A DNA stretch of 64,000 bases. It comes from Parvibaculum indicum (lineage in GTDB: Bacteria; Pseudomonadota; Alphaproteobacteria; Parvibaculales; Parvibaculaceae). Below, piece after piece: positions 1 through 64,000 of this stretch. Under the pieces are notes generated by a model. That model saw only the letters and a program-made list of their open reading frames with translations, was not told the origin of the DNA and made no database searches. The stretch lies in NCBI RefSeq assembly GCF_011762095.1, contig NZ_JAASQO010000003.1:62001-126000 (forward strand), in the 5' to 3' direction. The position numbers were made by a program, and so were the translations under genes. Positions within the stretch are counted from its first letter, which is position 1, and each line of letters opens with the position of its first letter.

Positions 1-16
1 GCCGAACGGGTAGCAG

Positions 17-973
17 ATGGGTGTCGAGAGCCGGCCGACGGAAAAACAGAAAGACGATGCGGCGCTCTGGCTGGCCAAGCGGGCAGGCGGCTCCATGTCG
101 CGGACGGAAGCGCGCGCTTTCGACGAATGGCTGAATAGGGATGCCGGAAACCGGCTGGCCTTCGACGAAATGCGCGTTCTCTGGGCGCAGTTGGAGGCGC
201 CTGCCGAGGTGACGGCCAGCCACTATCCGCTGCGCGGCGCTTTTCAGCGTTTTTTCTGGTCCGTGCGGACATGGGCCGCCGCCCCCGCCGCGCTTGCAAT
301 GGTTCTGCTGTCGATCTGGGTCGTGAATCCCGAGATGCTGACGGACTGGGGGGCGGATATCGCATCGGGCCACAAATCGGTCACCGAAGTGAATTTGCCC
401 GACGGCTCGTCGGCCTGGATAGGCGCGGACACCGCCCTTGCGCTTCATTTCAGCGAAACGGAACGGCGCGTGGATATCCTGCATGGCGAGGCCTTCTTCG
501 ATGTGCGGCATGGCGGGTCCCCCGCCTTCGTCGTGGAGGCCGAGGGCGGCAGGGTTCGTGTCGTGGGAACCCGGTTCAACGTCAATACGCTGGGCGACAC
601 GATGCATGTCGTCGTGCAGAAGGGGCGCGTGGAGGTCACCGGAAAAAAGGACTCCGAGCCCAGGATTCTCGTGCCGGGCGATCTCGTCTCCGTGAGGGAG
701 GGGCATGCGGGCCCGGTGAAAGCCGCGAATATCGACGACGAACTCGCATGGATGTCGGGGCGTCTCGTCGTGAGGGATCGTCCGGTAAGAGAAGTGGCCG
801 GGATATTGTCGCGGCAGGAGCCCGGCTGGATCGTCGTCGGCGATCGGCTCGGTGTGGAAACCGTATCGGGCACCTTTCCGCTCGATGACATTGATGCGGC
901 ATTGAACACGATTGCCGCCGCCACGGGCGGCGAAATCATACATGCGACACCCTGGGTGACGGTCGTCTACTGA
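17..973 (+). CDS. FecR-family anti-sigma/sensor protein
   Basis: This 318-residue protein has the build of an inner-membrane FecR regulator, which passes the signal of a loaded TonB-dependent receptor to an ECF sigma factor. The N-terminal part (about residues 10-60, with AALWLAKRAGG and FDEWL..NR..FDEM) matches the cytoplasmic DUF4880 segment. A single hydrophobic segment lies near residues 87-104. The periplasmic FecR domain follows (EVNLPDGSSAWIGADTAL, then GEAFFDVRH and VVGTRFNVN). The receptor directly downstream carries an STN domain, as expected of a FecI-FecR-FecA type cell-surface signalling set. The sigma factor would lie just left of the window; a TAG stop in another frame at 11-13 could be its end. 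No serious alternative assignment. Confidence 0.9.
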   Translation: MGVESRPTEKQKDDAALWLAKRAGGSMSRTEARAFDEWLNRDAGNRLAFDEMRVLWAQLEAPAEVTASHYPLRGAFQRFFWSVRTWAAAPAALAMVLLSIWVVNPEMLTDWGADIASGHKSVTEVNLPDGSSAWIGADTALALHFSETERRVDILHGEAFFDVRHGGSPAFVVEAEGGRVRVVGTRFNVNTLGDTMHVVVQKGRVEVTGKKDSEPRILVPGDLVSVREGHAGPVKAANIDDELAWMSGRLVVRDRPVREVAGILSRQEPGWIVVGDRLGVETVSGTFPLDDIDAALNTIAAATGGEIIHATPWVTVVY

Positions 974-1022
974 CCCCTCTTCGCGGCCGAACCGCACATC
1001 TCCGGAAAATTTCATCCTGCAA

Positions 1023-1041
1023 GTGAGGATCACTCTCATTC
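1023..1041. promoter_or_regulatory. possible Fur-type iron box
   Basis: GTGAGGATCACTCTCATTC is an imperfect dyad (TGAG...CTCA) resembling a Fur box and lies about 70 bases before the TonB-dependent receptor start. It fits an iron-repressed haem uptake cluster, but the match is partial and several alphaproteobacteria use Irr or RirA instead. Weak call. Confidence 0.3.
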
Positions 1042-1109
1042 GCGCATTTTACTCGGTGAAAGGTCGAGGACGACCGCCTTGGCCAGTAGTAAAAAAGGGG
1101 TGATTTTCG

Positions 1110-3734
1110 ATGTCGGGGACTGAAACCGGAAGACGTTGTCTTGCTGCATATCTGATGGGCGGGACGGCGCTCGCATTGTCCGCCCTGTTCGTGTCTTCCC
1201 CGGCTTCGGCACAAGAAGTTCCCGCCGCCAGCGAAGTCCGGCGTTATGCCTTCGACATAGACGCAAAGCCCCTGGCCGAGGCGATCGCCGATGTCGGCGC
1301 CGTATCGGGATGGCGTATCGCCTATTCCTTCGAGCTGCCGGAAAATACGGTGAGCGGCGGCCTGCGCGGCAACTTTACCGTGGAAGAAGCGATGCGCCGC
1401 CTGCTGTCGGGCACCGGCGTGACCTACCGGGTAAGCGGTGCGCAATCCATCGTGCTCGACCGGATGCCGGTCGCCGACGATGACGCCCTGATGCTGGATG
1501 CGATCGATATCACGGCCGTGCCGGTGCAGAATCCGGCGGATCTCAACTACGAATCCTCCAGCTCCGTCGTCTACATTCCTCAGGAGGAGATTCAACGCTT
1601 TCGGGGCACGTCGGTCGGCGATTTCCTGAAAGGCCAGCCCGGCGTGATGACGGGCGACAATCGCAATAGCGGCGCCATCGACATCAATATTCGCGGCATG
1701 CAGGGGCAGGGGCGCGTGCCCGTCGTCATCGACGGGTCCGTCCAGCAGAATACGGTTTATCGCGGATATTCGGGCGTCGCCTCGCGCAACTATATCGATC
1801 CCGACCTGATAGGCGGTGTGGTTATCGAGAAAGGCCCGAGCTCGGGCGTCTACGGCACCGGCGCCACCGGCGGTGTCGCCGTGATGCGCACCTTGCGGGC
1901 GGACGACATCGTAAAGTCCGGCAATAGCTGGGGCGCGCGCATCCGGGGCGGGTTGATGGGCAATACGAGCGAGCCACCGCCGCCCTACACAACCGGCGGT
2001 TATTACGGGTCGGGGAGCTACCCTTACGGCGGCCTGCCGAGCGATCTGGGGGCGCCCACCGGCATGAACCGGCCCGCCTTCCTGGAGCCGACGGCCGGTT
2101 TCGGCAGCGCTGCCATCGCCTACAAATCAGACCGGATAGATCTGCTTGGGGCCTATGTGCGCCGCAAGCAGGGCAACTATCACGCCGGAACGAAGGGCGA
2201 TACGCCCACACCCATCATCCGGGACACCGGCTCTGGATACACTGTCGGTTTCGAGGGGCTGAACCGCTTCCGCGCGGGCGAAGAGGTTCTGAATACCTCG
2301 ATGGAAAACACCTCCTACCTCATCAAGGGGGAGTTCCGTCCCTGGGCAGATCAAAGCCTCACGCTTTCCTACCGCCGGTATGAAAGCGAGTTCGGCGAGC
2401 TGATGCCCTCCGTCATCATTCGAGGAGAAGGCGCATTGCAGGCGCCGCTTTCCGAAGTCACGGTCGACACCTATACGGCGAACTACAACTGGAATCCGGC
2501 CGACAGCGATCTTTTCGATCTGACCGCCGAAGTCTGGCGTACACGGACGGAAACGCAGATCCGGACGCCTTACCGTTTCTTCGGCTTCGACTTCGGTCAG
2601 GGCTACTGGGATGTGGCGAAGCGCTGGGGCGGCACAATCTACAACCGGACGAAACTCGATACCGGTGTCGGCGATTTCACTTTCGACTATGGCGGCTCCT
2701 ATACGGCCGGCACCATCGAGCCGCCCGAGGATGTCGCGAGCAAGGATCCTGGCGCAGGGGGTATTCTTGAGGCGCGATATGCACGCCGCGAAGAGGGGAG
2801 CGCCTTCCTCTCCGGCGAGTGGAAACCCTTCGACTGGCTCAAGCTGGAATCGGCTGTTCGCTACACGGCGGCGCATTCCCGCGATAACCGCCCCTCTTCC
2901 GGCGGGGTCGTGCATAACGAGCAGACCAATGCCGGCTTCGCGCCGATCTATGCGATCACCGTGGAACCGCTCGACGGGTTCCAGGTCTACGGGCGTTACG
3001 CGGAAGCGATCCGTCTGCCGAGTATCTTCGAGACGTCCGGCGGCTGGTCCCAGACCCCCGATCCCGATCTCGACCTGAAGGCGGAACGGGCGCAGGATTG
3101 GGAGTTCGGCGTCAACTATCTCAAGAACGGCGCGTTCCTTCAGGGCGATGCCCTGCGCGGAAAGTTCGCTTACTTCAACAACTACGTGAAGGACTATCTG
3201 ACGCGCAGCATCAACACCTGGGGCGGTTTCGGCGGCGCACGCATTCGCAACATGGAACATGCCTGGTTCGAAGGGTTCGAGGCGGAACTGAACTATGACG
3301 CAGGCGTGGTCTTCACCGGCATGTCGGCAACGCTCCACACCTATGCGGAGTTCTGCCGGCAGAAGGAGGAGTGCTGGAGCGGCGGCGTGAAGAACGGCTA
3401 TGCGCAGATGCACTTGCCGCCCGAATGGACGGCGGATGCCACCCTGGGAACGCGCCTCTTCGATGAAACGCTGACGCTCGGCGGACGCGTGACCTATGTC
3501 GGCGACCGCCCGGCATCCTCATCCAACAGGGATAGCGGCGGCTATACCACGCTGGCCATATGGGATCATTACACGCTGGTGGATTTCTTCGCGACCTACG
3601 AAGTGAACGAGAATCTCAGCCTGGATGTGAACGTCGACAACGTGCTGGACGCCTACTACATGGATGCGCTCAATACCGGCCTCATGCCCTCGCCGGGAAG
3701 AACCTTCCGCGCATCCTTCACCTACAATTTCTGA
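1110..3734 (+). CDS. TonB-dependent haem/iron receptor with STN domain
   Basis: An 874-residue outer-membrane receptor. A signal peptide ends near residue 35 (ASAQ). It is followed by a secretin/TonB short N-terminal domain (about 45-120; YAFDIDAKPLAEAIADVG), which marks receptors that signal through FecR. A plug domain comes next (SSSVVYIPQEEIQRF, VFLKGQPGV-like segment, NIRGMQGQGRVPVVIDG, GVYGTGATGG), then a beta-barrel ending in an aromatic residue (TYNF). YAEAIRLPSIFE and PDPDLDLKAERAQDWEFG correspond to the FRAP and NPNL boxes of haem receptors. No histidine lies between them, although classical HemR/HmuR receptors carry a haem-ligating one there. The haem oxygenase and TonB system downstream support a haem-type ligand; a siderophore cannot be excluded. 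Confidence 0.9.
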   Translation: MSGTETGRRCLAAYLMGGTALALSALFVSSPASAQEVPAASEVRRYAFDIDAKPLAEAIADVGAVSGWRIAYSFELPENTVSGGLRGNFTVEEAMRRLLSGTGVTYRVSGAQSIVLDRMPVADDDALMLDAIDITAVPVQNPADLNYESSSSVVYIPQEEIQRFRGTSVGDFLKGQPGVMTGDNRNSGAIDINIRGMQGQGRVPVVIDGSVQQNTVYRGYSGVASRNYIDPDLIGGVVIEKGPSSGVYGTGATGGVAVMRTLRADDIVKSGNSWGARIRGGLMGNTSEPPPPYTTGGYYGSGSYPYGGLPSDLGAPTGMNRPAFLEPTAGFGSAAIAYKSDRIDLLGAYVRRKQGNYHAGTKGDTPTPIIRDTGSGYTVGFEGLNRFRAGEEVLNTSMENTSYLIKGEFRPWADQSLTLSYRRYESEFGELMPSVIIRGEGALQAPLSEVTVDTYTANYNWNPADSDLFDLTAEVWRTRTETQIRTPYRFFGFDFGQGYWDVAKRWGGTIYNRTKLDTGVGDFTFDYGGSYTAGTIEPPEDVASKDPGAGGILEARYARREEGSAFLSGEWKPFDWLKLESAVRYTAAHSRDNRPSSGGVVHNEQTNAGFAPIYAITVEPLDGFQVYGRYAEAIRLPSIFETSGGWSQTPDPDLDLKAERAQDWEFGVNYLKNGAFLQGDALRGKFAYFNNYVKDYLTRSINTWGGFGGARIRNMEHAWFEGFEAELNYDAGVVFTGMSATLHTYAEFCRQKEECWSGGVKNGYAQMHLPPEWTADATLGTRLFDETLTLGGRVTYVGDRPASSSNRDSGGYTTLAIWDHYTLVDFFATYEVNENLSLDVNVDNVLDAYYMDALNTGLMPSPGRTFRASFTYNF

Positions 3735-3789
3735 TCCGTCGCGGCCGAGGCCATGTCTCGCCAGACAGATTTGTACAAGGAGTTTTTCA

Positions 3790-4383
3790 ATGGAGATCGA
3801 GGATGTGCGCGGCCGGGAAGGACGATGGCAGCGCCTGAGAGCTTCGACGCATGAGGCGCATGAACAACTGGACAAGGCGATCATGGCGTCGGAGCCGTTC
3901 GCCGACCGCGACCGATATGGCTGCTTCCTCCGGATGCAATATATCCTTCATCGCGATGTCGACGCGCTTTATCTCGACCCCGTCCTGGGCGGTTTGCTGC
4001 CCGATCTGGCCGACCGGCGCAGGCTGGGTCTGATCGAGAAGGATTTCGAGGATTTGGGGCTCGCATTGCCGTCGCCCGAAAAGGCGCCGCTCTTCGGCGC
4101 GAGCGCGGATGTGCCGCGTGCGGCGGGCTGGCTCTATGTCGTGGAAGGATCGAACCTTGGTGCAGCTTTTCTTCTCAAGGGCGTCGCGAAGATCGGGCTT
4201 TCCGAAAACAACGGCGCGCGTCATCTGGCGGGGCATCCCGACGGGCGCGGGCTCCACTGGCGCCGCTTCACGGCAGCTATCGACGGGCTCGAATTCGGGG
4301 AGGTCGAGGACGAGAGAATGCTGCAAGGCGCGGATGAGGCATTTGCGCGGGTGCGCGAGATAGCACAAGAGGTCTTCGCATGA
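3790..4383 (+). CDS. haem oxygenase (biliverdin-producing)
   Basis: A 197-residue cytoplasmic haem oxygenase, opening haem to biliverdin and releasing iron. The N-terminal THEAHEQLD holds the candidate proximal histidine in the usual THxxH setting. [13 protein letters not shown] corresponds to the distal-helix GS.LG motif of bacterial HemO/BphO proteins. The start is the ATG at 3790 preceded by AAGGAG; the reading frame is open further upstream but has no comparable ribosome site. It follows the receptor by 55 bases and its stop overlaps the exbB start by 4 bases, so uptake, iron release and energising genes look co-transcribed. No bacteriophytochrome gene is near, which favours a nutritional role. 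Confidence 0.87.
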
Positions 4384-5372
4384 GAGCGGTGGGTCGATTC
4401 GTTCCGCACATACTGATCCTGTGCGGGTTTCTCTTCATATCGGCAATCGGCTCGTCGGCCGGTGCGCAGGAGGCGCCGGTGAAGCCGGCGGACGAAGCGC
4501 CCCTGGCGGAAGGGCTGAATGCGGAGACGATGTCGGAGGCCGCGCCCGATAGCCCGTCCCTGGATACGGACGCGGACGAAGCCGAAGCGCCGGACGCCGA
4601 AGCGCAATCGGCCGAAGGGCAGGACGCCGAGGAGGAAGCGGAGGAAGATACCGGCCTCCCGCACGACCTGTCGCCCTGGGGCATGTTCCTGTCGGCGGAC
4701 TGGGTCGTGAAGGCCGTCATCATCGGTCTCGTCTTCGCATCCGTGGTGACCTGGACCGTCTTCCTGGCCAAGAGCGCCGAGATCCTCATTGCGGAGCTTA
4801 GGGCGGGCCGGGCGAGCGACGAGGTGCTTGGCGCCGCCGGTCTTTCAGACGCGGTGGGTCTGCTTCAGGATCGATCCGGCCCTGTGGCGGACATGGTTCG
4901 CGCAGCCGACAAGGAGGTCTCTCTCTCCGCGGCGGCGCTCGACGGCGCCGGCGGCGAGGGTCTGAAAGAGCGTGTGACGTCCAGATTGCTGAGGATCGAA
5001 GCCGGCGCAGGCAAGCGGCTGAACAAGGGAACGGGCGTTTTGGCGACCATCGGGTCCACCGCGCCCTTCGTCGGTCTGTTCGGAACGGTGTGGGGCATCA
5101 TGAACAGCTTCATCGGCATTTCCGAATCCCAGACGACCAACCTCGCCGTCGTGGCCCCCGGCATTGCCGAAGCCCTGCTCGCAACGGCCATCGGCCTCGT
5201 CGCCGCCATTCCGGCCGTCGTGATCTACAACATGTTTGCGCGCTGGATCGCCAGTTACCGTCACGGGCTCGCAGACGCCGCCGCGGGCGTCGAACAGCTT
5301 GTGAGCCGGGATATCGACTTCCGGTCGGCCGGCATGAGTGCGACGGCTCCCAAATCCCTTTCGGCTGTTTGA
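4380..5372 (+). CDS. exbB: ExbB/TolQ-family proton channel
   Basis: A 330-residue ExbB, the pentameric inner-membrane scaffold that converts the proton gradient into work on TonB. It starts with a signal peptide (about 1-29), followed by an unusual 60-residue Asp/Glu/Ala-rich stretch (about 30-92) before the first membrane helix (about 108-130). The two MotA/TolQ/ExbB-type helices follow at about 218-245 ([20 protein letters not shown]) and 260-285 ([20 protein letters not shown]), both highly typical. The start overlaps the haem oxygenase stop (ATGA). ExbB proteins with an N-terminal extension are known, but this one is notably acidic. Confidence 0.93.
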
Positions 5373-5375
5373 GAG

Positions 5376-5804
5376 ATGGCGATGCGCAGCCGCGACGATA
5401 TCGACCGCCTGGAAGAGGCGCATGAGATCAACGTCACGCCTTTCATCGACGTGATGCTCGTGCTGCTCATCATTTTCATGGTGGCCGCTCCCCTGGCGAC
5501 GGTCGATATGCCGGTCGATTTGCCGGCCTCCTCGGCCGAGCGGAAAGAGCGTCCGAAGAAACCCGTTTATCTCAGCCTCGATGGCGGCAAGAGCGTCGCC
5601 CTGGGGAACGAGCCGGTGGAACGCGATGCGCTTCCCGCCGCGCTCGCCAAGGCGACGGATGGCGACACGGATCGCCGGATCTTTCTGCGGGCGGACAAAC
5701 AGGTGGAATACGGTGCCGTCATGGACCTCCTCAATCTGCTGCGGGACAATGGCTATCTGAAAGTCGCGCTGGTCGGTCTCGAAGGTGCGGCGGCGGCGCC
5801 ATGA
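5376..5804 (+). CDS. exbD: ExbD-family biopolymer transport protein
   Basis: A 142-residue ExbD with a short cytoplasmic tail, one membrane helix and a periplasmic domain. The helix begins with [18 protein letters not shown], and Asp25 is the proton-carrying residue of the family. The periplasmic part keeps the usual pattern (VYLSLDGG...[33 protein letters not shown]). It sits 3 bases after exbB and overlaps tonB by 4 bases. Size and gene order are standard. Confidence 0.96.
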
Positions 5805-6613
5805 GGCGGTGGCGGGAAAGCGGCGGACGATCGGGCCTTGTGCTGTGGGCGTCCGCGTCGATCATGGCGCTCGGCGCGCATCTGGGACTTGCCTGGTGGA
5901 TCCTGCACGAACCGGACGCGGCGATGCATACGCTTCCCGCCGACGCGATGATGGTCGAACTCGCGGCGGAAAGGATGGCGCCGACGAACGAGACCAGAGC
6001 CGATCTCGCACCCGACCTTCTGGAAATGCAGGCCGCCGCGCCGTCGAAGAAGCAGGAAGCGGAAAAGCCGGAACCGGTCGAAAAGCCGATGCCCGAGCCC
6101 GATCGCGAACCGGAACCCGAAACCGAAAAGAAGGTCGACAAGGCCGAGGTGGCCATTCCCTCCAGGCGTCCGGAGCCGGTTCGCAGAAGCGAAGAGGCGC
6201 AGGAAGCGCAGGCGGATTCGCGCGCCGCGCCGGCCCCGCGGACATCCGCCCCAAGCAAGGTGGAGGCGCCCCGCGCCGACAGGCTGGCCGCGCCGCAGGC
6301 CGTGCGAGGCGTAAGGGTGCCGAACGACGTCAAGGTGACCTGGCAGGCGCGGCTTGGCGCGCATCTGGCGCGTTACAAGCGCTACCCCTCCGACGCGAGA
6401 GCGAACGACGAAACCGGCATCGTCTATATGCGCATGTTCATCGAGCGCGACGGCGCCGTTTCCGCTGCCTCGGTCTACCGCTCGTCCGGTTATGCCGCGC
6501 TCGACCGTGCCGCCATGGTGCTGGTCGAGGAAGCATCGCCGGTACCGCCGCCGCCGGAAGGAATGGAAGGCGATATCGTGGTGCCGCTCAGATACAATCT
6601 GGAAGGAAGGTGA
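5801..6613 (+). CDS. tonB: TonB-family energy transducer
   Basis: A 270-residue TonB, anchored by one N-terminal helix (about 14-33). A long periplasmic linker rich in Pro, Glu and Lys (about 75-165) follows, then the C-terminal TonB domain (about 180-270: [20 protein letters not shown], then [19 protein letters not shown] and [18 protein letters not shown]). It couples ExbB/ExbD to the TonB box of the outer-membrane receptor. It is the last gene of the haem cluster; the next gene is on the opposite strand. Confidence 0.95.
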
Positions 6614-6659
6614 GGCGCGCCTTCCCTTGACCTTTTCCCTGGAAGAGGGGCCGGGGCCG

Positions 6660-7100
6660 TCAGCTTCCGCCAAGTGCCGATTTCGATGCCGCTTCCACCT
6701 TGTCGCGGGGCATCAGCATCAGCGTCGAACTGGCCTTGGCGAGGATATTGCCTTCGGTATCGACGAGGCGGCCCTCGAAAAAGCAGGTGCGACGTCCCTT
6801 GCGTTCCACCCAGCCTTCAGCGATCACCCGGCCCGGGCGCGCGGGCGCAAAGAAGCTGACCTTGAGTTCCAGCGACATCGGCACGATGCCGTCGCCCACC
6901 ATGCCGATACAGGCATGCGCCATGGCCGCGTCGATCCAGCCGGTCACGAACCCGCCCTGGACGACGCCGCCCGAATGGCACATATGCGGCCCCGCCTCAT
7001 ACTCGATGCGGGCCCGTCCTTCCGGCGTCATTTCGATAATGCGGACAAAACCAAGGCTGTGACCCAGCCCGTCCTCGGCGGACGACTCCAATGCAGACAT
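6660..7100 (-). CDS. PaaI-type hotdog thioesterase
   Basis: A 146-residue single-hotdog protein of the PaaI/4HBT acyl-CoA thioesterase family. HSGGVVQGGFVTGWIDAAMAHA contains the usual HxGG...GG and the catalytic-helix Asp. SLELKVSFFAPARPGRVIAEGWVERKGRRTCF is the typical central sheet (given here in two overlapping halves: SLELKVSFFAPARPG and RVIAEGWVERKGRRTCF). I chose the ATG at 7100 because GGAGAAC precedes it; a longer frame to 7175 has no ribosome site. It probably clears an acyl- or aryl-CoA; substrate unknown. Its stop lies 47 bases from the tonB stop (convergent). Confidence 0.85.
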   Translation of the reverse strand: MSALESSAEDGLGHSLGFVRIIEMTPEGRARIEYEAGPHMCHSGGVVQGGFVTGWIDAAMAHACIGMVGDGIVPMSLELKVSFFAPARPGRVIAEGWVERKGRRTCFFEGRLVDTEGNILAKASSTLMLMPRDKVEAASKSALGGS

Positions 7101-7330
7101 TTTGTTCTCCTGACCGCCTTTCTGAGAGACGGTTTTGATCGTTGGGTGAGACGAATGGACAGATATGTAGCCCATGAAGAGGCGCTCTGGCGAGCCTGCC
7201 GTAGGGTCGGGCGAGGGGGACGACGGTCGGATTGGCGCAAATCGGAAAACGCGTCATGCTGACGGCGCAAGACGGCGTCGAGCCGGACTGAAATGCACAG
7301 AACAAGAAGAAGCGCTAGGGAGGAGCACTC

Positions 7331-8122
7331 ATGAAACTCGATGAATCCGTATCCGCTGTCGTAACCGGTGGCGCATCCGGTCTCGGCAAGGCCACCGTGA
7401 CGGCGCTGCGCGAGAAGGGCGTGAGGGTCGCCATTTTCGATCTCAACAAGGAAAACGGCGAGAGGGTGGCGAAGGACCTCGGGGCTCTTTTCTGCGAGGT
7501 CAATGTGATGGACGAAGAAGCTGTCGATGCCGCCTTCGCCAAAGCGCGCACCGCCAACGGGCAGGAGCGTATTCTCGTGAATTGCGCCGGCGGCGGGCGC
7601 GGCGGCAAGACCATCGCGCGTGACAAGAAGACCGGTGAAATCATTCCCTTCAAGATTTCCGACTTCGAGTATGTGCTGGGTCTCAACACCGTCGGCACCT
7701 TTCGCTGCATCGTGAAGAGCGCAGCTGGCATGGCGACGCTCGACCCGCTGGAAAACGGCGAGCGCGGAGCCATCGTGAATACAGGCTCCGTCGCAGCCGA
7801 GGACGGGCAGATCGGGCAGGTGGCCTATTCCGCGGCCAAGGCGGCGATCAAGGGGATGACGCTGACGATAGCGCGTGACCTCTCGCGCGAAGGCATCCGG
7901 ATCAACACGATCCTCCCCGGCATCATGGCGACGCCGCCCATGCTGGGCGTGAAGGACCGCGCACCGCAGATTTTCGATAACCTCGCCGCGTCGGTTCCCT
8001 TTCCGCCGCGCCTGGGCGATCCGTCGGAATATGCCGACCTTGCACTCACCATGCTGCGCAACGGCTATTTCAACGGCGAGACGGTCCGCCTCGACGGCGC
8101 CATCCGCATGCCGCCAAGGTGA
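7331..8122 (+). CDS. SDR oxidoreductase, HSD10-like 3-hydroxyacyl-CoA dehydrogenase
   Basis: A 263-residue short-chain dehydrogenase with the Rossmann motif TGGASGLG and NCAGG. The catalytic triad is Ser in VNTGSVAAEDGQIGQ and YSAAK. Asp at the end of the second strand (AIFDLNKENGE) predicts NAD rather than NADP. GIRINTILPGIMATPPM and the overall pattern are those of type-2 3-hydroxyacyl-CoA dehydrogenase (HSD10/HSD17B10) proteins, common in alphaproteobacterial beta-oxidation clusters. GGAGG-like AGGGAGGAGC precedes the ATG. Substrate inferred from family only. Confidence 0.85.
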   Translation: MKLDESVSAVVTGGASGLGKATVTALREKGVRVAIFDLNKENGERVAKDLGALFCEVNVMDEEAVDAAFAKARTANGQERILVNCAGGGRGGKTIARDKKTGEIIPFKISDFEYVLGLNTVGTFRCIVKSAAGMATLDPLENGERGAIVNTGSVAAEDGQIGQVAYSAAKAAIKGMTLTIARDLSREGIRINTILPGIMATPPMLGVKDRAPQIFDNLAASVPFPPRLGDPSEYADLALTMLRNGYFNGETVRLDGAIRMPPR

Positions 8123-8171
8123 GAACGACGGGCGACGGGTATCGTCCGCAACAGGCCCCGGTGTACCGGGC

Positions 8172-9416
8172 TCAGAAATAGCGTCGGAGCTGCAGATAGA
8201 CCCGTGTCGGCTGCTCGGCATAGGGTGCGCCGGCGCCGGTGACCGGCAGTCCGCCGAATTCGGTGTCGGCCGGGCCGATGGGAAGCTGCGCCCCGGCAAT
8301 GAGGTTAAGATTGTCCTCAAGCGACCATGTCGCTTCGCCGAGCGCGTAAAAGCTGCCATCGTTGAGATTGGCGATCAGCGTCGGCGCGATCTCCAGAAGC
8401 GGCGTCCATTGCAGCGTACCGCCGAGCGAAAGATAGTCGCGGCCCGTATTGAACACCTGCCCGCGCAGCAGACGGTCGGTGAGCGGGGCGGGCAGGCCGG
8501 TGACCGAATAGTGCCGGTCGTCGAGCCCGAAGCCGTTGCGGTAATATTCGGCAAACGCGGTGGCGTCGCGCCCGGCGAGGGTGAAGGCATCGCTGATATT
8601 CGCCAGCGCGGAGACATAGGTCCGGTCGTCATTCACATGGGTCGGTACAAGTTCCGCGTTCCATGTGGCACCGCCGAGCGCGCCGCTCACACCCAACGCC
8701 GCGACGGTATCGCCATGATCCTGCGCGGCCAGAAAGCTGGTGCGCCACGGCCCGAGGGCGGTGTGGAACAAAAGCGCGAAGGAACTGGCATCGAGCGTCG
8801 GATCGTCGCCCCTTCGCGGCGGACGGGGCACGGCGACGAATTGCAGGTCCGATCCGTCGTCGAAGAGATATTGCGTATAGAGCATGTCCGCGCCCGGCTT
8901 GTATTCCGTATCCGTCGCATCGGGCGAGAACGGGTCGAACAGGTCCATCGGGTGAAAGACAAGACCGGACCCCCATGTCAGGGCCTGCCGGCCCGCGCGC
9001 ATGACGATATGCGCCCCGGTATAGCCGATGGACAGCCGGTCTATGCGTTGCGTGAGCGTGAAGCTGTTCCCGTCGATGGTGGTGTCGGTCAGATCCCACC
9101 ACGTCCGCGGCGGCGCGTCGGGAAACAGGGCAAGCGCTTTTTGCCGCGCGGCAAGGAGCGGCGTGTCGCCGGTGACGGCACCGAGCTGATACTGGAAAGC
9201 GAAGCGCCATGAGCCCCGGCGCGGTTCCCAGGTCACCCGCAGATTGCCGAGCACATCGTTGCGGTCGCGCTGGCCCAGCAGGGCGGAAACGCTTCGGTCG
9301 CTCTCATGCGCAAACACATCCTGCAGTTCCAGCCGGCCATGCACCGGCGCGGCGTGGCCGGGCGCGGCCTGGAGCGCAAGCAAGGAGGCAAGGAGAATGA
9401 GGCCGCGGGGGTTCAT
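8172..9416 (-). CDS. outer-membrane beta-barrel protein of a LolCDE-like operon
   Basis: A 414-residue exported protein that I cannot assign to a named family. It has a signal peptide (MNPRGLILLASLLALQAAP, cleaved near residue 22). The body is rich in alternating polar/hydrophobic strands and the C-terminus is YLQLRRYF, the terminal-Phe pattern recognised by the Bam machinery. It is therefore predicted to be an outer-membrane barrel, perhaps 14-18 strands. It is the last gene of the tetR-headed operon, 6 bases after the ATPase gene, which suggests it is the outer-membrane end of that transport system or its client. Alternative: an unrelated porin-like protein. Confidence 0.75.
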   Translation of the reverse strand: MNPRGLILLASLLALQAAPGHAAPVHGRLELQDVFAHESDRSVSALLGQRDRNDVLGNLRVTWEPRRGSWRFAFQYQLGAVTGDTPLLAARQKALALFPDAPPRTWWDLTDTTIDGNSFTLTQRIDRLSIGYTGAHIVMRAGRQALTWGSGLVFHPMDLFDPFSPDATDTEYKPGADMLYTQYLFDDGSDLQFVAVPRPPRRGDDPTLDASSFALLFHTALGPWRTSFLAAQDHGDTVAALGVSGALGGATWNAELVPTHVNDDRTYVSALANISDAFTLAGRDATAFAEYYRNGFGLDDRHYSVTGLPAPLTDRLLRGQVFNTGRDYLSLGGTLQWTPLLEIAPTLIANLNDGSFYALGEATWSLEDNLNLIAGAQLPIGPADTEFGGLPVTGAGAPYAEQPTRVYLQLRRYF

Positions 9417-9422
9417 ATTGGC

Positions 9423-10127
9423 TCAGCCTGCCATCTCGAGTGTGCGGCGTTCGTCCGAAGCGACGCGGCCGTCTGCAATGACGATATGGCGGCGCGTGCG
9501 CGAGATGACGCGGTCGTCATGCGTCGCCATCAGGAATGTGACGCCATAACGTTCGTTGAGCCGGGACATCAATGCGATGAGGTCTTCCGCCGTCTGGGTG
9601 TCGAGATTGGCGGTGGGCTCGTCGGCCAGCACGATGGACGGACGGCTCGCCAATGCGCGCGCCACGGCGACGCGCTGCTGCTGGCCGCCGGAAAGGCGAG
9701 ACGGACGCCGGTTCTCCATGCTCTCCAGCCCGACCTGTTGAAGCATCTCCTTTGCGCGCTCCCGCCGCTCCGCCGCCGGAACATCCATGAGCTGCAGCGT
9801 GAATTCGACATTCTCCACAGCCGAGAGAACGGGAATGAGATTATAGGCCTGGAAGACGAAGCCGATCTTGCGCAGGCGAAGGTCGGCGAGGTCCTCATTG
9901 TCGAGCGCTGTGAGATCCTGCCCGTCAATGCTGATCGTCCCGTCTGTGGGGCGGTCGAGCCCGCCGACGATATTGAGAAGCGTCGTCTTGCCCGACCCGG
10001 ACGGACCGGCCAGCGAGGCGAAGTCGCCCTGTTCGATGGCAAGGTCGACGCCGCGCAGCGCCGGCACGTCTATCGAGCCCTGACGGTAATGCTTGGTGAT
10101 GCCCTTGCAGTCGACGATGGCGGTCAT
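9423..10127 (-). CDS. ABC transporter ATPase, LolD/MacB type
   Basis: A 234-residue nucleotide-binding subunit with Walker [11 protein letters not shown]-loop [14 protein letters not shown], signature [15 protein letters not shown], Walker [14 protein letters not shown] and switch His in ATHDDRVI. The [14 protein letters not shown] and NLDTQT pattern is characteristic of the LolD/MacB/FtsE branch, which pairs with FtsX-fold permeases that extract or push substrates from the membrane rather than importing solutes. The start at the ATG 10127 (MTAIVDCKG) is preceded by AGGGAAAG. The frame is open to 10556, but that part overlaps the permease gene and is a shadow. Confidence 0.92.
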
Positions 10128-10144
10128 GGCTCTTTCCCTCTTTC

Positions 10145-11371
10145 CTAAAAGCGTCCCATGGCTTCGACGGGGCTCACCCGCGAGGCGCGGCGCGCGGGCC
10201 AGAGCGTGGCGACCACGCCAAGCGTCCAGACAATCAGGCTGTAAAGTACGAAATCGCCCGCATCGACCTTCGGGTAAAGAATGTGGCCCGCGCCGACCAG
10301 TTCCGCGCCCCGCCCCAGAAAGCCGAGATCGATCCCGTTGGGAAAGGCCTGAACCGACAGCACGGACAACGCGATGCCCATGCCGACCCCCACGCCGATC
10401 AGCATGGCGGATTCGAGCGTGACTTCCATCAGCACCAGGCGCGGCCGCATGCCGAGCGCCTGCAACAGGCCGAATTCGCGGATGCGCTCGAAGACGGCCA
10501 TGAGCTGCGTGTTGACGATGCCAATGGCCATCAGCGCGAACATGATCCAGAGCCACATCAGAATGAATTCGTTGAAGAAGGTGCTGACCGCATAGGAAAG
10601 CGGTGCCAGCGTTTTCCAGCTTTGAATGTCGAGGCCGGGCGACGACGCTTTCATTCGCGCGAGGACATCGGCAATGTCGCGATCATCAGGCGTCACGAAG
10701 GCGATCTCGGTGATGTCGGTGCCGATGCCGGTCAAGGCCTGCGCGGTTTTGAGGCCTGTGAAAGCGAACTGGTCTTCGGTCTGTTGCGGGGCCGCGTAGA
10801 GTCCGACGACCTGAAAGGCGCGCTCGGCGAGTTTGCCGTTCTCGTCCTGCGCCATCACGACCACGCGCTTGCCGATGCGCGTCTTCAGGCGGCGGGCGAG
10901 GTTTCGCCCGAGCACGATGCCCGTATCCGCCGGTCCGTCGAGATAGCGCCCGTCGCCCACCCGGTCCGGCAGCACGGACAGGCGGCGCTCCCGCGCGGGA
11001 TCGGTGCCGACCAGCGTCATGGGCAGGGTCTTGTATTCGCTCTGCACGATGGCGGCGACACGCAGCCGCTGCGTATAGGCCGTGACGGCGGGCGAGGCGA
11101 GAATGCTTTCAAGTTCGCCGCCCGGCTGCGCCGTGCGATGGGCGACCGTGGGATCGTCCAGATAGCCCGTGGCGTGGATCTGCCCTTCGCCGGTCATCAG
11201 TTTCAGCGTCGTGTCGCGGCTCGATACGGACCATGCCTTGAGCAGCACCGAGAAGGTGAGGATGGACCAGAGCCCGACACTGACCACAAGCACGGTGATG
11301 ATCGTGCGCCGCGGATTGCGCCAGAGATTGCGCCAGGCGAGCGGCAGGAGAAGGCGGAGCCGGTCCATCAT
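10145..11371 (-). CDS. ABC permease, FtsX/LolC type (second of pair)
   Basis: A 408-residue permease with the 1+3 helix layout of the FtsX/MacB/LolC fold. One N-terminal helix (AWRNLWRNPRRTIITVLVVS, about 12-37) is followed by a large periplasmic domain (about 45-265) and three C-terminal helices (about 275-300, 320-345, 370-395). FGLLQALGMRPRLVLMEVTLESAMLIG and the final WPARRASRVSPVEAM are family signatures (short pieces cited). It overlaps the upstream permease gene by 4 bases (ATGA). It probably forms a heterodimer with that protein and uses the downstream ATPase. Confidence 0.9.
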   Translation of the reverse strand: MMDRLRLLLPLAWRNLWRNPRRTIITVLVVSVGLWSILTFSVLLKAWSVSSRDTTLKLMTGEGQIHATGYLDDPTVAHRTAQPGGELESILASPAVTAYTQRLRVAAIVQSEYKTLPMTLVGTDPARERRLSVLPDRVGDGRYLDGPADTGIVLGRNLARRLKTRIGKRVVVMAQDENGKLAERAFQVVGLYAAPQQTEDQFAFTGLKTAQALTGIGTDITEIAFVTPDDRDIADVLARMKASSPGLDIQSWKTLAPLSYAVSTFFNEFILMWLWIMFALMAIGIVNTQLMAVFERIREFGLLQALGMRPRLVLMEVTLESAMLIGVGVGMGIALSVLSVQAFPNGIDLGFLGRGAELVGAGHILYPKVDAGDFVLYSLIVWTLGVVATLWPARRASRVSPVEAMGRF

Positions 11372-12588
11372 GCAGACCTCATCGCGGTGACGGGTTCAAG
11401 GCGCCTGACGCGGGCATAGGGAATGAGACCGGCAATCGCGACGGAAACCAGAATGGCGAGCGGACCCGCCGTTGCGCTCAGCAGGCTGAGTTGCGGATAA
11501 AGCGTGGAAGGCATGTTCCATTGGGAAAACAGCGCTTCCGCGCCGGGAAAGGGAATGCCCTGCCTTGTCGCCCATGCGGTGATCGCCGAGCCGGCGGCGA
11601 TGCCGATGACCGCGCCGGTGCCGGCGAGAAACAGGAGTTCGAGCCAGACCATGCGTCCGATCTGCCGCGGCTTCATGCCGATCGCCATCAGCATGCCGAA
11701 CTCGCGGGTACGCTCCAGGACCGACATCAGCAGCGTGTTGAGAATGATGAAAACGACGATGATGACCAGGCTCACATAGAGCAGCGCGGAGAAACTGCCG
11801 TCGAGAAGGATCGCATCGTGAAGCGCCGGCTGAAGTTGGGTCCAGTCCCGCGCCACGAGATCGTGTTTGCGGGCGATCCGCGCGAGCGAGGGGATCGCGG
11901 CATTGATGTCGGAGAGCCTTTCGCCGCTGACGGCGATCAGGTTGACGCTGCCGCTCATTGCAAAATCCTGTTGGAAGCGGGCCAGCGGCATTTCCACCAC
12001 CTGACGGTCGAGATCGGGGGAGCCGGTGGAGAAGATGCCTGCGACCTTGAGGATGTTGGCGGCGATGGAGCCGTCCTGTGCCGAGCCCAGCATGGTCAGG
12101 CTGTCGCCGGGTTTGAGTTTGAGATTGCGGGCAAGGCCTGCGCCGACTACCACCGCGTTTTCGTCGCCGGGCTGGAGATAGCGGCCCGCGGTGACGGTGG
12201 AGCCGAGATTGGAAACCTTCGCCTCGCTTGCCGGGTCGATGCCGATGATCGCCGCGCCATAGCTTTGCGGGCCGTTGGAGAGGATCGCATAGCTCGCCGC
12301 GCGCGGCGTGGCGGCGGTTACACCCGGGAGAGCGACCAGATCGGCGATCAGCGGGCCATAGTCAGGAATCGATTTGCGAATATCCGGATCGTCTGCATAG
12401 CCGGGCGGTTGCAATTGCGCGAAGCCGTCCATGAGCTTCAGCACGCTTTCCTTCATCGTACCATAGGCGCCCTGCTGCAGCGCCAGCAGGAACACGGTGA
12501 TGGTGCCTGCAATCGCGATCGAACCCAGGCTCAGCGCGGTTCGATGCGGCTGCCGCCAGATATTCCGCCATGCAAGCCCGACGAGCAT
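11368..12588 (-). CDS. ABC permease, FtsX/LolC type (first of pair)
   Basis: A 406-residue paralogue of the next permease with the same layout: N-terminal helix (WRNIWRQPHRTALSLGSIAI), periplasmic domain of about 220 residues, then three helices ending in PYARVRRLEPVTAMRSA. REFGMLMAIGMKPRQIGRMV is the cytoplasmic coupling segment that contacts the ATPase. The two permeases differ enough to be a LolC/LolE-like pair rather than a recent duplication. It follows the LolA-like gene by 4 bases. A LolCDE role proper is unlikely, because essential LolCDE sets are not normally under TetR control. Confidence 0.9.
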   Translation of the reverse strand: MLVGLAWRNIWRQPHRTALSLGSIAIAGTITVFLLALQQGAYGTMKESVLKLMDGFAQLQPPGYADDPDIRKSIPDYGPLIADLVALPGVTAATPRAASYAILSNGPQSYGAAIIGIDPASEAKVSNLGSTVTAGRYLQPGDENAVVVGAGLARNLKLKPGDSLTMLGSAQDGSIAANILKVAGIFSTGSPDLDRQVVEMPLARFQQDFAMSGSVNLIAVSGERLSDINAAIPSLARIARKHDLVARDWTQLQPALHDAILLDGSFSALLYVSLVIIVVFIILNTLLMSVLERTREFGMLMAIGMKPRQIGRMVWLELLFLAGTGAVIGIAAGSAITAWATRQGIPFPGAEALFSQWNMPSTLYPQLSLLSATAGPLAILVSVAIAGLIPYARVRRLEPVTAMRSA

Positions 12589-12592
12589 GAAA

Positions 12593-13354
12593 TCAGTTCC
12601 TCGGATTTTGCAGGTTGGAGAGCGTGAAGAGATAGCCGGGCATGGAACCGTTGAACGTCGCGGTCTTCGTTTCGATGCGGGTCCATTTGCCGTCCTGGTT
12701 TTCCGGGCGCATGGTCATCACGACGGGGTAGTCGCGGCCGCCGACCGTGGAAACCTTCTCCGTCGTCATGACCCGCACCGGCTTCATGTCCTGGTCGTAA
12801 TAGGTCTCGCCCAGCATGATGCCGTCGTCGCGGACCCTGACCGTCCGCTTGCCCCATACGACGGGCGCGCCGGGTTTGGGGGTGGCGTCGATGGAATAGA
12901 CCGTGTGCGGTCCGTCCTTGGTCGAACCGGTCAGCTTGTGCGTGTATTTGGTCAGAAGGTCGTTGGCCTTGGACAGGTCGTTATAGGAGAAGTCCGACCC
13001 CATCCAGGATTGCGCCAGCATGGAAGCCGGCAGCTTGATGACCTGATTGAGTTTGGGATTGAAAACCCAGGTCTCATCGCCCTTTTTGAGCGTGGCATTG
13101 CCCGCGTCCTTGGCGGGTGCCGTGAAACGTACCAATGCGTCGTCGTCGCCTTGCGTCCATGTCTTCATTTCCATGGACCGCTCCCAGTCGGGCCGGTGCA
13201 CTGTCATGGTCATGTCGGTCTGCGAACTGTCGGCCCGCCAGTTGTCGAAGGCGGCGCGCAAAAGCGCATCGGGGTCCGGGGCGGTCGTGTCGGCGGCCGC
13301 GGGGGCGGTCATGGCGGCGGCGACCAGAAGGACGAAAACGGCTTTCCGGATCAT
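12593..13354 (-). CDS. LolA-like outer-membrane lipoprotein-sorting protein
   Basis: A 253-residue periplasmic protein: signal peptide MIRKAVFVLLVAAAMTAPAA (cleaved near AAAD), then a LolA/LppX-like half-barrel pattern. Characteristic pieces are DMTMTVHRPDWERSMEMKTW, DETWVFNPKLNQVIKLPASM, SWMGSDFSYNDL and GETYYDQDMKPVRVM. The family, called outer membrane lipoprotein-sorting protein, carries lipids or lipoproteins across the periplasm. The ATG at 13354 overlaps the tetR stop by 4 bases and has GAGGAAAG in front; the frame is open to 13414 inside tetR but without a ribosome site. The following permease pair and ATPase are the natural donor complex. Confidence 0.85.
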   Translation of the reverse strand: MIRKAVFVLLVAAAMTAPAAADTTAPDPDALLRAAFDNWRADSSQTDMTMTVHRPDWERSMEMKTWTQGDDDALVRFTAPAKDAGNATLKKGDETWVFNPKLNQVIKLPASMLAQSWMGSDFSYNDLSKANDLLTKYTHKLTGSTKDGPHTVYSIDATPKPGAPVVWGKRTVRVRDDGIMLGETYYDQDMKPVRVMTTEKVSTVGGRDYPVVMTMRPENQDGKWTRIETKTATFNGSMPGYLFTLSNLQNPRN

Positions 13355-13983
13355 TGTGCTTTCCTCGTGTCGGTGCCGATGCCGTCGAACAGGGAGCCAA
13401 GAAAGGCGCGGCACCAGGCTTGCGGGTCGAAGCTCCTGTCCAGCCAGTAGTGGAGGGCGAGATTGTCCACGGCGCCGATCAGCATGCCGGCGGTCGCCTC
13501 GACATCGATATCCTGCCGGATCGCGCCTTCCGCCTGCGCCTCTCGAATGAGACCGGCAAGCTCCGCCCGGTAGGAGGCGTAGAGATTTTTCATCGCGTCG
13601 GAAAAGCGGTCGCGCGTAGCCGGCTTGGCGGCGGCCGCCCAGACTTCCAGCGAGACAGGGTAGAGCGCCAGATGCTCCAGCAAAGCGCCGATGGAGGCGT
13701 CGGCGAAGGCCATGATGCGTTCACGCGCGTCTTTGTAGTCGCCCATGCGCTCCATGGCCGAAACCATGATGAGCTGCTGAAACCACTCGAAAACGCCGAA
13801 GAAGAGATCTTCCTTGTTCTTGAAATAGTCGTAGAGCGAGCCCTTGCTGATCCCGGCGGCGGCGGCGACCGCCTCCATGGAGGTGGAATCATAGCCCTCC
13901 CGGGCAAAACAGGCGGAGGCGGCTTCCAGAATTTTCTGACGCTTGGCGTCGCGATCGACGATACGGGCCATGGGTTCACTCAT
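13351..13983 (-). CDS. TetR-family repressor of the LolCDE-like operon
   Basis: A 210-residue TetR/AcrR regulator. The helix-turn-helix lies at about 14-60 (KILEAASACFAREGYDSTSM, then VAAAAGISKGSLYDYFKNKEDLF). The larger C-terminal part is a ligand-binding and dimer domain with a TetR_C-like pattern (ALLEHLALYPVSLEVWAAAA). It is the first gene of the operon and its start codon lies 2 bases from a perfect 9+9 palindrome, so it almost certainly represses itself and the five transport genes. The inducer is unknown; hydrophobic compounds or lipids are typical for the family. Confidence 0.93.
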   Translation of the reverse strand: MSEPMARIVDRDAKRQKILEAASACFAREGYDSTSMEAVAAAAGISKGSLYDYFKNKEDLFFGVFEWFQQLIMVSAMERMGDYKDARERIMAFADASIGALLEHLALYPVSLEVWAAAAKPATRDRFSDAMKNLYASYRAELAGLIREAQAEGAIRQDIDVEATAGMLIGAVDNLALHYWLDRSFDPQAWCRAFLGSLFDGIGTDTRKAQ

Positions 13984-13985
13984 TT

Positions 13986-14005
13986 ATGACCGACTGGTCG
14001 GTCAT
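13986..14005. promoter_or_regulatory. TetR operator palindrome
   Basis: ATGACCGAC-TG-GTCGGTCAT has two perfect 9-base arms around a 2-base centre. It lies directly upstream of the tetR ATG (13983), where bound repressor would block initiation. The TGACCGAC..GTCGGTCA form is a classic TetR/AcrR operator. The mscS-type gene starts 145 bases away in the other direction and could also be affected. Confidence 0.8.
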
Positions 14006-14150
14006 TTATAGTCCGGCCGCTTCTCATTGGCAAGTCCGGATGCGACCGGGGTGCCGTGCGCCGGCCGCGTCCGATCCGGTAAAGGCGCTGTTAACTACGA
14101 TCCTCCTAGGCTGGCCATAGTCGAAACAGCGGCCATGGGCTGAAAATACG

Positions 14151-15941
14151 ATGCGTCATTTGCTTCGCCTGAAGGCGGCCCGCGCACTCTCCGTCCTCTT
14201 CCTGTCTGCCGCCTTCCTGTCAGGTGTTTCGGCATCCGCCGCGATGGCGCAGCAAAGCGCGGCGGAGAGCGATCCGGTAGCGGCCTCGCCGCTCTCGCCT
14301 TTGCCCAATGCCTCTCCCCGTCAGACCTTTTCGAGCTTTACCCGGCTCACCGACGATGTGGAAAAATCCCTTCTGGCGGCCATCGAACGGGCGGAGGAGA
14401 ACAATGCCATTTTCGATACCGAGGAAGTCTCCGCGCTGAAGAAGCAGGCGCTGGCCGCTCTGATGAAGGCCACGACCACGCTCGACCTGTCATCCGTGGC
14501 GCCCGCCAGCCGCCGCTCGGTGGGGATCAGCTCGGTTCTTCTCCTCAAGGAAATTCTGGACCGCCTCCCCGAACCGGACCTAGCCGCTATCCCCGGCAGG
14601 GCGGAGGTGGCCGCCGGCAAGGCCGATCATGGTTGGGTTCTTCCGGGCACCGAAATAAGGATGGTCCGCGTCGAGGGGGCGGATGGCAGTCCCGATTATC
14701 TCTTCTCGGAAGACACGGTACGGCGCTTGCCGGAGTTTTACGCGCTTGTCCGCGATATGCCCGAACGCTCCGGCGGAGCGATGGACTTCTATCAGGATTT
14801 CGTTCTGGGGCCGGGCCTTTCCATGCCGGTGGAGTTCTACCGCTACGTGCTGGAGCTGCCGGACTGGATGCGGTCGAGTTTCAATGAGCAGGCGGTCTGG
14901 CAATGGATGGCATTTGCGTTCATGACCGTGCTCCTCGCCCTTGCCGTGTTTGTGCTGTTGCGCTGGGAGGGGCGGCGTGTCCAGCCGGTCAATCCGGTCG
15001 TCCGTTCGCTGGAGCGTATGATCGCGCCTCTTCTGATCACGGGCCTGCTGGAATTGTATCTCTGGCTGAATGACGACTTCGTCAATTTGACGGGCGATTT
15101 TCTGGCCGCTCTGCAACTCGTCGTGCTGGCTCTTCAGGCGATTGCCGTGGCCGTCGTCATCGTGCTCAGCTTCAATGCAGTGGCGGCGATGATCGTGTCC
15201 ATGCCGCGTGTACGCAAGGAAAGTCTCGACGCCAGTCTCATCCGCCTCATACTGCGCGTGCTCGGCATTCTGGTTGCGAGCTATGTGATTGCCTTGGCCG
15301 TGGCGCGAATGGGCGTCCCGCTATACGGCATCATCGCAAGTCTGGGTGTTGGCGGTCTCGCGCTTGCGCTTGCCGTCCGCCCGACGCTGGAAAATTTCAT
15401 CGGCGGTATCATCCTCTATGCGGATCGTCCGGTAAAGGTCGGCGATTTCTGCAAATTCGGCAGCATGGTCGGCACGGTGGAGGAGATTGGCCTGCGCTCT
15501 ACCAAGGTGCGCGGGCTGGACCGGACGCTGGTGACGGTGCAGAACTCGGAATTCTCACAGATGTCGATCACGAACTACACGCGCCGCGATGCGAACCTGA
15601 TCAATACCGAGATCAGGCTGCGCTATGAAACAACGCGCGAACAGCTTTCCGACATCATCGACAAGGTCGCGGAGATGCTGCGCACCGACGAGCGCATCGA
15701 TCCCGACACGGTTCGCGTCTGCCTGAAGGAACTGGGCGATTATTCTCTCGATCTGGAAGTTCGTGGAATGGTGCGCAGCGCGGATTGGGGAACCTTTCTG
15801 AAGATCCGGGAAGAGCTGCTCCTGCGCGTAATGGGGATCGTGCACGATAACGGTTCCGATTTCGCATTTCCCTCTTATACGAACTATCTGGGAACGGATA
15901 ATTTCACTGCCGGGGCGGATGCCGCCGACCAGCCGGCCTGA
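14151..15941 (+). CDS. MscS-family mechanosensitive channel with periplasmic extension
   Basis: A 596-residue inner-membrane channel. A signal peptide (cleavage near residue 33, AMAQQ) is followed by a periplasmic region of about 210 residues with helical segments, then membrane helices from about 255. The MscS core follows: pore helix GIIASLGVGGLALALAVRPT with ENFIGGIILY, then the beta domain GDFCKFGSMVGTVEEIGLRSTKVR and VTVQNSEFSQMSITNYTRRD (cited in pieces). It resembles the long MscK/YnaI-like subclass. It would release solutes on hypo-osmotic shock. The ChaA-type antiporter gene begins 9 bases after its stop, suggesting a shared osmotic/ionic stress unit. Confidence 0.9.
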   Translation: MRHLLRLKAARALSVLFLSAAFLSGVSASAAMAQQSAAESDPVAASPLSPLPNASPRQTFSSFTRLTDDVEKSLLAAIERAEENNAIFDTEEVSALKKQALAALMKATTTLDLSSVAPASRRSVGISSVLLLKEILDRLPEPDLAAIPGRAEVAAGKADHGWVLPGTEIRMVRVEGADGSPDYLFSEDTVRRLPEFYALVRDMPERSGGAMDFYQDFVLGPGLSMPVEFYRYVLELPDWMRSSFNEQAVWQWMAFAFMTVLLALAVFVLLRWEGRRVQPVNPVVRSLERMIAPLLITGLLELYLWLNDDFVNLTGDFLAALQLVVLALQAIAVAVVIVLSFNAVAAMIVSMPRVRKESLDASLIRLILRVLGILVASYVIALAVARMGVPLYGIIASLGVGGLALALAVRPTLENFIGGIILYADRPVKVGDFCKFGSMVGTVEEIGLRSTKVRGLDRTLVTVQNSEFSQMSITNYTRRDANLINTEIRLRYETTREQLSDIIDKVAEMLRTDERIDPDTVRVCLKELGDYSLDLEVRGMVRSADWGTFLKIREELLLRVMGIVHDNGSDFAFPSYTNYLGTDNFTAGADAADQPA

Positions 15942-15949
15942 CCGGGGGC

Positions 15950-17104
15950 ATGATGGAAGAGCCTGTTTTTGGGCACGAAGCGGCGGGCAGAGAGACGCCC
16001 GCGGGCGGGCGCCTGACGCCGATCCGGCGCGAATGGATGCTGGGTGTGGCGATTGTCACGAGCCTCGTTTTTCTCTTCTTCGGCGAGCGGATCTTTCAGG
16101 GGCTGTCGAACGGGGTCTGGCTCGGGCTGCTCTTTGCCTGGCTTTTTGCCGTCGTGCTCGGCGCGGCGGTCGGCGTCGTCCGCCATGCCGAAGCGCTGTC
16201 CGAACGGCTGGGCGAGCCCTATGGCACATTGGTGCTGACGGTTTCCATCGCCTTGATCGAAGTCATGAGCATCACCGCGATCATGATGCATGGTGGCGCC
16301 AATCCGACTCTGGTGCGCGATACGCTGTTTTCGGTCGTCATGATCGTGATGGGCGGCATGGTCGGTCTCTCCCTCTTGCTCGGCGCTTTGCGGCATCACG
16401 AACAGAGTTTCAACCTTCAGGGAGCGAACGCCTATCTGGGCGTCATCGTGCCGCTGGCGGTCTTCAGCCTGATCCTGCCCGATTTCACCCAAACGACGGA
16501 GGGCGGAACCTACTCCCTCGGCCAGATGATCATGCTGGGCATCATGGCCACCGGCCTTTACGGCATATTCCTGCTGATCCAGACCGGACGACACCGCGCC
16601 TATTTTTCCCATGCCGATATTGGCGGGGAGGAAGCGCATGAGACGGAAGGAACCGGCATCCTGCCGCATGCGCTCCTGATGCTCGCCTATATGGTGCCCG
16701 TCGTTTTCCTGGTCGAGCAGCTTGCCGTGCCGGTCGATTATGTGATCGAAACCCTCCATGCCCCTGTGGCCATCGGCGGCGTCGTCATGGCGACGCTGGT
16801 CGCAACGCCGGAGGCGATAGGCGGGGTGAAGGCGGCGCTTCGTAACCAGTTGCAGCGCTCGGTGAACATCTTCCTGGGCTCGGTGCTGGCCACAATCGGC
16901 CTGACCGTGCCGGCCATGTTGGCGGTGGCATATTGGGCGGGGTTCGACCTGGTTCTGGGGCTGGAGCCGAGCGACACGATCATCCTCGTGCTCATGCTGG
17001 CGGTAAGCGTCATCACCTTTTCGAGCGGTCGTACGAACCTGCTTCAGGGCGCGGTGCACGTCCTGGTCTTTATCGCCTTCCTCTTCTTCATCTTTCAGCG
17101 ATAG
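15950..17104 (+). CDS. chaA: ChaA-type calcium/cation:proton antiporter
   Basis: A 384-residue antiporter of the CaCA superfamily with about 11 predicted helices. The alpha-repeat signatures are LGEPYGTLVLTVSIALIEV in the first half and VVMATLVATPEAIGGVKAAL in the second; each carries the acidic residue that binds the cation. The whole pattern (HHEQSFNLQGANAYLGV, then SSGRTNLLQGAVHVLVF) is that of E. coli ChaA, which exports calcium, sodium or potassium in exchange for protons. It is preceded closely by the MscS gene and probably co-transcribed. Confidence 0.9.
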   Translation: MMEEPVFGHEAAGRETPAGGRLTPIRREWMLGVAIVTSLVFLFFGERIFQGLSNGVWLGLLFAWLFAVVLGAAVGVVRHAEALSERLGEPYGTLVLTVSIALIEVMSITAIMMHGGANPTLVRDTLFSVVMIVMGGMVGLSLLLGALRHHEQSFNLQGANAYLGVIVPLAVFSLILPDFTQTTEGGTYSLGQMIMLGIMATGLYGIFLLIQTGRHRAYFSHADIGGEEAHETEGTGILPHALLMLAYMVPVVFLVEQLAVPVDYVIETLHAPVAIGGVVMATLVATPEAIGGVKAALRNQLQRSVNIFLGSVLATIGLTVPAMLAVAYWAGFDLVLGLEPSDTIILVLMLAVSVITFSSGRTNLLQGAVHVLVFIAFLFFIFQR

Positions 17105-17128
17105 AAGCGGGTCGAAGCCCGCCCGCCC

Positions 17129-18451
17129 TCACTCGCGCAGCATCACCGGCAGTTCGGTAATGCCGCGGATGAAGTTGGAGCGCAGATATTTCGGATCGCC
17201 CACGACCTCCACATTCTTGAAGCGCTTCATGATCTCTTCCCAGAGAATGCGAAGCTGCATCTCGCCGAGCCGGTTGCCGACGCAACGGTGAATGCCGAAA
17301 CCGAAGGAGAGGTGGTGGCGTGCGCCTTCGCGGTCGATCCGGAATTCGTTCGCGCGCGGGATCTTTTCTTCGTCCCGGTTGCCCGACACGTACCACATCG
17401 CAACCTTGTCCCATTTCTTGATCTTCTTGCCGCGAATTTCCGTGTCCTCGAGCGCGGTGCGGCACATATGGGCGACCGGGCTCTGCCAGCGAATGATCTC
17501 CGACACCATGTTGGGAATGATGTCCGGATTGTCGGAGAGCTTCTTGTACTGCTCCGGAAACTGGTTGAGCGCGAGAACGCCGCCGGTGATGGAATTGCGC
17601 GTCGTGTCGTTGCCGCCGACGATCAGCAGCAGCATGTTGCCGAGATATTCGTTGGGCGGCATGTTCTTGGTCGACTCGCCATGCACCAGCATCGAGATGA
17701 GATCGGAGCCCGGTTCCTCGCGCGCCGCGCGTTCCTTCCACACGGCGTCGAAATATTCCCAGCAGTTCCAGAGCTCCTTGAAACCTTCTTCCGGCGTCTC
17801 GAAATATTCCGGATCGCCCAGCCGCTCCACCGTGTCCGACCAGTGGATGAGCTTGTGCCGGTCTTCCTGCGGCACGTCGAAAAGCGTGGCGAGCGTGCGG
17901 CCTGTCAGTTCCACCGACACCTGCCTTACCCAGTTGAATTCCTCGTTGCGCGGCAGGTTGTCCAGAATGTGCCCCGCCCGCATGCGGATGAGGTCCTCTA
18001 GCTGGGAGAGGCTGTCGCTGGTGAACATGGGCTGCACGATCTTGCGCTGCTCGTCATGCTTGGGCGGGTCTTCCATGATGAACATGGGCAGATAGGTGAG
18101 AGGGTCCGGCTCGCCTTCGATGGGCAGGCCGCCGAGACGAATGCCGCCATTGCGTATATCTGACGAGAAGATCTGGTGATGCGTGTCGACATACATGATG
18201 TCTTCATATTTGGTGATCGACCAGTAGCGCCCGTATGGGCCGTTCTCGGAGAGGTGGACCGGATCCTCCTCCCTCAGCCTTTCGAAATAGGGAAGAACCG
18301 TGTTGGCGCCGAAGAGATCGTCATGCGCCGGGTCCAGATCCTCGACCGGAATGGAGTAGGGATCCCTGTTGACGTCGATCTTCCATTGCGCGGCGAGTTC
18401 CGCGTTCGAGCGGGTATAGTCCTGGCGGACGGTGGTTCTGCTTTCCGACAT
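17129..18451 (-). CDS. cytochrome P450, CYP153-like alkane hydroxylase
   Basis: A 440-residue soluble P450. The I-helix is LLIVGGNDTTRNSITGG, the ExxR helix SEIIRWQSPVAHMCR and the haem loop FGFGIHRCVGNRLGEMQLR with the Cys ligand. These segments, and RYWSITKYEDIMYVD near residue 70, closely follow bacterial CYP153 enzymes, which hydroxylate terminal carbons of alkanes and fatty chains. The ATG at 18451 has GGAGAGGAG in front; the open frame upstream to 18676 lacks one. No ferredoxin or ferredoxin reductase gene, which class I CYP153 enzymes need, lies nearby. Divergent from the flavin oxidoreductase gene. Confidence 0.88.
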   Translation of the reverse strand: MSESRTTVRQDYTRSNAELAAQWKIDVNRDPYSIPVEDLDPAHDDLFGANTVLPYFERLREEDPVHLSENGPYGRYWSITKYEDIMYVDTHHQIFSSDIRNGGIRLGGLPIEGEPDPLTYLPMFIMEDPPKHDEQRKIVQPMFTSDSLSQLEDLIRMRAGHILDNLPRNEEFNWVRQVSVELTGRTLATLFDVPQEDRHKLIHWSDTVERLGDPEYFETPEEGFKELWNCWEYFDAVWKERAAREEPGSDLISMLVHGESTKNMPPNEYLGNMLLLIVGGNDTTRNSITGGVLALNQFPEQYKKLSDNPDIIPNMVSEIIRWQSPVAHMCRTALEDTEIRGKKIKKWDKVAMWYVSGNRDEEKIPRANEFRIDREGARHHLSFGFGIHRCVGNRLGEMQLRILWEEIMKRFKNVEVVGDPKYLRSNFIRGITELPVMLRE

Positions 18452-18723
18452 GATCGTCTCCTCTCCGACCTTTTCGGCAATTCTATTGTCGGGCATGTGG
18501 CCCGGTCCATTGCATGTGGGGCCTTGCGGACGCCTTTGCCATACACACCTGCCCCTTGACGCAGCGGCAGGCGCCCCCTGCGTGATCCGGCTTTGTCGAA
18601 ATGCCGCCGGCGCGACAGGTCTGTGTGCTTGACATAAATAGAGCGGGCGGCTTCCATCCGGCACCGGCCCGCGCATGCGGGGCCGCGCCTTTCTTCTTTC
18701 GCCGAAAATCAGAGACCGCCATC

Positions 18724-19812
18724 ATGACCACAGCAAAGCTTGCCGAGCCGCTTTCCCTTGCGCATGGCCCCGCCTGGAAGAACCGCTTCATGCTGGCGCC
18801 GCTGACGAACCAGCAAAGCCATGCGGACGGGACGCTGTCGGAGGATGAATTCCGCTGGCTCACCATGCGCGCGGAAGGCGGCTTCGGCCTGACCATGACA
18901 TGCGCCGCCCATGTGCAGGCGCAGGGACAGGGCTTTCCCGGTCAGCTCGGCGTGTTCGGTGACGAGCATCTGGAAGGGCTGACGAAGCTTGCCGGAAAGA
19001 TCGCCGCGGACGGGTCGGTATCGTCCGTGCAGTTGCATCATGCGGGCATTCGTGCGGCGAAGGGTATCGTCTCCGACATTGTGGGCCCTTCCGAGGACGC
19101 CGATACCGGCGCCCGCGCCATGACGGGCGCGGAAGTCGAAGCGGCCCGCGATGCTTTTATCCGGGCCGCGCAGCGCGCCGAGAAGGCCGGTTTCGACGGT
19201 GTGGAAATTCACGGCGCGCATGGCTACCTGCTGGCGCAGTTCCTGTCCCCCGAACTCAACCGCCGTGACGACGAATATGGCGGGTCGCTGGAAAACCGCG
19301 CGCGCCTCGTCATGGAAGTGATCGATGGTATCCGCGCCGCCTGCCATCCGGACTTTCAGGTCGGATTGCGGCTGTCTCCCGAACGCTTCGGCCTGAAGCT
19401 CGCGGAAGTGCGCGACGTGGCCGCCGAAATCCTGCGGCAGGGAAAGATCGACTATCTCGACATGTCGCTCTGGGATGTCTTCAAGGAACCGGTCGAGGAG
19501 GCTTTCCAGGGCCGCTCGCTGATGAGCTATTTCACCGAGCTGCCGCGCGGGGATGTCCGCCTCGGCGCGGCGGGCAAGATCATGAGCGCGACCGATGCCG
19601 TTCAGGTGATCGCAAACGGATGCGACTTCGCTGTGATCGGCCGGGCCGCGATCCTGCGCCACGACTTCCCGCGCCGTGTGCTGGCCGATCCCTCTTATGT
19701 GTCTCCGGCCCTGCCCGTTACCGCCGGGCATTTGCGCGATGAAGGGCTGGGCGAGGTCTTCATTGCCTATATGAGCGGCTGGAAGGGTTTCGTGGCGGAA
19801 GAGGGCGCCTGA
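18724..19812 (+). CDS. Old Yellow Enzyme-family NADH:flavin oxidoreductase
   Basis: A 362-residue TIM-barrel FMN enzyme. APLTNQQSHADG corresponds to the N-terminal OYE region, VQLHHAGIRA holds the substrate-binding histidine pair region, and HGAHGYLLAQFLSPELNRR followed by DDEYGGSLENRARL is the family signature. Late segments GKIMSATDAVQVIANG and FAVIGRAAILRHDFP bind the FMN phosphate. It probably reduces an activated alkene or a similar xenobiotic. The ATG at 18724 follows GAGACCGCC rather weakly, but it begins the conserved sequence; the open frame to 18601 is not conserved-looking. Divergent from the P450 gene across 272 bases. Confidence 0.88.
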   Translation: MTTAKLAEPLSLAHGPAWKNRFMLAPLTNQQSHADGTLSEDEFRWLTMRAEGGFGLTMTCAAHVQAQGQGFPGQLGVFGDEHLEGLTKLAGKIAADGSVSSVQLHHAGIRAAKGIVSDIVGPSEDADTGARAMTGAEVEAARDAFIRAAQRAEKAGFDGVEIHGAHGYLLAQFLSPELNRRDDEYGGSLENRARLVMEVIDGIRAACHPDFQVGLRLSPERFGLKLAEVRDVAAEILRQGKIDYLDMSLWDVFKEPVEEAFQGRSLMSYFTELPRGDVRLGAAGKIMSATDAVQVIANGCDFAVIGRAAILRHDFPRRVLADPSYVSPALPVTAGHLRDEGLGEVFIAYMSGWKGFVAEEGA

Positions 19813-19969
19813 TCGTCCCGTTCCGCCGGCTGCCCGGAAAATGCGCCTGCACATGAAATGAGCGGACCGCCGCGCAACCCGCTTGTGTGCTGTGCAACAT
19901 AAGGGGCGGGACCCCTCCGAAATACCCGCCTGAGGCCGAAAACTCCCGGCATTCTCCCATTCCGCCGCT

Positions 19970-19985
19970 TGGCACGGGGCTTGCT
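19970..19985 (+). promoter_or_regulatory. sigma-54 (RpoN) promoter of the ABC importer operon
   Basis: TGGCACGGGGCTTGCT matches the sigma-54 consensus TGGCAC-N5-TTGCW in every fixed base, with GG at 19971-19972 and GC at 19983-19984 exactly 10 bases apart. Transcription should start near 19996, 46 bases before the binding-protein ATG. It implies activation by NtrC or another enhancer-binding protein, fitting nitrogen scavenging. Confidence 0.85.
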
Positions 19986-19988
19986 CCT

Positions 19989-20018
19989 AGTATTACGCAT
20001 TTTGCATTTCGTAATACT
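19989..20018. promoter_or_regulatory. NikR-type operator over the sigma-54 start site
   Basis: AGTATTACG and CGTAATACT form a perfect 9-base inverted repeat with a 12-base spacer. Read as GTATTA-N16-TAATAC it has exactly the half-site spacing of the E. coli NikR operator GTATGA-N16-TCATAC. It overlaps the predicted start (about 19996) of the sigma-54 promoter, a position suited to repression. A NikR-like gene lies at the end of the same gene series (25210-25695). It could instead be an mRNA hairpin. Confidence 0.65.
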
Positions 20019-20041
20019 GACCAACCTCGGGAGTTAATGTG

Positions 20042-21031
20042 ATGGGTCTCAGGAGAAGTCTTGGAATGGCGTTGGGCCTGGCCATGTCGGCAATCATGCT
20101 GGCCGCGCCCGCCCGCGCCGAAGCCCCGCTTAAAATCGGTTACAGCGACTGGCCCGGCTGGGTGGCCTGGCAGGTCGCCATCGACAAGGGCTGGCTCAAG
20201 GAAGCCGGTGTCGCCGCGGATTTCCAGTGGTTCGACTATGTGGCGTCCATGGATGCCTTCGCCGCGGGCAAGCTCGACGCGGTGAGCGTCACCAATGGCG
20301 ATGCGCTCGTCATGGGCGGCAGCGGCACCAAGAGCATCATGATCCTGGTGAACGACTACTCCAACGGCAATGACATGATCATCGCCAAGCCGGGCATCAA
20401 AAGCCTCGCGGAACTGAAGGGCAAGAAGATCGGCGTCGAGATGGGCTTCGTGGACCATCTTCTGCTGCTGAACGGCCTGGAGAAGGCCGACATGACGGAA
20501 TCCGATGTCGAACTCGTCAATGTCGCCACCAACAACACGCCCCAGGTGCTGGCCTCCGGCGATGTCGATGCGGTCGGCGCCTGGCAGCCGAGTTCCGGTC
20601 AGGCGATGAAGCTGGTTCCGGGCGCTCGCCCCATCTACACCTCGGCGGATGAGCCCGGCCTCATCTACGACACGCTGACTGTGACGCCGACGAGCCTTGC
20701 GAACCGCCGCGACGAATATGTGAAGCTCATCAAGGTCTGGGACAAGGTCGTGAAATATATCAACGACCCCGAAACCCAGCCCGACGCGCTGAAGATCATG
20801 TCCGCTCGCGTGGGCCTGACGCCGGCGCAGTACAAGCCGCTTCTCAACGGCACGAAGCTCCTCACCCTCGAAGAAAGCTCCAAGTTCCTGGAGAAGGGCG
20901 ACGGCTTTTCCTCTCTCTACGGATCGTCCCAGATCTCCGACGACTTCAACGTGAAGTACAAGGTCTATGCCGATCCCCAGGACGTCGACAGCTATATCGA
21001 TCCGTCTCTCGAGGCGGATGCCCTGAAGTAA
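20042..21031 (+). CDS. ABC transporter substrate-binding protein, urea-carboxylase/guanidine region type
   Basis: A periplasmic binding protein of 329 residues with a signal peptide ([20 protein letters not shown], cleaved after ARA near residue 27). It has the NMT1/TauA-like fold: [74 protein letters not shown]. This family accompanies urea carboxylase-like operons and was named a putative urea ABC binding protein; given the guanidine-I riboswitch downstream, guanidine or a guanidino compound is the better guess. It lies behind a sigma-54 promoter. Start is the first ATG (20042 in frame); the second Met codon is immediately next. Confidence 0.88.
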
Positions 21032-21075
21032 GTCGCGTAAGCGTTGTAGCGTAAAGAGTAGCGCCCGGGGGTGCC

Positions 21076-22035
21076 ATGAGTCGGACAAACTGGTTCTCGG
21101 TTCAGACGGAACTGTCGTCGCAAGCAAAGACCGTTCTCGGCGTATTTTCCTTCATACTGCCGATCCTTGTCTGGAGTATCGTGAGCTATGTGCCCGTCGT
21201 GTGGCACCCCCTGGTGCAAATCACCGATCCCGGCAGCGTTTCCTACCTGCAGGTAGACATGCGGATGCCGCGCGGCCCCTTCGAGGACGCGGTGGCCGAG
21301 GCGCAAGCGGAAGGTCAGGCGCCGCCTGAGGGCTTCCCCGCCAACCCGGTCTATCTGCCCGCGCCGCATGAAGTGGCCGAGGCGCTCTATACCGCCTTCG
21401 TCACGCCGCCCCCGTCGAAAGACATGCCCTGGCTGCATCAGAGCCTGTGGCATTCGATCCAGGTCATCTTCTGGGGCTTCTTTCTCTCCTCGGCCATCGG
21501 TGTGCCGCTGGGCGTGCTTTGCGGGGCCTATGCGCCCATCTCGCGCCTCACCGAGCCTTTCGTGGAATTCTTCCGCTATCTTCCCGCGCCGGCCTTCGGT
21601 GCGCTCGCCGTCGCCATTCTGGGGATCTATGACGGCCCGAAGATCGCGATCATCTTCATCGGCACCTTTTTCCAGCAGGTGCTCATCATCGCCAACACGA
21701 CGCGCAAGCTCGATGGCGCGCTCGCCGAAGCGGCGCTGACGCTGGGCGCGGGCAATCTCCAGCTTCTGACGCGCGTTGTGGTGCCGGGCGTCCTGCCCGA
21801 TCTTTATCGCGACCTGCGCATCCTGCTGGGCTGGGCCTGGACCTATCTGATCGTGGCCGAGCTGATCGGCACGACCAGCGGCATCACATGGTTCATCACC
21901 CAGCAGGCGCGTTACCAGCACTTCGAGAACGTATACGCGGCCATCATCATCATCGGCATCATCGGCCTCGGGACCGATCTCGTTCTGGGGATGCTGGCCA
22001 GGCGCTTCTTCCCCTGGGACCGCAACGGAAAATAG
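21076..22035 (+). CDS. ABC transporter permease, guanidine/urea-type importer
   Basis: A 319-residue inner-membrane permease of the BPD_transp_1/SsuC-TauC type with about six helices. A long periplasmic insert (about residues 45-105, rich in Pro, Ala, Glu) separates the first helix from the second, as in permeases found beside urea carboxylase. The EAA loop is ALAEAALTLGAGNLQLLTRVV with the following VPGVLPDLYRDLRILLG. It lies 44 bases after the binding protein and 12 bases before the ATPase, so the three form one importer. Confidence 0.92.
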   Translation: MSRTNWFSVQTELSSQAKTVLGVFSFILPILVWSIVSYVPVVWHPLVQITDPGSVSYLQVDMRMPRGPFEDAVAEAQAEGQAPPEGFPANPVYLPAPHEVAEALYTAFVTPPPSKDMPWLHQSLWHSIQVIFWGFFLSSAIGVPLGVLCGAYAPISRLTEPFVEFFRYLPAPAFGALAVAILGIYDGPKIAIIFIGTFFQQVLIIANTTRKLDGALAEAALTLGAGNLQLLTRVVVPGVLPDLYRDLRILLGWAWTYLIVAELIGTTSGITWFITQQARYQHFENVYAAIIIIGIIGLGTDLVLGMLARRFFPWDRNGK

Positions 22036-22047
22036 AGCGAGGCAACC

Positions 22048-22968
22048 ATGAACCCGGAAAAGGCATTACCGTCCTATCTCGACCAGTCCGACGCGGTGCG
22101 CGAGCGCTTCGAGCGGCTGAAGGAGCGCCCGAAAATTCTCGAAGTGAAAGGCCTCGACAAGGTTTTCGAGACGCCGAAGGGCGAGACGGTGGCGCTGAAG
22201 GACATTCACTTCGACACCCATCGCCGCGAATTTCTGTGCGTTGTCGGTCCGTCCGGCTGCGGCAAGTCCACGCTCATCCGCATTCTGGCCGGGCTGGATG
22301 CGCAGACCGGCGGCGAAGTGCTGCTGGAAGGAAAGCCGGTGCGCGGGCCGGGCAAGGATCGCGGCATGGTGTTCCAGGGCTATACGCTCTTTCCCTGGCT
22401 GTCGGTGAAGCGCAACGTCATGTTCGGTCTCACAGTGAACGGCATGGGGTTCCAGGAGGCCGAGCGCCAGGCACTGCAATGGCTGGCGCTGATCGGCCTG
22501 GAAAAATTCGCCGACGCCTATCCGCATCAATTGTCGGGCGGCATGAAACAGCGCGTCGCTATTGCGCGCGCGCTCGCCAACCAGCCGCGCATTCTGCTGA
22601 TGGACGAACCTTTCGGCGCGCTGGATGCGCAGACCCGCGCCAGGATGCAGGCGCATCTGCTGGAAATCTGGCGCAAAATCGACATCACCATCGTCTTCAT
22701 CACCCATGATCTCGACGAAGCGATCTATCTCGCCGACCGCGTATTGGTGCTGAAGGCGCATCCGGGCGAGGTGCAGGAGCTGATCGAGGTGCCGGTGCCG
22801 CATCCGCGCAAGATGGAGCAGTTCATCTCCGACGAATTCCTCGCCACCAAGGCGCGTCTCGAAGAGCTGATCTATGCCCATGAGGAAAAGGAAGAGGGCG
22901 AGAGCGAGGAAGAATACGACTATCCCGATATGCCGCGTCTCGTCGAAGTCGACGACAGTGTGGATTGA
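22048..22968 (+). CDS. ABC transporter ATPase of the guanidine/urea-type importer
   Basis: A 306-residue ATPase with Walker [16 protein letters not shown]-loop [18 protein letters not shown], signature [15 protein letters not shown], Walker [13 protein letters not shown] and switch His in [12 protein letters not shown]. These features place it in the SsuB/TauB nitrate/sulfonate/taurine importer branch. It carries an N-terminal extension of about 30 residues and an acidic C-terminal tail ([13 protein letters not shown]). The amidohydrolase gene begins 6 bases after the stop. Confidence 0.93.
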
Positions 22969-22973
22969 CCGCC

Positions 22974-23735
22974 ATGCAATGGGCTGAGCGCACATGGGAA
23001 GAACTGCCCGGCGATCTGGAGGCCGCAGCCAACGCGGCCATCCTGCCGGTCGGCGCGACCGAGCAGCACGGACCGCAGATGGGCTGCGGCATGGATGCGG
23101 TGCTCGCCGACAAGCTCTGCCATGCCGTGTCGGAGCGCACCGGCATCCCCATGCTGCCCACCATGTTCTATGGCTGCTCCATCGGCCACAGCAGGCGCTG
23201 GCCCGGCACGATTGCGCTGCAGCCGATCACTCTCATCACGCTCGTCAAGGAGATCGGCGACTGGGCTTACCATTCCGGCGTGCGCCGTCTCTTCATCGTA
23301 AACACGCATGTGACCAATGCCGCGCCGCTTCGATGCGCGCTGGAAATGCTGCGCGCCGAGCATGACGACATGATGGTCTCGCTCGTCAATTCTGCCACGG
23401 TGAGCGCGCGCGTGCGCGAGTTCCATTTCGCCGATGGCGGTGACTGGCATGCCAATGATGCCGAGACATCGCTCATGCTGGCGACCGCGCCGGAGATGGT
23501 GCGGCCGGAAAAGCTCGATGCTTCGGACGATCCCGACCGGACCGACGGGCTCGTCTTCTCCCATCCCGTGAACCGCACCAGCCGCAACGGCGTGACCGGC
23601 GCGCCCTCGCGCGCCTCCGCCGAAAAGGGCGAAACATGGTTCGGCTGGATGGTCGAAGACCTCAGTGAATTCATGGAACGGGGCCTCAAGGAAGAGCCGC
23701 CTCTGCCCCACTCCTATTTCGAGCGGGGCGGCTGA
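22974..23735 (+). CDS. creatininase-family metal-dependent amidohydrolase
   Basis: A 253-residue protein of the creatininase/MftE family. The five metal ligands of the family appear kept: Glu and His in TEQHGP, Asp in GCGMDAV, His in VNTHVTN and Glu in NDAETS. The surrounding motifs depart from the textbook ones (EQHGPQM for EQHGPHL, VNTHVTN for NGHGGN), suggesting a different substrate from creatinine. It is tightly coupled to the importer ATPase (6 bases), so it probably acts on the imported compound or on a product such as a carbamoylated or guanidino intermediate. Start at ATG 22974; an upstream TTG at 22965 overlaps the previous stop. Confidence 0.82.
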   Translation: MQWAERTWEELPGDLEAAANAAILPVGATEQHGPQMGCGMDAVLADKLCHAVSERTGIPMLPTMFYGCSIGHSRRWPGTIALQPITLITLVKEIGDWAYHSGVRRLFIVNTHVTNAAPLRCALEMLRAEHDDMMVSLVNSATVSARVREFHFADGGDWHANDAETSLMLATAPEMVRPEKLDASDDPDRTDGLVFSHPVNRTSRNGVTGAPSRASAEKGETWFGWMVEDLSEFMERGLKEEPPLPHSYFERGG

Positions 23736-23837
23736 CGAAGCAATGCATGGCGAGTGACTGAATTCGATGTGCCGGCGCGAAAGCGCTCGGCGCAAAACGG
23801 GAACGCATGACCTGTCGCGAGAGAGAAAGGCACGGCA

Positions 23838-25199
23838 ATGATGACGGATGAAGAGATCACGACGATCCAGAAGGAACTGCGCGCCAAGGGCGTCAAATAC
23901 TGCATCGGCGCCTATGTGGACATTCACGGCGTGCCGAAAGGCAAGGTGGTGCCGATCGACCATCTGCATCACATGGCGCATGGCTCGGAACGCTATACGG
24001 GCTACGCGCTGGACGGTCTCGGACAGGCGCCGAACGATGATGAGATCACCTCGATTCCGGATCTCAGCCATATCGTCCAGCTTCCCTGGGAGCCCTCCGT
24101 TGCATGGATGCCCGCCGATAACGGGTTTCAGGGTGCCCCCTATCCGCTGAACACCCGCGTCGCGTTGAAGAACATGCTGGCGAAGGCGGCGGAAATGGGC
24201 TTCGGCTTCAATCTCGGTATCGAATGCGAAATCTTCGTCCTGAAGCAGAACGAGGACGGCTCGCTCTCCGTGCCCAATCCGAACGACAAGCTCAACAAGC
24301 CCTGTTACAGCGTCGAAGGGTTCATGGATCAGTTCACCTGGCTCGACAAGGTGGCGACCTGCATCAACGATCTGGGTTGGGATCTCTACTCCTTCGATCA
24401 TGAGGATGCGAACGGCCAGTACGAATTCGACTTCGCCTATGCCGATGCGCTCACCATGTGCGACCGGCTGGTCTTCTTCCGTTACATGGCCAAGGAGTTC
24501 GCCAAGCAGGAAGGCCTGCTTGCGACCATGATGCCCAAACCCTTCGCCGACAAGACGGGTAATGGCGCGCATTTCAACATGTCGCTCTACGACCTGAAGA
24601 CAGGCGGCAATGTCTTCGCTTGCGATCCGAAAGACGATCCGCGCGGGCTCGGCTTGACCGAGACCGGCTATCAGTTCATCGGCGGCATTCTGAAACACGG
24701 GCCTGCGCTCTGCGCCGCCTTCGCGCCGACGGTGAACAGCTACAAGCGTCTCGTGCGCCAGGGTGCGATGAGTTATTTCTCATGGGCGCCGGTCTTCAAC
24801 TCCTACGGCTCCAACAACCGGACGAACTCCGTCCGTGTGCCCGCCGGCGGAGGACGCTGCGAGTCGCGCAATGCAGACGGCGCGGTGAACCCCTATCTCG
24901 CCGCCACGCTGGCGCTCGCCGCCGGTCTTGAAGGCATCCGCGAAGGGATCGACCCGGGCGATCCGAACGAGGATAATCTCTACACGATTTCCGAGTCGGA
25001 GCGCGAAGCGCGCGGCATTCAGTTCCTGCCGCAGAACCTGCAGGAAGCGGTGGCCTGCTTCGCAGACGACCCGATTACAGAGGCGGCGCTGGGGACGGGG
25101 CTTCGCGACGAGTTCGTCAAATACAAGTCCGAGGAATGGCAGGCTTACCATCTCGCCGTCAGCGAGTGGGAAGTGGAACGCTACAGCCATCTTTTCTGA
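23838..25199 (+). CDS. type III (GlnT-like) glutamine synthetase family ligase
   Basis: A 453-residue GS-fold ligase. The beta-grasp part is at about 15-110 ([19 protein letters not shown]). The catalytic part has GIECEIFVL, the metal and glutamate segment [34 protein letters not shown] (HxN-type ATP site) and [22 protein letters not shown]. This is the pattern of GlnT/type III enzymes, which include ammonia-assimilating glutamine synthetases and gamma-glutamylamide ligases such as gamma-glutamylmethylamide synthetase. Within this locus it could capture released ammonia or glutamylate an amine product. AAAGG precedes the ATG. Confidence 0.88.
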
Positions 25200-25209
25200 A
25201 GGGTGAAAA

Positions 25210-25695
25210 ATGTCCGGGAACGGCCCGAACAATGGGAATGGCACACGGACCCTCGACAGCAGGCCCGTAAGCCGCATCAGTATTTCCTTGCCGGAGGAAT
25301 TGCTGACCGAACTCGACCAGATGGTCGAGGATCGGGGGTTTCAAAGCCGGTCCCAGGCGATCAACGACATGCTCCACCAGTTTCTGGTGGAGCATAAGCG
25401 CGAGCGCGGCGACGAGGTGATGGTCGGCATCATCACCATCTATTACGACAACACGGCCAACGGCCTTCAGAAGCAGCTCGCGGACCTTCAGTACCGCTAT
25501 ATCGACGAATGCATCAGCTCCCTCCATGTCCATCTGGCGCATAACCAGACCATGGAGGTCGTGCTGGTGCAGGGGCCGGCCCGAAAGCTCCAGGCGATCG
25601 CCGACGAGATGGTCACCAAGCGCGGTGTCATCGCCGGCAAGATCCAGCTCATGGCCGCGGTCATTCCGCCGCTTCACCCCTTTAGCGGCGACTGA
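25210..25695 (+). CDS. NikR-like ribbon-helix-helix regulator lacking two nickel ligands
   Basis: A 161-residue regulator. The ribbon-helix-helix domain (about 22-60: SRISISLPEELLTELDQMVE then FQSRSQAINDMLHQFL) and the ACT-like NikR C-terminal domain (about 70-155) are clear. Aligned to E. coli NikR, LHVHL keeps His87 and His89 (here His106 and His108), but His76 is Tyr95 and Cys95 is Thr114. High-affinity square-planar nickel binding is therefore unlikely. A 20-residue Asn/Gly-rich N-terminal extension is present. It lies 10 bases after the GS gene; a NikR-spaced operator is found at 19989-20018, so it probably controls the whole upstream operon. Confidence 0.88.
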   Translation: MSGNGPNNGNGTRTLDSRPVSRISISLPEELLTELDQMVEDRGFQSRSQAINDMLHQFLVEHKRERGDEVMVGIITIYYDNTANGLQKQLADLQYRYIDECISSLHVHLAHNQTMEVVLVQGPARKLQAIADEMVTKRGVIAGKIQLMAAVIPPLHPFSGD

Positions 25696-25785
25696 TTGGA
25701 GACCGAAGCGGCAAGCTGACTAAACTTTAGGCAAAAGAGCAGATATTGAGCGTGGCCCGGCGCTGCTGAATCGGGCAAGCCAAGG

Positions 25786-25812
25786 CTTATGCCCCTTTAT
25801 CCATGGCATAAG
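25786..25812. repeat. inverted repeat overlapping the -24 element
   Basis: CTTATGCC (25786-25793) and GGCATAAG (25805-25812) are perfect 8-base arms with an 11-base spacer. The right arm contains the -24 GG of the sigma-54 promoter. It may be a regulator site that competes with sigma-54 polymerase, or simply a hairpin ending the upstream transcript. Confidence 0.5.
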
Positions 25813-25819
25813 GTTTGCG
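25804..25819 (+). promoter_or_regulatory. sigma-54 (RpoN) promoter of the guanidine degradation operon
   Basis: TGGCATAAGGTTTGCG has GG at 25805-25806 and GC at 25817-25818 with the obligatory 10-base spacing; one base differs from TGGCAC-N5-TTGCW in the -24 box. The start site would fall near 25830, only about 10 bases before the first conserved guanidine-I riboswitch segment, so the aptamer sits at the very 5' end of the mRNA. Confidence 0.8.
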
Positions 25820-25837
25820 ATAAAGAGAACAGGCAGT

Positions 25838-25952
25838 GGCTAGGGTTCCGGCCGCAATCGGTTTCACGATCGGTGCGGCGACTGGTCCGAGAGCTACACC
25901 CTGACCGGTCAACAGCGGTCAGGTACACGGCGGGACAAAAGCCCGGGAGACG
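25838..25952 (+). ncRNA. guanidine-I (ykkC) riboswitch
   Basis: The conserved ykkC segments occur in order: CTAGGGTTCCG (25840-25850), GGTCCGAGAGCTAC (25884-25897), a variable hairpin with arms CTGACCG/CGGTCAG (25901-25923), and ACACGG with CGGGACAAAAGCCCGGGAGA (25925-25950). These are the hallmark guanidine-binding core sequences. The element precedes carboxyguanidine deiminase and guanidine carboxylase genes, a known context, and should switch them on when guanidine is present. It is distinct from ykkC subtype 2 variants mainly by its gene context; a ppGpp or PRPP variant is unlikely here. Confidence 0.95.
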
Positions 25953-26115
25953 GATGCGATGCGAGGATTGGCATTGCAGGCCGCCGTGTATAGCCGATCC
26001 TCCAGACTTCATGCGGCGGCACCATCGCCGGCAGGACGACCTGCTGGCGACCTCTTCCGGCCTTGCCGGAAAATTGCCCGGACGGCCGGGCGCCGGTTCA
26101 CATGCCGGCATGGTG
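25953..26115 (+). promoter_or_regulatory. riboswitch expression platform (leader) with competing hairpins
   Basis: Between aptamer and ATG the leader holds several inverted repeats: GAGGAT/ATCCTC (25963-25968 with 25997-26002), GCCGCCG/CGGCGGC (25980-25986 with 26014-26020), TTCCGG-N5-CCGGAA (26055-26071) and GCCCGG-N4-CCGGGC (26076-26091). The last right arm is also complementary to GCCCGG at 25941-25946 inside the aptamer, so ligand binding could decide which pair forms. No run of T follows, so control is more likely translational or Rho-based than by an intrinsic terminator. Together with the two preceding elements this accounts for the 435 gene-free bases. Confidence 0.45.
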
Positions 26116-26130
26116 TAAGGAGATGGAGAG

Positions 26131-26937
26131 ATGGCACAAAGTGCTGACGACGCCCGCGCCGACGAAAAGGCGCGCTACGACGCACTCTTCGCGCAAGGCC
26201 GTGCGAAACGCCGGGACATCAGCGAAGCGCCGGGCAATCCCCGCGACATTCCCGAAAACGACGTTCTTTGGCACGAGACGCTGCCGGGCAGCTGGGGCTG
26301 GTCGCGCCGCGTTCCGCGCGGGCAGTCCCTGCGCATCGCGGCGACGGGTCCGAATTCGGGCGTTTCGGTCTTGCTCTACAACGCCGCGGACCCGACCGAG
26401 CGTTTCAACGCGGGCGACACGGTGAAGATCCAGTGGAGCGCGGCGCTGCAGCGCGGGCGTGTGCTCTTTTCCGATATGGGCCGCGTACTCGCTTCCATTA
26501 CCGACGACACCTTCGGCCACAATGATGCGCTGGCAGGCGGCTCCACGCCGCTCAGCAATGAGCAGAAATATGGCGACGCCACGCTGCGCTCCTCGCGCGG
26601 CAATTTCATTCTGCTCGCCGCCAAGCACGGCCTCAGCAAGGCCGATGTGCCGCCCTGCCTGACGCTCTTCGCCCCCGTCGCGGTCGATGCGGAAGGCCGT
26701 TTCGTCTGGGAAGGCGAGGGTGCGTCCGCTGGCGACTATGTGGATCTGCGCGCGGAGATGGATCTGCTGGTCTTCGTCTCCAATTGCCCGCATCCGCTGG
26801 CGCCCGGTGACTACAACCCCTCCCCTGTCGACCTCACGGTCTGGCAATCGCCGCCACCCGCCGCGGACGATTTCTGCCGCACGGCGACCGAGGAAGCCGT
26901 TCGCGGCTTCGAAAACACAGACCCCCTGTTCCGTTGA
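26131..26937 (+). CDS. cgdA: carboxyguanidine deiminase subunit (UAAP1-type DUF1989)
   Basis: A 268-residue DUF1989 protein, the longer of the pair once called urea amidolyase-associated proteins and now known as carboxyguanidine deiminase, which converts carboxyguanidine to allophanate and ammonia. Typical segments are LPGSWGWSRRVPRGQSLRI, VSVLLYNAADPTERFN, GDYVDLRAEMDLLVFVSNCP and the DYNPSP end. Compared with the second subunit it lacks two cysteines: Ser138 and Ser155 stand where the partner has Cys104 and Cys123. It may therefore be the non-catalytic partner. AAGGAGATGGAGAG precedes the ATG; it is the first gene after the riboswitch. The A/B naming could be the other way round. Confidence 0.88.
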   Translation: MAQSADDARADEKARYDALFAQGRAKRRDISEAPGNPRDIPENDVLWHETLPGSWGWSRRVPRGQSLRIAATGPNSGVSVLLYNAADPTERFNAGDTVKIQWSAALQRGRVLFSDMGRVLASITDDTFGHNDALAGGSTPLSNEQKYGDATLRSSRGNFILLAAKHGLSKADVPPCLTLFAPVAVDAEGRFVWEGEGASAGDYVDLRAEMDLLVFVSNCPHPLAPGDYNPSPVDLTVWQSPPPAADDFCRTATEEAVRGFENTDPLFR

Positions 26938-26952
26938 GGCGAGGATAAACCC

Positions 26953-27582
26953 ATGCAGAACATCGAACGCGATCCCGCCGAGGCGATCTACGACTTCACC
27001 GTTCCCGCAACCCGGCCCTGGTCCTACATGCTGCCCAAGGGGCAGGTGCTGCGCATCGTCGACCTCGAAGGCCAGCAGGCCGTCGACACGCTCTTCTACA
27101 ATGCGCATGACACGGAAGAGCGCTACAGCGCGCAGGACACTGCCCGCATGCAGGGCTCGCCCTATGTCACGGCGGGCACCGGGATCTATTCCAGCGAGGG
27201 CAATCTGATGGCCACCATGCTGGCCGATACGGCGGGCGGTCACGATACCTCCGCCGGGGCCTGCAGCGCGGAGTCGAACACGGTACGTTTCGGCCATGAC
27301 AAGAAATACATGCATAGCTGCCGCGACAATTTCGTCATGGAACTGTCGCGACATGGCATGACGAAGCGCGATCTCGTCAGCAACATCAACTTCTTCATGA
27401 ACGTGCCGGTAGAGCCGGACGGAACGCTCGCCATCGTCGATGGCGTGTCGAAGCCCGGTGACTATGTGGAGCTGCGCGCGGAGATGGACATTCTCGTCTT
27501 CATCTCCAACTGCCCGCAGGTGAACAATCCCTGTAATGGCTTCAACCCGACGCCCGTGCGCACGCTGGTCTGGAAGGCTTGA
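26953..27582 (+). CDS. cgdB: carboxyguanidine deiminase subunit (UAAP2-type DUF1989)
   Basis: A 209-residue DUF1989 protein, 15 bases after its larger homologue. LFYNAHDTEERYSAQDT, GGHDTSAGACSAESN and HSCRDNF with the late ISNCPQVNNPCNGFNPTP are family motifs. His97, Cys104, His121, Cys123 and Cys187 are candidate metal or catalytic residues, of which Cys104, His121 and Cys123 are absent in the first subunit. The pair acts as a heteromer on the product of the following carboxylase, yielding allophanate. Confidence 0.9.
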   Translation: MQNIERDPAEAIYDFTVPATRPWSYMLPKGQVLRIVDLEGQQAVDTLFYNAHDTEERYSAQDTARMQGSPYVTAGTGIYSSEGNLMATMLADTAGGHDTSAGACSAESNTVRFGHDKKYMHSCRDNFVMELSRHGMTKRDLVSNINFFMNVPVEPDGTLAIVDGVSKPGDYVELRAEMDILVFISNCPQVNNPCNGFNPTPVRTLVWKA

Positions 27583-27623
27583 GCCTTCCAGACGATGCGG
27601 AGTGAGGCCAAACGGAGACGTTC

Positions 27624-30600
27624 ATGTTCAAGAAAGTACTGATCGCCAATCGCGGCGAAATTGCCTGCCGTGTCATCCGCACGCTGAAGCGGATGGGCGT
27701 AGGGTCCGTGGCGATCTATTCCGACGCCGACCGCTTTGCCCCCCATGTGCGGCTTGCCGATGAGGCCGTGCGCGTGGGACCGGCGTCGGTGTCGGAAAGC
27801 TATCTCAATGTCGAGGCGATCCTCGAAGCCATCAGGCAGACAGGCGCGGAAGCCGTCCATCCCGGCTACGGTTTCCTGAGCGAGAACCCCGACTTTGTGG
27901 AACGTCTCGACAAGGAAGGCGTCGCCTTTATCGGGCCTCACCCCGAGCATATGCGGGCCTTTGCGCTGAAGCATACGGCGCGCGATCTGAGCGAGGAGAG
28001 CGGCGTGCCTTTGCTGCCGGGCTCCCCGCTCGTACACGATCTCGAAGAGGCGCGCGCCCATGCCGCCCGGATCGGCTATCCCGTCATGCTGAAAAGCACG
28101 GCGGGGGGCGGCGGCATCGGGCTTCAGCTCTGCAAGTCGGAAGAGGAGCTGCCGCGTCTCTACGAGACGGTGAAGCGGCTGGCGCAGGCGAACTTCTCCG
28201 ATGCCGGTCTTTTCGTCGAAAAATTCGTGGCTCAGGCCCGGCATATCGAGGTGCAGATCTTCGGCGATGGAAAAGGCAAGGTCATCGCGCTGGGCGAACG
28301 CGACTGTTCCGCGCAGCGCCGCAACCAGAAAGTGCTGGAAGAAACCCCGGCGCCCAACCTGCCGGAACTCGTGCGCCGTGAATTGCACGAGGCGGCGGTC
28401 CGCCTCGGCGAAATCGTCGGTTATGCCTCGGCCGGTACGGTGGAGTTCATCTATGACGCCGCCGAACACCGCTTCTACTTCCTGGAGGTGAATACCCGCC
28501 TGCAGGTGGAACACCCGGTAACGGAAGAAGTGACCGGCCTCGATCTTGTCGAGTTGATGGTCGCCCAAGCCGCGGGCGATCTCGACGATCTGGATAACTA
28601 CAAGCGCATGCCCGAAGGTCATTCCATCGAGGTGCGTCTCTATTCCGAAGATCCGGGCAAGAACTTTCAACCCTCCTCCGGCCTGCTGACGGAAGTGAGC
28701 TTCCCGGACGATATTCGCGTCGACGGCTGGATTGCGACCGGCACCGAGGTGTCGCCCTTTTACGATCCGATGCTCGCCAAAATCATCGTGAAGGGCGCAA
28801 CGCGCGAAGAGGCGGCGGCAAAGCTCGCCGATGCGCTCGACGGCTCGTCGGTCTATGGCATCGAAACCAATCTCGACTATCTGCGCCAGATCGCGTGCTC
28901 GGCTGATTTCCTCGAAGGGAAAATGCTGACCTCGACGCTGGCGGGGTTCGCGGGCAATAGCGCCGCCATCGATGTCGTGTCGCCCGGCGCGCTGTCGAGC
29001 ATTCAGGATTATCCTGGCCGCATCGGCTATTGGGATGTCGGCGTGCCGCCTTCCGGTCCCATGGACCCGCTTTCGCACCGTCTGGCAAATCGGCTGGTCG
29101 GCAATGCGGAGGACGCGCCCGCGCTCGAAATGACGCTGATGGGCCCAACGCTTGCTTTCCGCAGGGATGCGGTGATTGCGCTCACCGGTGCGGATATGGA
29201 GCCGACGCTCGACGGTGAGCGAGTACCGCTCTGGCAGGCGGTCGAGGTGAAGAGCGGCCAAACGCTCGCCCTCGGTCAGGTGAGGGGGGAGGGCCAGCGC
29301 GCCTATCTCGCCATCCGCAACGGCTTCGACGTGCCGGACTATCTGGGTTCGCGCTCGACCTTTACACTGGGCCAGTTCGGCGGCCATGCGACCGGGGCGC
29401 TCAAGACGGGCGATGTGCTGCGCATCCGCCGCGAGGGCGCGGTCACGGCCGCCGCTGCCGAGCCGCTGGCGGAACCCGACCGCCCCAAGCTGCAAAGCGA
29501 ATGGGAAATCGCGGTGCTTTACGGCCCGCATGGGGCGCCCGACTTCTTCCTCGACGAAGATATCGAAACGCTCTTCTCCACCGCTTATGAGGTGCACTAC
29601 AACTCCGCGCGCACCGGCGTCCGCCTCATCGGCCCGAAGCCGAAATGGGCGCGCAAGGATGGCGGCGAGGCGGGATTGCATCCCTCCAACATTCACGACA
29701 ATGCCTATGCGGTCGGCACGATCGACTTCACTGGCGACATGCCCATCATCCTCGGTCCGGATGGGCCGAGCCTTGGCGGTTTCGTGTGCCCGGCGACGCT
29801 TGCGAAAGCGGAACTCTGGAAGCTCGGCCAGTTGAAGCCGGGCGACAAGGTGCATTTCCGCCGCATTGGCGACGAGGAAGCGGAAGCCATGCGCCGCCGG
29901 GAAGAGGAATGGGTCGCCAATCTTGCCTTCCCGCATCGGCCAGCGCCCGCCACTTATTCGCCTGCTACGGTGGAGAAGGCCGTGCTGGGCCGCATCACCG
30001 ATCTCGAAACGGAAGTCACCTATCGCCGCGCGGGCGACGACTATCTGCTGATCGAATACGGCCCCATCGTGCTCGACTTTGCGCTGCGCTTCCGCGCGCA
30101 TGCGATGATGGTGACGCTGCGGGAGAAGATTCTCCCCGGCATCATCGAAATGACACCGGGCATCCGCTCGCTGCAGATCCATTACGACCCGGATATGCTG
30201 CCACTGCCGCGCCTCATGGATATCCTGGAAGAGGCGGAGCGCGCCATGCCGTCCGCCGCCGATATGGAAGTGCCGAGCCGCACGGTATATCTGCCCCTTT
30301 CATGGGACGATGAAGCCGCGCAGGAAGCGGTGCGGAAATACGCAACGCTGGTGCGGCCCGACGCGCCCTGGTGCCCGTCCAATATCGAGTTCATCCGCCG
30401 CATCAACGGTCTCGACGGCATTGAGGATGTGAAGCGCATCCTCTTCGAGGCCGATTACATGGTGATGGGGCTGGGCGACGTCTATCTCGGCGCGCCCGTG
30501 GCGACCCCGCTCGATCCGCGCCACCGTCTTGTCACGACGAAATATAATCCCGCCCGCACATGGACGCCGGAAAACGCGGTCGGTATCGGCGGCGCCTATC

Positions 30601-31229
30601 TCTGCGTCTATGGCATGGAGGGGCCCGGCGGCTATCAGCTTGTCGGCCGCACCGTGCAGATGTGGAACCGCTGGCACAGCACAAAGAACTTCGAGCCGGA
30701 AAAGCCCTGGCTGCTGCGCTTCTTCGACCGCTTGAAATTCTATCCCGTCTCGGCGGATGAATTGCTGGAAGCGCGCGAAGCCTTCCTCCATGGCGAGTTC
30801 GAGGTGAAGGTGGAGGAAGGCACGTTCCGCCTTGCCGACAATATGGCCTTCCTCGAGGAGAACGCCGAAAGCATCGAGGCCTTCCGCGTGAAGCAGCGCC
30901 GCGCCTTCGAGGAAGAGCGCCAGCGCTGGGAAGAACAGGGCCTCGCCATGAGCGAGATGGAACCCGACGCGCCCGTGGAAGAAAACGCCATCGACGTGCC
31001 CGACGGTGGCAGGCTCGTCGATGCGGGCGTGCCGGGCAATGTCTGGTCGGTGGATGTGAAGGAAGGCGATGAAGTGGAAGCGGGCCAGCCGCTCGTCATC
31101 CTGGAATCCATGAAAATGGAAATCGAGGTCAAGGCGCCGGAAGCCGCTCGCGTCCACGAAATCCACTGCGCGCCCGGCAAGATGGTGCAGGCGGGCCAGA
31201 CGCTGGTGACGCTCGTCCCGCTCGATTAG
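27624..31229 (+). CDS. guanidine (urea-type) carboxylase, biotin-dependent
   Basis: A 1201-residue single-chain carboxylase without an amidolyase domain. The biotin carboxylase part is about 1-450 (KVLIANRGEIACRVIRTLKR, KSTAGGGGIGLQL, FLEVNTRLQVEHPVTEEVTG). The carboxyltransferase is built from KipA/AHS2 (about 455-770: SSIQDYPGRIGYWDVGVPPS) and KipI/AHS1 (about 800-1010). A C-terminal biotinyl domain carries ESMKME with biotin on Lys1164. The guanidine riboswitch and adjacent deiminase genes indicate that guanidine, not urea, is the physiological substrate, as shown for related enzymes. It uses ATP and bicarbonate and makes carboxyguanidine. Allophanate hydrolase is not encoded nearby. Confidence 0.93.
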   Translation: MFKKVLIANRGEIACRVIRTLKRMGVGSVAIYSDADRFAPHVRLADEAVRVGPASVSESYLNVEAILEAIRQTGAEAVHPGYGFLSENPDFVERLDKEGVAFIGPHPEHMRAFALKHTARDLSEESGVPLLPGSPLVHDLEEARAHAARIGYPVMLKSTAGGGGIGLQLCKSEEELPRLYETVKRLAQANFSDAGLFVEKFVAQARHIEVQIFGDGKGKVIALGERDCSAQRRNQKVLEETPAPNLPELVRRELHEAAVRLGEIVGYASAGTVEFIYDAAEHRFYFLEVNTRLQVEHPVTEEVTGLDLVELMVAQAAGDLDDLDNYKRMPEGHSIEVRLYSEDPGKNFQPSSGLLTEVSFPDDIRVDGWIATGTEVSPFYDPMLAKIIVKGATREEAAAKLADALDGSSVYGIETNLDYLRQIACSADFLEGKMLTSTLAGFAGNSAAIDVVSPGALSSIQDYPGRIGYWDVGVPPSGPMDPLSHRLANRLVGNAEDAPALEMTLMGPTLAFRRDAVIALTGADMEPTLDGERVPLWQAVEVKSGQTLALGQVRGEGQRAYLAIRNGFDVPDYLGSRSTFTLGQFGGHATGALKTGDVLRIRREGAVTAAAAEPLAEPDRPKLQSEWEIAVLYGPHGAPDFFLDEDIETLFSTAYEVHYNSARTGVRLIGPKPKWARKDGGEAGLHPSNIHDNAYAVGTIDFTGDMPIILGPDGPSLGGFVCPATLAKAELWKLGQLKPGDKVHFRRIGDEEAEAMRRREEEWVANLAFPHRPAPATYSPATVEKAVLGRITDLETEVTYRRAGDDYLLIEYGPIVLDFALRFRAHAMMVTLREKILPGIIEMTPGIRSLQIHYDPDMLPLPRLMDILEEAERAMPSAADMEVPSRTVYLPLSWDDEAAQEAVRKYATLVRPDAPWCPSNIEFIRRINGLDGIEDVKRILFEADYMVMGLGDVYLGAPVATPLDPRHRLVTTKYNPARTWTPENAVGIGGAYLCVYGMEGPGGYQLVGRTVQMWNRWHSTKNFEPEKPWLLRFFDRLKFYPVSADELLEAREAFLHGEFEVKVEEGTFRLADNMAFLEENAESIEAFRVKQRRAFEEERQRWEEQGLAMSEMEPDAPVEENAIDVPDGGRLVDAGVPGNVWSVDVKEGDEVEAGQPLVILESMKMEIEVKAPEAARVHEIHCAPGKMVQAGQTLVTLVPLD

Positions 31230-31251
31230 GACTTGCCGAAGCGAAAAGAAA

Positions 31252-31278
31252 AGAGGCGGCGAATAGATCGCCGCCTCT
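31252..31278. terminator. bidirectional rho-independent terminator
   Basis: AGAGGCGGCGA and TCGCCGCCTCT are perfect 11-base arms around a 5-base loop. They lie between the convergent stops of the carboxylase (31229) and the RND pump gene (31285), with an A-rich stretch on the left serving as the T run for the minus strand. The T-rich tail on the plus side is weak. Confidence 0.75.
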
Positions 31279-31284
31279 CCTCAT

Positions 31285-34200
31285 TTAGTGGCTGGTGCTT
31301 TCCCGCGCTTGCCCGCCGGCGAACCGTTCGCGCATCCGCGCCGCAGCCCGCCGCGCCACGACATAGAAGACCGGGGTGAAGACAAGGCCGAACCCGGTCA
31401 CGCCCAGCATGCCGAAGAAGACGGCGGTGCCCAGCGACTGGCGCATCTCGTAGCCCGCGCCCGTGCCCAGCATCAGCGGCACCACGCCGAGGATGAAGGC
31501 GAAGGACGTCATGACGATGGGACGGAGCCTCAGCCGTGCCGCTTCCATCGCCGCTTCCGCAATCGGCTGGCCGCTGTCTTCGGCCTGCTTGGCGAACTCC
31601 ACGATCAGGATCGCGTTCTTCGCGGCAAGGCCGATCAGCACGATAAAGCCGACCTGCACGAGAATGTTCACATCGAGGCCGCGCATCAGCACGCCCGTCA
31701 CCGCCGAGAGCAGCGACATCGGCACGATGAGGATGACCGCAAGCGGCAAGCTCAGGCTCTCATACTGCGCCGCCAGCAGCAGGAAGACGAAGACCACGGC
31801 CATGGAAAAGGCGATGATCGCCGTATTCCCGGCCAGCTTCTGCTGAAGCGCAAGCTCCGTCCATTCGAAGCCGAAGCCCTGGTCGAGGGTTTCCTTCGCT
31901 TGCGTCTCCACCGCGTCGAGCGTCTGTCCGGTCGAATAGCCGGGCGCCGTGTCGCCCTGCACGGCGGCGGCCGGATAGAGGTTGTAGCGAGCCACCCGGT
32001 CGGGGCCGGTCGTGTCGGAGAAGGTCGCGACCGATCCGAGCGGCACCATGCCGCCCTCGGCATTGCGCACCTTGAGCCGCGCAATGTCCTCCGGCGTCTT
32101 GCGATAGATGTCCTCGGCCTGCGCATTCACGCGGAAGGGCCGTCCGAAGGCCGTGAAGTCGTTCACATAGGCAGACCCCAGATAGACCTCCAGCGTCCGG
32201 AACACATCGGGCACGGCGACGCCGAGCTGCTCGGCCCGTACGCGGTCGATATCGACATGGAGCTTCGGCGTCGAGGTGTTGAAGATGGTGAAGGCCGAAG
32301 TTGCCGCAGGTGCGTCATTGGCGGCTTGCGCCAGCGACTGCGCTTCCTTCTCCAGCGCCTTGTAGCCGATGCCCTGGCGGTCCTGCACATAGCCCTTGAA
32401 GCCGCCTGCATTGCCGATGCCGCGCACGGGCGGCGGCGGGACGACCATGATCATCGCATCCTGATAGGCACCGAAGGTCTCGCGCAGTTCCGACAGCACT
32501 TCATTGACGTCGTGACCGCTCGACACGCGCTCGCCGATATCTGTCATGGTGAAGAAGATGGCTGCCGAGTTCGACGCGGTGGAGAAGGTCGCGCCGTTGA
32601 GACCGGCAAAGGCCGCCGCATGTTCGATCTGCGGATTGGCAAGGCCGTCCCTGATGACGCGGTTCATCACCGCCTGCGTGCGGGAAAGCGAAGCGCCCGG
32701 CGGGAGCTGAACGACGGCGATGACGTAGTTCTGGTCCGTTGGCGGCACGAAGCCCTTAGGCGCACGCTCGAACTGGAAACCGGCTAGCAGCATCAGTCCG
32801 CCATAGACAACCAGCATCATTGCCGAGCCGCGAATAAGACGGCGAACCAGCAGCGAGTAGCCGTTGGAGGTGGCGTCGAAACCGCGGTCGAACTTCTCGA
32901 AGAACCAGGTAAGCGGGCGTTCCCAGGCCTTGCGGTCCTCCGCCGCCTTGCGCGGCTTCAGCAGGAGGGCGGCAAGCGCGGGCGAAAGCGTGAGCGAAAC
33001 GCCCGCCGAGATGACCGTCGCCGTGGCGATCGTCACCGCGAACTGCCGATAGAACTCGCCCGAAATACCTTCGAGAAAGGCCGTGGGAATGAAGACGGCG
33101 GAAAGCACCAGCGCGATGGCGATGAGCGCACCGCCTACCTCGTCCATCGTCGCATGGGCCGCATCGCGCGGGGTGAGGCCCTCATGGATCCGCCGTTCGA
33201 CATTTTCCACCACCACGATGGCGTCGTCGACCACGATGCCGATGGCGAGCACCAGGCCGAAAAGCGAGAGATTGTTGAGCGAGAAGCCGAAGGCCTGCAT
33301 CACCGCGAAGGTGCCGACGAGCGATATCGGGATCGCGACAATGGGGATCACCGAGGCCCGCACGCTTTGCAGGAAGATGAAGACGACGATGGAGACGAGG
33401 ATGATCGCCTCATAGATCGTCTTCTCCACTTCGTGCACGGACTCCGCCACGAATTGCGTCGGGTTCCAGATCACGTCATAGGCAAGCCCGGGGGGAAAGT
33501 CCTTCGACATTTCCTTCACTGTCGTCAGGACGCGATCCGCCGTCTCCAGCGCATTGGAACCCGGCTGCTGGTTGAAGAGAAGCGCGACGGCGGGGTTCTC
33601 GTCGAGCTGCGCATTCGTGTTGTAATCCTGTGCGCCGAGTTCCACGCGGGCGACATCCTTCAGCCGGACGAGCCGTCCGCCGGTGTCCTGCTTGACGATG
33701 ACGTTGCCGAATTCGTCCGGCGTCTTCAGGCGGCCCTGCGCTTCGAGGTTCACCTGAAAGGCGCCCTGATTGTCGGTCGGCGGCGCATCGAGCGTCCCGC
33801 CCGCGATTTCGACATTCTGCCCGCGCAGCGCCGTCACGATGTCCGCGCCCGTCAGCCCGAAGGAGGCGGCCCGTTCCGGGGCGATCCAGACGCGCATGGA
33901 ATATTCGCGAAAGCCGAAAGCGCGGATCTGCCCGACGCCCTTAAGGCGCTGCAGCCGGTCGCGCATCTGCAGCCGGATATAGTTTGAGATGTAGAGCTGG
34001 TCGCGGCTGCGGTCGGGCGAATACATATGCACGACGAGCAGCGCATCCGGATTGGCCTTGATGGTGGAGATGCCGAGACGGCGCGCCTCTTCCGGCAGAC
34101 GCGGTTCGGCCAGCGCCACGCGGTTCTGCACCAGCACCTGCGCGGTATCAAGATCGGTCCCCGGCTTGAAGGTGACGGTGATCGTGGTCTGACCCGCCGC

Positions 34201-34455
34201 GCTCGACTGCGACGAGATATAGAGCATCCCGTCGACGCCGTTGATCTCTTCCTCGATGGGTGCGGCCACGGTTTCGGCGATCGTCTCCGCCGATGCGCCG
34301 GGATAGCTTGCCGTCACCTGGATGGTCGGCGGCGCGATATCGGGATATTGCGATACGGGGATCGAGAAATAGGCGACGATGCCCACCAGCAGCAGAAGCG
34401 TCCAGATGACGCCGGCGAAGATGGGGCGGTCGATAAAGAATTTGACGGCGTTCAT
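31285..34455 (-). CDS. RND multidrug efflux transporter, HAE1 family
   Basis: A 1056-residue inner-membrane pump of the AcrB/MexB/MexF type with 12 helices and two large periplasmic loops. The start FFIDRPIFAGVIWTLLLLVG, IPVSQYPDIAPPTIQVTASY, the porter segment and the helix-4 Asp-Asp pair in LVLAIGIVVDDAIVVVENVE (proton relay) are all present. LVQVGFIVLIGLAAKNAILI marks helix 10-11. It exports hydrophobic drugs or solvents with proton influx. It is co-transcribed with the adaptor 62 bases upstream. No OprM/TolC gene is adjacent, so a TolC from elsewhere must serve. Confidence 0.95.
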   Translation of the reverse strand: MNAVKFFIDRPIFAGVIWTLLLLVGIVAYFSIPVSQYPDIAPPTIQVTASYPGASAETIAETVAAPIEEEINGVDGMLYISSQSSAAGQTTITVTFKPGTDLDTAQVLVQNRVALAEPRLPEEARRLGISTIKANPDALLVVHMYSPDRSRDQLYISNYIRLQMRDRLQRLKGVGQIRAFGFREYSMRVWIAPERAASFGLTGADIVTALRGQNVEIAGGTLDAPPTDNQGAFQVNLEAQGRLKTPDEFGNVIVKQDTGGRLVRLKDVARVELGAQDYNTNAQLDENPAVALLFNQQPGSNALETADRVLTTVKEMSKDFPPGLAYDVIWNPTQFVAESVHEVEKTIYEAIILVSIVVFIFLQSVRASVIPIVAIPISLVGTFAVMQAFGFSLNNLSLFGLVLAIGIVVDDAIVVVENVERRIHEGLTPRDAAHATMDEVGGALIAIALVLSAVFIPTAFLEGISGEFYRQFAVTIATATVISAGVSLTLSPALAALLLKPRKAAEDRKAWERPLTWFFEKFDRGFDATSNGYSLLVRRLIRGSAMMLVVYGGLMLLAGFQFERAPKGFVPPTDQNYVIAVVQLPPGASLSRTQAVMNRVIRDGLANPQIEHAAAFAGLNGATFSTASNSAAIFFTMTDIGERVSSGHDVNEVLSELRETFGAYQDAMIMVVPPPPVRGIGNAGGFKGYVQDRQGIGYKALEKEAQSLAQAANDAPAATSAFTIFNTSTPKLHVDIDRVRAEQLGVAVPDVFRTLEVYLGSAYVNDFTAFGRPFRVNAQAEDIYRKTPEDIARLKVRNAEGGMVPLGSVATFSDTTGPDRVARYNLYPAAAVQGDTAPGYSTGQTLDAVETQAKETLDQGFGFEWTELALQQKLAGNTAIIAFSMAVVFVFLLLAAQYESLSLPLAVILIVPMSLLSAVTGVLMRGLDVNILVQVGFIVLIGLAAKNAILIVEFAKQAEDSGQPIAEAAMEAARLRLRPIVMTSFAFILGVVPLMLGTGAGYEMRQSLGTAVFFGMLGVTGFGLVFTPVFYVVARRAAARMRERFAGGQARESTSH

Positions 34456-34517
34456 GGCAGCCCTCCATGGAGCGCGACGGAAATGAAACTGAAATCTCGG
34501 GTGGAAGAGGCGGCGCC

Positions 34518-35753
34518 TTAGTGCGCCGCCTGCTCCAGTTGTGCTGTACGGGTCGGCTGGGGTTCGACGGTCATGTCGGCGGAAACGAACTGCGTTCCCT
34601 TGACCACGACCTCGTCGTCGGGGGCGAGCCCGGTGCGGACGATGCGCTTTTCATTGTCCTTCGGGCCCAGCGTCACCTCGCGCCGCTTCACCACGTCGTT
34701 CTCGTCCACTACCCAGACGAACTTGTCGGTCTGGTCGGTCTGCACGGCGGAATCGGGGATCAGCAGCGCGTTGTATTCCGCCGAGCCCGGCACCTTGATC
34801 CGGGCGAACATGCCGGGCGCGAAGGAGTCGTCGGCATTGTCGAAAGTGGCGCGGGCCCGCAGCGTACCGGTGGACGGGGCGATCCGGTTGTCGATGAAGC
34901 TCATCTTCCCGTCGTGAACGAAACCGCTCTCGTCCAGCAGGCGCAGGCTCACCCTGGTATCGTCGCCGCCGGTGACGCTCCGGTCGCCCTGCTGGTGCAG
35001 GCGGAGATATTTCAGGTGATCGGCTTCGCTCATGTTGAACTCGAAATAGATCGGGTTCGTGGAGACGATGGTGGTGAGCAGCGTACCGCCTTGCGCCCCG
35101 CCATTGATGAGATTGCCGCGGCTGACATAGTTGTCGCTGATGCGCCCGCTCACCGGCGCGCGCACTTCGGAGAATTCAAGGTTGAGACGCGCGGTTTCCA
35201 CATGCGCTTTCGCCGCTTCGAGGCCCGCCTGCGCTTCCTGCAAGGCCGCCAGCCGGTTGTCCTGCGTGGCCTTGCTGATCGTGCCCCGGCGCACCAGTTC
35301 CTTGCCGCGCGCATATTCTTTCTGCGCATTGGCAAGCGCGGATTCGCGCGCTTTCACGTCTGCCCGGGCGGCGTCGAGTTCCGCCTGGAAGGGACGGGGA
35401 TCGATCTTGAAGAGAAGGGCGCCCTGCTCGACGAACTGACCGTCCCGGAAATCGACTTCCTGCAGATAGCCGGAAACGCGAGCGCGCACTTCCACGCTGT
35501 CCACGGCGCGGAAGCGGCCCGTATATTCGTCCCATTCGATGAGCTTCTTCCGGGTCGGACGTTCGACGGTCACTTGCGGGGCCTGCTGCGCCTGCTGGAC
35601 CTCGCCCGCATCGGAATGCGTGAAGTCGAAATGCGTACCGCCGATGGCGAGGCCGCCGGCGATCACGATGGCGGCGCCGATATAGGCCGCCCGCCTGGAA
35701 TATTTGCCGGCAACGCTGTTTGCCGGCGTCTCGGATGCGTTCTGATGGTCCAT
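34518..35753 (-). CDS. RND efflux periplasmic adaptor (membrane fusion protein)
   Basis: A 411-residue AcrA/MexE-type adaptor with an N-terminal membrane anchor (about 20-40). It has two lipoyl halves (VRARVSGYLQEVDFRDGQFV and VRAPVSGRISDNYVSRGNL), an alpha-hairpin (about 100-165, ARADVKARESALANAQKEYA), a beta-barrel and a membrane-proximal domain. It bridges the pump to an outer-membrane channel. The ATG at 35753 (MDHQN) has TGAGG six bases ahead; an in-frame ATG at 35765 lacks a ribosome site. Divergently transcribed from the LysR gene, its likely regulator. Confidence 0.93.
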   Translation of the reverse strand: MDHQNASETPANSVAGKYSRRAAYIGAAIVIAGGLAIGGTHFDFTHSDAGEVQQAQQAPQVTVERPTRKKLIEWDEYTGRFRAVDSVEVRARVSGYLQEVDFRDGQFVEQGALLFKIDPRPFQAELDAARADVKARESALANAQKEYARGKELVRRGTISKATQDNRLAALQEAQAGLEAAKAHVETARLNLEFSEVRAPVSGRISDNYVSRGNLINGGAQGGTLLTTIVSTNPIYFEFNMSEADHLKYLRLHQQGDRSVTGGDDTRVSLRLLDESGFVHDGKMSFIDNRIAPSTGTLRARATFDNADDSFAPGMFARIKVPGSAEYNALLIPDSAVQTDQTDKFVWVVDENDVVKRREVTLGPKDNEKRIVRTGLAPDDEVVVKGTQFVSADMTVEPQPTRTAQLEQAAH

Positions 35754-35765
35754 GGTCGGCCTCAC

Positions 35766-36239
35766 TCATGACAGACCCGTCGCAGAGGCCGGAAACCGGA
35801 AAGCCGGTCGGCAGTCTTGCAAGGGGTTGGCGTTGACACTTGAAGGATCGGTCCGGGATTACCGATTGAAGCCATGTGGGGCCGAATTCGCAGTTTTATT
35901 AGTGCGGTGCACCTTAATTCATTCGTAAGGACAGCTTGTGAATGAGGCGGCTGGCCGACGACATGCGCAAATTCGCGCCATCCCGCCGCAAACCGGGCAT
36001 GTATTTCGTCCTATTTTACGTACAAATAGGCCATATGTTTAATATTTACAAATTAAAAAAGCAAAATAGACGAGGCATAGTAGGTTACCCCTAGGGAAAG
36101 GGGTGGCAATTTGGACACGCGGGGTGGAGAATACGCCCGGCGAACCGATGGGCCGATTGTTGCGGGTCGACAGCGGCCCCATCTAACCGGCGTCGCATAT
36201 TTTCCGGTGTTTAACCCCGGTACAAAGGGGGGCTTTTGA
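35766..36239. other. 474-base intergenic region between RND pump and lysR
   Basis: No gene seen. The centre (36005-36075) is AT-rich against a GC-rich background and probably holds the divergent promoters. Two copies of CCCC-N8-GGGG occur at 36088-36103 and 36215-36230 (spacers TAGGGAAA and GGTACAAA), 127 bases apart; the second overlaps the lysR ribosome site. An imperfect dyad TCATTC...GAATGA spans 35919-35945. These are candidate regulator sites. Confidence 0.45.
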
Positions 36240-37184
36240 ATGGCCACGCAACTCTCCAACGCTCTGGCAGCTTTTGTGTGCGCTGCGGAAACGGGCAGTT
36301 TCGCCGCGGCGGGCAAGGTGCTGGGCGTCTCCGCGCCCGCTATCGGCCAGAGCGTGAAGCGGCTGGAAGACGCCTATGGCGTGGTGCTGATCCGGCGCAC
36401 CACCCGCAAGATGAACCTGACGGCGGAAGGCGCGCTGCTTTATGAGCGCGCCCGGGAGCCGCTCCGCGCGCTGGATGAGCTGGACGGCATTTTCCGCGAA
36501 ACCCGCAGCACGATGAGCGGTCCTATCCGCCTGACCTCGCCGCGCGGTCTCGGTTGCCGGCTCGTGCTGCCGCTCGTTGCCGAATTCCGGGTGGATTACC
36601 CCGATGTCGTCTTCGAGCTCGATTTCACCTATCAGCAGCGCGATTTCATCGATGACGGCGTGGATCTCGCCTTCCGCGTGCTCTCTCCGGAAGACTCTTC
36701 CATGATCGCCCGGCGCCTCACCTGCAACGAACACTGGACGCTGGCCTCGCCGACCTATCTGGAAATGCATGGAGAGCCGTCGCATCCCGACGACCTCTCC
36801 GGGCACCGGACCATCGTCTGCCAGAAGCGTTTCAGCGATCCGATGATCGCCTGGCAATTCGATGTGGCGGGGAATGTGCGCACCTTCCCACAGGAACCTG
36901 ACCTCATCCTCAACGATCCGGATGCGATTTGCGAAGCCGCCGCGATGGGAATGGGCATCATCCAGATGCGCGACGATTATGCGCGGCCCCTTGTGGAGCG
37001 GGGCGAGCTGACGCCAATCCTGAAGGACTTCACGGCACCGGCCAATGCGCTCTATCTCTGCTACCCCTACAAGGAGCACCTGCCGCTGCGTGTGCGCACC
37101 TTCATCGATTTCGTGGTGGACCGGGTAAAGGCCGACGAGACCGGCTGCGCGCCGCATGAGGGCTTTCACGCCGCGCGGAAATAG
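36240..37184 (+). CDS. LysR-family regulator beside RND pump
   Basis: A 314-residue LysR-type regulator. The winged helix lies at about 5-65 ([20 protein letters not shown], then [23 protein letters not shown] in pieces). The effector domain is about 90-300 ([54 protein letters not shown]). The effector region resembles the DhcR/PltR/CrgA-like group that often sits beside transporters. GGGGGG lies eight bases before the ATG, inside one of two CCCC-N8-GGGG copies. Divergent from the efflux genes and therefore their probable controller. Confidence 0.9.
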
Positions 37185-37273
37185 AGGGATCGCTTTCCTT
37201 TGATTTCGGCTGCCGGATGAGGTTTTCTTTTCGGAAAGCGCGCGGGAGACGCGCTATCCGGGAGGAGGTCCCC

Positions 37274-38971
37274 ATGGGCACGGCGATAGAGCAATTGTCA
37301 TATGTGAAGGGCGCGGAGACGCCGCCCTTGCGCGAGGAAACCATTGGCGCGGCGCTCTCATCCGCCGCGCGAGAATGGGGCGAGCGCGAAGCCGTCGTCT
37401 CGGTTCACCAGAATATCCGATGGACCTATGCGGAGCTGAACAAAAAGGCGGATGCGCTGGCCGCGGGCCTTCTCGCGCTGGGCCTGAAACCCGGCGACCG
37501 GCTCGGCATCTGGTCGCCCAATAATGCGGAATGGGCGCTGACTCAGTTCGCGACCGCCAAGGCGGGCATCATTCTCGTCAATATCAACCCGGCCTACCGG
37601 CTTTCGGAGCTCGAATACACGCTGAACAAGGTCGGCGTGTCGGCGCTCGTCACGCCGGCACGTTTCAAGACCAGCGAATATGTCGCGATGGTCGAAACGC
37701 TCGCGCCTGAAATCGCATCGTCGGATGGTCTTCTCGAGGCCGCGGCGCTTCCGCATCTCAAGCATGTCATCCAGATCGGCGGGACCGCGCGCCGCGGGTG
37801 GCGGCAGTTCGGCGATGTGGCGGGGCTCGCGGGCGATGCGGACCGCACGGCGCTTGAAGAGATCGGCAAGACGCTCGATTGCCGCGATCCGATCAACATC
37901 CAGTTCACCAGCGGCACGACGGGCCTGCCCAAGGGCGCGACCCTTTCCCATTACAACATCCTCAATAACGGTTTCTTTGTCGGCGAGGGCGTCGGCCTCG
38001 TGCCGGGCGACCGTCTCTGCATTCCCGTGCCGCTCTATCATTGCTTCGGCATGGTGATGGGCAATCTCGGTTGTCTGACGCATGGCGCGACCATGGTCTA
38101 TCCCGCCGACGCCTTCGACCCGCTTGCCGTGCTCGAAACCGTCGAGAACGAGAAATGCACGGGGCTCTATGGCGTGCCGACCATGTTCATCGCGGAACTG
38201 GGACATCCGGAATTCGAGCGTTTCGACCTTTCCTCGCTCCGTACCGGCTGCATGGCGGGCTCGCCTTGCCCGGTGGAGGTGATGAAGCAGGTGATCTCGC
38301 GAATGTATATGGGCGACGTGACCATCGCCTATGGCATGACGGAGACGAGCCCGGTGAGCTTCCAGACCGGCAAGGACGATCCGCTGGAGCGCCGCGTTTC
38401 CACCATCGGCCGCGTGCAGCCCCATCTCGAATGCAAAGTGGTGGATTTCGACGGTAACACCGTGCCGCGCGGGGAGGCCGGCGAGCTTTGCACGCGCGGC
38501 TATTCGGTGATGCTCGGCTATTGGGACGAGAAGGAGAAGACCGCGGACGCCATAGACGACGAAGGCTGGATGCATACCGGCGATCTCGCCACGATCGACG
38601 GCGAAGGCTATGGCAACATTGTCGGGCGTCTGAAGGACATGGTCATTCGCGGCGGCGAGAACGTCTATCCGCGCGAGATCGAGGAGTTCCTCTATCGCCA
38701 TCCCAAGGTGGAGGACGTGGCCGTGGTCGGCGTGCCGGACGAAAAGTTCGGCGAGGAAATATGCGCATGGATCGTTCTGCGCCAGGGCGACGAGTTGAGC
38801 GAGGAAGAGATCAAGATGTTCTGCCGCGGCCAGATCGCGCATTACAAGGTGCCGCGCTATGTCCGCTTCGTGGAGGAATTCCCGCTGACGGTGACGGGCA
38901 AGGTCCAGAAGTTCCAGATCCGAAAAAAAATGATGGAGGAGTTGGACCTCACCGCATCCGACACTGCCTGA
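37274..38971 (+). CDS. acyl-CoA synthetase (AMP-dependent ligase)
   Basis: A 565-residue ANL-family ligase with P-loop [17 protein letters not shown]5 motif [11 protein letters not shown]7/A8 segments [20 protein letters not shown] and [20 protein letters not shown], and the A10 lysine in [13 protein letters not shown]. The order and spacing match FadD-like fatty acyl-CoA or medium-chain acyl-CoA ligases. It forms acyl-AMP and then acyl-CoA, probably feeding beta-oxidation of chains made by the nearby oxygenases. The ATG at 37274 follows GGGAGGAGG, an excellent ribosome site; the open frame to 37217 is not needed. Confidence 0.92.
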
Positions 38972-39119
38972 GCGGCGGTTCCGCTGCGTCAGCCGAAAGC
39001 GGACATGGCGAAGCCCGGCACTTTCTGAAAAACTGCGATGAGCGGCGTTTGAAAAGACCGCATCAAAACAGGGAGGGGCCGACCGTGCTGTTGGTCCTCG
39101 GCAACACAGAGGCCCGGCA

Positions 39120-40244
39120 ATGCTCAACAAGCTCGACGATTACCCGATCCATCAGACGCCTGAACCGATCGCCCATCCGGCGACCAGCGACCGCAATGTC
39201 TATGACCGCACATGGTTCAACGGCTATGCGAAGGACGGGTCGTATTATTTCGGTATCGGCATGGCGATCTATCCGCATCGCGGCATTCTCGACTGCGCGT
39301 TCTCCGTGGTGACGCGCGACGGACGCCAGCATTGCTTTTACGGTTCGCGCCGCGCACCGACCGAACGTACCGAGATGCAGGTCGGTCCCTTCCGTATCGA
39401 AATTCAGGAGCCGATGCTGCGCACCCGTGTCGTGCTGGACGACAATGAAAGCGGCATTTCCTGCGACCTCTCCTTCTCCGGCCGCACGGCGGTCATCAAG
39501 GAAGCGCGCCAGACGCTTTATTCCGGCCCGCGCGCGGTGATGGATGCGACACGTTTCGATCAGTTCGGCCGCTGGAGCGGCACGGTCCGCCACCCCGATG
39601 GGGAGATCGCGGTGGATGACGGGATGTGCCTCGGCACCAAGGACCGTTCCTGGGGCGTGCGCCGTGTCGGCGAACCGGAAACGGGCGGTGCGCCGGCCAT
39701 GCCGGGCGGCATCTTCTTTCTCTGGGCGCCGCTTGTCTGGGACGATCACGTGTCGCATGCCATCTTCTTCGATGGGCCGAAGGGCGAGGCGCTGGTGCGC
39801 GAAGGGCTCACGGCCCCGCTCTATGCGAGCGAGGCGGATGTGCCCGGCGTCGAGGACGGCAAGGACGAGCGCATGGCGACGGCGAAGCATCGCGTTTCCT
39901 ATGTGCCGGGCACGCGCCTGGCGAAGTCGGCCGAAATCGATCTCGTCGACCTTGAAGGCGGCACCCGTACCATCAGCCTGGAACCGATCCTGAAATTTCA
40001 GATGAAGGGTCTCGGCTACACCCATCCGGAATGGGGGCAGGGCATGTGGAAAGGCGAGCTTGCCACGGGACATGAGTCTTTCGATCCGAAACAGCTCGAC
40101 CCGCTGGCGATGGAAAACCTGCATGTGCAGCAGGTGGTGCGCGCAAGCGACGGCACGCGTGAAGGCATGGGTGTGCTGGAGCAGATTTGTATCGGACCTT
40201 ATGCCCCCGCCGGCTTCACGGATTTTTTCGACGGCGCGAAGTAA
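39120..40244 (+). CDS. uncharacterised 374-residue protein
   Basis: No signal peptide or membrane helix, so cytoplasmic. I do not recognise the family with certainty. The protein is rich in short strands with many Trp, Tyr and Phe (DRTWFNGYAKDGSYYFGIGM, GIFFLWAPLVWDDHVSHAIF, GLGYTHPEWGQGMWKGELA). This resembles lipocalin-like two-barrel proteins of the AttH/CrtC hydratase type. Similar proteins occur in lipid and steroid degradation loci of actinobacteria and sphingomonads, so a role with the preceding acyl-CoA ligase is possible (148 bases apart). A terminator-like hairpin follows. Confidence 0.7.
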   Translation: MLNKLDDYPIHQTPEPIAHPATSDRNVYDRTWFNGYAKDGSYYFGIGMAIYPHRGILDCAFSVVTRDGRQHCFYGSRRAPTERTEMQVGPFRIEIQEPMLRTRVVLDDNESGISCDLSFSGRTAVIKEARQTLYSGPRAVMDATRFDQFGRWSGTVRHPDGEIAVDDGMCLGTKDRSWGVRRVGEPETGGAPAMPGGIFFLWAPLVWDDHVSHAIFFDGPKGEALVREGLTAPLYASEADVPGVEDGKDERMATAKHRVSYVPGTRLAKSAEIDLVDLEGGTRTISLEPILKFQMKGLGYTHPEWGQGMWKGELATGHESFDPKQLDPLAMENLHVQQVVRASDGTREGMGVLEQICIGPYAPAGFTDFFDGAK

Positions 40245-40268
40245 CGCCGTGCTGAACGAGTTTTGTGC

Positions 40269-40308
40269 GGATCGCCGCCAAAAGGGTGGCGATCCACAGC
40301 GATTTTTT
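40269..40308 (+). terminator. rho-independent terminator
   Basis: GGATCGCCGCC (40269-40279) pairs with GGTGGCGATCC (40285-40295) with one G-U, forming an 11-base stem with a five-base loop. A run of six T begins seven bases later at 40303. The gap before the T run makes it imperfect. It closes the transcript of the uncharacterised gene. Confidence 0.55.
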
Positions 40309-40366
40309 AAGACGGTTATGTGAGTTTCCGCGGGCTTGTTGACGACAACGCTCGAGGAAATCGCCC

Positions 40367-40723
40367 ATGCACAAAAGGCGCTTGCTGCGGCCCGAAGAAA
40401 AATTGCTGATCTCGAACGCGGCCCGATGTCTGGACGGCGCGCGCAGCGGACGGCTCCTGTCGGATATGGATTGCGCCACCGCGCGATCCGAACTGCCGGA
40501 CGGCTCGATCGTGGGGTTCGAGCTCGACGGATACGACAGGCCCGAAGCCTGGCAGCAGCGCATGGTTCCGGTGGAGATGGAGGTGGACGATGAGGATGGC
40601 GGGGAAATTTCCGCCACCCTCTATGTCGATGCCAATGATCGCCTGCTCGAGCTGGAGCTGGTCCGCCGCTGCGGAGGTCCCGTCGTCAGGCCTCGCTGGC
40701 AGACGCTGCGTCTTTGGGCATGA
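40367..40723 (+). CDS. small uncharacterised protein, DUF6984-like
   Basis: A 118-residue cytoplasmic protein. The start LRPEEKLLISNAARCLDGAR, the middle ELPDGSIVGFELDGYDR and the end ISATLYVDANDRLLELELVR resemble small DUF6984-type proteins of unknown function, but this is from memory of the pattern only. GAGGAAA stands six bases before the ATG. It lies alone between a terminator and the convergent monooxygenase gene. Confidence 0.6.
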   Translation: MHKRRLLRPEEKLLISNAARCLDGARSGRLLSDMDCATARSELPDGSIVGFELDGYDRPEAWQQRMVPVEMEVDDEDGGEISATLYVDANDRLLELELVRRCGGPVVRPRWQTLRLWA

Positions 40724-40738
40724 CGACGGGTAGTCTCT

Positions 40739-42370
<1,632 letters not shown>

Positions 42371-42508
42371 GGTTTTTCTCCTCCCTTTTCGTTTTGCCGA
42401 AATTGTAACGCGCAGCGAAGCGCGGGGAAGGAAAAACGGAGTACGTCCCCGCATTCCGCAAATTTTCGCAACTGCGGAATCGTGAATTCCCGGTATAGGG
42501 AAGGTGCT

Positions 42509-44038
42509 TTACGTCGCGTCTTCCCTCAGGCGGTCTGTCCGCCGGAGGAGGAGCCGTCCGAGCAGAACGAGGCCTGCGAGGAGAATGGGGCCCCAGAGCT
42601 GGATCAGCGCGGAGAGAAGGAAACGGACGCTTTCGGTCAGCCAATGCGGGAGCAGCAATCGGTCGCTGAAGGCCCGCCCCGTCAAATCCGGATGCAGGAC
42701 GGAGAGAATGGTCGGATCGGTGGCGAGGCGCGCAAGGCGTTGAGGATCCGGATAGGGAATGTGAAGGTCCGGTTTGTTTTCCAGATGACCCATGTCGCCT
42801 GTGCGAAGAAAGGCTTTCACATTCCCGGTTTCGACCTGGAGGAGGTACCCTCTCTCCGACGCCTGCAAGTATTGATCCGTATAGCCTGCGATGACGACCC
42901 CTGCCACGACGAGTACGAGAAAGCCCGCTGCGATGCGTGTTCGTCTCGGGCCCAATGCGGAAATGCGCTTGCGGTACAGATCGAGAGACTTGTTTCGCCA
43001 CGTTTCGAATTGCGCCAGATACAGAACCGCGGCCATGTTCAAGAGCGGGCCAAGAAGCAGTGTATCGCGGTAGCGTGAAGCGGTTGGCCCGGCCGCGCGC
43101 CCATAGGCAAGGGTGATCCATTGCCCTCCCAGCCAGAATGCGAAGGCAAGCAGCGTCCATTGAAACGATGAAAGCGGATGCGGCTCCCGCCAGGATTTGT
43201 AGAGGATGGAAAGCAGGGGGGCATTGATCAGGATCGCCAGGACGATGCCGCCCCAGGGCCAGCCGGCGACATCGGTAAAGGCGCCTAGAAAGTCCAGCAA
43301 GCCATGTGCCTGAAGCCGTTCATGCGCCGGGATGTGCGCAACATACGATATAGCGCAGACGAAAAGGGCTGCTTCCAGCACGAGGCCTGCAATTTCCTTT
43401 GGGGTGCGCGATCTCGGTCCGGCGACGAGCTGAAACCCGTGAATGGCGGCAAGCGCGGCAAAAACCATCGCGCCCGACGAGAGACTGAAATAGGCGGCGA
43501 TACCGGCAACCAGCCCGCCGAGCCAGTTTCGCCCAAAGGCCGGAGCGGACGCGGAAAGCCAGAGTGCCAGAATGGAAAAACCGAACAGGAAATAGAACTG
43601 CGATTGAAAACCGGAGAGCGTGTTCTCCCACCCGAACGGAATCGTCAAAAAGATCGCGGCGAAGATCGTCAGGACAAGACGGTGCCTGTCTGCCAGGGGG
43701 CGGAGGAGGATCCAGAGCAGGGCGGTCTGGAAAAAGGACTGAAGACCGGCATTGACCGCCATTTCAAGCCGGGGCGCCCACACGCCGGTCGCTTCGAGCA
43801 TGGCAAGCTCGAGGAGCCGCGTGAAAAGAATGCGGTGTTCATTGTGCGAAGCGAAGAGATGTTCCGGCCCGAGCGTTCCCTCCAGATAGGGTTTGAACAG
43901 GCCGGCGCCTTCCGCGTCCCATTGATCCCAGAAAGGAAGGTTGGAGCCGAAGAGCTGGATGAACAGCAATTTGCTTCCGAGAACGACCAGAAAGACCGGG
44001 AGCGTGTAGTAGAGCAGTCGCTTGCTTTCGTCCGTCAC
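42509..44038 (-). CDS. polytopic membrane protein, possibly GT-C-like
   Basis: A protein of about 509 residues with roughly 11 predicted membrane helices. The first (LYYTLPVFLVVLGSKLLFI) is followed by a large extracytoplasmic loop with WDQWDAEG and SHNEHRILFTRLLELAMLEA. An acidic loop after helix 1 and the helix-rich body recall GT-C glycosyltransferases or their uncharacterised relatives in polysaccharide loci. I cannot name the family. I prefer the GTG at 44038, preceded by AGAGGAA; an ATG at 44122 gives 28 more residues but no ribosome site. Divergent from the glutamate-synthase-like gene and near GDP-fucose genes. Confidence 0.65.
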   Translation of the reverse strand: MTDESKRLLYYTLPVFLVVLGSKLLFIQLFGSNLPFWDQWDAEGAGLFKPYLEGTLGPEHLFASHNEHRILFTRLLELAMLEATGVWAPRLEMAVNAGLQSFFQTALLWILLRPLADRHRLVLTIFAAIFLTIPFGWENTLSGFQSQFYFLFGFSILALWLSASAPAFGRNWLGGLVAGIAAYFSLSSGAMVFAALAAIHGFQLVAGPRSRTPKEIAGLVLEAALFVCAISYVAHIPAHERLQAHGLLDFLGAFTDVAGWPWGGIVLAILINAPLLSILYKSWREPHPLSSFQWTLLAFAFWLGGQWITLAYGRAAGPTASRYRDTLLLGPLLNMAAVLYLAQFETWRNKSLDLYRKRISALGPRRTRIAAGFLVLVVAGVVIAGYTDQYLQASERGYLLQVETGNVKAFLRTGDMGHLENKPDLHIPYPDPQRLARLATDPTILSVLHPDLTGRAFSDRLLLPHWLTESVRFLLSALIQLWGPILLAGLVLLGRLLLRRTDRLREDAT

Positions 44039-44198
44039 AACGCATTCCTCTACACACAAAGCCTTCGGGGACAGCGAACGGCCCTCTCCCGGTGGGGCGG
44101 TGCCGGTCCTGAAAAATGACATTATCTCAACTTGTTCTCGCTTCCATCATCCCTATTGTGATTGGAAACATATGCACAATCATGCCGTTGGCGGGGGA

Positions 44199-45899
44199 AT
44201 GAGAGGAGGCCGTATCTTGTTCGAATTTGTGAGGATGCTGTTGCGCCGTGGCGGCACGCCGCAATTTGTCCTGCCCGCCACGCTTCTGGGATTGAGCCTC
44301 CTGATCCTTCTGTCGTCCTTCGTCTTCCCGGTACTTCTCTGGGGGCTTGCGGTCACGCTGCCGCTGCTCGCGCTCTCGGCATATGATTTTCACCAGTCCG
44401 CCCATACATTGACGCGCAATTATCCGTTGTCTGCGCGGTTCCGCTGGTTCTTTGAAGACCTCAGGCCGTTTCTGCGTTCCTACATTGTGGAGAGCGATCT
44501 GGAAGGGCGTCCTTTCGACCACGATACGCGCGCCCTCATCTATGCGCGCGCCAAGAACGAAGTGTCCGTTCACCCCTTCGGCACCGAACTCGACGTCTAT
44601 TCGGAAGAATATGAGTGGATCGGACATTCCATCGCACCGAGCCGGAACGTCGCAGAGGACTTCCGCGTGGAGGTCGGCGGGCCCCAATGCACGCAACCCT
44701 ATTCGGCCTCCATCCTGAACATCTCGGCGATGAGTTTCGGATCGCTCGGTGCGAATGCGATCGAGGCGCTCAATCTGGGAGCGAAGAAGGGCGGCTTCTA
44801 TCACGACACCGGCGAGGGCGCGATCAGCCCCTATCATGAAAAACATGGCGGCGATCTCGTCTGGGAACTCGGGACGGGTTATTTCGGCTGCCGGGCGAAA
44901 GACGGAGCCTTCGATCCGGAAGCCTTTCGCGACAATGCGCAGCGCGATCAGGTGAAGATGATCGAAATCAAGCTGAGCCAGGGCGCCAAGCCGGGCCATG
45001 GCGGTATGCTGCCCGCGCCCAAGGTGACGGAGGAAATATCAAGGACAAGAGGTGTCGAGCGCTATACCGACTGCATCTCGCCGCCCGGGCACAGCGCCTT
45101 TTCCACGCCCCGGGAAATGCTCGAATGGGTCGCGCGGCTGAGGGAGCTTTCCGGCGGTAAGCCGGTGGGCATCAAGCTTTGCATCGGCCAGCCGCATGAG
45201 GTCTTCGCGATCATGAAGGCGATTCTCGCTACGGGCATCCATCTCGATTACGTCGTGGTGGACGGCGCCGAAGGCGGGACGGGAGCGGCCCCGCTGGAAC
45301 TGTCCGACCATATGGGAATGCCGTTGCGCGAAGGTCTGATCGTGATGCGCAATGCGCTTGTCGGCACCGGCCTGAAGGAGACCACCCGGCTGGCCGCCGC
45401 GGGCAAGGTTTACAGCGGCGCCTCGATGGCCTTCAACGTGTCGGTGGGCGCGGACTGGTGCAATGCGGCGCGGGCCTTCATGTTCTCTCTGGGCTGCGTA
45501 CAGTCCATGAAGTGTCATACGGGCGAATGTCCGACCGGCATCACCACGCAAGACCCCTGGCGCCAGCGCGGCCTGGTGGTGGGCGACAAGGCGCAGCGTG
45601 TCTATCAGTACCATAAGGCAACCGTGGAGGCCTTGCGGGACATCGTGGTCGCCGTGGGGCGCGAATCCCCCTGGGAGCTTCGCCCCTATGATTTGCGCCA
45701 GCGCCTCAACGCCGCGGAGATGCGCGCGATCGACCGGATCTATCCCTTCGTCGAGCCATCCAGCATTCTGGAAGACCCGGAAGGCTCCTCCTATGCGGAG
45801 TGGTGGGCGGCCGCGGATCCCGATACATTCCGCCCCGTGCGGGAAATCGCCGCCATCCGGCGCCGGAGCCGCGGGCCGACCAGGGCCGAACGGCATTGA
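44199..45899 (+). CDS. FMN-binding glutamate synthase family protein
   Basis: A protein of about 566 residues with two N-terminal membrane helices (about 20-60) before a glutamate synthase FMN/2-oxoglutarate domain. Signatures are ISAMSFGSLGANAIEALNLG, SQGAKPGHGGMLPAPKVTEE, DYVVVDGAEGGTGAAP and the cysteine cluster SLGCVQSMKCHTGECPTGI for a 3Fe-4S centre. It lacks the glutaminase domain of GltB. Such stand-alone proteins are of uncertain reaction. Start choice is open: ATG 44199, or TTG 44217 which has the best ribosome site (AGAGGAGG at 7 bases). Confidence 0.87.
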   Translation: MRGGRILFEFVRMLLRRGGTPQFVLPATLLGLSLLILLSSFVFPVLLWGLAVTLPLLALSAYDFHQSAHTLTRNYPLSARFRWFFEDLRPFLRSYIVESDLEGRPFDHDTRALIYARAKNEVSVHPFGTELDVYSEEYEWIGHSIAPSRNVAEDFRVEVGGPQCTQPYSASILNISAMSFGSLGANAIEALNLGAKKGGFYHDTGEGAISPYHEKHGGDLVWELGTGYFGCRAKDGAFDPEAFRDNAQRDQVKMIEIKLSQGAKPGHGGMLPAPKVTEEISRTRGVERYTDCISPPGHSAFSTPREMLEWVARLRELSGGKPVGIKLCIGQPHEVFAIMKAILATGIHLDYVVVDGAEGGTGAAPLELSDHMGMPLREGLIVMRNALVGTGLKETTRLAAAGKVYSGASMAFNVSVGADWCNAARAFMFSLGCVQSMKCHTGECPTGITTQDPWRQRGLVVGDKAQRVYQYHKATVEALRDIVVAVGRESPWELRPYDLRQRLNAAEMRAIDRIYPFVEPSSILEDPEGSSYAEWWAAADPDTFRPVREIAAIRRRSRGPTRAERH

Positions 45900-45968
45900 G
45901 GATCGCGGGTTTCCGTGTCAATAAGGTGGCGGCAGCTTGCCTGGTCGTAGTCAGCGCGAAACGGATTC

Positions 45969-47036
45969 ATGAGCAAAACGGCACTTATCACCGGTGTAAC
46001 CGGGCAGGACGGCGCCTATCTGGCCGCCCTTCTCCTCTCCAAAGGCTATATCGTCCATGGCGTGAAGCGCCGCTCTTCCTCATTCAATACCGCGCGGGTG
46101 GATGCGCTGTACGACGACCCGCATAATGAAGGCGTCTCCTTCTTCATGCATTACGGGGACCTGACGGATTCCACCAATCTCATCCGCATCATTCAGGAAA
46201 CCCGGCCCGACGAGATCTACAATCTCGCCGCCCAGAGCCATGTGCAGGTGAGCTTCGAGACCCCGGAATATACCGCTAATTCCGATGCGATCGGCACGCT
46301 GCGCATTCTGGAGGCGATCCGCATTCTGGGGATGGAAAAGACGACGCGCTTCTATCAGGCCTCGACCTCGGAACTCTACGGCAAGGTGCAGGAAACGCCG
46401 CAAAGCGAGACCACGCCCTTCTATCCGCGCAGTCCCTATGCCGCCGCCAAGCTCTATGCCTACTGGATCACGGTCAACTACCGCGAGGCCTATGGCATGC
46501 ATGCCTCCAACGGCATTCTCTTCAACCATGAAGGGCCGACCCGCGGCGAAACCTTCGTCACGCGCAAGATCACCCGCGCCGTCGCCGCCATCGAACTCGG
46601 GCTTCAGGACCTCCTCTATCTCGGCAATCTCGACGCCAAGCGCGACTGGGGTCATGCCCGCGACTATGTGGAAGGCATGTGGCGCATCCTGCAGCAGGAC
46701 GAGCCCGACGACTATGTGCTGGCCACGGGCGAAACGCATTCGGTGCGCGAATTCGTGGAACTGGCCTTCGCCGAAGTCGGCCGTGACATCGAATGGCGCG
46801 GCGAGGGTGTCGAGGAAATCGGCGTCGACAGGAAAACCGGCGAGACGCGCGTGAAGATCGACCCGCGCTATTTCCGCCCCACCGAGGTGGATCTTCTGCT
46901 GGGCGATCCTTCCCGGGCGAAACAGCGTCTGGGCTGGGAGCACACCACGACCTTCCCGGAACTCGTGGCCGAAATGGTGGCCGCCGACCTCGAAACCGTC
47001 GCGCAGGAGGCGGCCCGCAAGGCACGCCATGACTGA
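45969..47036 (+). CDS. gmd: GDP-mannose 4,6-dehydratase
   Basis: A 355-residue extended [19 protein letters not shown] is the nucleotide-binding motif, and [20 protein letters not shown] is the NADP-binding signature of Gmd. Catalytic residues are Thr/Ser-Glu in ASTSELYG and Tyr-Lys in [32 protein letters not shown] is the Gmd substrate segment. It makes GDP-4-keto-6-deoxymannose for the overlapping fcl gene. Together they give GDP-L-fucose for surface polysaccharide. Confidence 0.96.
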
Positions 47037-47991
47037 CGGTGCCATCTATTCGTTGAAGGGCAAGAAGGTCTGGGTCGCCGGCCATCGCGGCATGGTGGGC
47101 GCGGCCCTGATGCGCCGGCTCGCCTCCGAGGATTGCGAACTGCTGACGGTGACGCGCGACACGGTCGATCTGCGCCGCCAGGCGGAGGTCGAGGGATGGC
47201 TGGCCGAGCATCGGCCCGAGGCCGTGTTCATTCCGGCGGCGCGCGTCGGCGGCATTCTCGCCAATGACAGCTTTCCGGCGGAATTCCTCTACGACAATCT
47301 GATGATCGAAGCGAACATCATCAACGCCGCGTGGCAGAACGGCGTGGAGAAACTTCTGTTCCTCGGCTCGTCCTGCATCTATCCGAAGATGGCCGAGCAG
47401 CCCATGAAGGAAGATGCGCTGCTGACCGGCCCGCTGGAGCCGACCAACCAGTGGTACGCGGTCGCCAAGATCGCCGGCATCAAGCTCGCCCAGGCCTATC
47501 GCCGTCAATATGGCTGCGATTTCATTTCGGCCATGCCGACCAATCTCTACGGTATCGGCGACAATTTCGATCTGGATTCGAGCCATGTCCTGCCTGCCCT
47601 CATCGCCAAGATGCATATGGCAAAGGAAGCCGGCGATGCCGAGGTGGTGATCTGGGGCACGGGCGCGCCGAAGCGCGAATTCCTCTATGTCGACGATTGC
47701 GCCGACGCGCTGGTGTTCCTGATGACCCATTACTCGGGCGAAGAGCACGTCAATGTGGGCTATGGCGACGACCTCACCATTCAGGAACTGGCGCAGAAGG
47801 TGAAGGCTGTCGTCGGCTTCGAGGGCGCGCTCGTAAACGACACGTCCAAGCCGGACGGCACGCCGCGCAAGCTGATGGACAGCACGCGCCTCCACAATCT
47901 GGGCTGGCGCCCGCGCACCGGGCTCGACGAGGGCATTGCGAAGGTCTATCGCTGGTATCTCGAGACGGGCGGAAACGGGCGCGGAGTGTGA
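47029..47991 (+). CDS. fcl: GDP-L-fucose synthase
   Basis: A 320-residue SDR (WcaG/Fcl). [16 protein letters not shown] is the NADP motif, [19 protein letters not shown] contains the catalytic Ser, and [19 protein letters not shown] the Tyr-Lys pair. [20 protein letters not shown] is the substrate segment. It does the epimerisation and reduction steps to GDP-L-fucose. It overlaps gmd by 8 bases, indicating translational coupling. Confidence 0.96.
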
Positions 47992-48106
47992 GTGAGCGGC
48001 GAATGGAAGCGCGCTTTTGCTTCATTCAGCCCCGTCAACGAGGTGCCATTCGTCCTCGGGGGTGCTAAAGATAAACCTGTCCCGAGACGAAGAGCAGAAG
48101 CGGCGC

Positions 48107-49222
48107 GTGTCATTCAATAACCCGACAAATTCCCCGTCACTGAGAGAGGCGTCCCGGCCGAGGGTCGCCGTGGTAACGGGTATTACCGGGCAGGATGGCG
48201 GCTATCTGGCGGCTTTTCTTCTTGCGCGCGGCTATGAGGTGCATGGGCTGGCGCGCGAGCCTGCGCGGCTGGAACGCTCTCGGCTGGCGGATGCCGGAGC
48301 GGATCTCAACCGCAACCTCATCCTGCATCGGTGCGACATCGGCAAGGAAGCCGATCTCGACGGCCTTATTCGACGGATCGATCCCGACGAGGTCTATAAC
48401 CTTGCCGCGCAGTCCCATATCCACGCAAGCTTCGACGATCCCGCCGCCACGACGAATGTGAACGCGACGGGCGCGATGAAACTTCTCACCGCCGTCCTGC
48501 GTCTCGACCGTGGCCGGATACGCTACTATCAGGCGTCGAGTTCTGAAATGTTCGGCGACGCGCAAGGCCGGTGGCAGAACGAGGAAACCCCGCTTCACCC
48601 GTTGAACCCCTATGCGGTATCGAAGCACGCGGCCTTCGAGGCGACGATTAATTTTCGCGAGGCCTATGGGCTTCACGCCTCCAACGGCATTCTCTTCAAC
48701 CATGAAAGCCCCTGGCGCGCGCCGACCTTCGTGACCCGCAAGATCACGCAGGCCGTGGCCGCCACCTGCCTGGCGGGAGAAGGGACGCTGCGCCTCGGCA
48801 ATCTGGATGTCCGCCGCGATTGGGGGCATGCCCGCGACTATGTCGAAGGCATGTGGAAGATGCTTCAGCAGGACGCCCCGGACGATTACATTCTGGCGAG
48901 CGGTGAAAATCATTCCGTACGCGAATTTGTCGAGATCGCCTTCGCGGAGATCGGCCGGACAGTGCGCTGGCAGGGCGAGGGCGTGAACGAAAAGGGATAC
49001 GACGAAACGACGGGAGAGCTGCTCGTCGAGGTCGATCCCGCCTTCTTCCGGCCGACGGACCTCGGCGCCACGCTGGGGGATGCGCGCAAGGCCCGTGAAC
49101 GGCTGGGGTGGCATCCGAAAACGAGTTTTCGCGAGCTTGTCGCGGAGATGGTCGCCGCCGATATCGCTCGCGCTGAAGAACAGGCGCGTAGGGGCGCCGG
49201 CATCACCCGTTCGTCGGACTGA
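48107..49222 (+). CDS. second GDP-mannose 4,6-dehydratase-like protein
   Basis: About 371 residues. TGITGQDGGYLAAFLLARGY, the catalytic SSSEMFGDAQ and NPYAVSKHAAF, and [20 protein letters not shown] show a Gmd-type dehydratase. It differs from the first copy in the NADP signature (HGLAREPARLERSRL in place of RRSSSFNT), so cofactor or substrate may differ. No ATG exists ahead of the conserved part; GTG 48107 is my choice, with GTG 48062 and TTG 48017 as alternatives. It follows fcl by roughly 115 bases and may supply a different deoxyhexose, for example GDP-rhamnose or GDP-perosamine precursors. Confidence 0.85.
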   Translation: MSFNNPTNSPSLREASRPRVAVVTGITGQDGGYLAAFLLARGYEVHGLAREPARLERSRLADAGADLNRNLILHRCDIGKEADLDGLIRRIDPDEVYNLAAQSHIHASFDDPAATTNVNATGAMKLLTAVLRLDRGRIRYYQASSSEMFGDAQGRWQNEETPLHPLNPYAVSKHAAFEATINFREAYGLHASNGILFNHESPWRAPTFVTRKITQAVAATCLAGEGTLRLGNLDVRRDWGHARDYVEGMWKMLQQDAPDDYILASGENHSVREFVEIAFAEIGRTVRWQGEGVNEKGYDETTGELLVEVDPAFFRPTDLGATLGDARKARERLGWHPKTSFRELVAEMVAADIARAEEQARRGAGITRSSD

Positions 49223-49309
49223 ACGGCAAGATCGTTTGACCTCGGCGCGAAAGCCGGTAAAAACGCGCATGCCGAGTTTATCTTCTGACTGTTTTCAGGA
49301 CGGGGTGTC

Positions 49310-50128
49310 ATGAGCGATCGTGTGTTTTTCGATCTCAAATCGACCCACAACCCTCACCGCTATCATCTTCAGGTCGAACCGGGGCTTTCGGTCGGCCCGC
49401 CCGGCAATCTGTTCATGTTCGGCGGTGTCGGCATGGCGGCTTCCATCCGGGCGATGGAGCGCACCTGCGAGCGTCCGACCGTCTGGGCGACGGCGCAATA
49501 TCTTTCCTATGCGCGTCCGCCCTCCATCGTGGATCTGGATGTGCTGGTGCCGGTGCATGGCAATTACAACAGTCAGGCCCGCGTGATCGGCCATGTGGGC
49601 GACAAGGAAATCCTGACCGTCAATGCGGCGCTGGGCGCGCGCCCGAGCGAATTCTCGCATCAATGGGCGGTTGCGCCCGATGTGCCGGGGCCGGAAAATT
49701 TCGAGCCCGCCGAACACTGGCGTGGTGACGATCGCGATCCCGATCTTCATACCCGCATCGATATGCGCGTCGTGAAGGGCCGCTACGGCAAGGACCGCAC
49801 CGGCGGAGAGCTGTCGCCGGACGGCCAGGTCGTGCTCTGGGTGCGCCCGCTGGAAGATGTGCCGATCGACAGCGCCATGCTGGCCGTTTTCGCCGATTTC
49901 GTGCCATCCGCCATCGGCAACGCCATCGGGCGGAACGCGGGGGGCAACAGTCTCGACAATACGATCCGTTTCCGCCACATCGTGCCGACGGAGTGGGTGC
50001 TTTGCGATATCCGCATCCATGGCGTGCATGGCGGCTTCGGTCATGGCCGCATGCACCTCTTCGCACAGGATGGTGAGTTGATGGCCTCGGCGAGCCAGTC
50101 GGTGATCCTGCGCATCCACGACAAGTGA
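49310..50128 (+). CDS. TesB-like double-hotdog acyl-CoA thioesterase
   Basis: A 272-residue protein with two hotdog halves. The first has FMFGGVGMAASIRAMERTCE and TAQYLSYARPPSIVDLDVLV, the second VLWVRPLEDVPIDSAMLAVF with DFVPSA and LDNTIRFRHIV. GHGRMHLFAQDGELMASASQ closes it. The final parts match acyl-CoA thioesterase II (TesB) relatives, with Asp of SLDNTIRF as the likely catalytic residue. It would release free acids from CoA. It stands alone and is convergent with the copper operon. Confidence 0.85.
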   Translation: MSDRVFFDLKSTHNPHRYHLQVEPGLSVGPPGNLFMFGGVGMAASIRAMERTCERPTVWATAQYLSYARPPSIVDLDVLVPVHGNYNSQARVIGHVGDKEILTVNAALGARPSEFSHQWAVAPDVPGPENFEPAEHWRGDDRDPDLHTRIDMRVVKGRYGKDRTGGELSPDGQVVLWVRPLEDVPIDSAMLAVFADFVPSAIGNAIGRNAGGNSLDNTIRFRHIVPTEWVLCDIRIHGVHGGFGHGRMHLFAQDGELMASASQSVILRIHDK

Positions 50129-50173
50129 TGGAAGGAATGGCGACAAGGCCGCCCCTCCGCCACCTCTCGGTCG

Positions 50174-50884
50174 TCAGAACATCAGCCGGACGCCCGCCAC
50201 GAAGGACAGGATGTCTGGGTCTTCTCCCGACGTGCGGACGAGGCTGGACGTTGCGCCGAGCTTGCGTTCCCAGTTCACGCCGATATAGGGAGCGAATTCA
50301 CGTTCGATTTCGTAGCGAAGCCTCAGCCCCGTTTCGAGCGAGGTAAGGCCCGCTGCGATATCGGTATCCCTGTCATCGGACAATGCCGCATCGAGCGTCA
50401 ATGCCGGCTGCAATACGAGGCGCTGCGTAATGAGGATGTCGTAATCGGCATCCAGGCGCAGCGAAAGGTCGCCCTTCTCGCTCACAAAGGCGCTGGCATC
50501 GATCTCGAACCATTGCGGCGCAAGGCCGCTCGCACCGATTACGGCATAGGTCCGGTTGGGGCTCGGTTTGAGGTCCTGCCGCACACCGATATGCAGATCG
50601 AAGAAGTCGGAAACCATGCGCTGGTAGCGCAACTGGAACTCGGCTTTCTCGTATCGGCCTGAACTGATCAGATAGTCGATATCGGCCTTGCCGACCAGCT
50701 TGTGCTCGTCATTGCCGATACGAAGCTGTCCTTCCGCGACCGCCATGTCGCCGCCCGGCTGAACGCGGTATTCGAGACGGTTGACGAACAGCGCGGCAAA
50801 AACGTCATCGTCGGACATTTCGGCCTGCGCGGGCAATGCGGCCATAAGGAAGCCGGCTGCGAGAACGAGAGACAGGTACTTCAT
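50174..50884 (-). CDS. copB: copper resistance outer-membrane protein CopB
   Basis: A 236-residue outer-membrane barrel. Signal peptide MKYLSLVLAAGFLMAALPAQ, then CopB-type strands: FAALFVNRLEYRVQPGGD, FQLRYQRMVSDFFDLHIGVR, YEIEREFAPYIGVNWERKLG, ending SFVAGVRLMF. It lacks the long Met/His-rich N-terminal region of Pseudomonas CopB. The ATG at 50884 overlaps the copA stop by 4 bases. It is the last gene of the copper operon and probably sequesters copper in the outer membrane. Confidence 0.9.
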   Translation of the reverse strand: MKYLSLVLAAGFLMAALPAQAEMSDDDVFAALFVNRLEYRVQPGGDMAVAEGQLRIGNDEHKLVGKADIDYLISSGRYEKAEFQLRYQRMVSDFFDLHIGVRQDLKPSPNRTYAVIGASGLAPQWFEIDASAFVSEKGDLSLRLDADYDILITQRLVLQPALTLDAALSDDRDTDIAAGLTSLETGLRLRYEIEREFAPYIGVNWERKLGATSSLVRTSGEDPDILSFVAGVRLMF

Positions 50885-52602
50885 TCCTCGTTCTCCTTTG
50901 TCCGCAGGGCCGCCTGCTGCGATGGCCCGCCTTCGACGATGATCTTGCGAAACATGCCCGTGCCCATGTGATACATGAGGTGACAATGAAAGGCCCATTC
51001 GCCGGGAGCATCGACTTCCGTCTCCGTATAGACGGTCTTGCCCGGTGCGATGCTCACGACATGCTTGATCGGGTCCCACCGGCCCTTGCCCGTGTCGAGA
51101 ATGCTCCACATGCCATGAAGGTGCATGGGATGCGTCATCATCGTCTCGTTGACGAATTTGAAGCGGACGCGCTCGCCATATCTGAGGCGGATGGGTTTGG
51201 CATCCGAATATTTGACGCCGTTTATCGACCAGAAATAGCGCTCCATATTGCCGGTCAGGCGGAGTTCGATTTCGCGTGTTGACGGACGGTCCTCATAGAG
51301 CGGCCGGGCGGCCTTGAGGTCGTCATAGGAAAGGAATTTCCCGCCATTCGGTGCCTTGGGCGTCAGCCCGCTGCCCGGTGCGTAGAATGGGTCGGAGGGT
51401 TTGTCTGTGTCCGGCATATCGTGCCCGGGCATGGCGTGTCCCATCGCGGCATGATCCATACCGGCCTTCGGCTGCATCGCCCCGGGCTGCCCGTCATGCG
51501 CCATGGCGTCGCTGTCCATGACACGGCCCATCGCGTCGTGATCCATCCCCCGATGCGCCATGCCCATATCGGCCATGGTGAGCTGGGGACGAGGGGACAT
51601 GGGCGGTATGGCGGCTTCCATGCCCTTGCGGGGTGCCAGCGTGGCGCGGGCGTATCCGCTTCGGCTCATCGCCTCCGCGAAGACGGTATAGGCGCGCTTG
51701 TCCTTCGGCTCCACGATGACGTCATAGGTCTCGGCCACCGCGATGCGGAATGCGTCCACGGCGACCGGATCGACTTCGTTTCCATCCGCCTGGACGACCT
51801 GCATCTTCAATCCCGGTATGCGGACATCGAAATAGGTCATGGCGGAGGCGTTGATGAAGCGCAGGCGGATTCTCTCGCCCGGCTTGAAGAGGCCGGTCCA
51901 GTTCTGGTCGGCGTTGCGGCCATTGATGAGAAGCGTATAGCCCGACACATCGGCGATATCGGTGGGCATCATCCGCATATCGCCCCAGTCCGCCCGGTCG
52001 CGCAGTGTGGCGCCGAGGCCGTCCTGTCTGATATCGGACAGGAAGTCGCCGACGGTGCGCTGGTCGCGATTGTAGTAGTCGGAACTCTTCTTCAGGTTGT
52101 GCAGGATGGTCTGCCCGCTGTCATTGTGCATGTCCGACAGCACGACGACATAATCCCGGTCATAGCTGAAATTCTCCGGCGTTTTCGGATCGATGACGAT
52201 CGAGCCATACATGCCCTCCTGTTCCTGAAAGCCCGTGTGACTGTGGAACCAGTAGGTGCCGCTCTGCCGGATCGGAAAGCGATAGGTGAAGGTTTCGCCG
52301 GGTTCGATGCCGTCGAAGCTGATACCCGGTACGCCGTCCTGCCGGTAAGGCAGGACAAGGCCGTGCCAGTGAAGCGACGTATCGACGTCGAGCGTGTTGG
52401 TTACGTTGATGGTGACCTCTTCGCCTTCCTTGAAGTGAAGCGTCGGGCCGGGAACGGTCCCGTTGATGGTAAGCACCGTTTTGGGTTTCCCGGTCACATC
52501 GGTTTGCGTCTTGCCGATGGTGAGGTCGTAGGTGCCGGCCCAGGCCGCCGTCAGCGGCAGCGCGACCAGCAGGGCGGTAAGGCCCGTTATGCGTCTGTGC
52601 AT
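50881..52602 (-). CDS. copA: multicopper oxidase CopA
   Basis: A 573-residue periplasmic copper oxidase. The copper sites are HWHGLVLPYRQDGVPG, WFHSHTGFQEQEG, HPMHLHGMWS and HCHLMYHMGTGM with the type-1 Cys and axial Met. A Met/His/Asp-rich segment (about 345-420, repeats such as GMDHDAMG and GMDHAAMG) probably binds Cu(I). The N-terminal MHRRITGLTALLVALPLTAA resembles a Tat signal with the twin Arg. The ATG at 52602 is used; the open frame to 52626 begins with TTG. It oxidises Cu(I) in the periplasm. Confidence 0.94.
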   Translation of the reverse strand: MHRRITGLTALLVALPLTAAWAGTYDLTIGKTQTDVTGKPKTVLTINGTVPGPTLHFKEGEEVTINVTNTLDVDTSLHWHGLVLPYRQDGVPGISFDGIEPGETFTYRFPIRQSGTYWFHSHTGFQEQEGMYGSIVIDPKTPENFSYDRDYVVVLSDMHNDSGQTILHNLKKSSDYYNRDQRTVGDFLSDIRQDGLGATLRDRADWGDMRMMPTDIADVSGYTLLINGRNADQNWTGLFKPGERIRLRFINASAMTYFDVRIPGLKMQVVQADGNEVDPVAVDAFRIAVAETYDVIVEPKDKRAYTVFAEAMSRSGYARATLAPRKGMEAAIPPMSPRPQLTMADMGMAHRGMDHDAMGRVMDSDAMAHDGQPGAMQPKAGMDHAAMGHAMPGHDMPDTDKPSDPFYAPGSGLTPKAPNGGKFLSYDDLKAARPLYEDRPSTREIELRLTGNMERYFWSINGVKYSDAKPIRLRYGERVRFKFVNETMMTHPMHLHGMWSILDTGKGRWDPIKHVVSIAPGKTVYTETEVDAPGEWAFHCHLMYHMGTGMFRKIIVEGGPSQQAALRTKENEE

Positions 52603-52644
52603 GGATAGTCCCAGGTTGAGTTTCAAAAAGCGTGTTTTGAAAAC

Positions 52645-52995
52645 TCAGCCTCGGGGAGGCGGGCCGTCTGCCGGGGAAAGGGCCGTGCGCTGGCGGTGAA
52701 CCGCGGGTCGGGGGAGCCCCGAAATCAGCGCCGAGCCGTTGAGCGCGCTCGTGGCGATCAGTGCCGGCGAGCAGCTCCCGAGGTCGCAGCAGGCATGGGA
52801 GCCGGCCATCCCGCGGTCGCTTGCGCGTAGCGATGGGTCGGTCGCCTGATGAGGATGGCCGTCCGTCATTTGCATGACGGTCTCCATCGTCCCTTCGGCA
52901 TGGCAGGTGACGGCATCCGCATGCGCGAGGGGGGCCGTTGCCAGCGGCAACAGCAATATGATCGCGGCAAGCGCTATGCGCAGGACGGTAGCCAT
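52645..52995 (-). CDS. small exported Cys/His protein of the copper operon (DUF2946/CopL-like)
   Basis: A 116-residue protein with signal peptide MATVLRIALAAIILLLPLAT (cleaved after AHA). The mature part has His and Cys pairs (TCHAEG, GHPHQA, HACCDLGSCSPAL) and a Pro-rich end (SPADGPPPRG) like DUF2946 or CopL proteins of copper operons. It probably binds copper in the periplasm. It is the first gene behind the CueR-type promoter, whose predicted start site coincides with the ATG, so it may be read from a leaderless mRNA. Confidence 0.8.
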   Translation of the reverse strand: MATVLRIALAAIILLLPLATAPLAHADAVTCHAEGTMETVMQMTDGHPHQATDPSLRASDRGMAGSHACCDLGSCSPALIATSALNGSALISGLPRPAVHRQRTALSPADGPPPRG

Positions 52996-53001
52996 GAGCT
53001 A

Positions 53002-53032
53002 TGTATAATCCTTCCAGTAACAGGAAGGTCAA
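53002..53032 (-). promoter_or_regulatory. CueR/MerR-type copper promoter
   Basis: On the minus strand TTGACC (53032-53027) and TATACA (53007-53002) are separated by 19 bases, the overlong spacing of MerR-family promoters. The spacer holds the dyad ACCTTCC-N7-GGAAGGA, one base from the CueR box ACCTTCC-N7-GGAAGGT. It should drive the three-gene copper operon on Cu(I). No CueR gene is in the window. Confidence 0.85.
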
Positions 53033-53038
53033 GCAGGC

Positions 53039-54142
53039 TCAGCGCATCAGCCAGTCCGCGATCTCGCTATTCACCTCGCGCGGATAGGTATGGGAAAGGT
53101 CGTCGATTTCCCGATAGGTGACGTCTGCCCCGGCTTCTTCGAGTGTGCGCGTCGCGGTTTGGGCCATCTCCACATTGAACATCCAGTCCTTCGCGCCATG
53201 GGTGATGAAGATGGGCAGGCCCTCGATCCTCTCCTTCTCCAGAAAGCTCACCAGCAGCGGATGGAAACTCGCCGACATGGGCGCAAGATGGGTGAAGGGA
53301 GCATCCGCGAGCATGCCGCTCACATAACAGAACGTGCCGCCATCGCTCATGCCGGTCATCAATAGCCGGCTCTCGTCCACATTCCATCTTTCGCGCACGA
53401 AATCGAGCATCCGCTTCAGGCTGTCGCTGTCGACATCGGGGCCGGCGAGCGACCATGTGCTGTCGCGTGATGTCGGCGAGAGCAGGATGGCGCCCCGCGA
53501 GCGCGCCGTGCGGAGCCAGCTCCAGATGAAATCCCGCCCGTGCCCGCTGCCGCCATGCAACGCCATGATGAAGGGGTGAGGCCGGTCCGGCGTATAGTTC
53601 TCCGGTACATAAAGGGAAAAGCCGCCCCGCTCGCCCTTGTCGTTGCGGGCATGCATCAGGCCCGTCTCGTGAGGGCTCTCCGCGCCTTCCGCGAGCGACG
53701 CCAGCAGCGCCTCGTCCCGCCTCGCATCCTCCTCGAGGAAAAAGCGGCTGACCGGCGGCAGCATCTGCGTCAGGGGATAAAGCGCCTCCAGCGCACGGGA
53801 CTGGTGGCGGAAGGCGCGATAGGCGGCGAACACGCCTTGCGGGTCGTCTTTCGCACCCCGGATTTCCTCATGCGCCATCAATGCTTCGTCGGCGGCCTTT
53901 TCGATTTGCTCCTTGAAGCCCGCCATGGCCTCCGGCCACTCGGCATCGCGGAACGGATCGATGGCGTCGCGCAGCGGCCGGTCGGGTTCGCCCATCTGTT
54001 CGACCAGCGAGGCGAAGCTCGGGGGGTGGATATGCCGGGCGATATGGCCGAGCGCATCCAGCGCATGCAGGAGCGGCGGCACGGTGGCGGTGATCGCCTC
54101 CAGCATGGCTTCCTGTTTTTCCACGGAAATCTCTTCGCTCAA
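53039..54142 (-). CDS. alpha/beta-hydrolase with helical N-terminal domain
   Basis: A 367-residue protein. The first 165 residues are mainly helical and unassigned. The rest is an esterase/phospholipase-carboxylesterase type hydrolase: ALHGGSGHGRDFIWSWL (oxyanion HGG), nucleophile Ser in TGMSDGGTF, Asp in THGAKDWMFN and His in DDLSHTYP. Substrate unknown. I prefer the TTG at 54142, which has GGGAGGAAA six bases ahead; no ATG in the region has one. The stop is 37 bases from the copper operon start, so they are separate units. Confidence 0.8.
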   Translation of the reverse strand: MSEEISVEKQEAMLEAITATVPPLLHALDALGHIARHIHPPSFASLVEQMGEPDRPLRDAIDPFRDAEWPEAMAGFKEQIEKAADEALMAHEEIRGAKDDPQGVFAAYRAFRHQSRALEALYPLTQMLPPVSRFFLEEDARRDEALLASLAEGAESPHETGLMHARNDKGERGGFSLYVPENYTPDRPHPFIMALHGGSGHGRDFIWSWLRTARSRGAILLSPTSRDSTWSLAGPDVDSDSLKRMLDFVRERWNVDESRLLMTGMSDGGTFCYVSGMLADAPFTHLAPMSASFHPLLVSFLEKERIEGLPIFITHGAKDWMFNVEMAQTATRTLEEAGADVTYREIDDLSHTYPREVNSEIADWLMR

Positions 54143-54269
54143 CGCCGGTTTCCTCCCTTTTCGCCCGAGACTAGACGCCGGGTCCGGTCGCGGCCAGCCC
54201 ATTTGCAGATCGGGTCATGCCGCCTATGCTGAGATAAAAGAAATTCGAATAAGTCCGGGAAGGCTCTTC

Positions 54270-57200
54270 ATGACATTCGGGAAACTGCTGATCGCCAATC
54301 GCGGCGAGATCGCCATCCGTATTGCCCGCGCGGCGTCGGAAGTGGGGCTCACAAGCGTCGCCGTTTATTCCGACGACGATGCGCGTTCGCTCCATCTGCG
54401 CATGGCCGACGAGGCCGTGGCGCTGAAGGGCTCCGGCGCGGCGGCCTATCTCGACATGGATGGCATCATTGCCGCCGCGAAGAGCGCGGGCTGCGACGCG
54501 ATCCACCCCGGCTATGGTTTTCTGTCGGAAAACGCCGCCTTTGCCGAAAAATGCGCCGAAGCGGGGCTCGCCTTTGTCGGGCCGCGCCCGGATGTGCTGG
54601 ATCGCTTCGGCGACAAGGCCAAGGCCCGCGCGCTGGCGTCCGAATGCGGCGTGCCGCTGCTGGAGGGAACGTCCGGCGCGACCAGCCTGGAGGAAGCGCG
54701 CGACTGGTTCGCAAAACTCGTGGAGCGGGAAGGCGACAGCGCGGCCATCATGTTGAAGGCGGTCGCGGGCGGCGGCGGGCGCGGCATGCGCGCCGTGCGC
54801 GCGCTGGAGGAGCTGGACGACGCCTATGCCCGCTGCCGGTCGGAAGCGAAAGCCGCCTTCGGCATCGGCGATGTCTATCTTGAGCGCTTCATCCCCCATG
54901 CCCGTCATATCGAAGTGCAGATATTGGGCGACGGCACGGAAGTCACCCATCTCTGGGAGCGCGAATGCACCATCCAGCGCCGCCACCAGAAGCTGATGGA
55001 AATTGCGCCGAGCCCCTCCCTCTCATCGGGCATGCGCGAGCGACTGATCGAAGATGCGCTGACGCTCGCCCGCGAGATCGGGTACGACAATATCGGGACC
55101 TTCGAATTCCTGGTCGATGCGGACAGGGAAGGCAATTATGCCTTCATCGAGGCCAATGCCCGCCTGCAGGTCGAACATACGGTGACCGAAGAAGTGACCG
55201 GCATCGACCTTGTGGAAACGCAGCTCCGCCTGGCGCAGGGCGCGACGCTGGAGAAACTCGGTCTCGATGTCGGCGAAGTGCCGCTGCCGCGCGGATACGC
55301 GATCCAGCTCCGCGTGAACATGGAGACGATGGATGCAAGCGGCGCCGCGAAGCCCGCCGGCGGCACGCTCAGCGCTTTCGAGCCCCCCTCCGGCCCCGGC
55401 GTCCGCGTCGACACCTTCGGCTATGCCGGCTACACCACCAATCCGAATTTCGACTCGCTGCTGGCCAAGCTGATCGTCCATCACGCATCGCCGGATTATG
55501 CCGAAGTGGTGGCGCGCACGCGCCGCGCCCTTGCCGAGTTCCGCATCGAGGGATGTCCTACCAATATCGGTTTCCTGCAGAACCTCATCGCCGACGACGC
55601 GGTGGCCGCCAACAATGTCTATACGCGCCTGATCGACGACCGCGCCGCCGAGCTGACGGCGGAAGGCACAAAGGCCCAGACCAAACGCTATTTCACCGAT
55701 GGCGCCGCCGCCGAGACCTCGACGCGCATGAAGGTCGAAGGCCCGGCGGGGACGGTGCCTGTCGGCGCCCCCATGCAGGGGAAGGTGGTGAGTATCGATG
55801 TGACGCCGGGCGAGGAAGTGCCCGCGGGCACGCAGCTTGCCGTGCTGGAGGCGATGAAGATGGAGCATCTCGTCCACGCAGCCGAAAGCGGCATTGTGCG
55901 CGAGCTCGGCGCGGAACCGGGGCAGGTACTCTTCGAGGGCGACCCGCTGATTTTCATCGAGCCCGCCTCGGTCGATGCCGCCTCGCAGGCGGATGAGGCC
56001 GACATCGACCCCGACCATATCCGTCCCGATCTGGCCGAGGTGATCGAGCGCCACGCCATCGGTCTCGACGAGCGCCGCCCGGAAGCGGTGGAGCGCCGCC
56101 GCAAGCGCAACCAGCGCACCGCGCGCGAGAATATCGCCGATCTTTGCGACGAGGGCAGCTTCATCGAATACGGCTCGCTCATCCTTGCCGCGCAGCGCCG
56201 CCGCCGCTCGATGGAGGATCTCGTGAAAATGAGCCCCGCCGACGGTCTCATCACCGGCATCGGCACGGTGAATGGCGACAAGTTCGGCGAGGAACAGGCC
56301 CGCGCCATGGTCCTGTCTTACGACTTCACCGTCTTCGCGGGTACGCAAGGTGCGATGAACCACAAGAAGACCGACCGTGTACTGAAGATTGCCGAGGACT
56401 GGAAGCTGCCGATCGTCTGGTTCGCGGAAGGCGGCGGCGGCCGGCCCGGCGATACGGATTCGCCGGGTGTGGCGGGCCTCGACACCCCGTCCTTCCTGAA
56501 ATTCGCGGAGCTGTCCGGCCTCGTGCCGCTTGTCAGCATCGTGTCCGGTCGCTGCTTTGCGGGCAATGCGGCGCTTGTCGGCTGTTCCGACGTCATCATC
56601 GCGACCGCCAATTCCAATATCGGCATGGGCGGCCCCGCCATGATCGAGGGCGGTGGCCTCGGCGTCTATGCGCCGGAAGATGTCGGTCCCATCGACGTGC
56701 AGACGAAAAGCGGCGTCGTGGATATCGCCGTCGAGGACGAGGCGGAGGCCGTGGCGGCCGCCAAGCAATATCTCTCCTATTTCCAGGGATCGTTGGGCGA
56801 TTGGGACGAAGCGGATCAGCGGCTCCTGCGTCAGGCGATTCCGGAAAACCGGCTGCGCGTCTATGACATCTACAAAGTGATCGACCTTCTGGCGGACAAG
56901 GGCTCTGTACTGGAGCTGCGCCGCGATTTCGGCATCGGCATCGTCACCGCGCTGGTCCGTATCGGCGGCAAGCCCATGGGCCTCATCGCCAACAACCCGA
57001 AATATCTCGCCGGCGCCATCGATGCGCCCGCCGCCGACAAGGCTGCGCGCTTCATGCAGCTTTGCGAGGCCTTCGGCCTGCCGGTTCTATCGCTCTGCGA
57101 CACGCCGGGCTTCATGGTCGGACCGGATGTGGAGGCGGATGCACAGGTGCGCCGCGTCTCGCGCATGTTCGTCACCGCGGCAAGCCTGACCGTTCCCTTC

Positions 57201-57575
57201 TTCACGGTGGTGCTGCGCAAGGGCTACGGCCTCGGCGCGCAGGCCATGGCGGGCGGCAGCTTCCACGCTCCCTTCTTCAACATCTCCTGGCCCACCGGCG
57301 AGTTCGGCGGCATGGGGCTCGAAGGTGCGGTGCGGCTCGGCTACAAGCGCGAGATGGAAGCGATCGAGGATCTGGAGGAACGCGAGGCCTTCTTCCAGAA
57401 GATGGTCGCGAAATATTACGAGAACGGCAAAGCCATCAACATGGCCTCCTTCCTCGAAATCGACGAGGTGATCGACCCGATGGAAACCCGCCGCTGGGTG
57501 ATGCGGGGTCTTGCCTCCGTGCCGCCGCGCCGGGAGGCGAAGCCCAAGCACCGGCCGTTCATCGACACATGGTGA
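54270..57575 (+). CDS. single-chain acyl-CoA carboxylase (BC-BCCP-CT)
   Basis: A 1101-residue biotin-dependent carboxylase with all functions in one chain. The biotin carboxylase is about 1-450 (KLLIANRGEIAIRIARAASE, KAVAGGGGRGMRAV, FIEANARLQVEHTVTEEVTG). The BCCP domain is about 490-570 with EAMKME and biotin on Lys530. The carboxyltransferase is about 595-1101 (GTQGAMNHKKTDRVLKIAED, SGRCFAGNAALVGCSD, LCDTPGFMVGPDVEADAQVR, GGMGLEGAVRLGYKREME). This matches the single-chain long-chain acyl-CoA carboxylase type rather than two-subunit acetyl- or propionyl-CoA carboxylases. Start at ATG 54270 begins the conserved sequence. Confidence 0.92.
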   Translation: MTFGKLLIANRGEIAIRIARAASEVGLTSVAVYSDDDARSLHLRMADEAVALKGSGAAAYLDMDGIIAAAKSAGCDAIHPGYGFLSENAAFAEKCAEAGLAFVGPRPDVLDRFGDKAKARALASECGVPLLEGTSGATSLEEARDWFAKLVEREGDSAAIMLKAVAGGGGRGMRAVRALEELDDAYARCRSEAKAAFGIGDVYLERFIPHARHIEVQILGDGTEVTHLWERECTIQRRHQKLMEIAPSPSLSSGMRERLIEDALTLAREIGYDNIGTFEFLVDADREGNYAFIEANARLQVEHTVTEEVTGIDLVETQLRLAQGATLEKLGLDVGEVPLPRGYAIQLRVNMETMDASGAAKPAGGTLSAFEPPSGPGVRVDTFGYAGYTTNPNFDSLLAKLIVHHASPDYAEVVARTRRALAEFRIEGCPTNIGFLQNLIADDAVAANNVYTRLIDDRAAELTAEGTKAQTKRYFTDGAAAETSTRMKVEGPAGTVPVGAPMQGKVVSIDVTPGEEVPAGTQLAVLEAMKMEHLVHAAESGIVRELGAEPGQVLFEGDPLIFIEPASVDAASQADEADIDPDHIRPDLAEVIERHAIGLDERRPEAVERRRKRNQRTARENIADLCDEGSFIEYGSLILAAQRRRRSMEDLVKMSPADGLITGIGTVNGDKFGEEQARAMVLSYDFTVFAGTQGAMNHKKTDRVLKIAEDWKLPIVWFAEGGGGRPGDTDSPGVAGLDTPSFLKFAELSGLVPLVSIVSGRCFAGNAALVGCSDVIIATANSNIGMGGPAMIEGGGLGVYAPEDVGPIDVQTKSGVVDIAVEDEAEAVAAAKQYLSYFQGSLGDWDEADQRLLRQAIPENRLRVYDIYKVIDLLADKGSVLELRRDFGIGIVTALVRIGGKPMGLIANNPKYLAGAIDAPAADKAARFMQLCEAFGLPVLSLCDTPGFMVGPDVEADAQVRRVSRMFVTAASLTVPFFTVVLRKGYGLGAQAMAGGSFHAPFFNISWPTGEFGGMGLEGAVRLGYKREMEAIEDLEEREAFFQKMVAKYYENGKAINMASFLEIDEVIDPMETRRWVMRGLASVPPRREAKPKHRPFIDTW

Positions 57576-57581
57576 GCGCCG

Positions 57582-58286
57582 CTATGCGCCCTTGGCCCGG
57601 AAGCCCATATTGAAGGCGATGGAGACGCGGGTCTCCTCGCTCAGATTGGGCTGCACCGCGTGTTGCAGCCATGACGGAAAGACGATCAGCAGGCCCGGCG
57701 CGGCCCGGTATTGCAGTGCCTGATTGTTCATCCTTGTGCGCTCCTTCACCGGATAGACGCTCATAATGCGTTCCCGAACCGGATCGTAGAACTCGATATT
57801 GCCCGCGCCTTCCGGCACTTTGGCGTAATAGGTGCCGGACAGGATGGCATTGGGATGCACATGCGCGCGGTTATAGTCGCGCGGCCCGTTCCTGTTGATC
57901 CACATCTCCTGGAAGACGAGATCGAAACGGTCGAAGTCGAAAGCGAGTCTTTTGGCGCAGCCGACGCAGGTCCGTCCGATAATCCCGCGAATCTCGGCAA
58001 GCTCCGGCCGCCTGTGCAGATCGGACGGGCTGTGCCAGCCGCCGACATTCGAGCGCGTCACATGAGGCAGTTCGCGCTCATATGTCTCCATTGCGGAGAG
58101 AATATCCGCGTCGATCCGCTCATGGTCGAGAACCCTGCGCGGCCAGATCGGCGTCGAAAACCAGAGTTCCGGCGCATAGCCGTCTTCCGTGTCCGGCGTC
58201 CGCGCGGCGGGCATGGCGGGGGCGGGGTCCGCGCTCTCCGCTTCCGGTGTCGAAAGCGGCGCCTCCCGCTCAAGCGTGTCCTGCAT
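57582..58286 (-). CDS. putative 2OG-Fe(II) oxygenase (TIGR02466 type)
   Basis: A 234-residue cytoplasmic protein. The central segments LWFSTPIWPRRVLDHE, SNVGGWHSPSDLHRRPE, QEMWINRNGPRDYNRAHVHP, NAILSGTYYAKVPEGAGNIE and LIVFPSWLQHAVQPN follow the TIGR02466/2OG-FeII_Oxy_5 family. HVHP and WLQHAVQPN would provide iron-binding histidines and RVSIAFN the 2OG-binding Arg. Substrate unknown; relatives are often beside large repetitive surface proteins or TPR proteins. Convergent with the carboxylase, stops 6 bases apart. Confidence 0.82.
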   Translation of the reverse strand: MQDTLEREAPLSTPEAESADPAPAMPAARTPDTEDGYAPELWFSTPIWPRRVLDHERIDADILSAMETYERELPHVTRSNVGGWHSPSDLHRRPELAEIRGIIGRTCVGCAKRLAFDFDRFDLVFQEMWINRNGPRDYNRAHVHPNAILSGTYYAKVPEGAGNIEFYDPVRERIMSVYPVKERTRMNNQALQYRAAPGLLIVFPSWLQHAVQPNLSEETRVSIAFNMGFRAKGA

Positions 58287-58326
58287 GTCGTTCCGTCTCG
58301 TTTTGAACCTGCCGACGGGAAGGCTA

Positions 58327-59250
58327 TCACCGCGTTGCGTCGCGGGGGCGGGCCGATGCCGCCGATTTGGGGCGATCGCCGGGGCAGGAAGGAAGGCGAG
58401 CGGCCAGCGCCGGCCAGCGCGCCGCCCAGTCGTCCCGATGGCCCATATCGGGGATCACGATCTGCCGGGCACAGTTGCGCGCGGGCATGTGCCGAATGAA
58501 GCTGGCGGCGATCATGGGCGGCACCACCTCGTCCTCGCCGCCGGAATAGTGGATTTGCGGCAGGCGCGCGATCCTTGTCGCCACATCGAGCGGGTCCAGA
58601 GATCCGTAAAGGGCCGTCACATGGTGATAGGCGGTGAAGGCCGCGCTATCGAGCGGCGCAGCTATCGTGACGAGGCTCGCCACATCGTCGCGGCGTGCTG
58701 CGAGCAGTGCCGCGACGGCGCCGCCGCCCGAATAGCCGACAAGCCGGATGGCGGGCGCATGCGCTTCCGCCTTCAGCGCGTCCAGCGCCTGGTTCACCGC
58801 CTCCACCACCTCTTCGCCATAGCGCGCCACGGTCCATAGGTCCGCACGGCAGTTTCGGGCCCCCGCCGCGCCGTCGACCGTACCGGTAAACTGGCACGGC
58901 CGCGCGAGATAGACGGTATTCGGTCCCGGGTCGGCGGCGGCCACACCGAGCATGGTCATGGAAACAGGTGTCGGGTCGGATGAAGGTTCGTTTCGCGTCT
59001 TCCAGGCGGCGCCGTCCCCCTCGATGAAAACGGTGAGCGGCTCGCCCTCGGCGCGGGTCTTGCGGAATCCAACCAGATCGAACCTTGTTGTCGCGAGGCG
59101 GAACTTCTCAAGCCCGCCATGCTGCGCCACGCTTGCCGCCTTGGCCTCCCGCTCCGCGAGCGGGGGAGCGCCTGCGCAACCGGCCAGGACCATTGCCAGG
59201 AGGCCGGTCGCCAATCGTACCGGATCGCCGCGCAGATTCATGTGCTTCAT
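58327..59250 (-). CDS. alpha/beta-hydrolase lipoprotein
   Basis: A 307-residue protein with a lipoprotein signal (LLAMVLAGCAG, lipidated Cys near residue 25), so anchored to a membrane on the periplasmic side. The hydrolase part has TVFIEGDGAAW, LARPCQFTG, nucleophile Ser in LVGYSGGGAVAALLAARR, Asp in SGGEDEVVP and His in PDMGHRDDW. Esterase or lipase activity is likely; substrate unknown. ATG 59250 chosen with GGAAG upstream; ATG 59286 is possible. Confidence 0.82.
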   Translation of the reverse strand: MKHMNLRGDPVRLATGLLAMVLAGCAGAPPLAEREAKAASVAQHGGLEKFRLATTRFDLVGFRKTRAEGEPLTVFIEGDGAAWKTRNEPSSDPTPVSMTMLGVAAADPGPNTVYLARPCQFTGTVDGAAGARNCRADLWTVARYGEEVVEAVNQALDALKAEAHAPAIRLVGYSGGGAVAALLAARRDDVASLVTIAAPLDSAAFTAYHHVTALYGSLDPLDVATRIARLPQIHYSGGEDEVVPPMIAASFIRHMPARNCARQIVIPDMGHRDDWAARWPALAARLPSCPGDRPKSAASARPRDATR

Positions 59251-59316
59251 GACCTTGCGCTTCCTTTCCTGAGACGAGCGGTTCATGCGTCAGCAATCTT
59301 GTGGGTGGAGAGAAAC

Positions 59317-60591
59317 GTGTCCAACAGGAAGTCCGAAGTGAAGAAAGCCGGGTCCGGAAAAGAGCCGGCAAAAGAGGTCGCAAAAGAAGGGGCCGCCACC
59401 GGCGGTTCCGCCGACCATAAGAATGCGCCGGGGCAGGCGGCGCAACCGGCAAAACCCAAGACGCAGATTTCCTGCTCGCGAGGCTTCTCCGACTGGATGG
59501 CCCGGAACAATCTGAGTTTCGGTTTTACCTCCTACCAGTCGGGCCGGCTTTATCTCGTCGGGCGCCTGCCGCGCGGGAGGATAAGTTTCCACGAACGTCA
59601 TTTCGTGCGGGCCATGGGCGTGGCCGCCTCGCCGCAGCGTCTCTATCTGGCAAATCACTTTCAGATATGGCGCTTGGAAAACATATTGCCCGCCAATGCC
59701 AGCGTGGACGGCTTCGACCGCAACTATGTGCCGAGAAACGCCCAGACGACGGGCGATCTCGACGTGCATGAAATGGGGATCGACAAGAACGGCCGGATCG
59801 TTTTCGTGAACACGAAATATTCCTGCCTGGCCACGCCGAGTCTCACCCACAGTTTTCGCCCCATCTGGAAACCGCCTTTCATCTCCCGCCTGGCGCCGGA
59901 GGACCGTTGCCATCTGAACGGTCTCGCCATGCAGGACGGAGAGCCGCGCTACGTCACGGCCGTCTGCAAGAGCGACATCGTCACCGGCTGGCGCGACCGC
60001 CGCGCGGAGGGCGGTTGCATCATCGATGTGACGACCGACCGGATCGTGACGGAAAAGCTCTCCATGCCTCATTCGCCCCGTCTTCACGACGGCAAGCTGT
60101 GGGTACTGAACTCCGGGCGCGGTGAATTATGCACGGTGGACCCCGATACGGGCGCCGTGGAGGCGGTGGCCTTTCTCCCCGGCTTCCTGCGCGGGCTCGC
60201 CTTTGCCGGTCCCTACGCCTTTGTCGGACTTTCCCTGCCGCGCGACGGATCCTTCTCGGGGCTGGAGCTGGACGGGGAACTGACCCGGCGCGACGCCGAA
60301 CCCTGGTGCGGCGTGCAGGTCGTGGATACGCGCACCGGCGATATCGTGCAGTGGATCAGGCTGACCGGCGAGGTCAGGGAACTCTTCGATGTGTTCGTTC
60401 TGCCGGGTGTGCGCAATCCGATGGCGACGGGGTTGATGGACAGCCAGATCCAGAGTCTGGTGACCATAGAAAACTGGGCGCCGGACGATGCCCCGTCCGG
60501 AGAGCGCGCGGCCGACACGGATATCGACGGAGCTGAGCCCGAAAAGCCGAACCTGGAGATGCGATCCGAGGTCGTTACGGAAGACGCCTGA
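59317..60591 (+). CDS. TIGR03032-family protein (beta-propeller-like)
   Basis: A 424-residue protein. After a charged N-terminal tail rich in Lys, Ala and Glu (about 1-45), the body follows the TIGR03032/DUF4915 family almost motif by motif: SCSRGFSDWMARNNLSFGF, GFDRNYVPRNAQTTGDLDVH, SFRPIWKPPFISRLAPEDRC, HLNGLAMQDGEPRYVTAVC, MPHSPRLHDGKLWVLNSGRG and FLPGFLRGLAF. The repeats suggest a propeller. Function unknown. GTG 59317 preceded by GGAG is the best start. It is followed by a strong terminator and then by the large surface protein gene. Confidence 0.87.
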   Translation: MSNRKSEVKKAGSGKEPAKEVAKEGAATGGSADHKNAPGQAAQPAKPKTQISCSRGFSDWMARNNLSFGFTSYQSGRLYLVGRLPRGRISFHERHFVRAMGVAASPQRLYLANHFQIWRLENILPANASVDGFDRNYVPRNAQTTGDLDVHEMGIDKNGRIVFVNTKYSCLATPSLTHSFRPIWKPPFISRLAPEDRCHLNGLAMQDGEPRYVTAVCKSDIVTGWRDRRAEGGCIIDVTTDRIVTEKLSMPHSPRLHDGKLWVLNSGRGELCTVDPDTGAVEAVAFLPGFLRGLAFAGPYAFVGLSLPRDGSFSGLELDGELTRRDAEPWCGVQVVDTRTGDIVQWIRLTGEVRELFDVFVLPGVRNPMATGLMDSQIQSLVTIENWAPDDAPSGERAADTDIDGAEPEKPNLEMRSEVVTEDA

Positions 60592-60629
60592 GCAATTAAT
60601 CTGTAAACAGAATATGAAGAAAAGGCATG

Positions 60630-60660
60630 GCGCGGCCGGTGTTTACCGGCCGCGCTTTTC
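60630..60660 (+). terminator. rho-independent terminator
   Basis: GCGCGGCCGGT (60630-60640) and ACCGGCCGCGC (60645-60655) are perfect 11-base arms with a GTTT loop, followed by TTTTC. A textbook terminator for the TIGR03032 gene that insulates the surface-protein gene. Confidence 0.9.
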
Positions 60661-60858
60661 GTGTTTGGGCATCAGTTGCCATGTTGGATCGAATATGGAT
60701 GAGAAAGGCGTCATGGGACCGCACATCATTGTTGAGTGTGCGTGCGTCGGCGCTTGATACTCCGGTCACGTTTATTGGTTTTGCATGCCGATGTATCGAG
60801 GGAAGTGGGCACTCCCGTGATGCGTGCGGATGCGCACTGTTACCTCTGGGGGAAATGA

Positions 60859-63800
60859 ATGAGCCGCACTCAGCGCACGCCCGCAACCGTATTGTCTTCG
60901 TCGAAGATCGCCGGAAGCGCCTACAACTACTACAGCATGACGGTCGAAAATCAGCGGGGTACGGATCAGCGGACCGCCGGCAAGATGCGCCGGCTCTTCG
61001 CCTCGGCTCTTCTTTCGACGGCATCCGCGGTTGTGATCGCGAGCCTTTCCGGCACTCCGGCGCGCGCGGATACGATCGGCGGCGGCGGGGCCTGTGTTCC
61101 CCTGACGCCGCAAAACGGCGATACGGTCACCTGCGCCGGCACGTTTGACGAAACGCTTTCCTTCTCCGAGGTCGAAGACCTGACGGTTGTGCTGCAGGCG
61201 GGTGCGACGGTACGGCCCTTTTTCGAGGATGCGGAAGGTATCGTCGTTCGGGCCGAGAATGAGGAGTACGGCAACGGAACGGTCAAGAACTACGGTCTGA
61301 TCATCACCGGCGACGAGATAAGCGAAGGCGCGGACGGTATCGATGTCAGAACCATTTACGACGCCACGGTCGTCAACGGCGCCTCCGGCTTTGTGACGAC
61401 CTATGGGGCCGGCTCGGACGGTATCGTCGCAGATGCCTATTATGGCGATGCGAGCGTCACCAATGCGGGCACGGTCGGCACGAACGGCGAAAATGCTTAC
61501 GGTCTCGTGGCGTATTCCTATTGGGGCTACGCCTATGCGGGCAATAGCGGTACGGTTTCGACCGATGGCGATTATTCGGGCGCGGTCTATGCCGCGGGCG
61601 ACGAGGGGGCGACGGCAGTCAATACCGGCCGGGTCAGCACGGATGGCGAGGCCTCCTATGGCGTGGTCGCCAACGCCTATGAAGGCAATGCGAAGGCGAC
61701 GAATGACGGCGTGATCGAAATCTTCGGCAGCGAGTCGAGCGCCCTCACCGCCCATTCCGGCGAAGGCAATGCCACGGTTCGGAACTATGCCGACGGCGAG
61801 ATCACCGGCGCTGAAGGTTTCGACGTCGATGGCGGATGGGCCTGGAGCGACGAGGGAAATGCGACGGCGTCCAATGCCGGCGATATCGTTCTTTACGGCG
61901 ACAATTCGTCGGGCCTGATCGCGGTGGCCGGCGAAGGGCTGGCAACGGCGACCAATAGCGGCTCGATCGACATTTATGGCGAGACGGAGGGCATTTCCTT
62001 CGAAGACGCCATGGCCGGACTTATCAGTTCGGACCCGACCGAGGTGGTCGATTATCTGTCGGTCGGCCTGATCGCGGTCGGCGACAGCGCCTCGGCCACC
62101 AACTATGAAGGCGGCTCGATCTTCGCGACCGGTCAGGATGCCGGGGGTATGCTGGTGATCGCGACTTCGCCGGAAGGGACGGCCTCGGGAAGGAACGACG
62201 GGTCGATCTCGACCGGTCAGGCGGTATACGAGCCGTATGCCACGCCCGGTTATCATGATGCCGCGGTCGGCATGCTGGTGATCGCCGATGACGGCGGTGC
62301 GACCGTCTACAATGGCGGCGACATCGAAACCTATGGCGTCGGCAGCATGGGGGCCGTCGCGGGCGCCCGTGGCGATGCCACGGCGACGAATTCCGGCACG
62401 ATCTCCACCGGGACCGTGCAGGGCGAGGCCTATTCCGCCGGCGAGGAGAGTCGCACCTCGCCCGGTCTCGTGGCCCTGTCGACGGCCGCCGATGCGACCG
62501 CGACGAATTTGGCTTATGGCGTGATCGAAACCTCCGGCGACAATTCCTCCGGCATGGTGGCGCTGGCGCCGGAAGGCACGGCGGCCGCGCATAATTACGG
62601 CAGGGTCACGGTCAACGGCGAAGTGGACGGGATTGCCGCGGAAGAACTCGTCGGGATCCTCACCGGTGCCGGCGAGCCTTACGTGTCGGAGGAAACGGCG
62701 GCGAAATATCTCGTGACCGGCGTGGTGGCCATCGGCGACCGGGCCTCGGTCTGGAACCATGAAGGGGCGACCGTCACGGCAACCGGTCAGGATGCATCGG
62801 GCATGCTGGCCGTTGCCACCTCCACCGAATATGCCGCGCTGGCGCACAATGACGGCACCATCTATGCGGGGCTGACGGAGGGCTATCACGACGCAGCCTT
62901 CGGCATGGCCGCCATCGGTGGCGAAGGCGGTGCGGCCGTCAACAATACGGGCGACATCCAGACGGGCGGCCTGCTGGGCTTCGGTGCCCTCGCCGCATCG
63001 GATGGCAACGCCGTCGGGTACAATTCCGGCACCATCACCACCGGTAGCGAGGAAATGGCCGGCGATACGCTGGGTGGCTTCGGTATCGCTGCGGCCTCGG
63101 TCAGCGGCAAGGCCTATATCGGCAATAGCGGCGATATCGAAACCTTCGGCCCGGCGGGCCTTGGCGCTGTCGCCATCGCGGGCGGTACGCCCGACGGGCT
63201 CGGGGAGCCCGAGGCTCCCTTCTGGGTAATGGCGAAATACCTGCCCGAGATCGTTGCCGAATACGGCACGGCTCTGGTGCTCAACGATACCGAGGCAAGC
63301 ATCGTCACGCATGGCGATTTCGGCATCGGCGCCGCCGCTGTCGGTTTCCTTGCCGGTGTTGAAAACCGGGGCGAGATCCGGACGGACGGTCTGGCATCCG
63401 TCGGCGCGGCGTCGCTCGGGCTTTATGCCAGCGTGCATAATGCGGAAGGCGGCACGATCACGACCGGTGCCGCCGATGGCGATGACATCGGGGCTGTCGG
63501 TATGCTGGCCGGCGGTTTGCGCCTGGGCGCGGCGGAGAATGACGGCACCGTCACGACCTATGACACGGGCGGCGTCGGTGTCGCAGCCATCGGCGCCAAA
63601 TATGCGGTGGCGCAGAACGGCTATGACGGCAGCATCACGACGCATGGCGACTACAGCCTCGGCATGGTGTCGGCAAGCCTCTTTGCCGCGGCGGCCTATA
63701 ATGACGGCGAGATTTCGACCGGCGGCGACGTCTCCATGGGTGTCGCGGCTGTCGGCTCGCTCTATGCGGTTCTGGACGAACTCGATCCGGACATCACCTC

Positions 63801-64000
63801 CGGTATCCTCGACGGCGTCGAAGATTACCTGGAAGGCCTCGATGCGCCCGGCGAGTTCGGCGAAGCTTCCGGCACCCTTGCCGCGAACGGCGAAGGTGGC
63901 ACTGTCGACACGGAAGGCGATTTGTCGGTCGGCGTGATGGCGCTCAACTTCGACAATGAAGCTCGCGCAGGCAATATCGGTCACGTTACCACAAGCGGCG
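60859..64000 (+). CDS. large exported repetitive beta-helix surface protein (partial)
   Basis: An open frame of 1047 codons runs off the right edge without a stop. ATG 60859 follows GGGGGA. A long N-terminal region leads to a signal peptide (RRLFASALLSTASAVVIASL) cleaved near residue 70 (ARA/D). The rest is an array of roughly 27-residue units of the form N-x-G-x-I-x-T-x-G-D-x-S-x-G-x-x-A, rich in Gly, Ala, Asp, Glu, Asn and Thr and almost without Lys, Arg or Cys. This is typical of right-handed beta-helix passenger domains. A C-terminal autotransporter barrel would lie outside the window; a two-partner or type I exported protein is the alternative. Acidic repeats may bind calcium. Confidence 0.88.
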   Translation, partial: MSRTQRTPATVLSSSKIAGSAYNYYSMTVENQRGTDQRTAGKMRRLFASALLSTASAVVIASLSGTPARADTIGGGGACVPLTPQNGDTVTCAGTFDETLSFSEVEDLTVVLQAGATVRPFFEDAEGIVVRAENEEYGNGTVKNYGLIITGDEISEGADGIDVRTIYDATVVNGASGFVTTYGAGSDGIVADAYYGDASVTNAGTVGTNGENAYGLVAYSYWGYAYAGNSGTVSTDGDYSGAVYAAGDEGATAVNTGRVSTDGEASYGVVANAYEGNAKATNDGVIEIFGSESSALTAHSGEGNATVRNYADGEITGAEGFDVDGGWAWSDEGNATASNAGDIVLYGDNSSGLIAVAGEGLATATNSGSIDIYGETEGISFEDAMAGLISSDPTEVVDYLSVGLIAVGDSASATNYEGGSIFATGQDAGGMLVIATSPEGTASGRNDGSISTGQAVYEPYATPGYHDAAVGMLVIADDGGATVYNGGDIETYGVGSMGAVAGARGDATATNSGTISTGTVQGEAYSAGEESRTSPGLVALSTAADATATNLAYGVIETSGDNSSGMVALAPEGTAAAHNYGRVTVNGEVDGIAAEELVGILTGAGEPYVSEETAAKYLVTGVVAIGDRASVWNHEGATVTATGQDASGMLAVATSTEYAALAHNDGTIYAGLTEGYHDAAFGMAAIGGEGGAAVNNTGDIQTGGLLGFGALAASDGNAVGYNSGTITTGSEEMAGDTLGGFGIAAASVSGKAYIGNSGDIETFGPAGLGAVAIAGGTPDGLGEPEAPFWVMAKYLPEIVAEYGTALVLNDTEASIVTHGDFGIGAAAVGFLAGVENRGEIRTDGLASVGAASLGLYASVHNAEGGTITTGAADGDDIGAVGMLAGGLRLGAAENDGTVTTYDTGGVGVAAIGAKYAVAQNGYDGSITTHGDYSLGMVSASLFAAAAYNDGEISTGGDVSMGVAAVGSLYAVLDELDPDITSGILDGVEDYLEGLDAPGEFGEASGTLAANGEGGTVDTEGDLSVGVMALNFDNEARAGNIGHVTTSG
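61974..63239 (+). repeat. 218-residue super-repeat within the beta-helix gene
   Basis: The stretch VDYLSVGLIAVGDSASATN (from about 62047) recurs as AKYLVTGVVAIGDRASVWN (from about 62701), and TGQDAGGM (62128) as TGQDASGM (62782), both 654 bases apart. GYHDAAVGM and GYHDAAFGM recur with a 633-base spacing. A third, weaker AKYLPEIVAEYG begins near 63233. So the 27-residue coil repeats are nested in larger modules. Confidence 0.7.

What the first reader, a model, noticed from the sequence alone, without database searches (positions are those of the whole stretch)
19970..20042. NikR-geometry operator across a sigma-54 start site
GTATTA-N16-TAATAC (19990-20017) has the exact half-site spacing of the NikR operator GTATGA-N16-TCATAC and sits on the predicted start of a consensus sigma-54 promoter (19970-19985). 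The same gene series ends with a NikR-like regulator. This would be repression of an enhancer-driven promoter by a NikR-like protein, in a nitrogen pathway rather than nickel uptake. I know of no described example.
Basis: partly seen in the sequence, partly recalled or inferred. Interest (0 to 1): 0.85.

Follow-up and report, generated by a model that had tools for sequence, protein, structure and literature searches.

The report
NikR-like switch for guanidine-use genes
A bacterial switch protein descended from the nickel sensor NikR, but without its nickel-binding site, appears to turn guanidine-uptake and guanidine-use genes off and on, and may be a long-sought protein sensor for guanidine or a close relative.

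Summary
GTATTACG-N12-CGTAATAC (19990-20017) lies 4 bp after a perfect sigma-54 promoter (19970-19985) and occurs once in the 4.0 Mb genome. In the order it is found in 5 of 6 genomes with the NikR-like gene (the sixth is 57% complete) and in 0 of 34 without it. The same operator recurs (13-16 of 16 bases) in 19 of 19 regulator loci whose promoters were held. Outside the sphingomonad type a sigma-54 promoter precedes it in 13 of 13 scored cases.

The regulator is not a nickel sensor. All 23 clade members read, the window's included, lack NikR ligands His76 and Cys95; all 14 NikRs compared keep all four ligands. The context is guanidine use: guanidine-type carboxylase, UAAP1/2 and ABC importers. 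Here a guanidine-I riboswitch controls the carboxylase half. In 9 loci, all of one lineage, no guanidine riboswitch was found and the NikR-like operator is the only control seen.

Best reading: a repressor at sigma-54 (or other) promoters, released by guanidine or a related guanidino compound. Operator ownership and loss of the nickel site are well supported. Repression, effector and actual binding are inferred. I found no published description in the open-access library.

The parts
19970..19985 (+). sigma-54 promoter TGGCACGGGGCTTGCT
   Evidence: 10/10 to the -24/-12 consensus; 0 of 500 random window 60-mers as good; conserved in L008, L010, L011 and L129; sigma-54 gene present
19990..20017 (.). 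operator dyad GTATTACG-N12-CGTAATAC, NikR half-site geometry, across the predicted start site
20039..21031 (+). ABC substrate-binding protein (NMT1/SsuA type; below cut-off match to TIGR03427 putative urea ABC SBP)
21076..22035 (+). ABC permease
22048..22968 (+). ABC ATPase
22965..23735 (+). creatininase-family hydrolase (substrate unknown)
   Evidence: PF02633; below NCBIfam equivalog cut-offs
23838..25199 (+). type III glutamate--ammonia ligase (GSIII)
   Evidence: TIGR03105 647 bits, cut-off 470
25210..25695 (+). NikR-like regulator without a full nickel site (NikR positions 76->Tyr95, 95->Thr114; His106 and His108 kept), proposed owner of the operator
25804..25819 (+). second sigma-54-like promoter TGGCATAAGGTTTGCG just before the riboswitch
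25829..25951 (+). guanidine-I riboswitch aptamer (RF00442, 84.7 bits, cut-off 63)
26131..26937 (+). UAAP1, probable carboxyguanidine deiminase subunit
   Evidence: TIGR03425 above cut-off; the enzyme name for UAAP proteins is recalled
26953..27582 (+). UAAP2, probable carboxyguanidine deiminase subunit
   Evidence: TIGR03424 above cut-off; the enzyme name is recalled
27624..31229 (+). carboxylase of guanidine type: Asp701 where yeast (Kluyveromyces) urea amidolyase has Asn1330
   Evidence: TIGR02712; alignment to PDB 5i8i/3va7; Asp/Asn rule from PMC12186494 (passage)

Best explanation
The dyad at 19990-20017 is the operator of the NikR-like protein at 25210-25695. That protein is a transcription factor of NikR descent that has lost the nickel site. 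Nitrogen limitation would make the importer operon available through sigma-54 and its enhancer protein. The NikR-like protein, bound across the start site, would keep it off until a guanidino compound (most likely guanidine itself) binds its ACT-type C-terminal domain and releases it. The operon encodes its own repressor, so the circuit is autoregulated. The carboxylase half is gated separately, by a sigma-54-like promoter plus the guanidine-I riboswitch. In sphingomonad-type relatives no guanidine riboswitch is found and the same regulator and operator, placed without sigma-54, are the only control seen on carboxylase loci. Shown by computation: the dyad, its pairing with the regulator, the sigma-54 placement, the ligand loss and the guanidine context. 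Inferred: binding, repression (from position), the effector, and which enhancer protein acts.
For: Operator ownership: order-wide 5/6 with regulator versus 0/34 without. Best dyad 13-16 of 16 bases in 19 of 19 regulator loci, and at most 12 in 19 of 20 carboxylase loci without the regulator (the exception, 13/16 in L101, lies inside the carboxylase gene); 20 first-order simulated sequences per locus reach at most 13. One of those 20 genomes, G960, has a canonical NikR with all four ligands, no dyad (best 11, L097) and a riboswitch. Arms are kept while spacers diverge. The dyad stays with the regulator whether the gene is in the operon (window, L008, L010, L011, L053) or divergent from it (L014, L022, L023, L026). 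Geometry equals the NikR operator GTATGA-N16-TCATAC (PMC7055735 passage), and L022 carries GTATGACG-N12-CGTCATAC. The ribbon Arg (NikR Arg3) is invariant. Sigma-54: 13 of 13 scored dyads outside the sphingomonad type have a 9-10/10 element 3-17 bp upstream; at most 1% of random local 60-mers do as well. Not nickel. Guanidine: Asp-type carboxylase in 13 of 13 regulator-linked loci read; carboxylase gene in 8 of 9 strong regulator genomes versus 48 of 388 others in what appears to be the same 397-genome sample; no guanidine riboswitch in 9 of 14 loci holding regulator and carboxylase versus 1 of 18 Asp-type loci without the regulator (Fisher p 0.0006, not corrected for relatedness).
Against: No binding, expression or ligand data exist here. 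The 9 riboswitch-free loci are exactly one clade of the regulator tree (100/99), so the riboswitch contrast may be a single event and the Fisher p overstates it. In 6 further regulator genomes (G013, G021, G029, G036, G420, G527) the carboxylase lies elsewhere, without a dyad (best 10-11 in 6 of 6); 5 of these 6 loci carry a guanidine-I riboswitch (not L125, an 8 kb stretch from a contig end) and 3 have a second importer binding protein, so the NikR-like operon may serve a different guanidino compound. One genome (G906, L053) has importer, creatininase, GSIII, regulator and dyad but no full-length carboxylase. The creatininase and GSIII genes have no known role in guanidine use. Three sphingomonad loci (L029, L054, L055) reach only 13/16, a score some simulations also reach, and in L024 and L056 the top-scoring dyad is not the one before importer or regulator. 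No enhancer site was identified. Counts are not phylogenetically independent.
Confidence: 0.66

Rival explanations
1. Same regulator and operator, but the effector is not guanidine: another imported nitrogen compound (methylguanidine, creatinine-like or another guanidino compound, urea), or a nitrogen-status signal.
For: The importer operon carries creatininase-family and GSIII genes and is separate from the riboswitch-controlled carboxylase in 5 further genomes. G906 has the module without the carboxylase. One Acinetobacter locus (L025) adds a 2OG-oxygenase and a hypothetical-protein gene whose annotations recall the methylguanidine pair of PMC12508155 (abstract and passages); the sequences were not compared with that pair.
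Against: In sphingomonad-type loci the regulator sits with the carboxylase, UAAP1/2 and allophanate hydrolase and no guanidine riboswitch was found.
Confidence: 0.27
2. A canonical nickel-responsive NikR operator.
For: Operator geometry; the Pfam NikR_C model and three of five NCBIfam NikR models pass their cut-offs; His at NikR positions 87 and 89 is kept in the Parvibaculum type.
Against: His76 and Cys95 are lost in 23 of 23 clade members and His89 also in the sphingomonad and Acinetobacter types. No nickel gene was recognised in the operon. Strict TIGR02793 nikR is not reached, 96 versus 175 bits.
Confidence: 0.02
3. The dyad belongs to another regulator, and the NikR-like gene is only a neighbour.
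For: No footprint exists.
Against: Presence and absence track the NikR-like gene, including L023, where importer and regulator are the only shared genes found. In 20 carboxylase loci without it no intergenic dyad reaches 13/16.
Confidence: 0.04
4. The NikR-like protein binds there but activates rather than represses.
For: In both Acinetobacter loci a dyad lies just upstream of a sigma-54 element before the riboswitch. H. pylori NikR can activate as well as repress (start of abstract in the listing).
Against: In 13 of 13 scored promoters outside the sphingomonad type the dyad lies 3-17 bp downstream of the sigma-54 element, a blocking position.
Confidence: 0.08

Closest known systems
NikR of E. 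coli and Pyrococcus horikoshii (PDB 1q5v/2hzv, 2bj1)
   Same: Ribbon-helix-helix plus NikR_C domains, invariant ribbon Arg, GTAT..-N16-..ATAC operator geometry
   Different: Lacks His76 and Cys95 (and often His89) and Glu30; has Gln at position 102 and a C-terminal P[PQ][LI] tail; context is guanidine use; operator is GTATTACG-N12-CGTAATAC; sits on sigma-54 start sites outside the sphingomonad type
Guanidine-I and guanidine-II riboswitches
   Same: Control the same carboxylase/UAAP/importer gene set; one sits in this window
   Different: RNA, not protein; not found in 9 of 14 loci holding regulator and carboxylase
Guanidine carboxylase operons of Raoultella, Klebsiella and Vreelandella (PMC12186494, PMC12508155; abstracts and passages seen)
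   Same: Guanidine carboxylase, carboxyguanidine-hydrolysing subunits, ABC importer
   Different: In the passages seen they are described as controlled by riboswitches; no protein regulator is mentioned there

Membership tests
NikR nickel-responsive regulators | RHH DNA-binding domain plus NikR_C domain | tested here: met
   PF01402 and PF08753 above cut-off
NikR nickel-responsive regulators | Nickel ligands His76, His87, His89, Cys95 | tested here: not met
   Window protein Tyr, His, His, Thr; 0 of 23 clade members have all four, 14 of 14 NikRs do
NikR nickel-responsive regulators | Operator of two GTAT half-sites with N16 spacing | tested here: met
   protein binding itself not tested
NikR nickel-responsive regulators | Nickel-dependent DNA binding | not testable with these tools
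   Needs a gel shift or ITC
NikR nickel-responsive regulators | TIGR02793 (strict nikR) cut-off | tested here: not met
   96 versus 175.45 bits; PRK04460, PRK01002 and PRK02967 are passed, PRK00630 is not
sigma-54 promoters | TGGCAC-N5-TTGC with GG and GC 10 bp apart | tested here: met
   sigma-54 gene in the genome
sigma-54 promoters | Enhancer-binding protein site upstream | tested here: inconclusive
   Upstream alignment of four loci shows no clear NtrC palindrome by eye
guanidine carboxylase (versus urea carboxylase) | Asp instead of Asn in the active site | tested here: met
   Asp701 opposite Asn1330 of 5i8i; rule from PMC12186494 (passage), residue number recalled and consistent with the alignment
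guanidine-responsive transcription factor | Binds guanidine with a functional effect on DNA binding | not testable with these tools
   Only genomic context supports it

The most novel reading that the evidence does not exclude
This NikR-derived clade is a family of protein guanidine receptors that regulate transcription. It layers on top of guanidine riboswitches in Parvibaculum and Acinetobacter and has replaced them in sphingomonad-type bacteria, acting on sigma-54 and other promoters through one conserved operator.
Probability: 0.46. Interest if true: 0.88.

Novelty: new variant of a known kind. Interest (0 to 1): 0.78.

Why it matters
[quoted passage not shown] This clade is a concrete, bench-ready candidate. 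It would also show a metal sensor turned into a sensor of something else, probably an organic cation, by loss of metal ligands with its operator geometry kept, and a natural exchange between RNA and protein sensing in one pathway.

Tried and rejected
Chance palindrome: rejected by genome-wide uniqueness and by conservation of arms with diverged spacers. Canonical nickel NikR site: rejected on ligands. RNA hairpin in the leader: unlikely, because the predicted transcript would start inside the dyad (inference). Covariation of half-site with ribbon residue 5 (Ser with GTATTA, Thr with GTATGA): not upheld, since L023 has Thr with GTATTA. Further copies of the operator in the own genome: none with fewer than 3 mismatches; at 3 mismatches there are two more places, while the reversed-pattern control gave 17, so these are chance. 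A second operator before the riboswitch in this window: none at 12/16 or better. The 2-mismatch site at 35893 was not examined. AlphaFold2 model of the regulator: mean pLDDT 53, order of elements consistent with RHH plus ACT, too poor for pocket or fold comparison, not used. NtrC site by alignment of four upstream regions: nothing clear by eye. The exact 16-base dyad in a class sample: only the own genome of 385; the exact form is rare and other lineages carry variants. Literature: ten searches listed no paper whose title or abstract start describes a NikR-like or CopG regulator of guanidine or urea-carboxylase genes. Several lists were capped (20 of 38, 25 of 682, 15 of 52, 10 of 11), most listed papers were not opened (for example PMC11578231, with NikR and CopG in the text), and the library lacks most subscription journals. 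The Caulobacter NtrC paper PMC10274813 held none of the terms urea, guanidine, NikR, CopG or allophanate.

Dropped or unscored rows: L009, L012 and L019/L004 were left out of the dyad count because their contigs end before the importer promoter; L129 supplies the operator of the genome of L004 on another contig. The regulator-facing sides of the divergent dyads in L014, L022 and L023 and the two riboswitch-facing Acinetobacter dyads are outside the 13 of 13; the latter two score 0 upstream and 10/10 downstream. The gene behind L129's dyad was judged by likeness to L010, not searched. Of 16 sphingomonad-type dyads scored for sigma-54 (L026 on both sides), 15 reach 0-7/10 and one, L054:10329, reaches 8/10 at 35 bp. 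The 20 carboxylase loci without the regulator were all 8 alphaproteobacterial ones plus 12 of the 40 others, chosen by hand. L014's carboxylase is cut by the stretch and was not scored for Asp/Asn. Weak regulator hits (E above 1e-31) were treated as NikR, which one search confirmed for 12 of 12. Guanidine-I was sought twice (Rfam and own model); guanidine-II and other classes by Rfam's gathering cut-off only.

Full report
What is in the sequence. With up to 2 mismatches the GTATTA-N16-TAATAC pattern is expected 0.12 times per shuffled window, and the exact dyad is unique in the genome. Downstream are a substrate-binding protein, permease, ATPase, creatininase-family hydrolase, type III glutamine synthetase and the NikR-like protein. 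The locus continues with a second sigma-54-like element (25804-25819), a guanidine-I riboswitch at 25829-25951, UAAP1, UAAP2 and a carboxylase. The carboxylase carries Asp701 where the yeast urea enzyme has Asn1330; a 2025 review gives Asp for guanidine carboxylases and Asn for urea carboxylases (PMC12186494, passage).

Whose site it is. In the order (40 genomes), 6 have the NikR-like gene and 5 of these have the dyad; the sixth is 57% complete and its contig ends before the importer promoter. None of the 34 without the gene has a dyad at up to 1 mismatch. Arms are invariant and spacers diverge. In more distant genomes the dyad stays with the regulator although gene order changes: divergent in L014, L022, L023 and L026. 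Best dyad scores are 13-16 of 16 in 19 of 19 regulator loci, against at most 12 in 19 of 20 carboxylase loci without it; the exception (L101, 13/16) lies inside the carboxylase gene. Simulated sequences (first-order, 20 per locus) top out at 12 or 13, so the three 13/16 loci (L029, L054, L055) are not significant on their own. In L024 and L056 the top-scoring dyad is not before importer or regulator; a lower-scoring one is.

Sigma-54. Outside the sphingomonad-type group, 13 of 13 scored dyads (five Parvibaculum-type loci, L014, L022, L023, L053, and four in two Acinetobacter records) have a sigma-54 element scoring 9-10 of 10 and ending 3-17 bp before the dyad; at most 1% of random local 60-mers score as well. 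Two further Acinetobacter dyads lie just upstream of a sigma-54 element that precedes the guanidine-I riboswitch. Among 16 sphingomonad-type dyads none has a 9-10/10 element and one has 8/10 at 35 bp. Several of these dyads contain TTGAC, as expected if they cover a sigma-70 -35 box (inference).

The regulator. It matches solved NikR structures, but NikR ligands His76 and Cys95 are replaced in 23 of 23 clade members read (the window's included), His89 is also lost in the sphingomonad and Acinetobacter types, and Glu30 is lost in all 23; 14 of 14 other NikR proteins keep the four ligands (ligand list from PMC7055735, passage). The ligand-less proteins form one clade at 99/96 support. Shared marks of the clade are Gln at NikR position 102 (one of the 14 NikRs also has it) and a C-terminal P[PQ][LI] tail.

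The pathway and the riboswitch. Strong regulator hits in a 397-genome sample of the phylum coincide with the carboxylase gene in 8 of 9 genomes, against 48 of 388 for the rest (which list the same handles; Fisher p 8e-7, not corrected for relatedness). All 13 regulator-linked carboxylases whose active site was read are Asp-type. Among 14 regulator loci with a carboxylase in the stretch, 5 have a guanidine riboswitch (window, L008, L014, L025, L027) and in 9 none was found, by Rfam and, for guanidine-I, by a model built here. Among 20 carboxylase loci without the regulator, 18 are Asp-type and 17 of those have a riboswitch; in the 2 Asn-type loci none was found. Against this stand 6 regulator genomes whose carboxylase lies elsewhere: 5 of those 6 loci have a guanidine-I riboswitch and 0 of 6 a dyad. 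The 9 riboswitch-free loci are one clade of the regulator tree (100/99), so this may be one replacement event. It is still the main reason to propose a guanidino effector.

What does not fit. G906 has the whole importer module but no full-length carboxylase. Three of the separate carboxylase loci also carry a second importer binding protein. L102 is an Asp-type locus in which neither regulator nor riboswitch was found. The creatininase and GSIII genes are unexplained. These leave room for methylguanidine or another guanidino compound as the true effector.

Mechanism. Most likely the tetramer (by NikR homology) bridges the two half-sites across the sigma-54 start, blocks transcription, and is released by a guanidino compound. 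My odds, each step on its own: dyad owned by this protein about 0.9, repressor about 0.85, guanidino effector about 0.7, guanidine itself about 0.5. The first step rests on computation here; the others are inference.

Relation to what is known. It works like NikR in operator geometry and in sitting on an import operon, but it should not be filed as a NikR, because a defining feature (the nickel site) was tested and not met. I rate it a new variant of a known kind. No paper describing it was found in the searches listed under Tried and rejected.

Noticed in passing
window 25804-25819: A second sigma-54-like promoter (TGGCATAAGGTTTGCG) sits immediately before the guanidine-I riboswitch; L008 has the same arrangement, so sigma-54 and a riboswitch appear to be stacked in series.
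   Followed up: partly
window 22965-25199: A creatininase-family hydrolase and a type III glutamine synthetase travel together with the regulator in Parvibaculum-type loci, L014, L022 and L053 and, without the regulator, in L102; their role in guanidino-nitrogen use is unknown.
   Followed up: partly
L024:20500, L029:5819, L056:13337, L057:3418, L028:6526: Extra operator-like dyads with an embedded TTGAC; in L024 one precedes a sterol desaturase-family gene and in L029 one precedes a TonB-dependent receptor gene, suggesting a wider regulon in sphingomonad-type bacteria.
   Followed up: partly
L053 (G906): Complete importer, creatininase, GSIII, regulator and dyad module in a genome without a full-length guanidine or urea carboxylase.
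   Followed up: partly
L102 (G745): Asp-type carboxylase locus with GSIII, creatininase and oxygenase genes but no guanidine riboswitch and no NikR-like regulator found; a third control mode is likely.
   Followed up: partly
L025 and L027 (Acinetobacter records): Guanidine-use genes with three NikR-like dyads each and a guanidine-I riboswitch; L025 also carries a 2OG-oxygenase, a neighbouring hypothetical protein and an SMR exporter.
   Followed up: partly
L028 (Novosphingobium resinovorum plasmid): Two copies of the NikR-like gene in one locus, each with its own nearby dyad (12/16 and 15/16).
   Followed up: no
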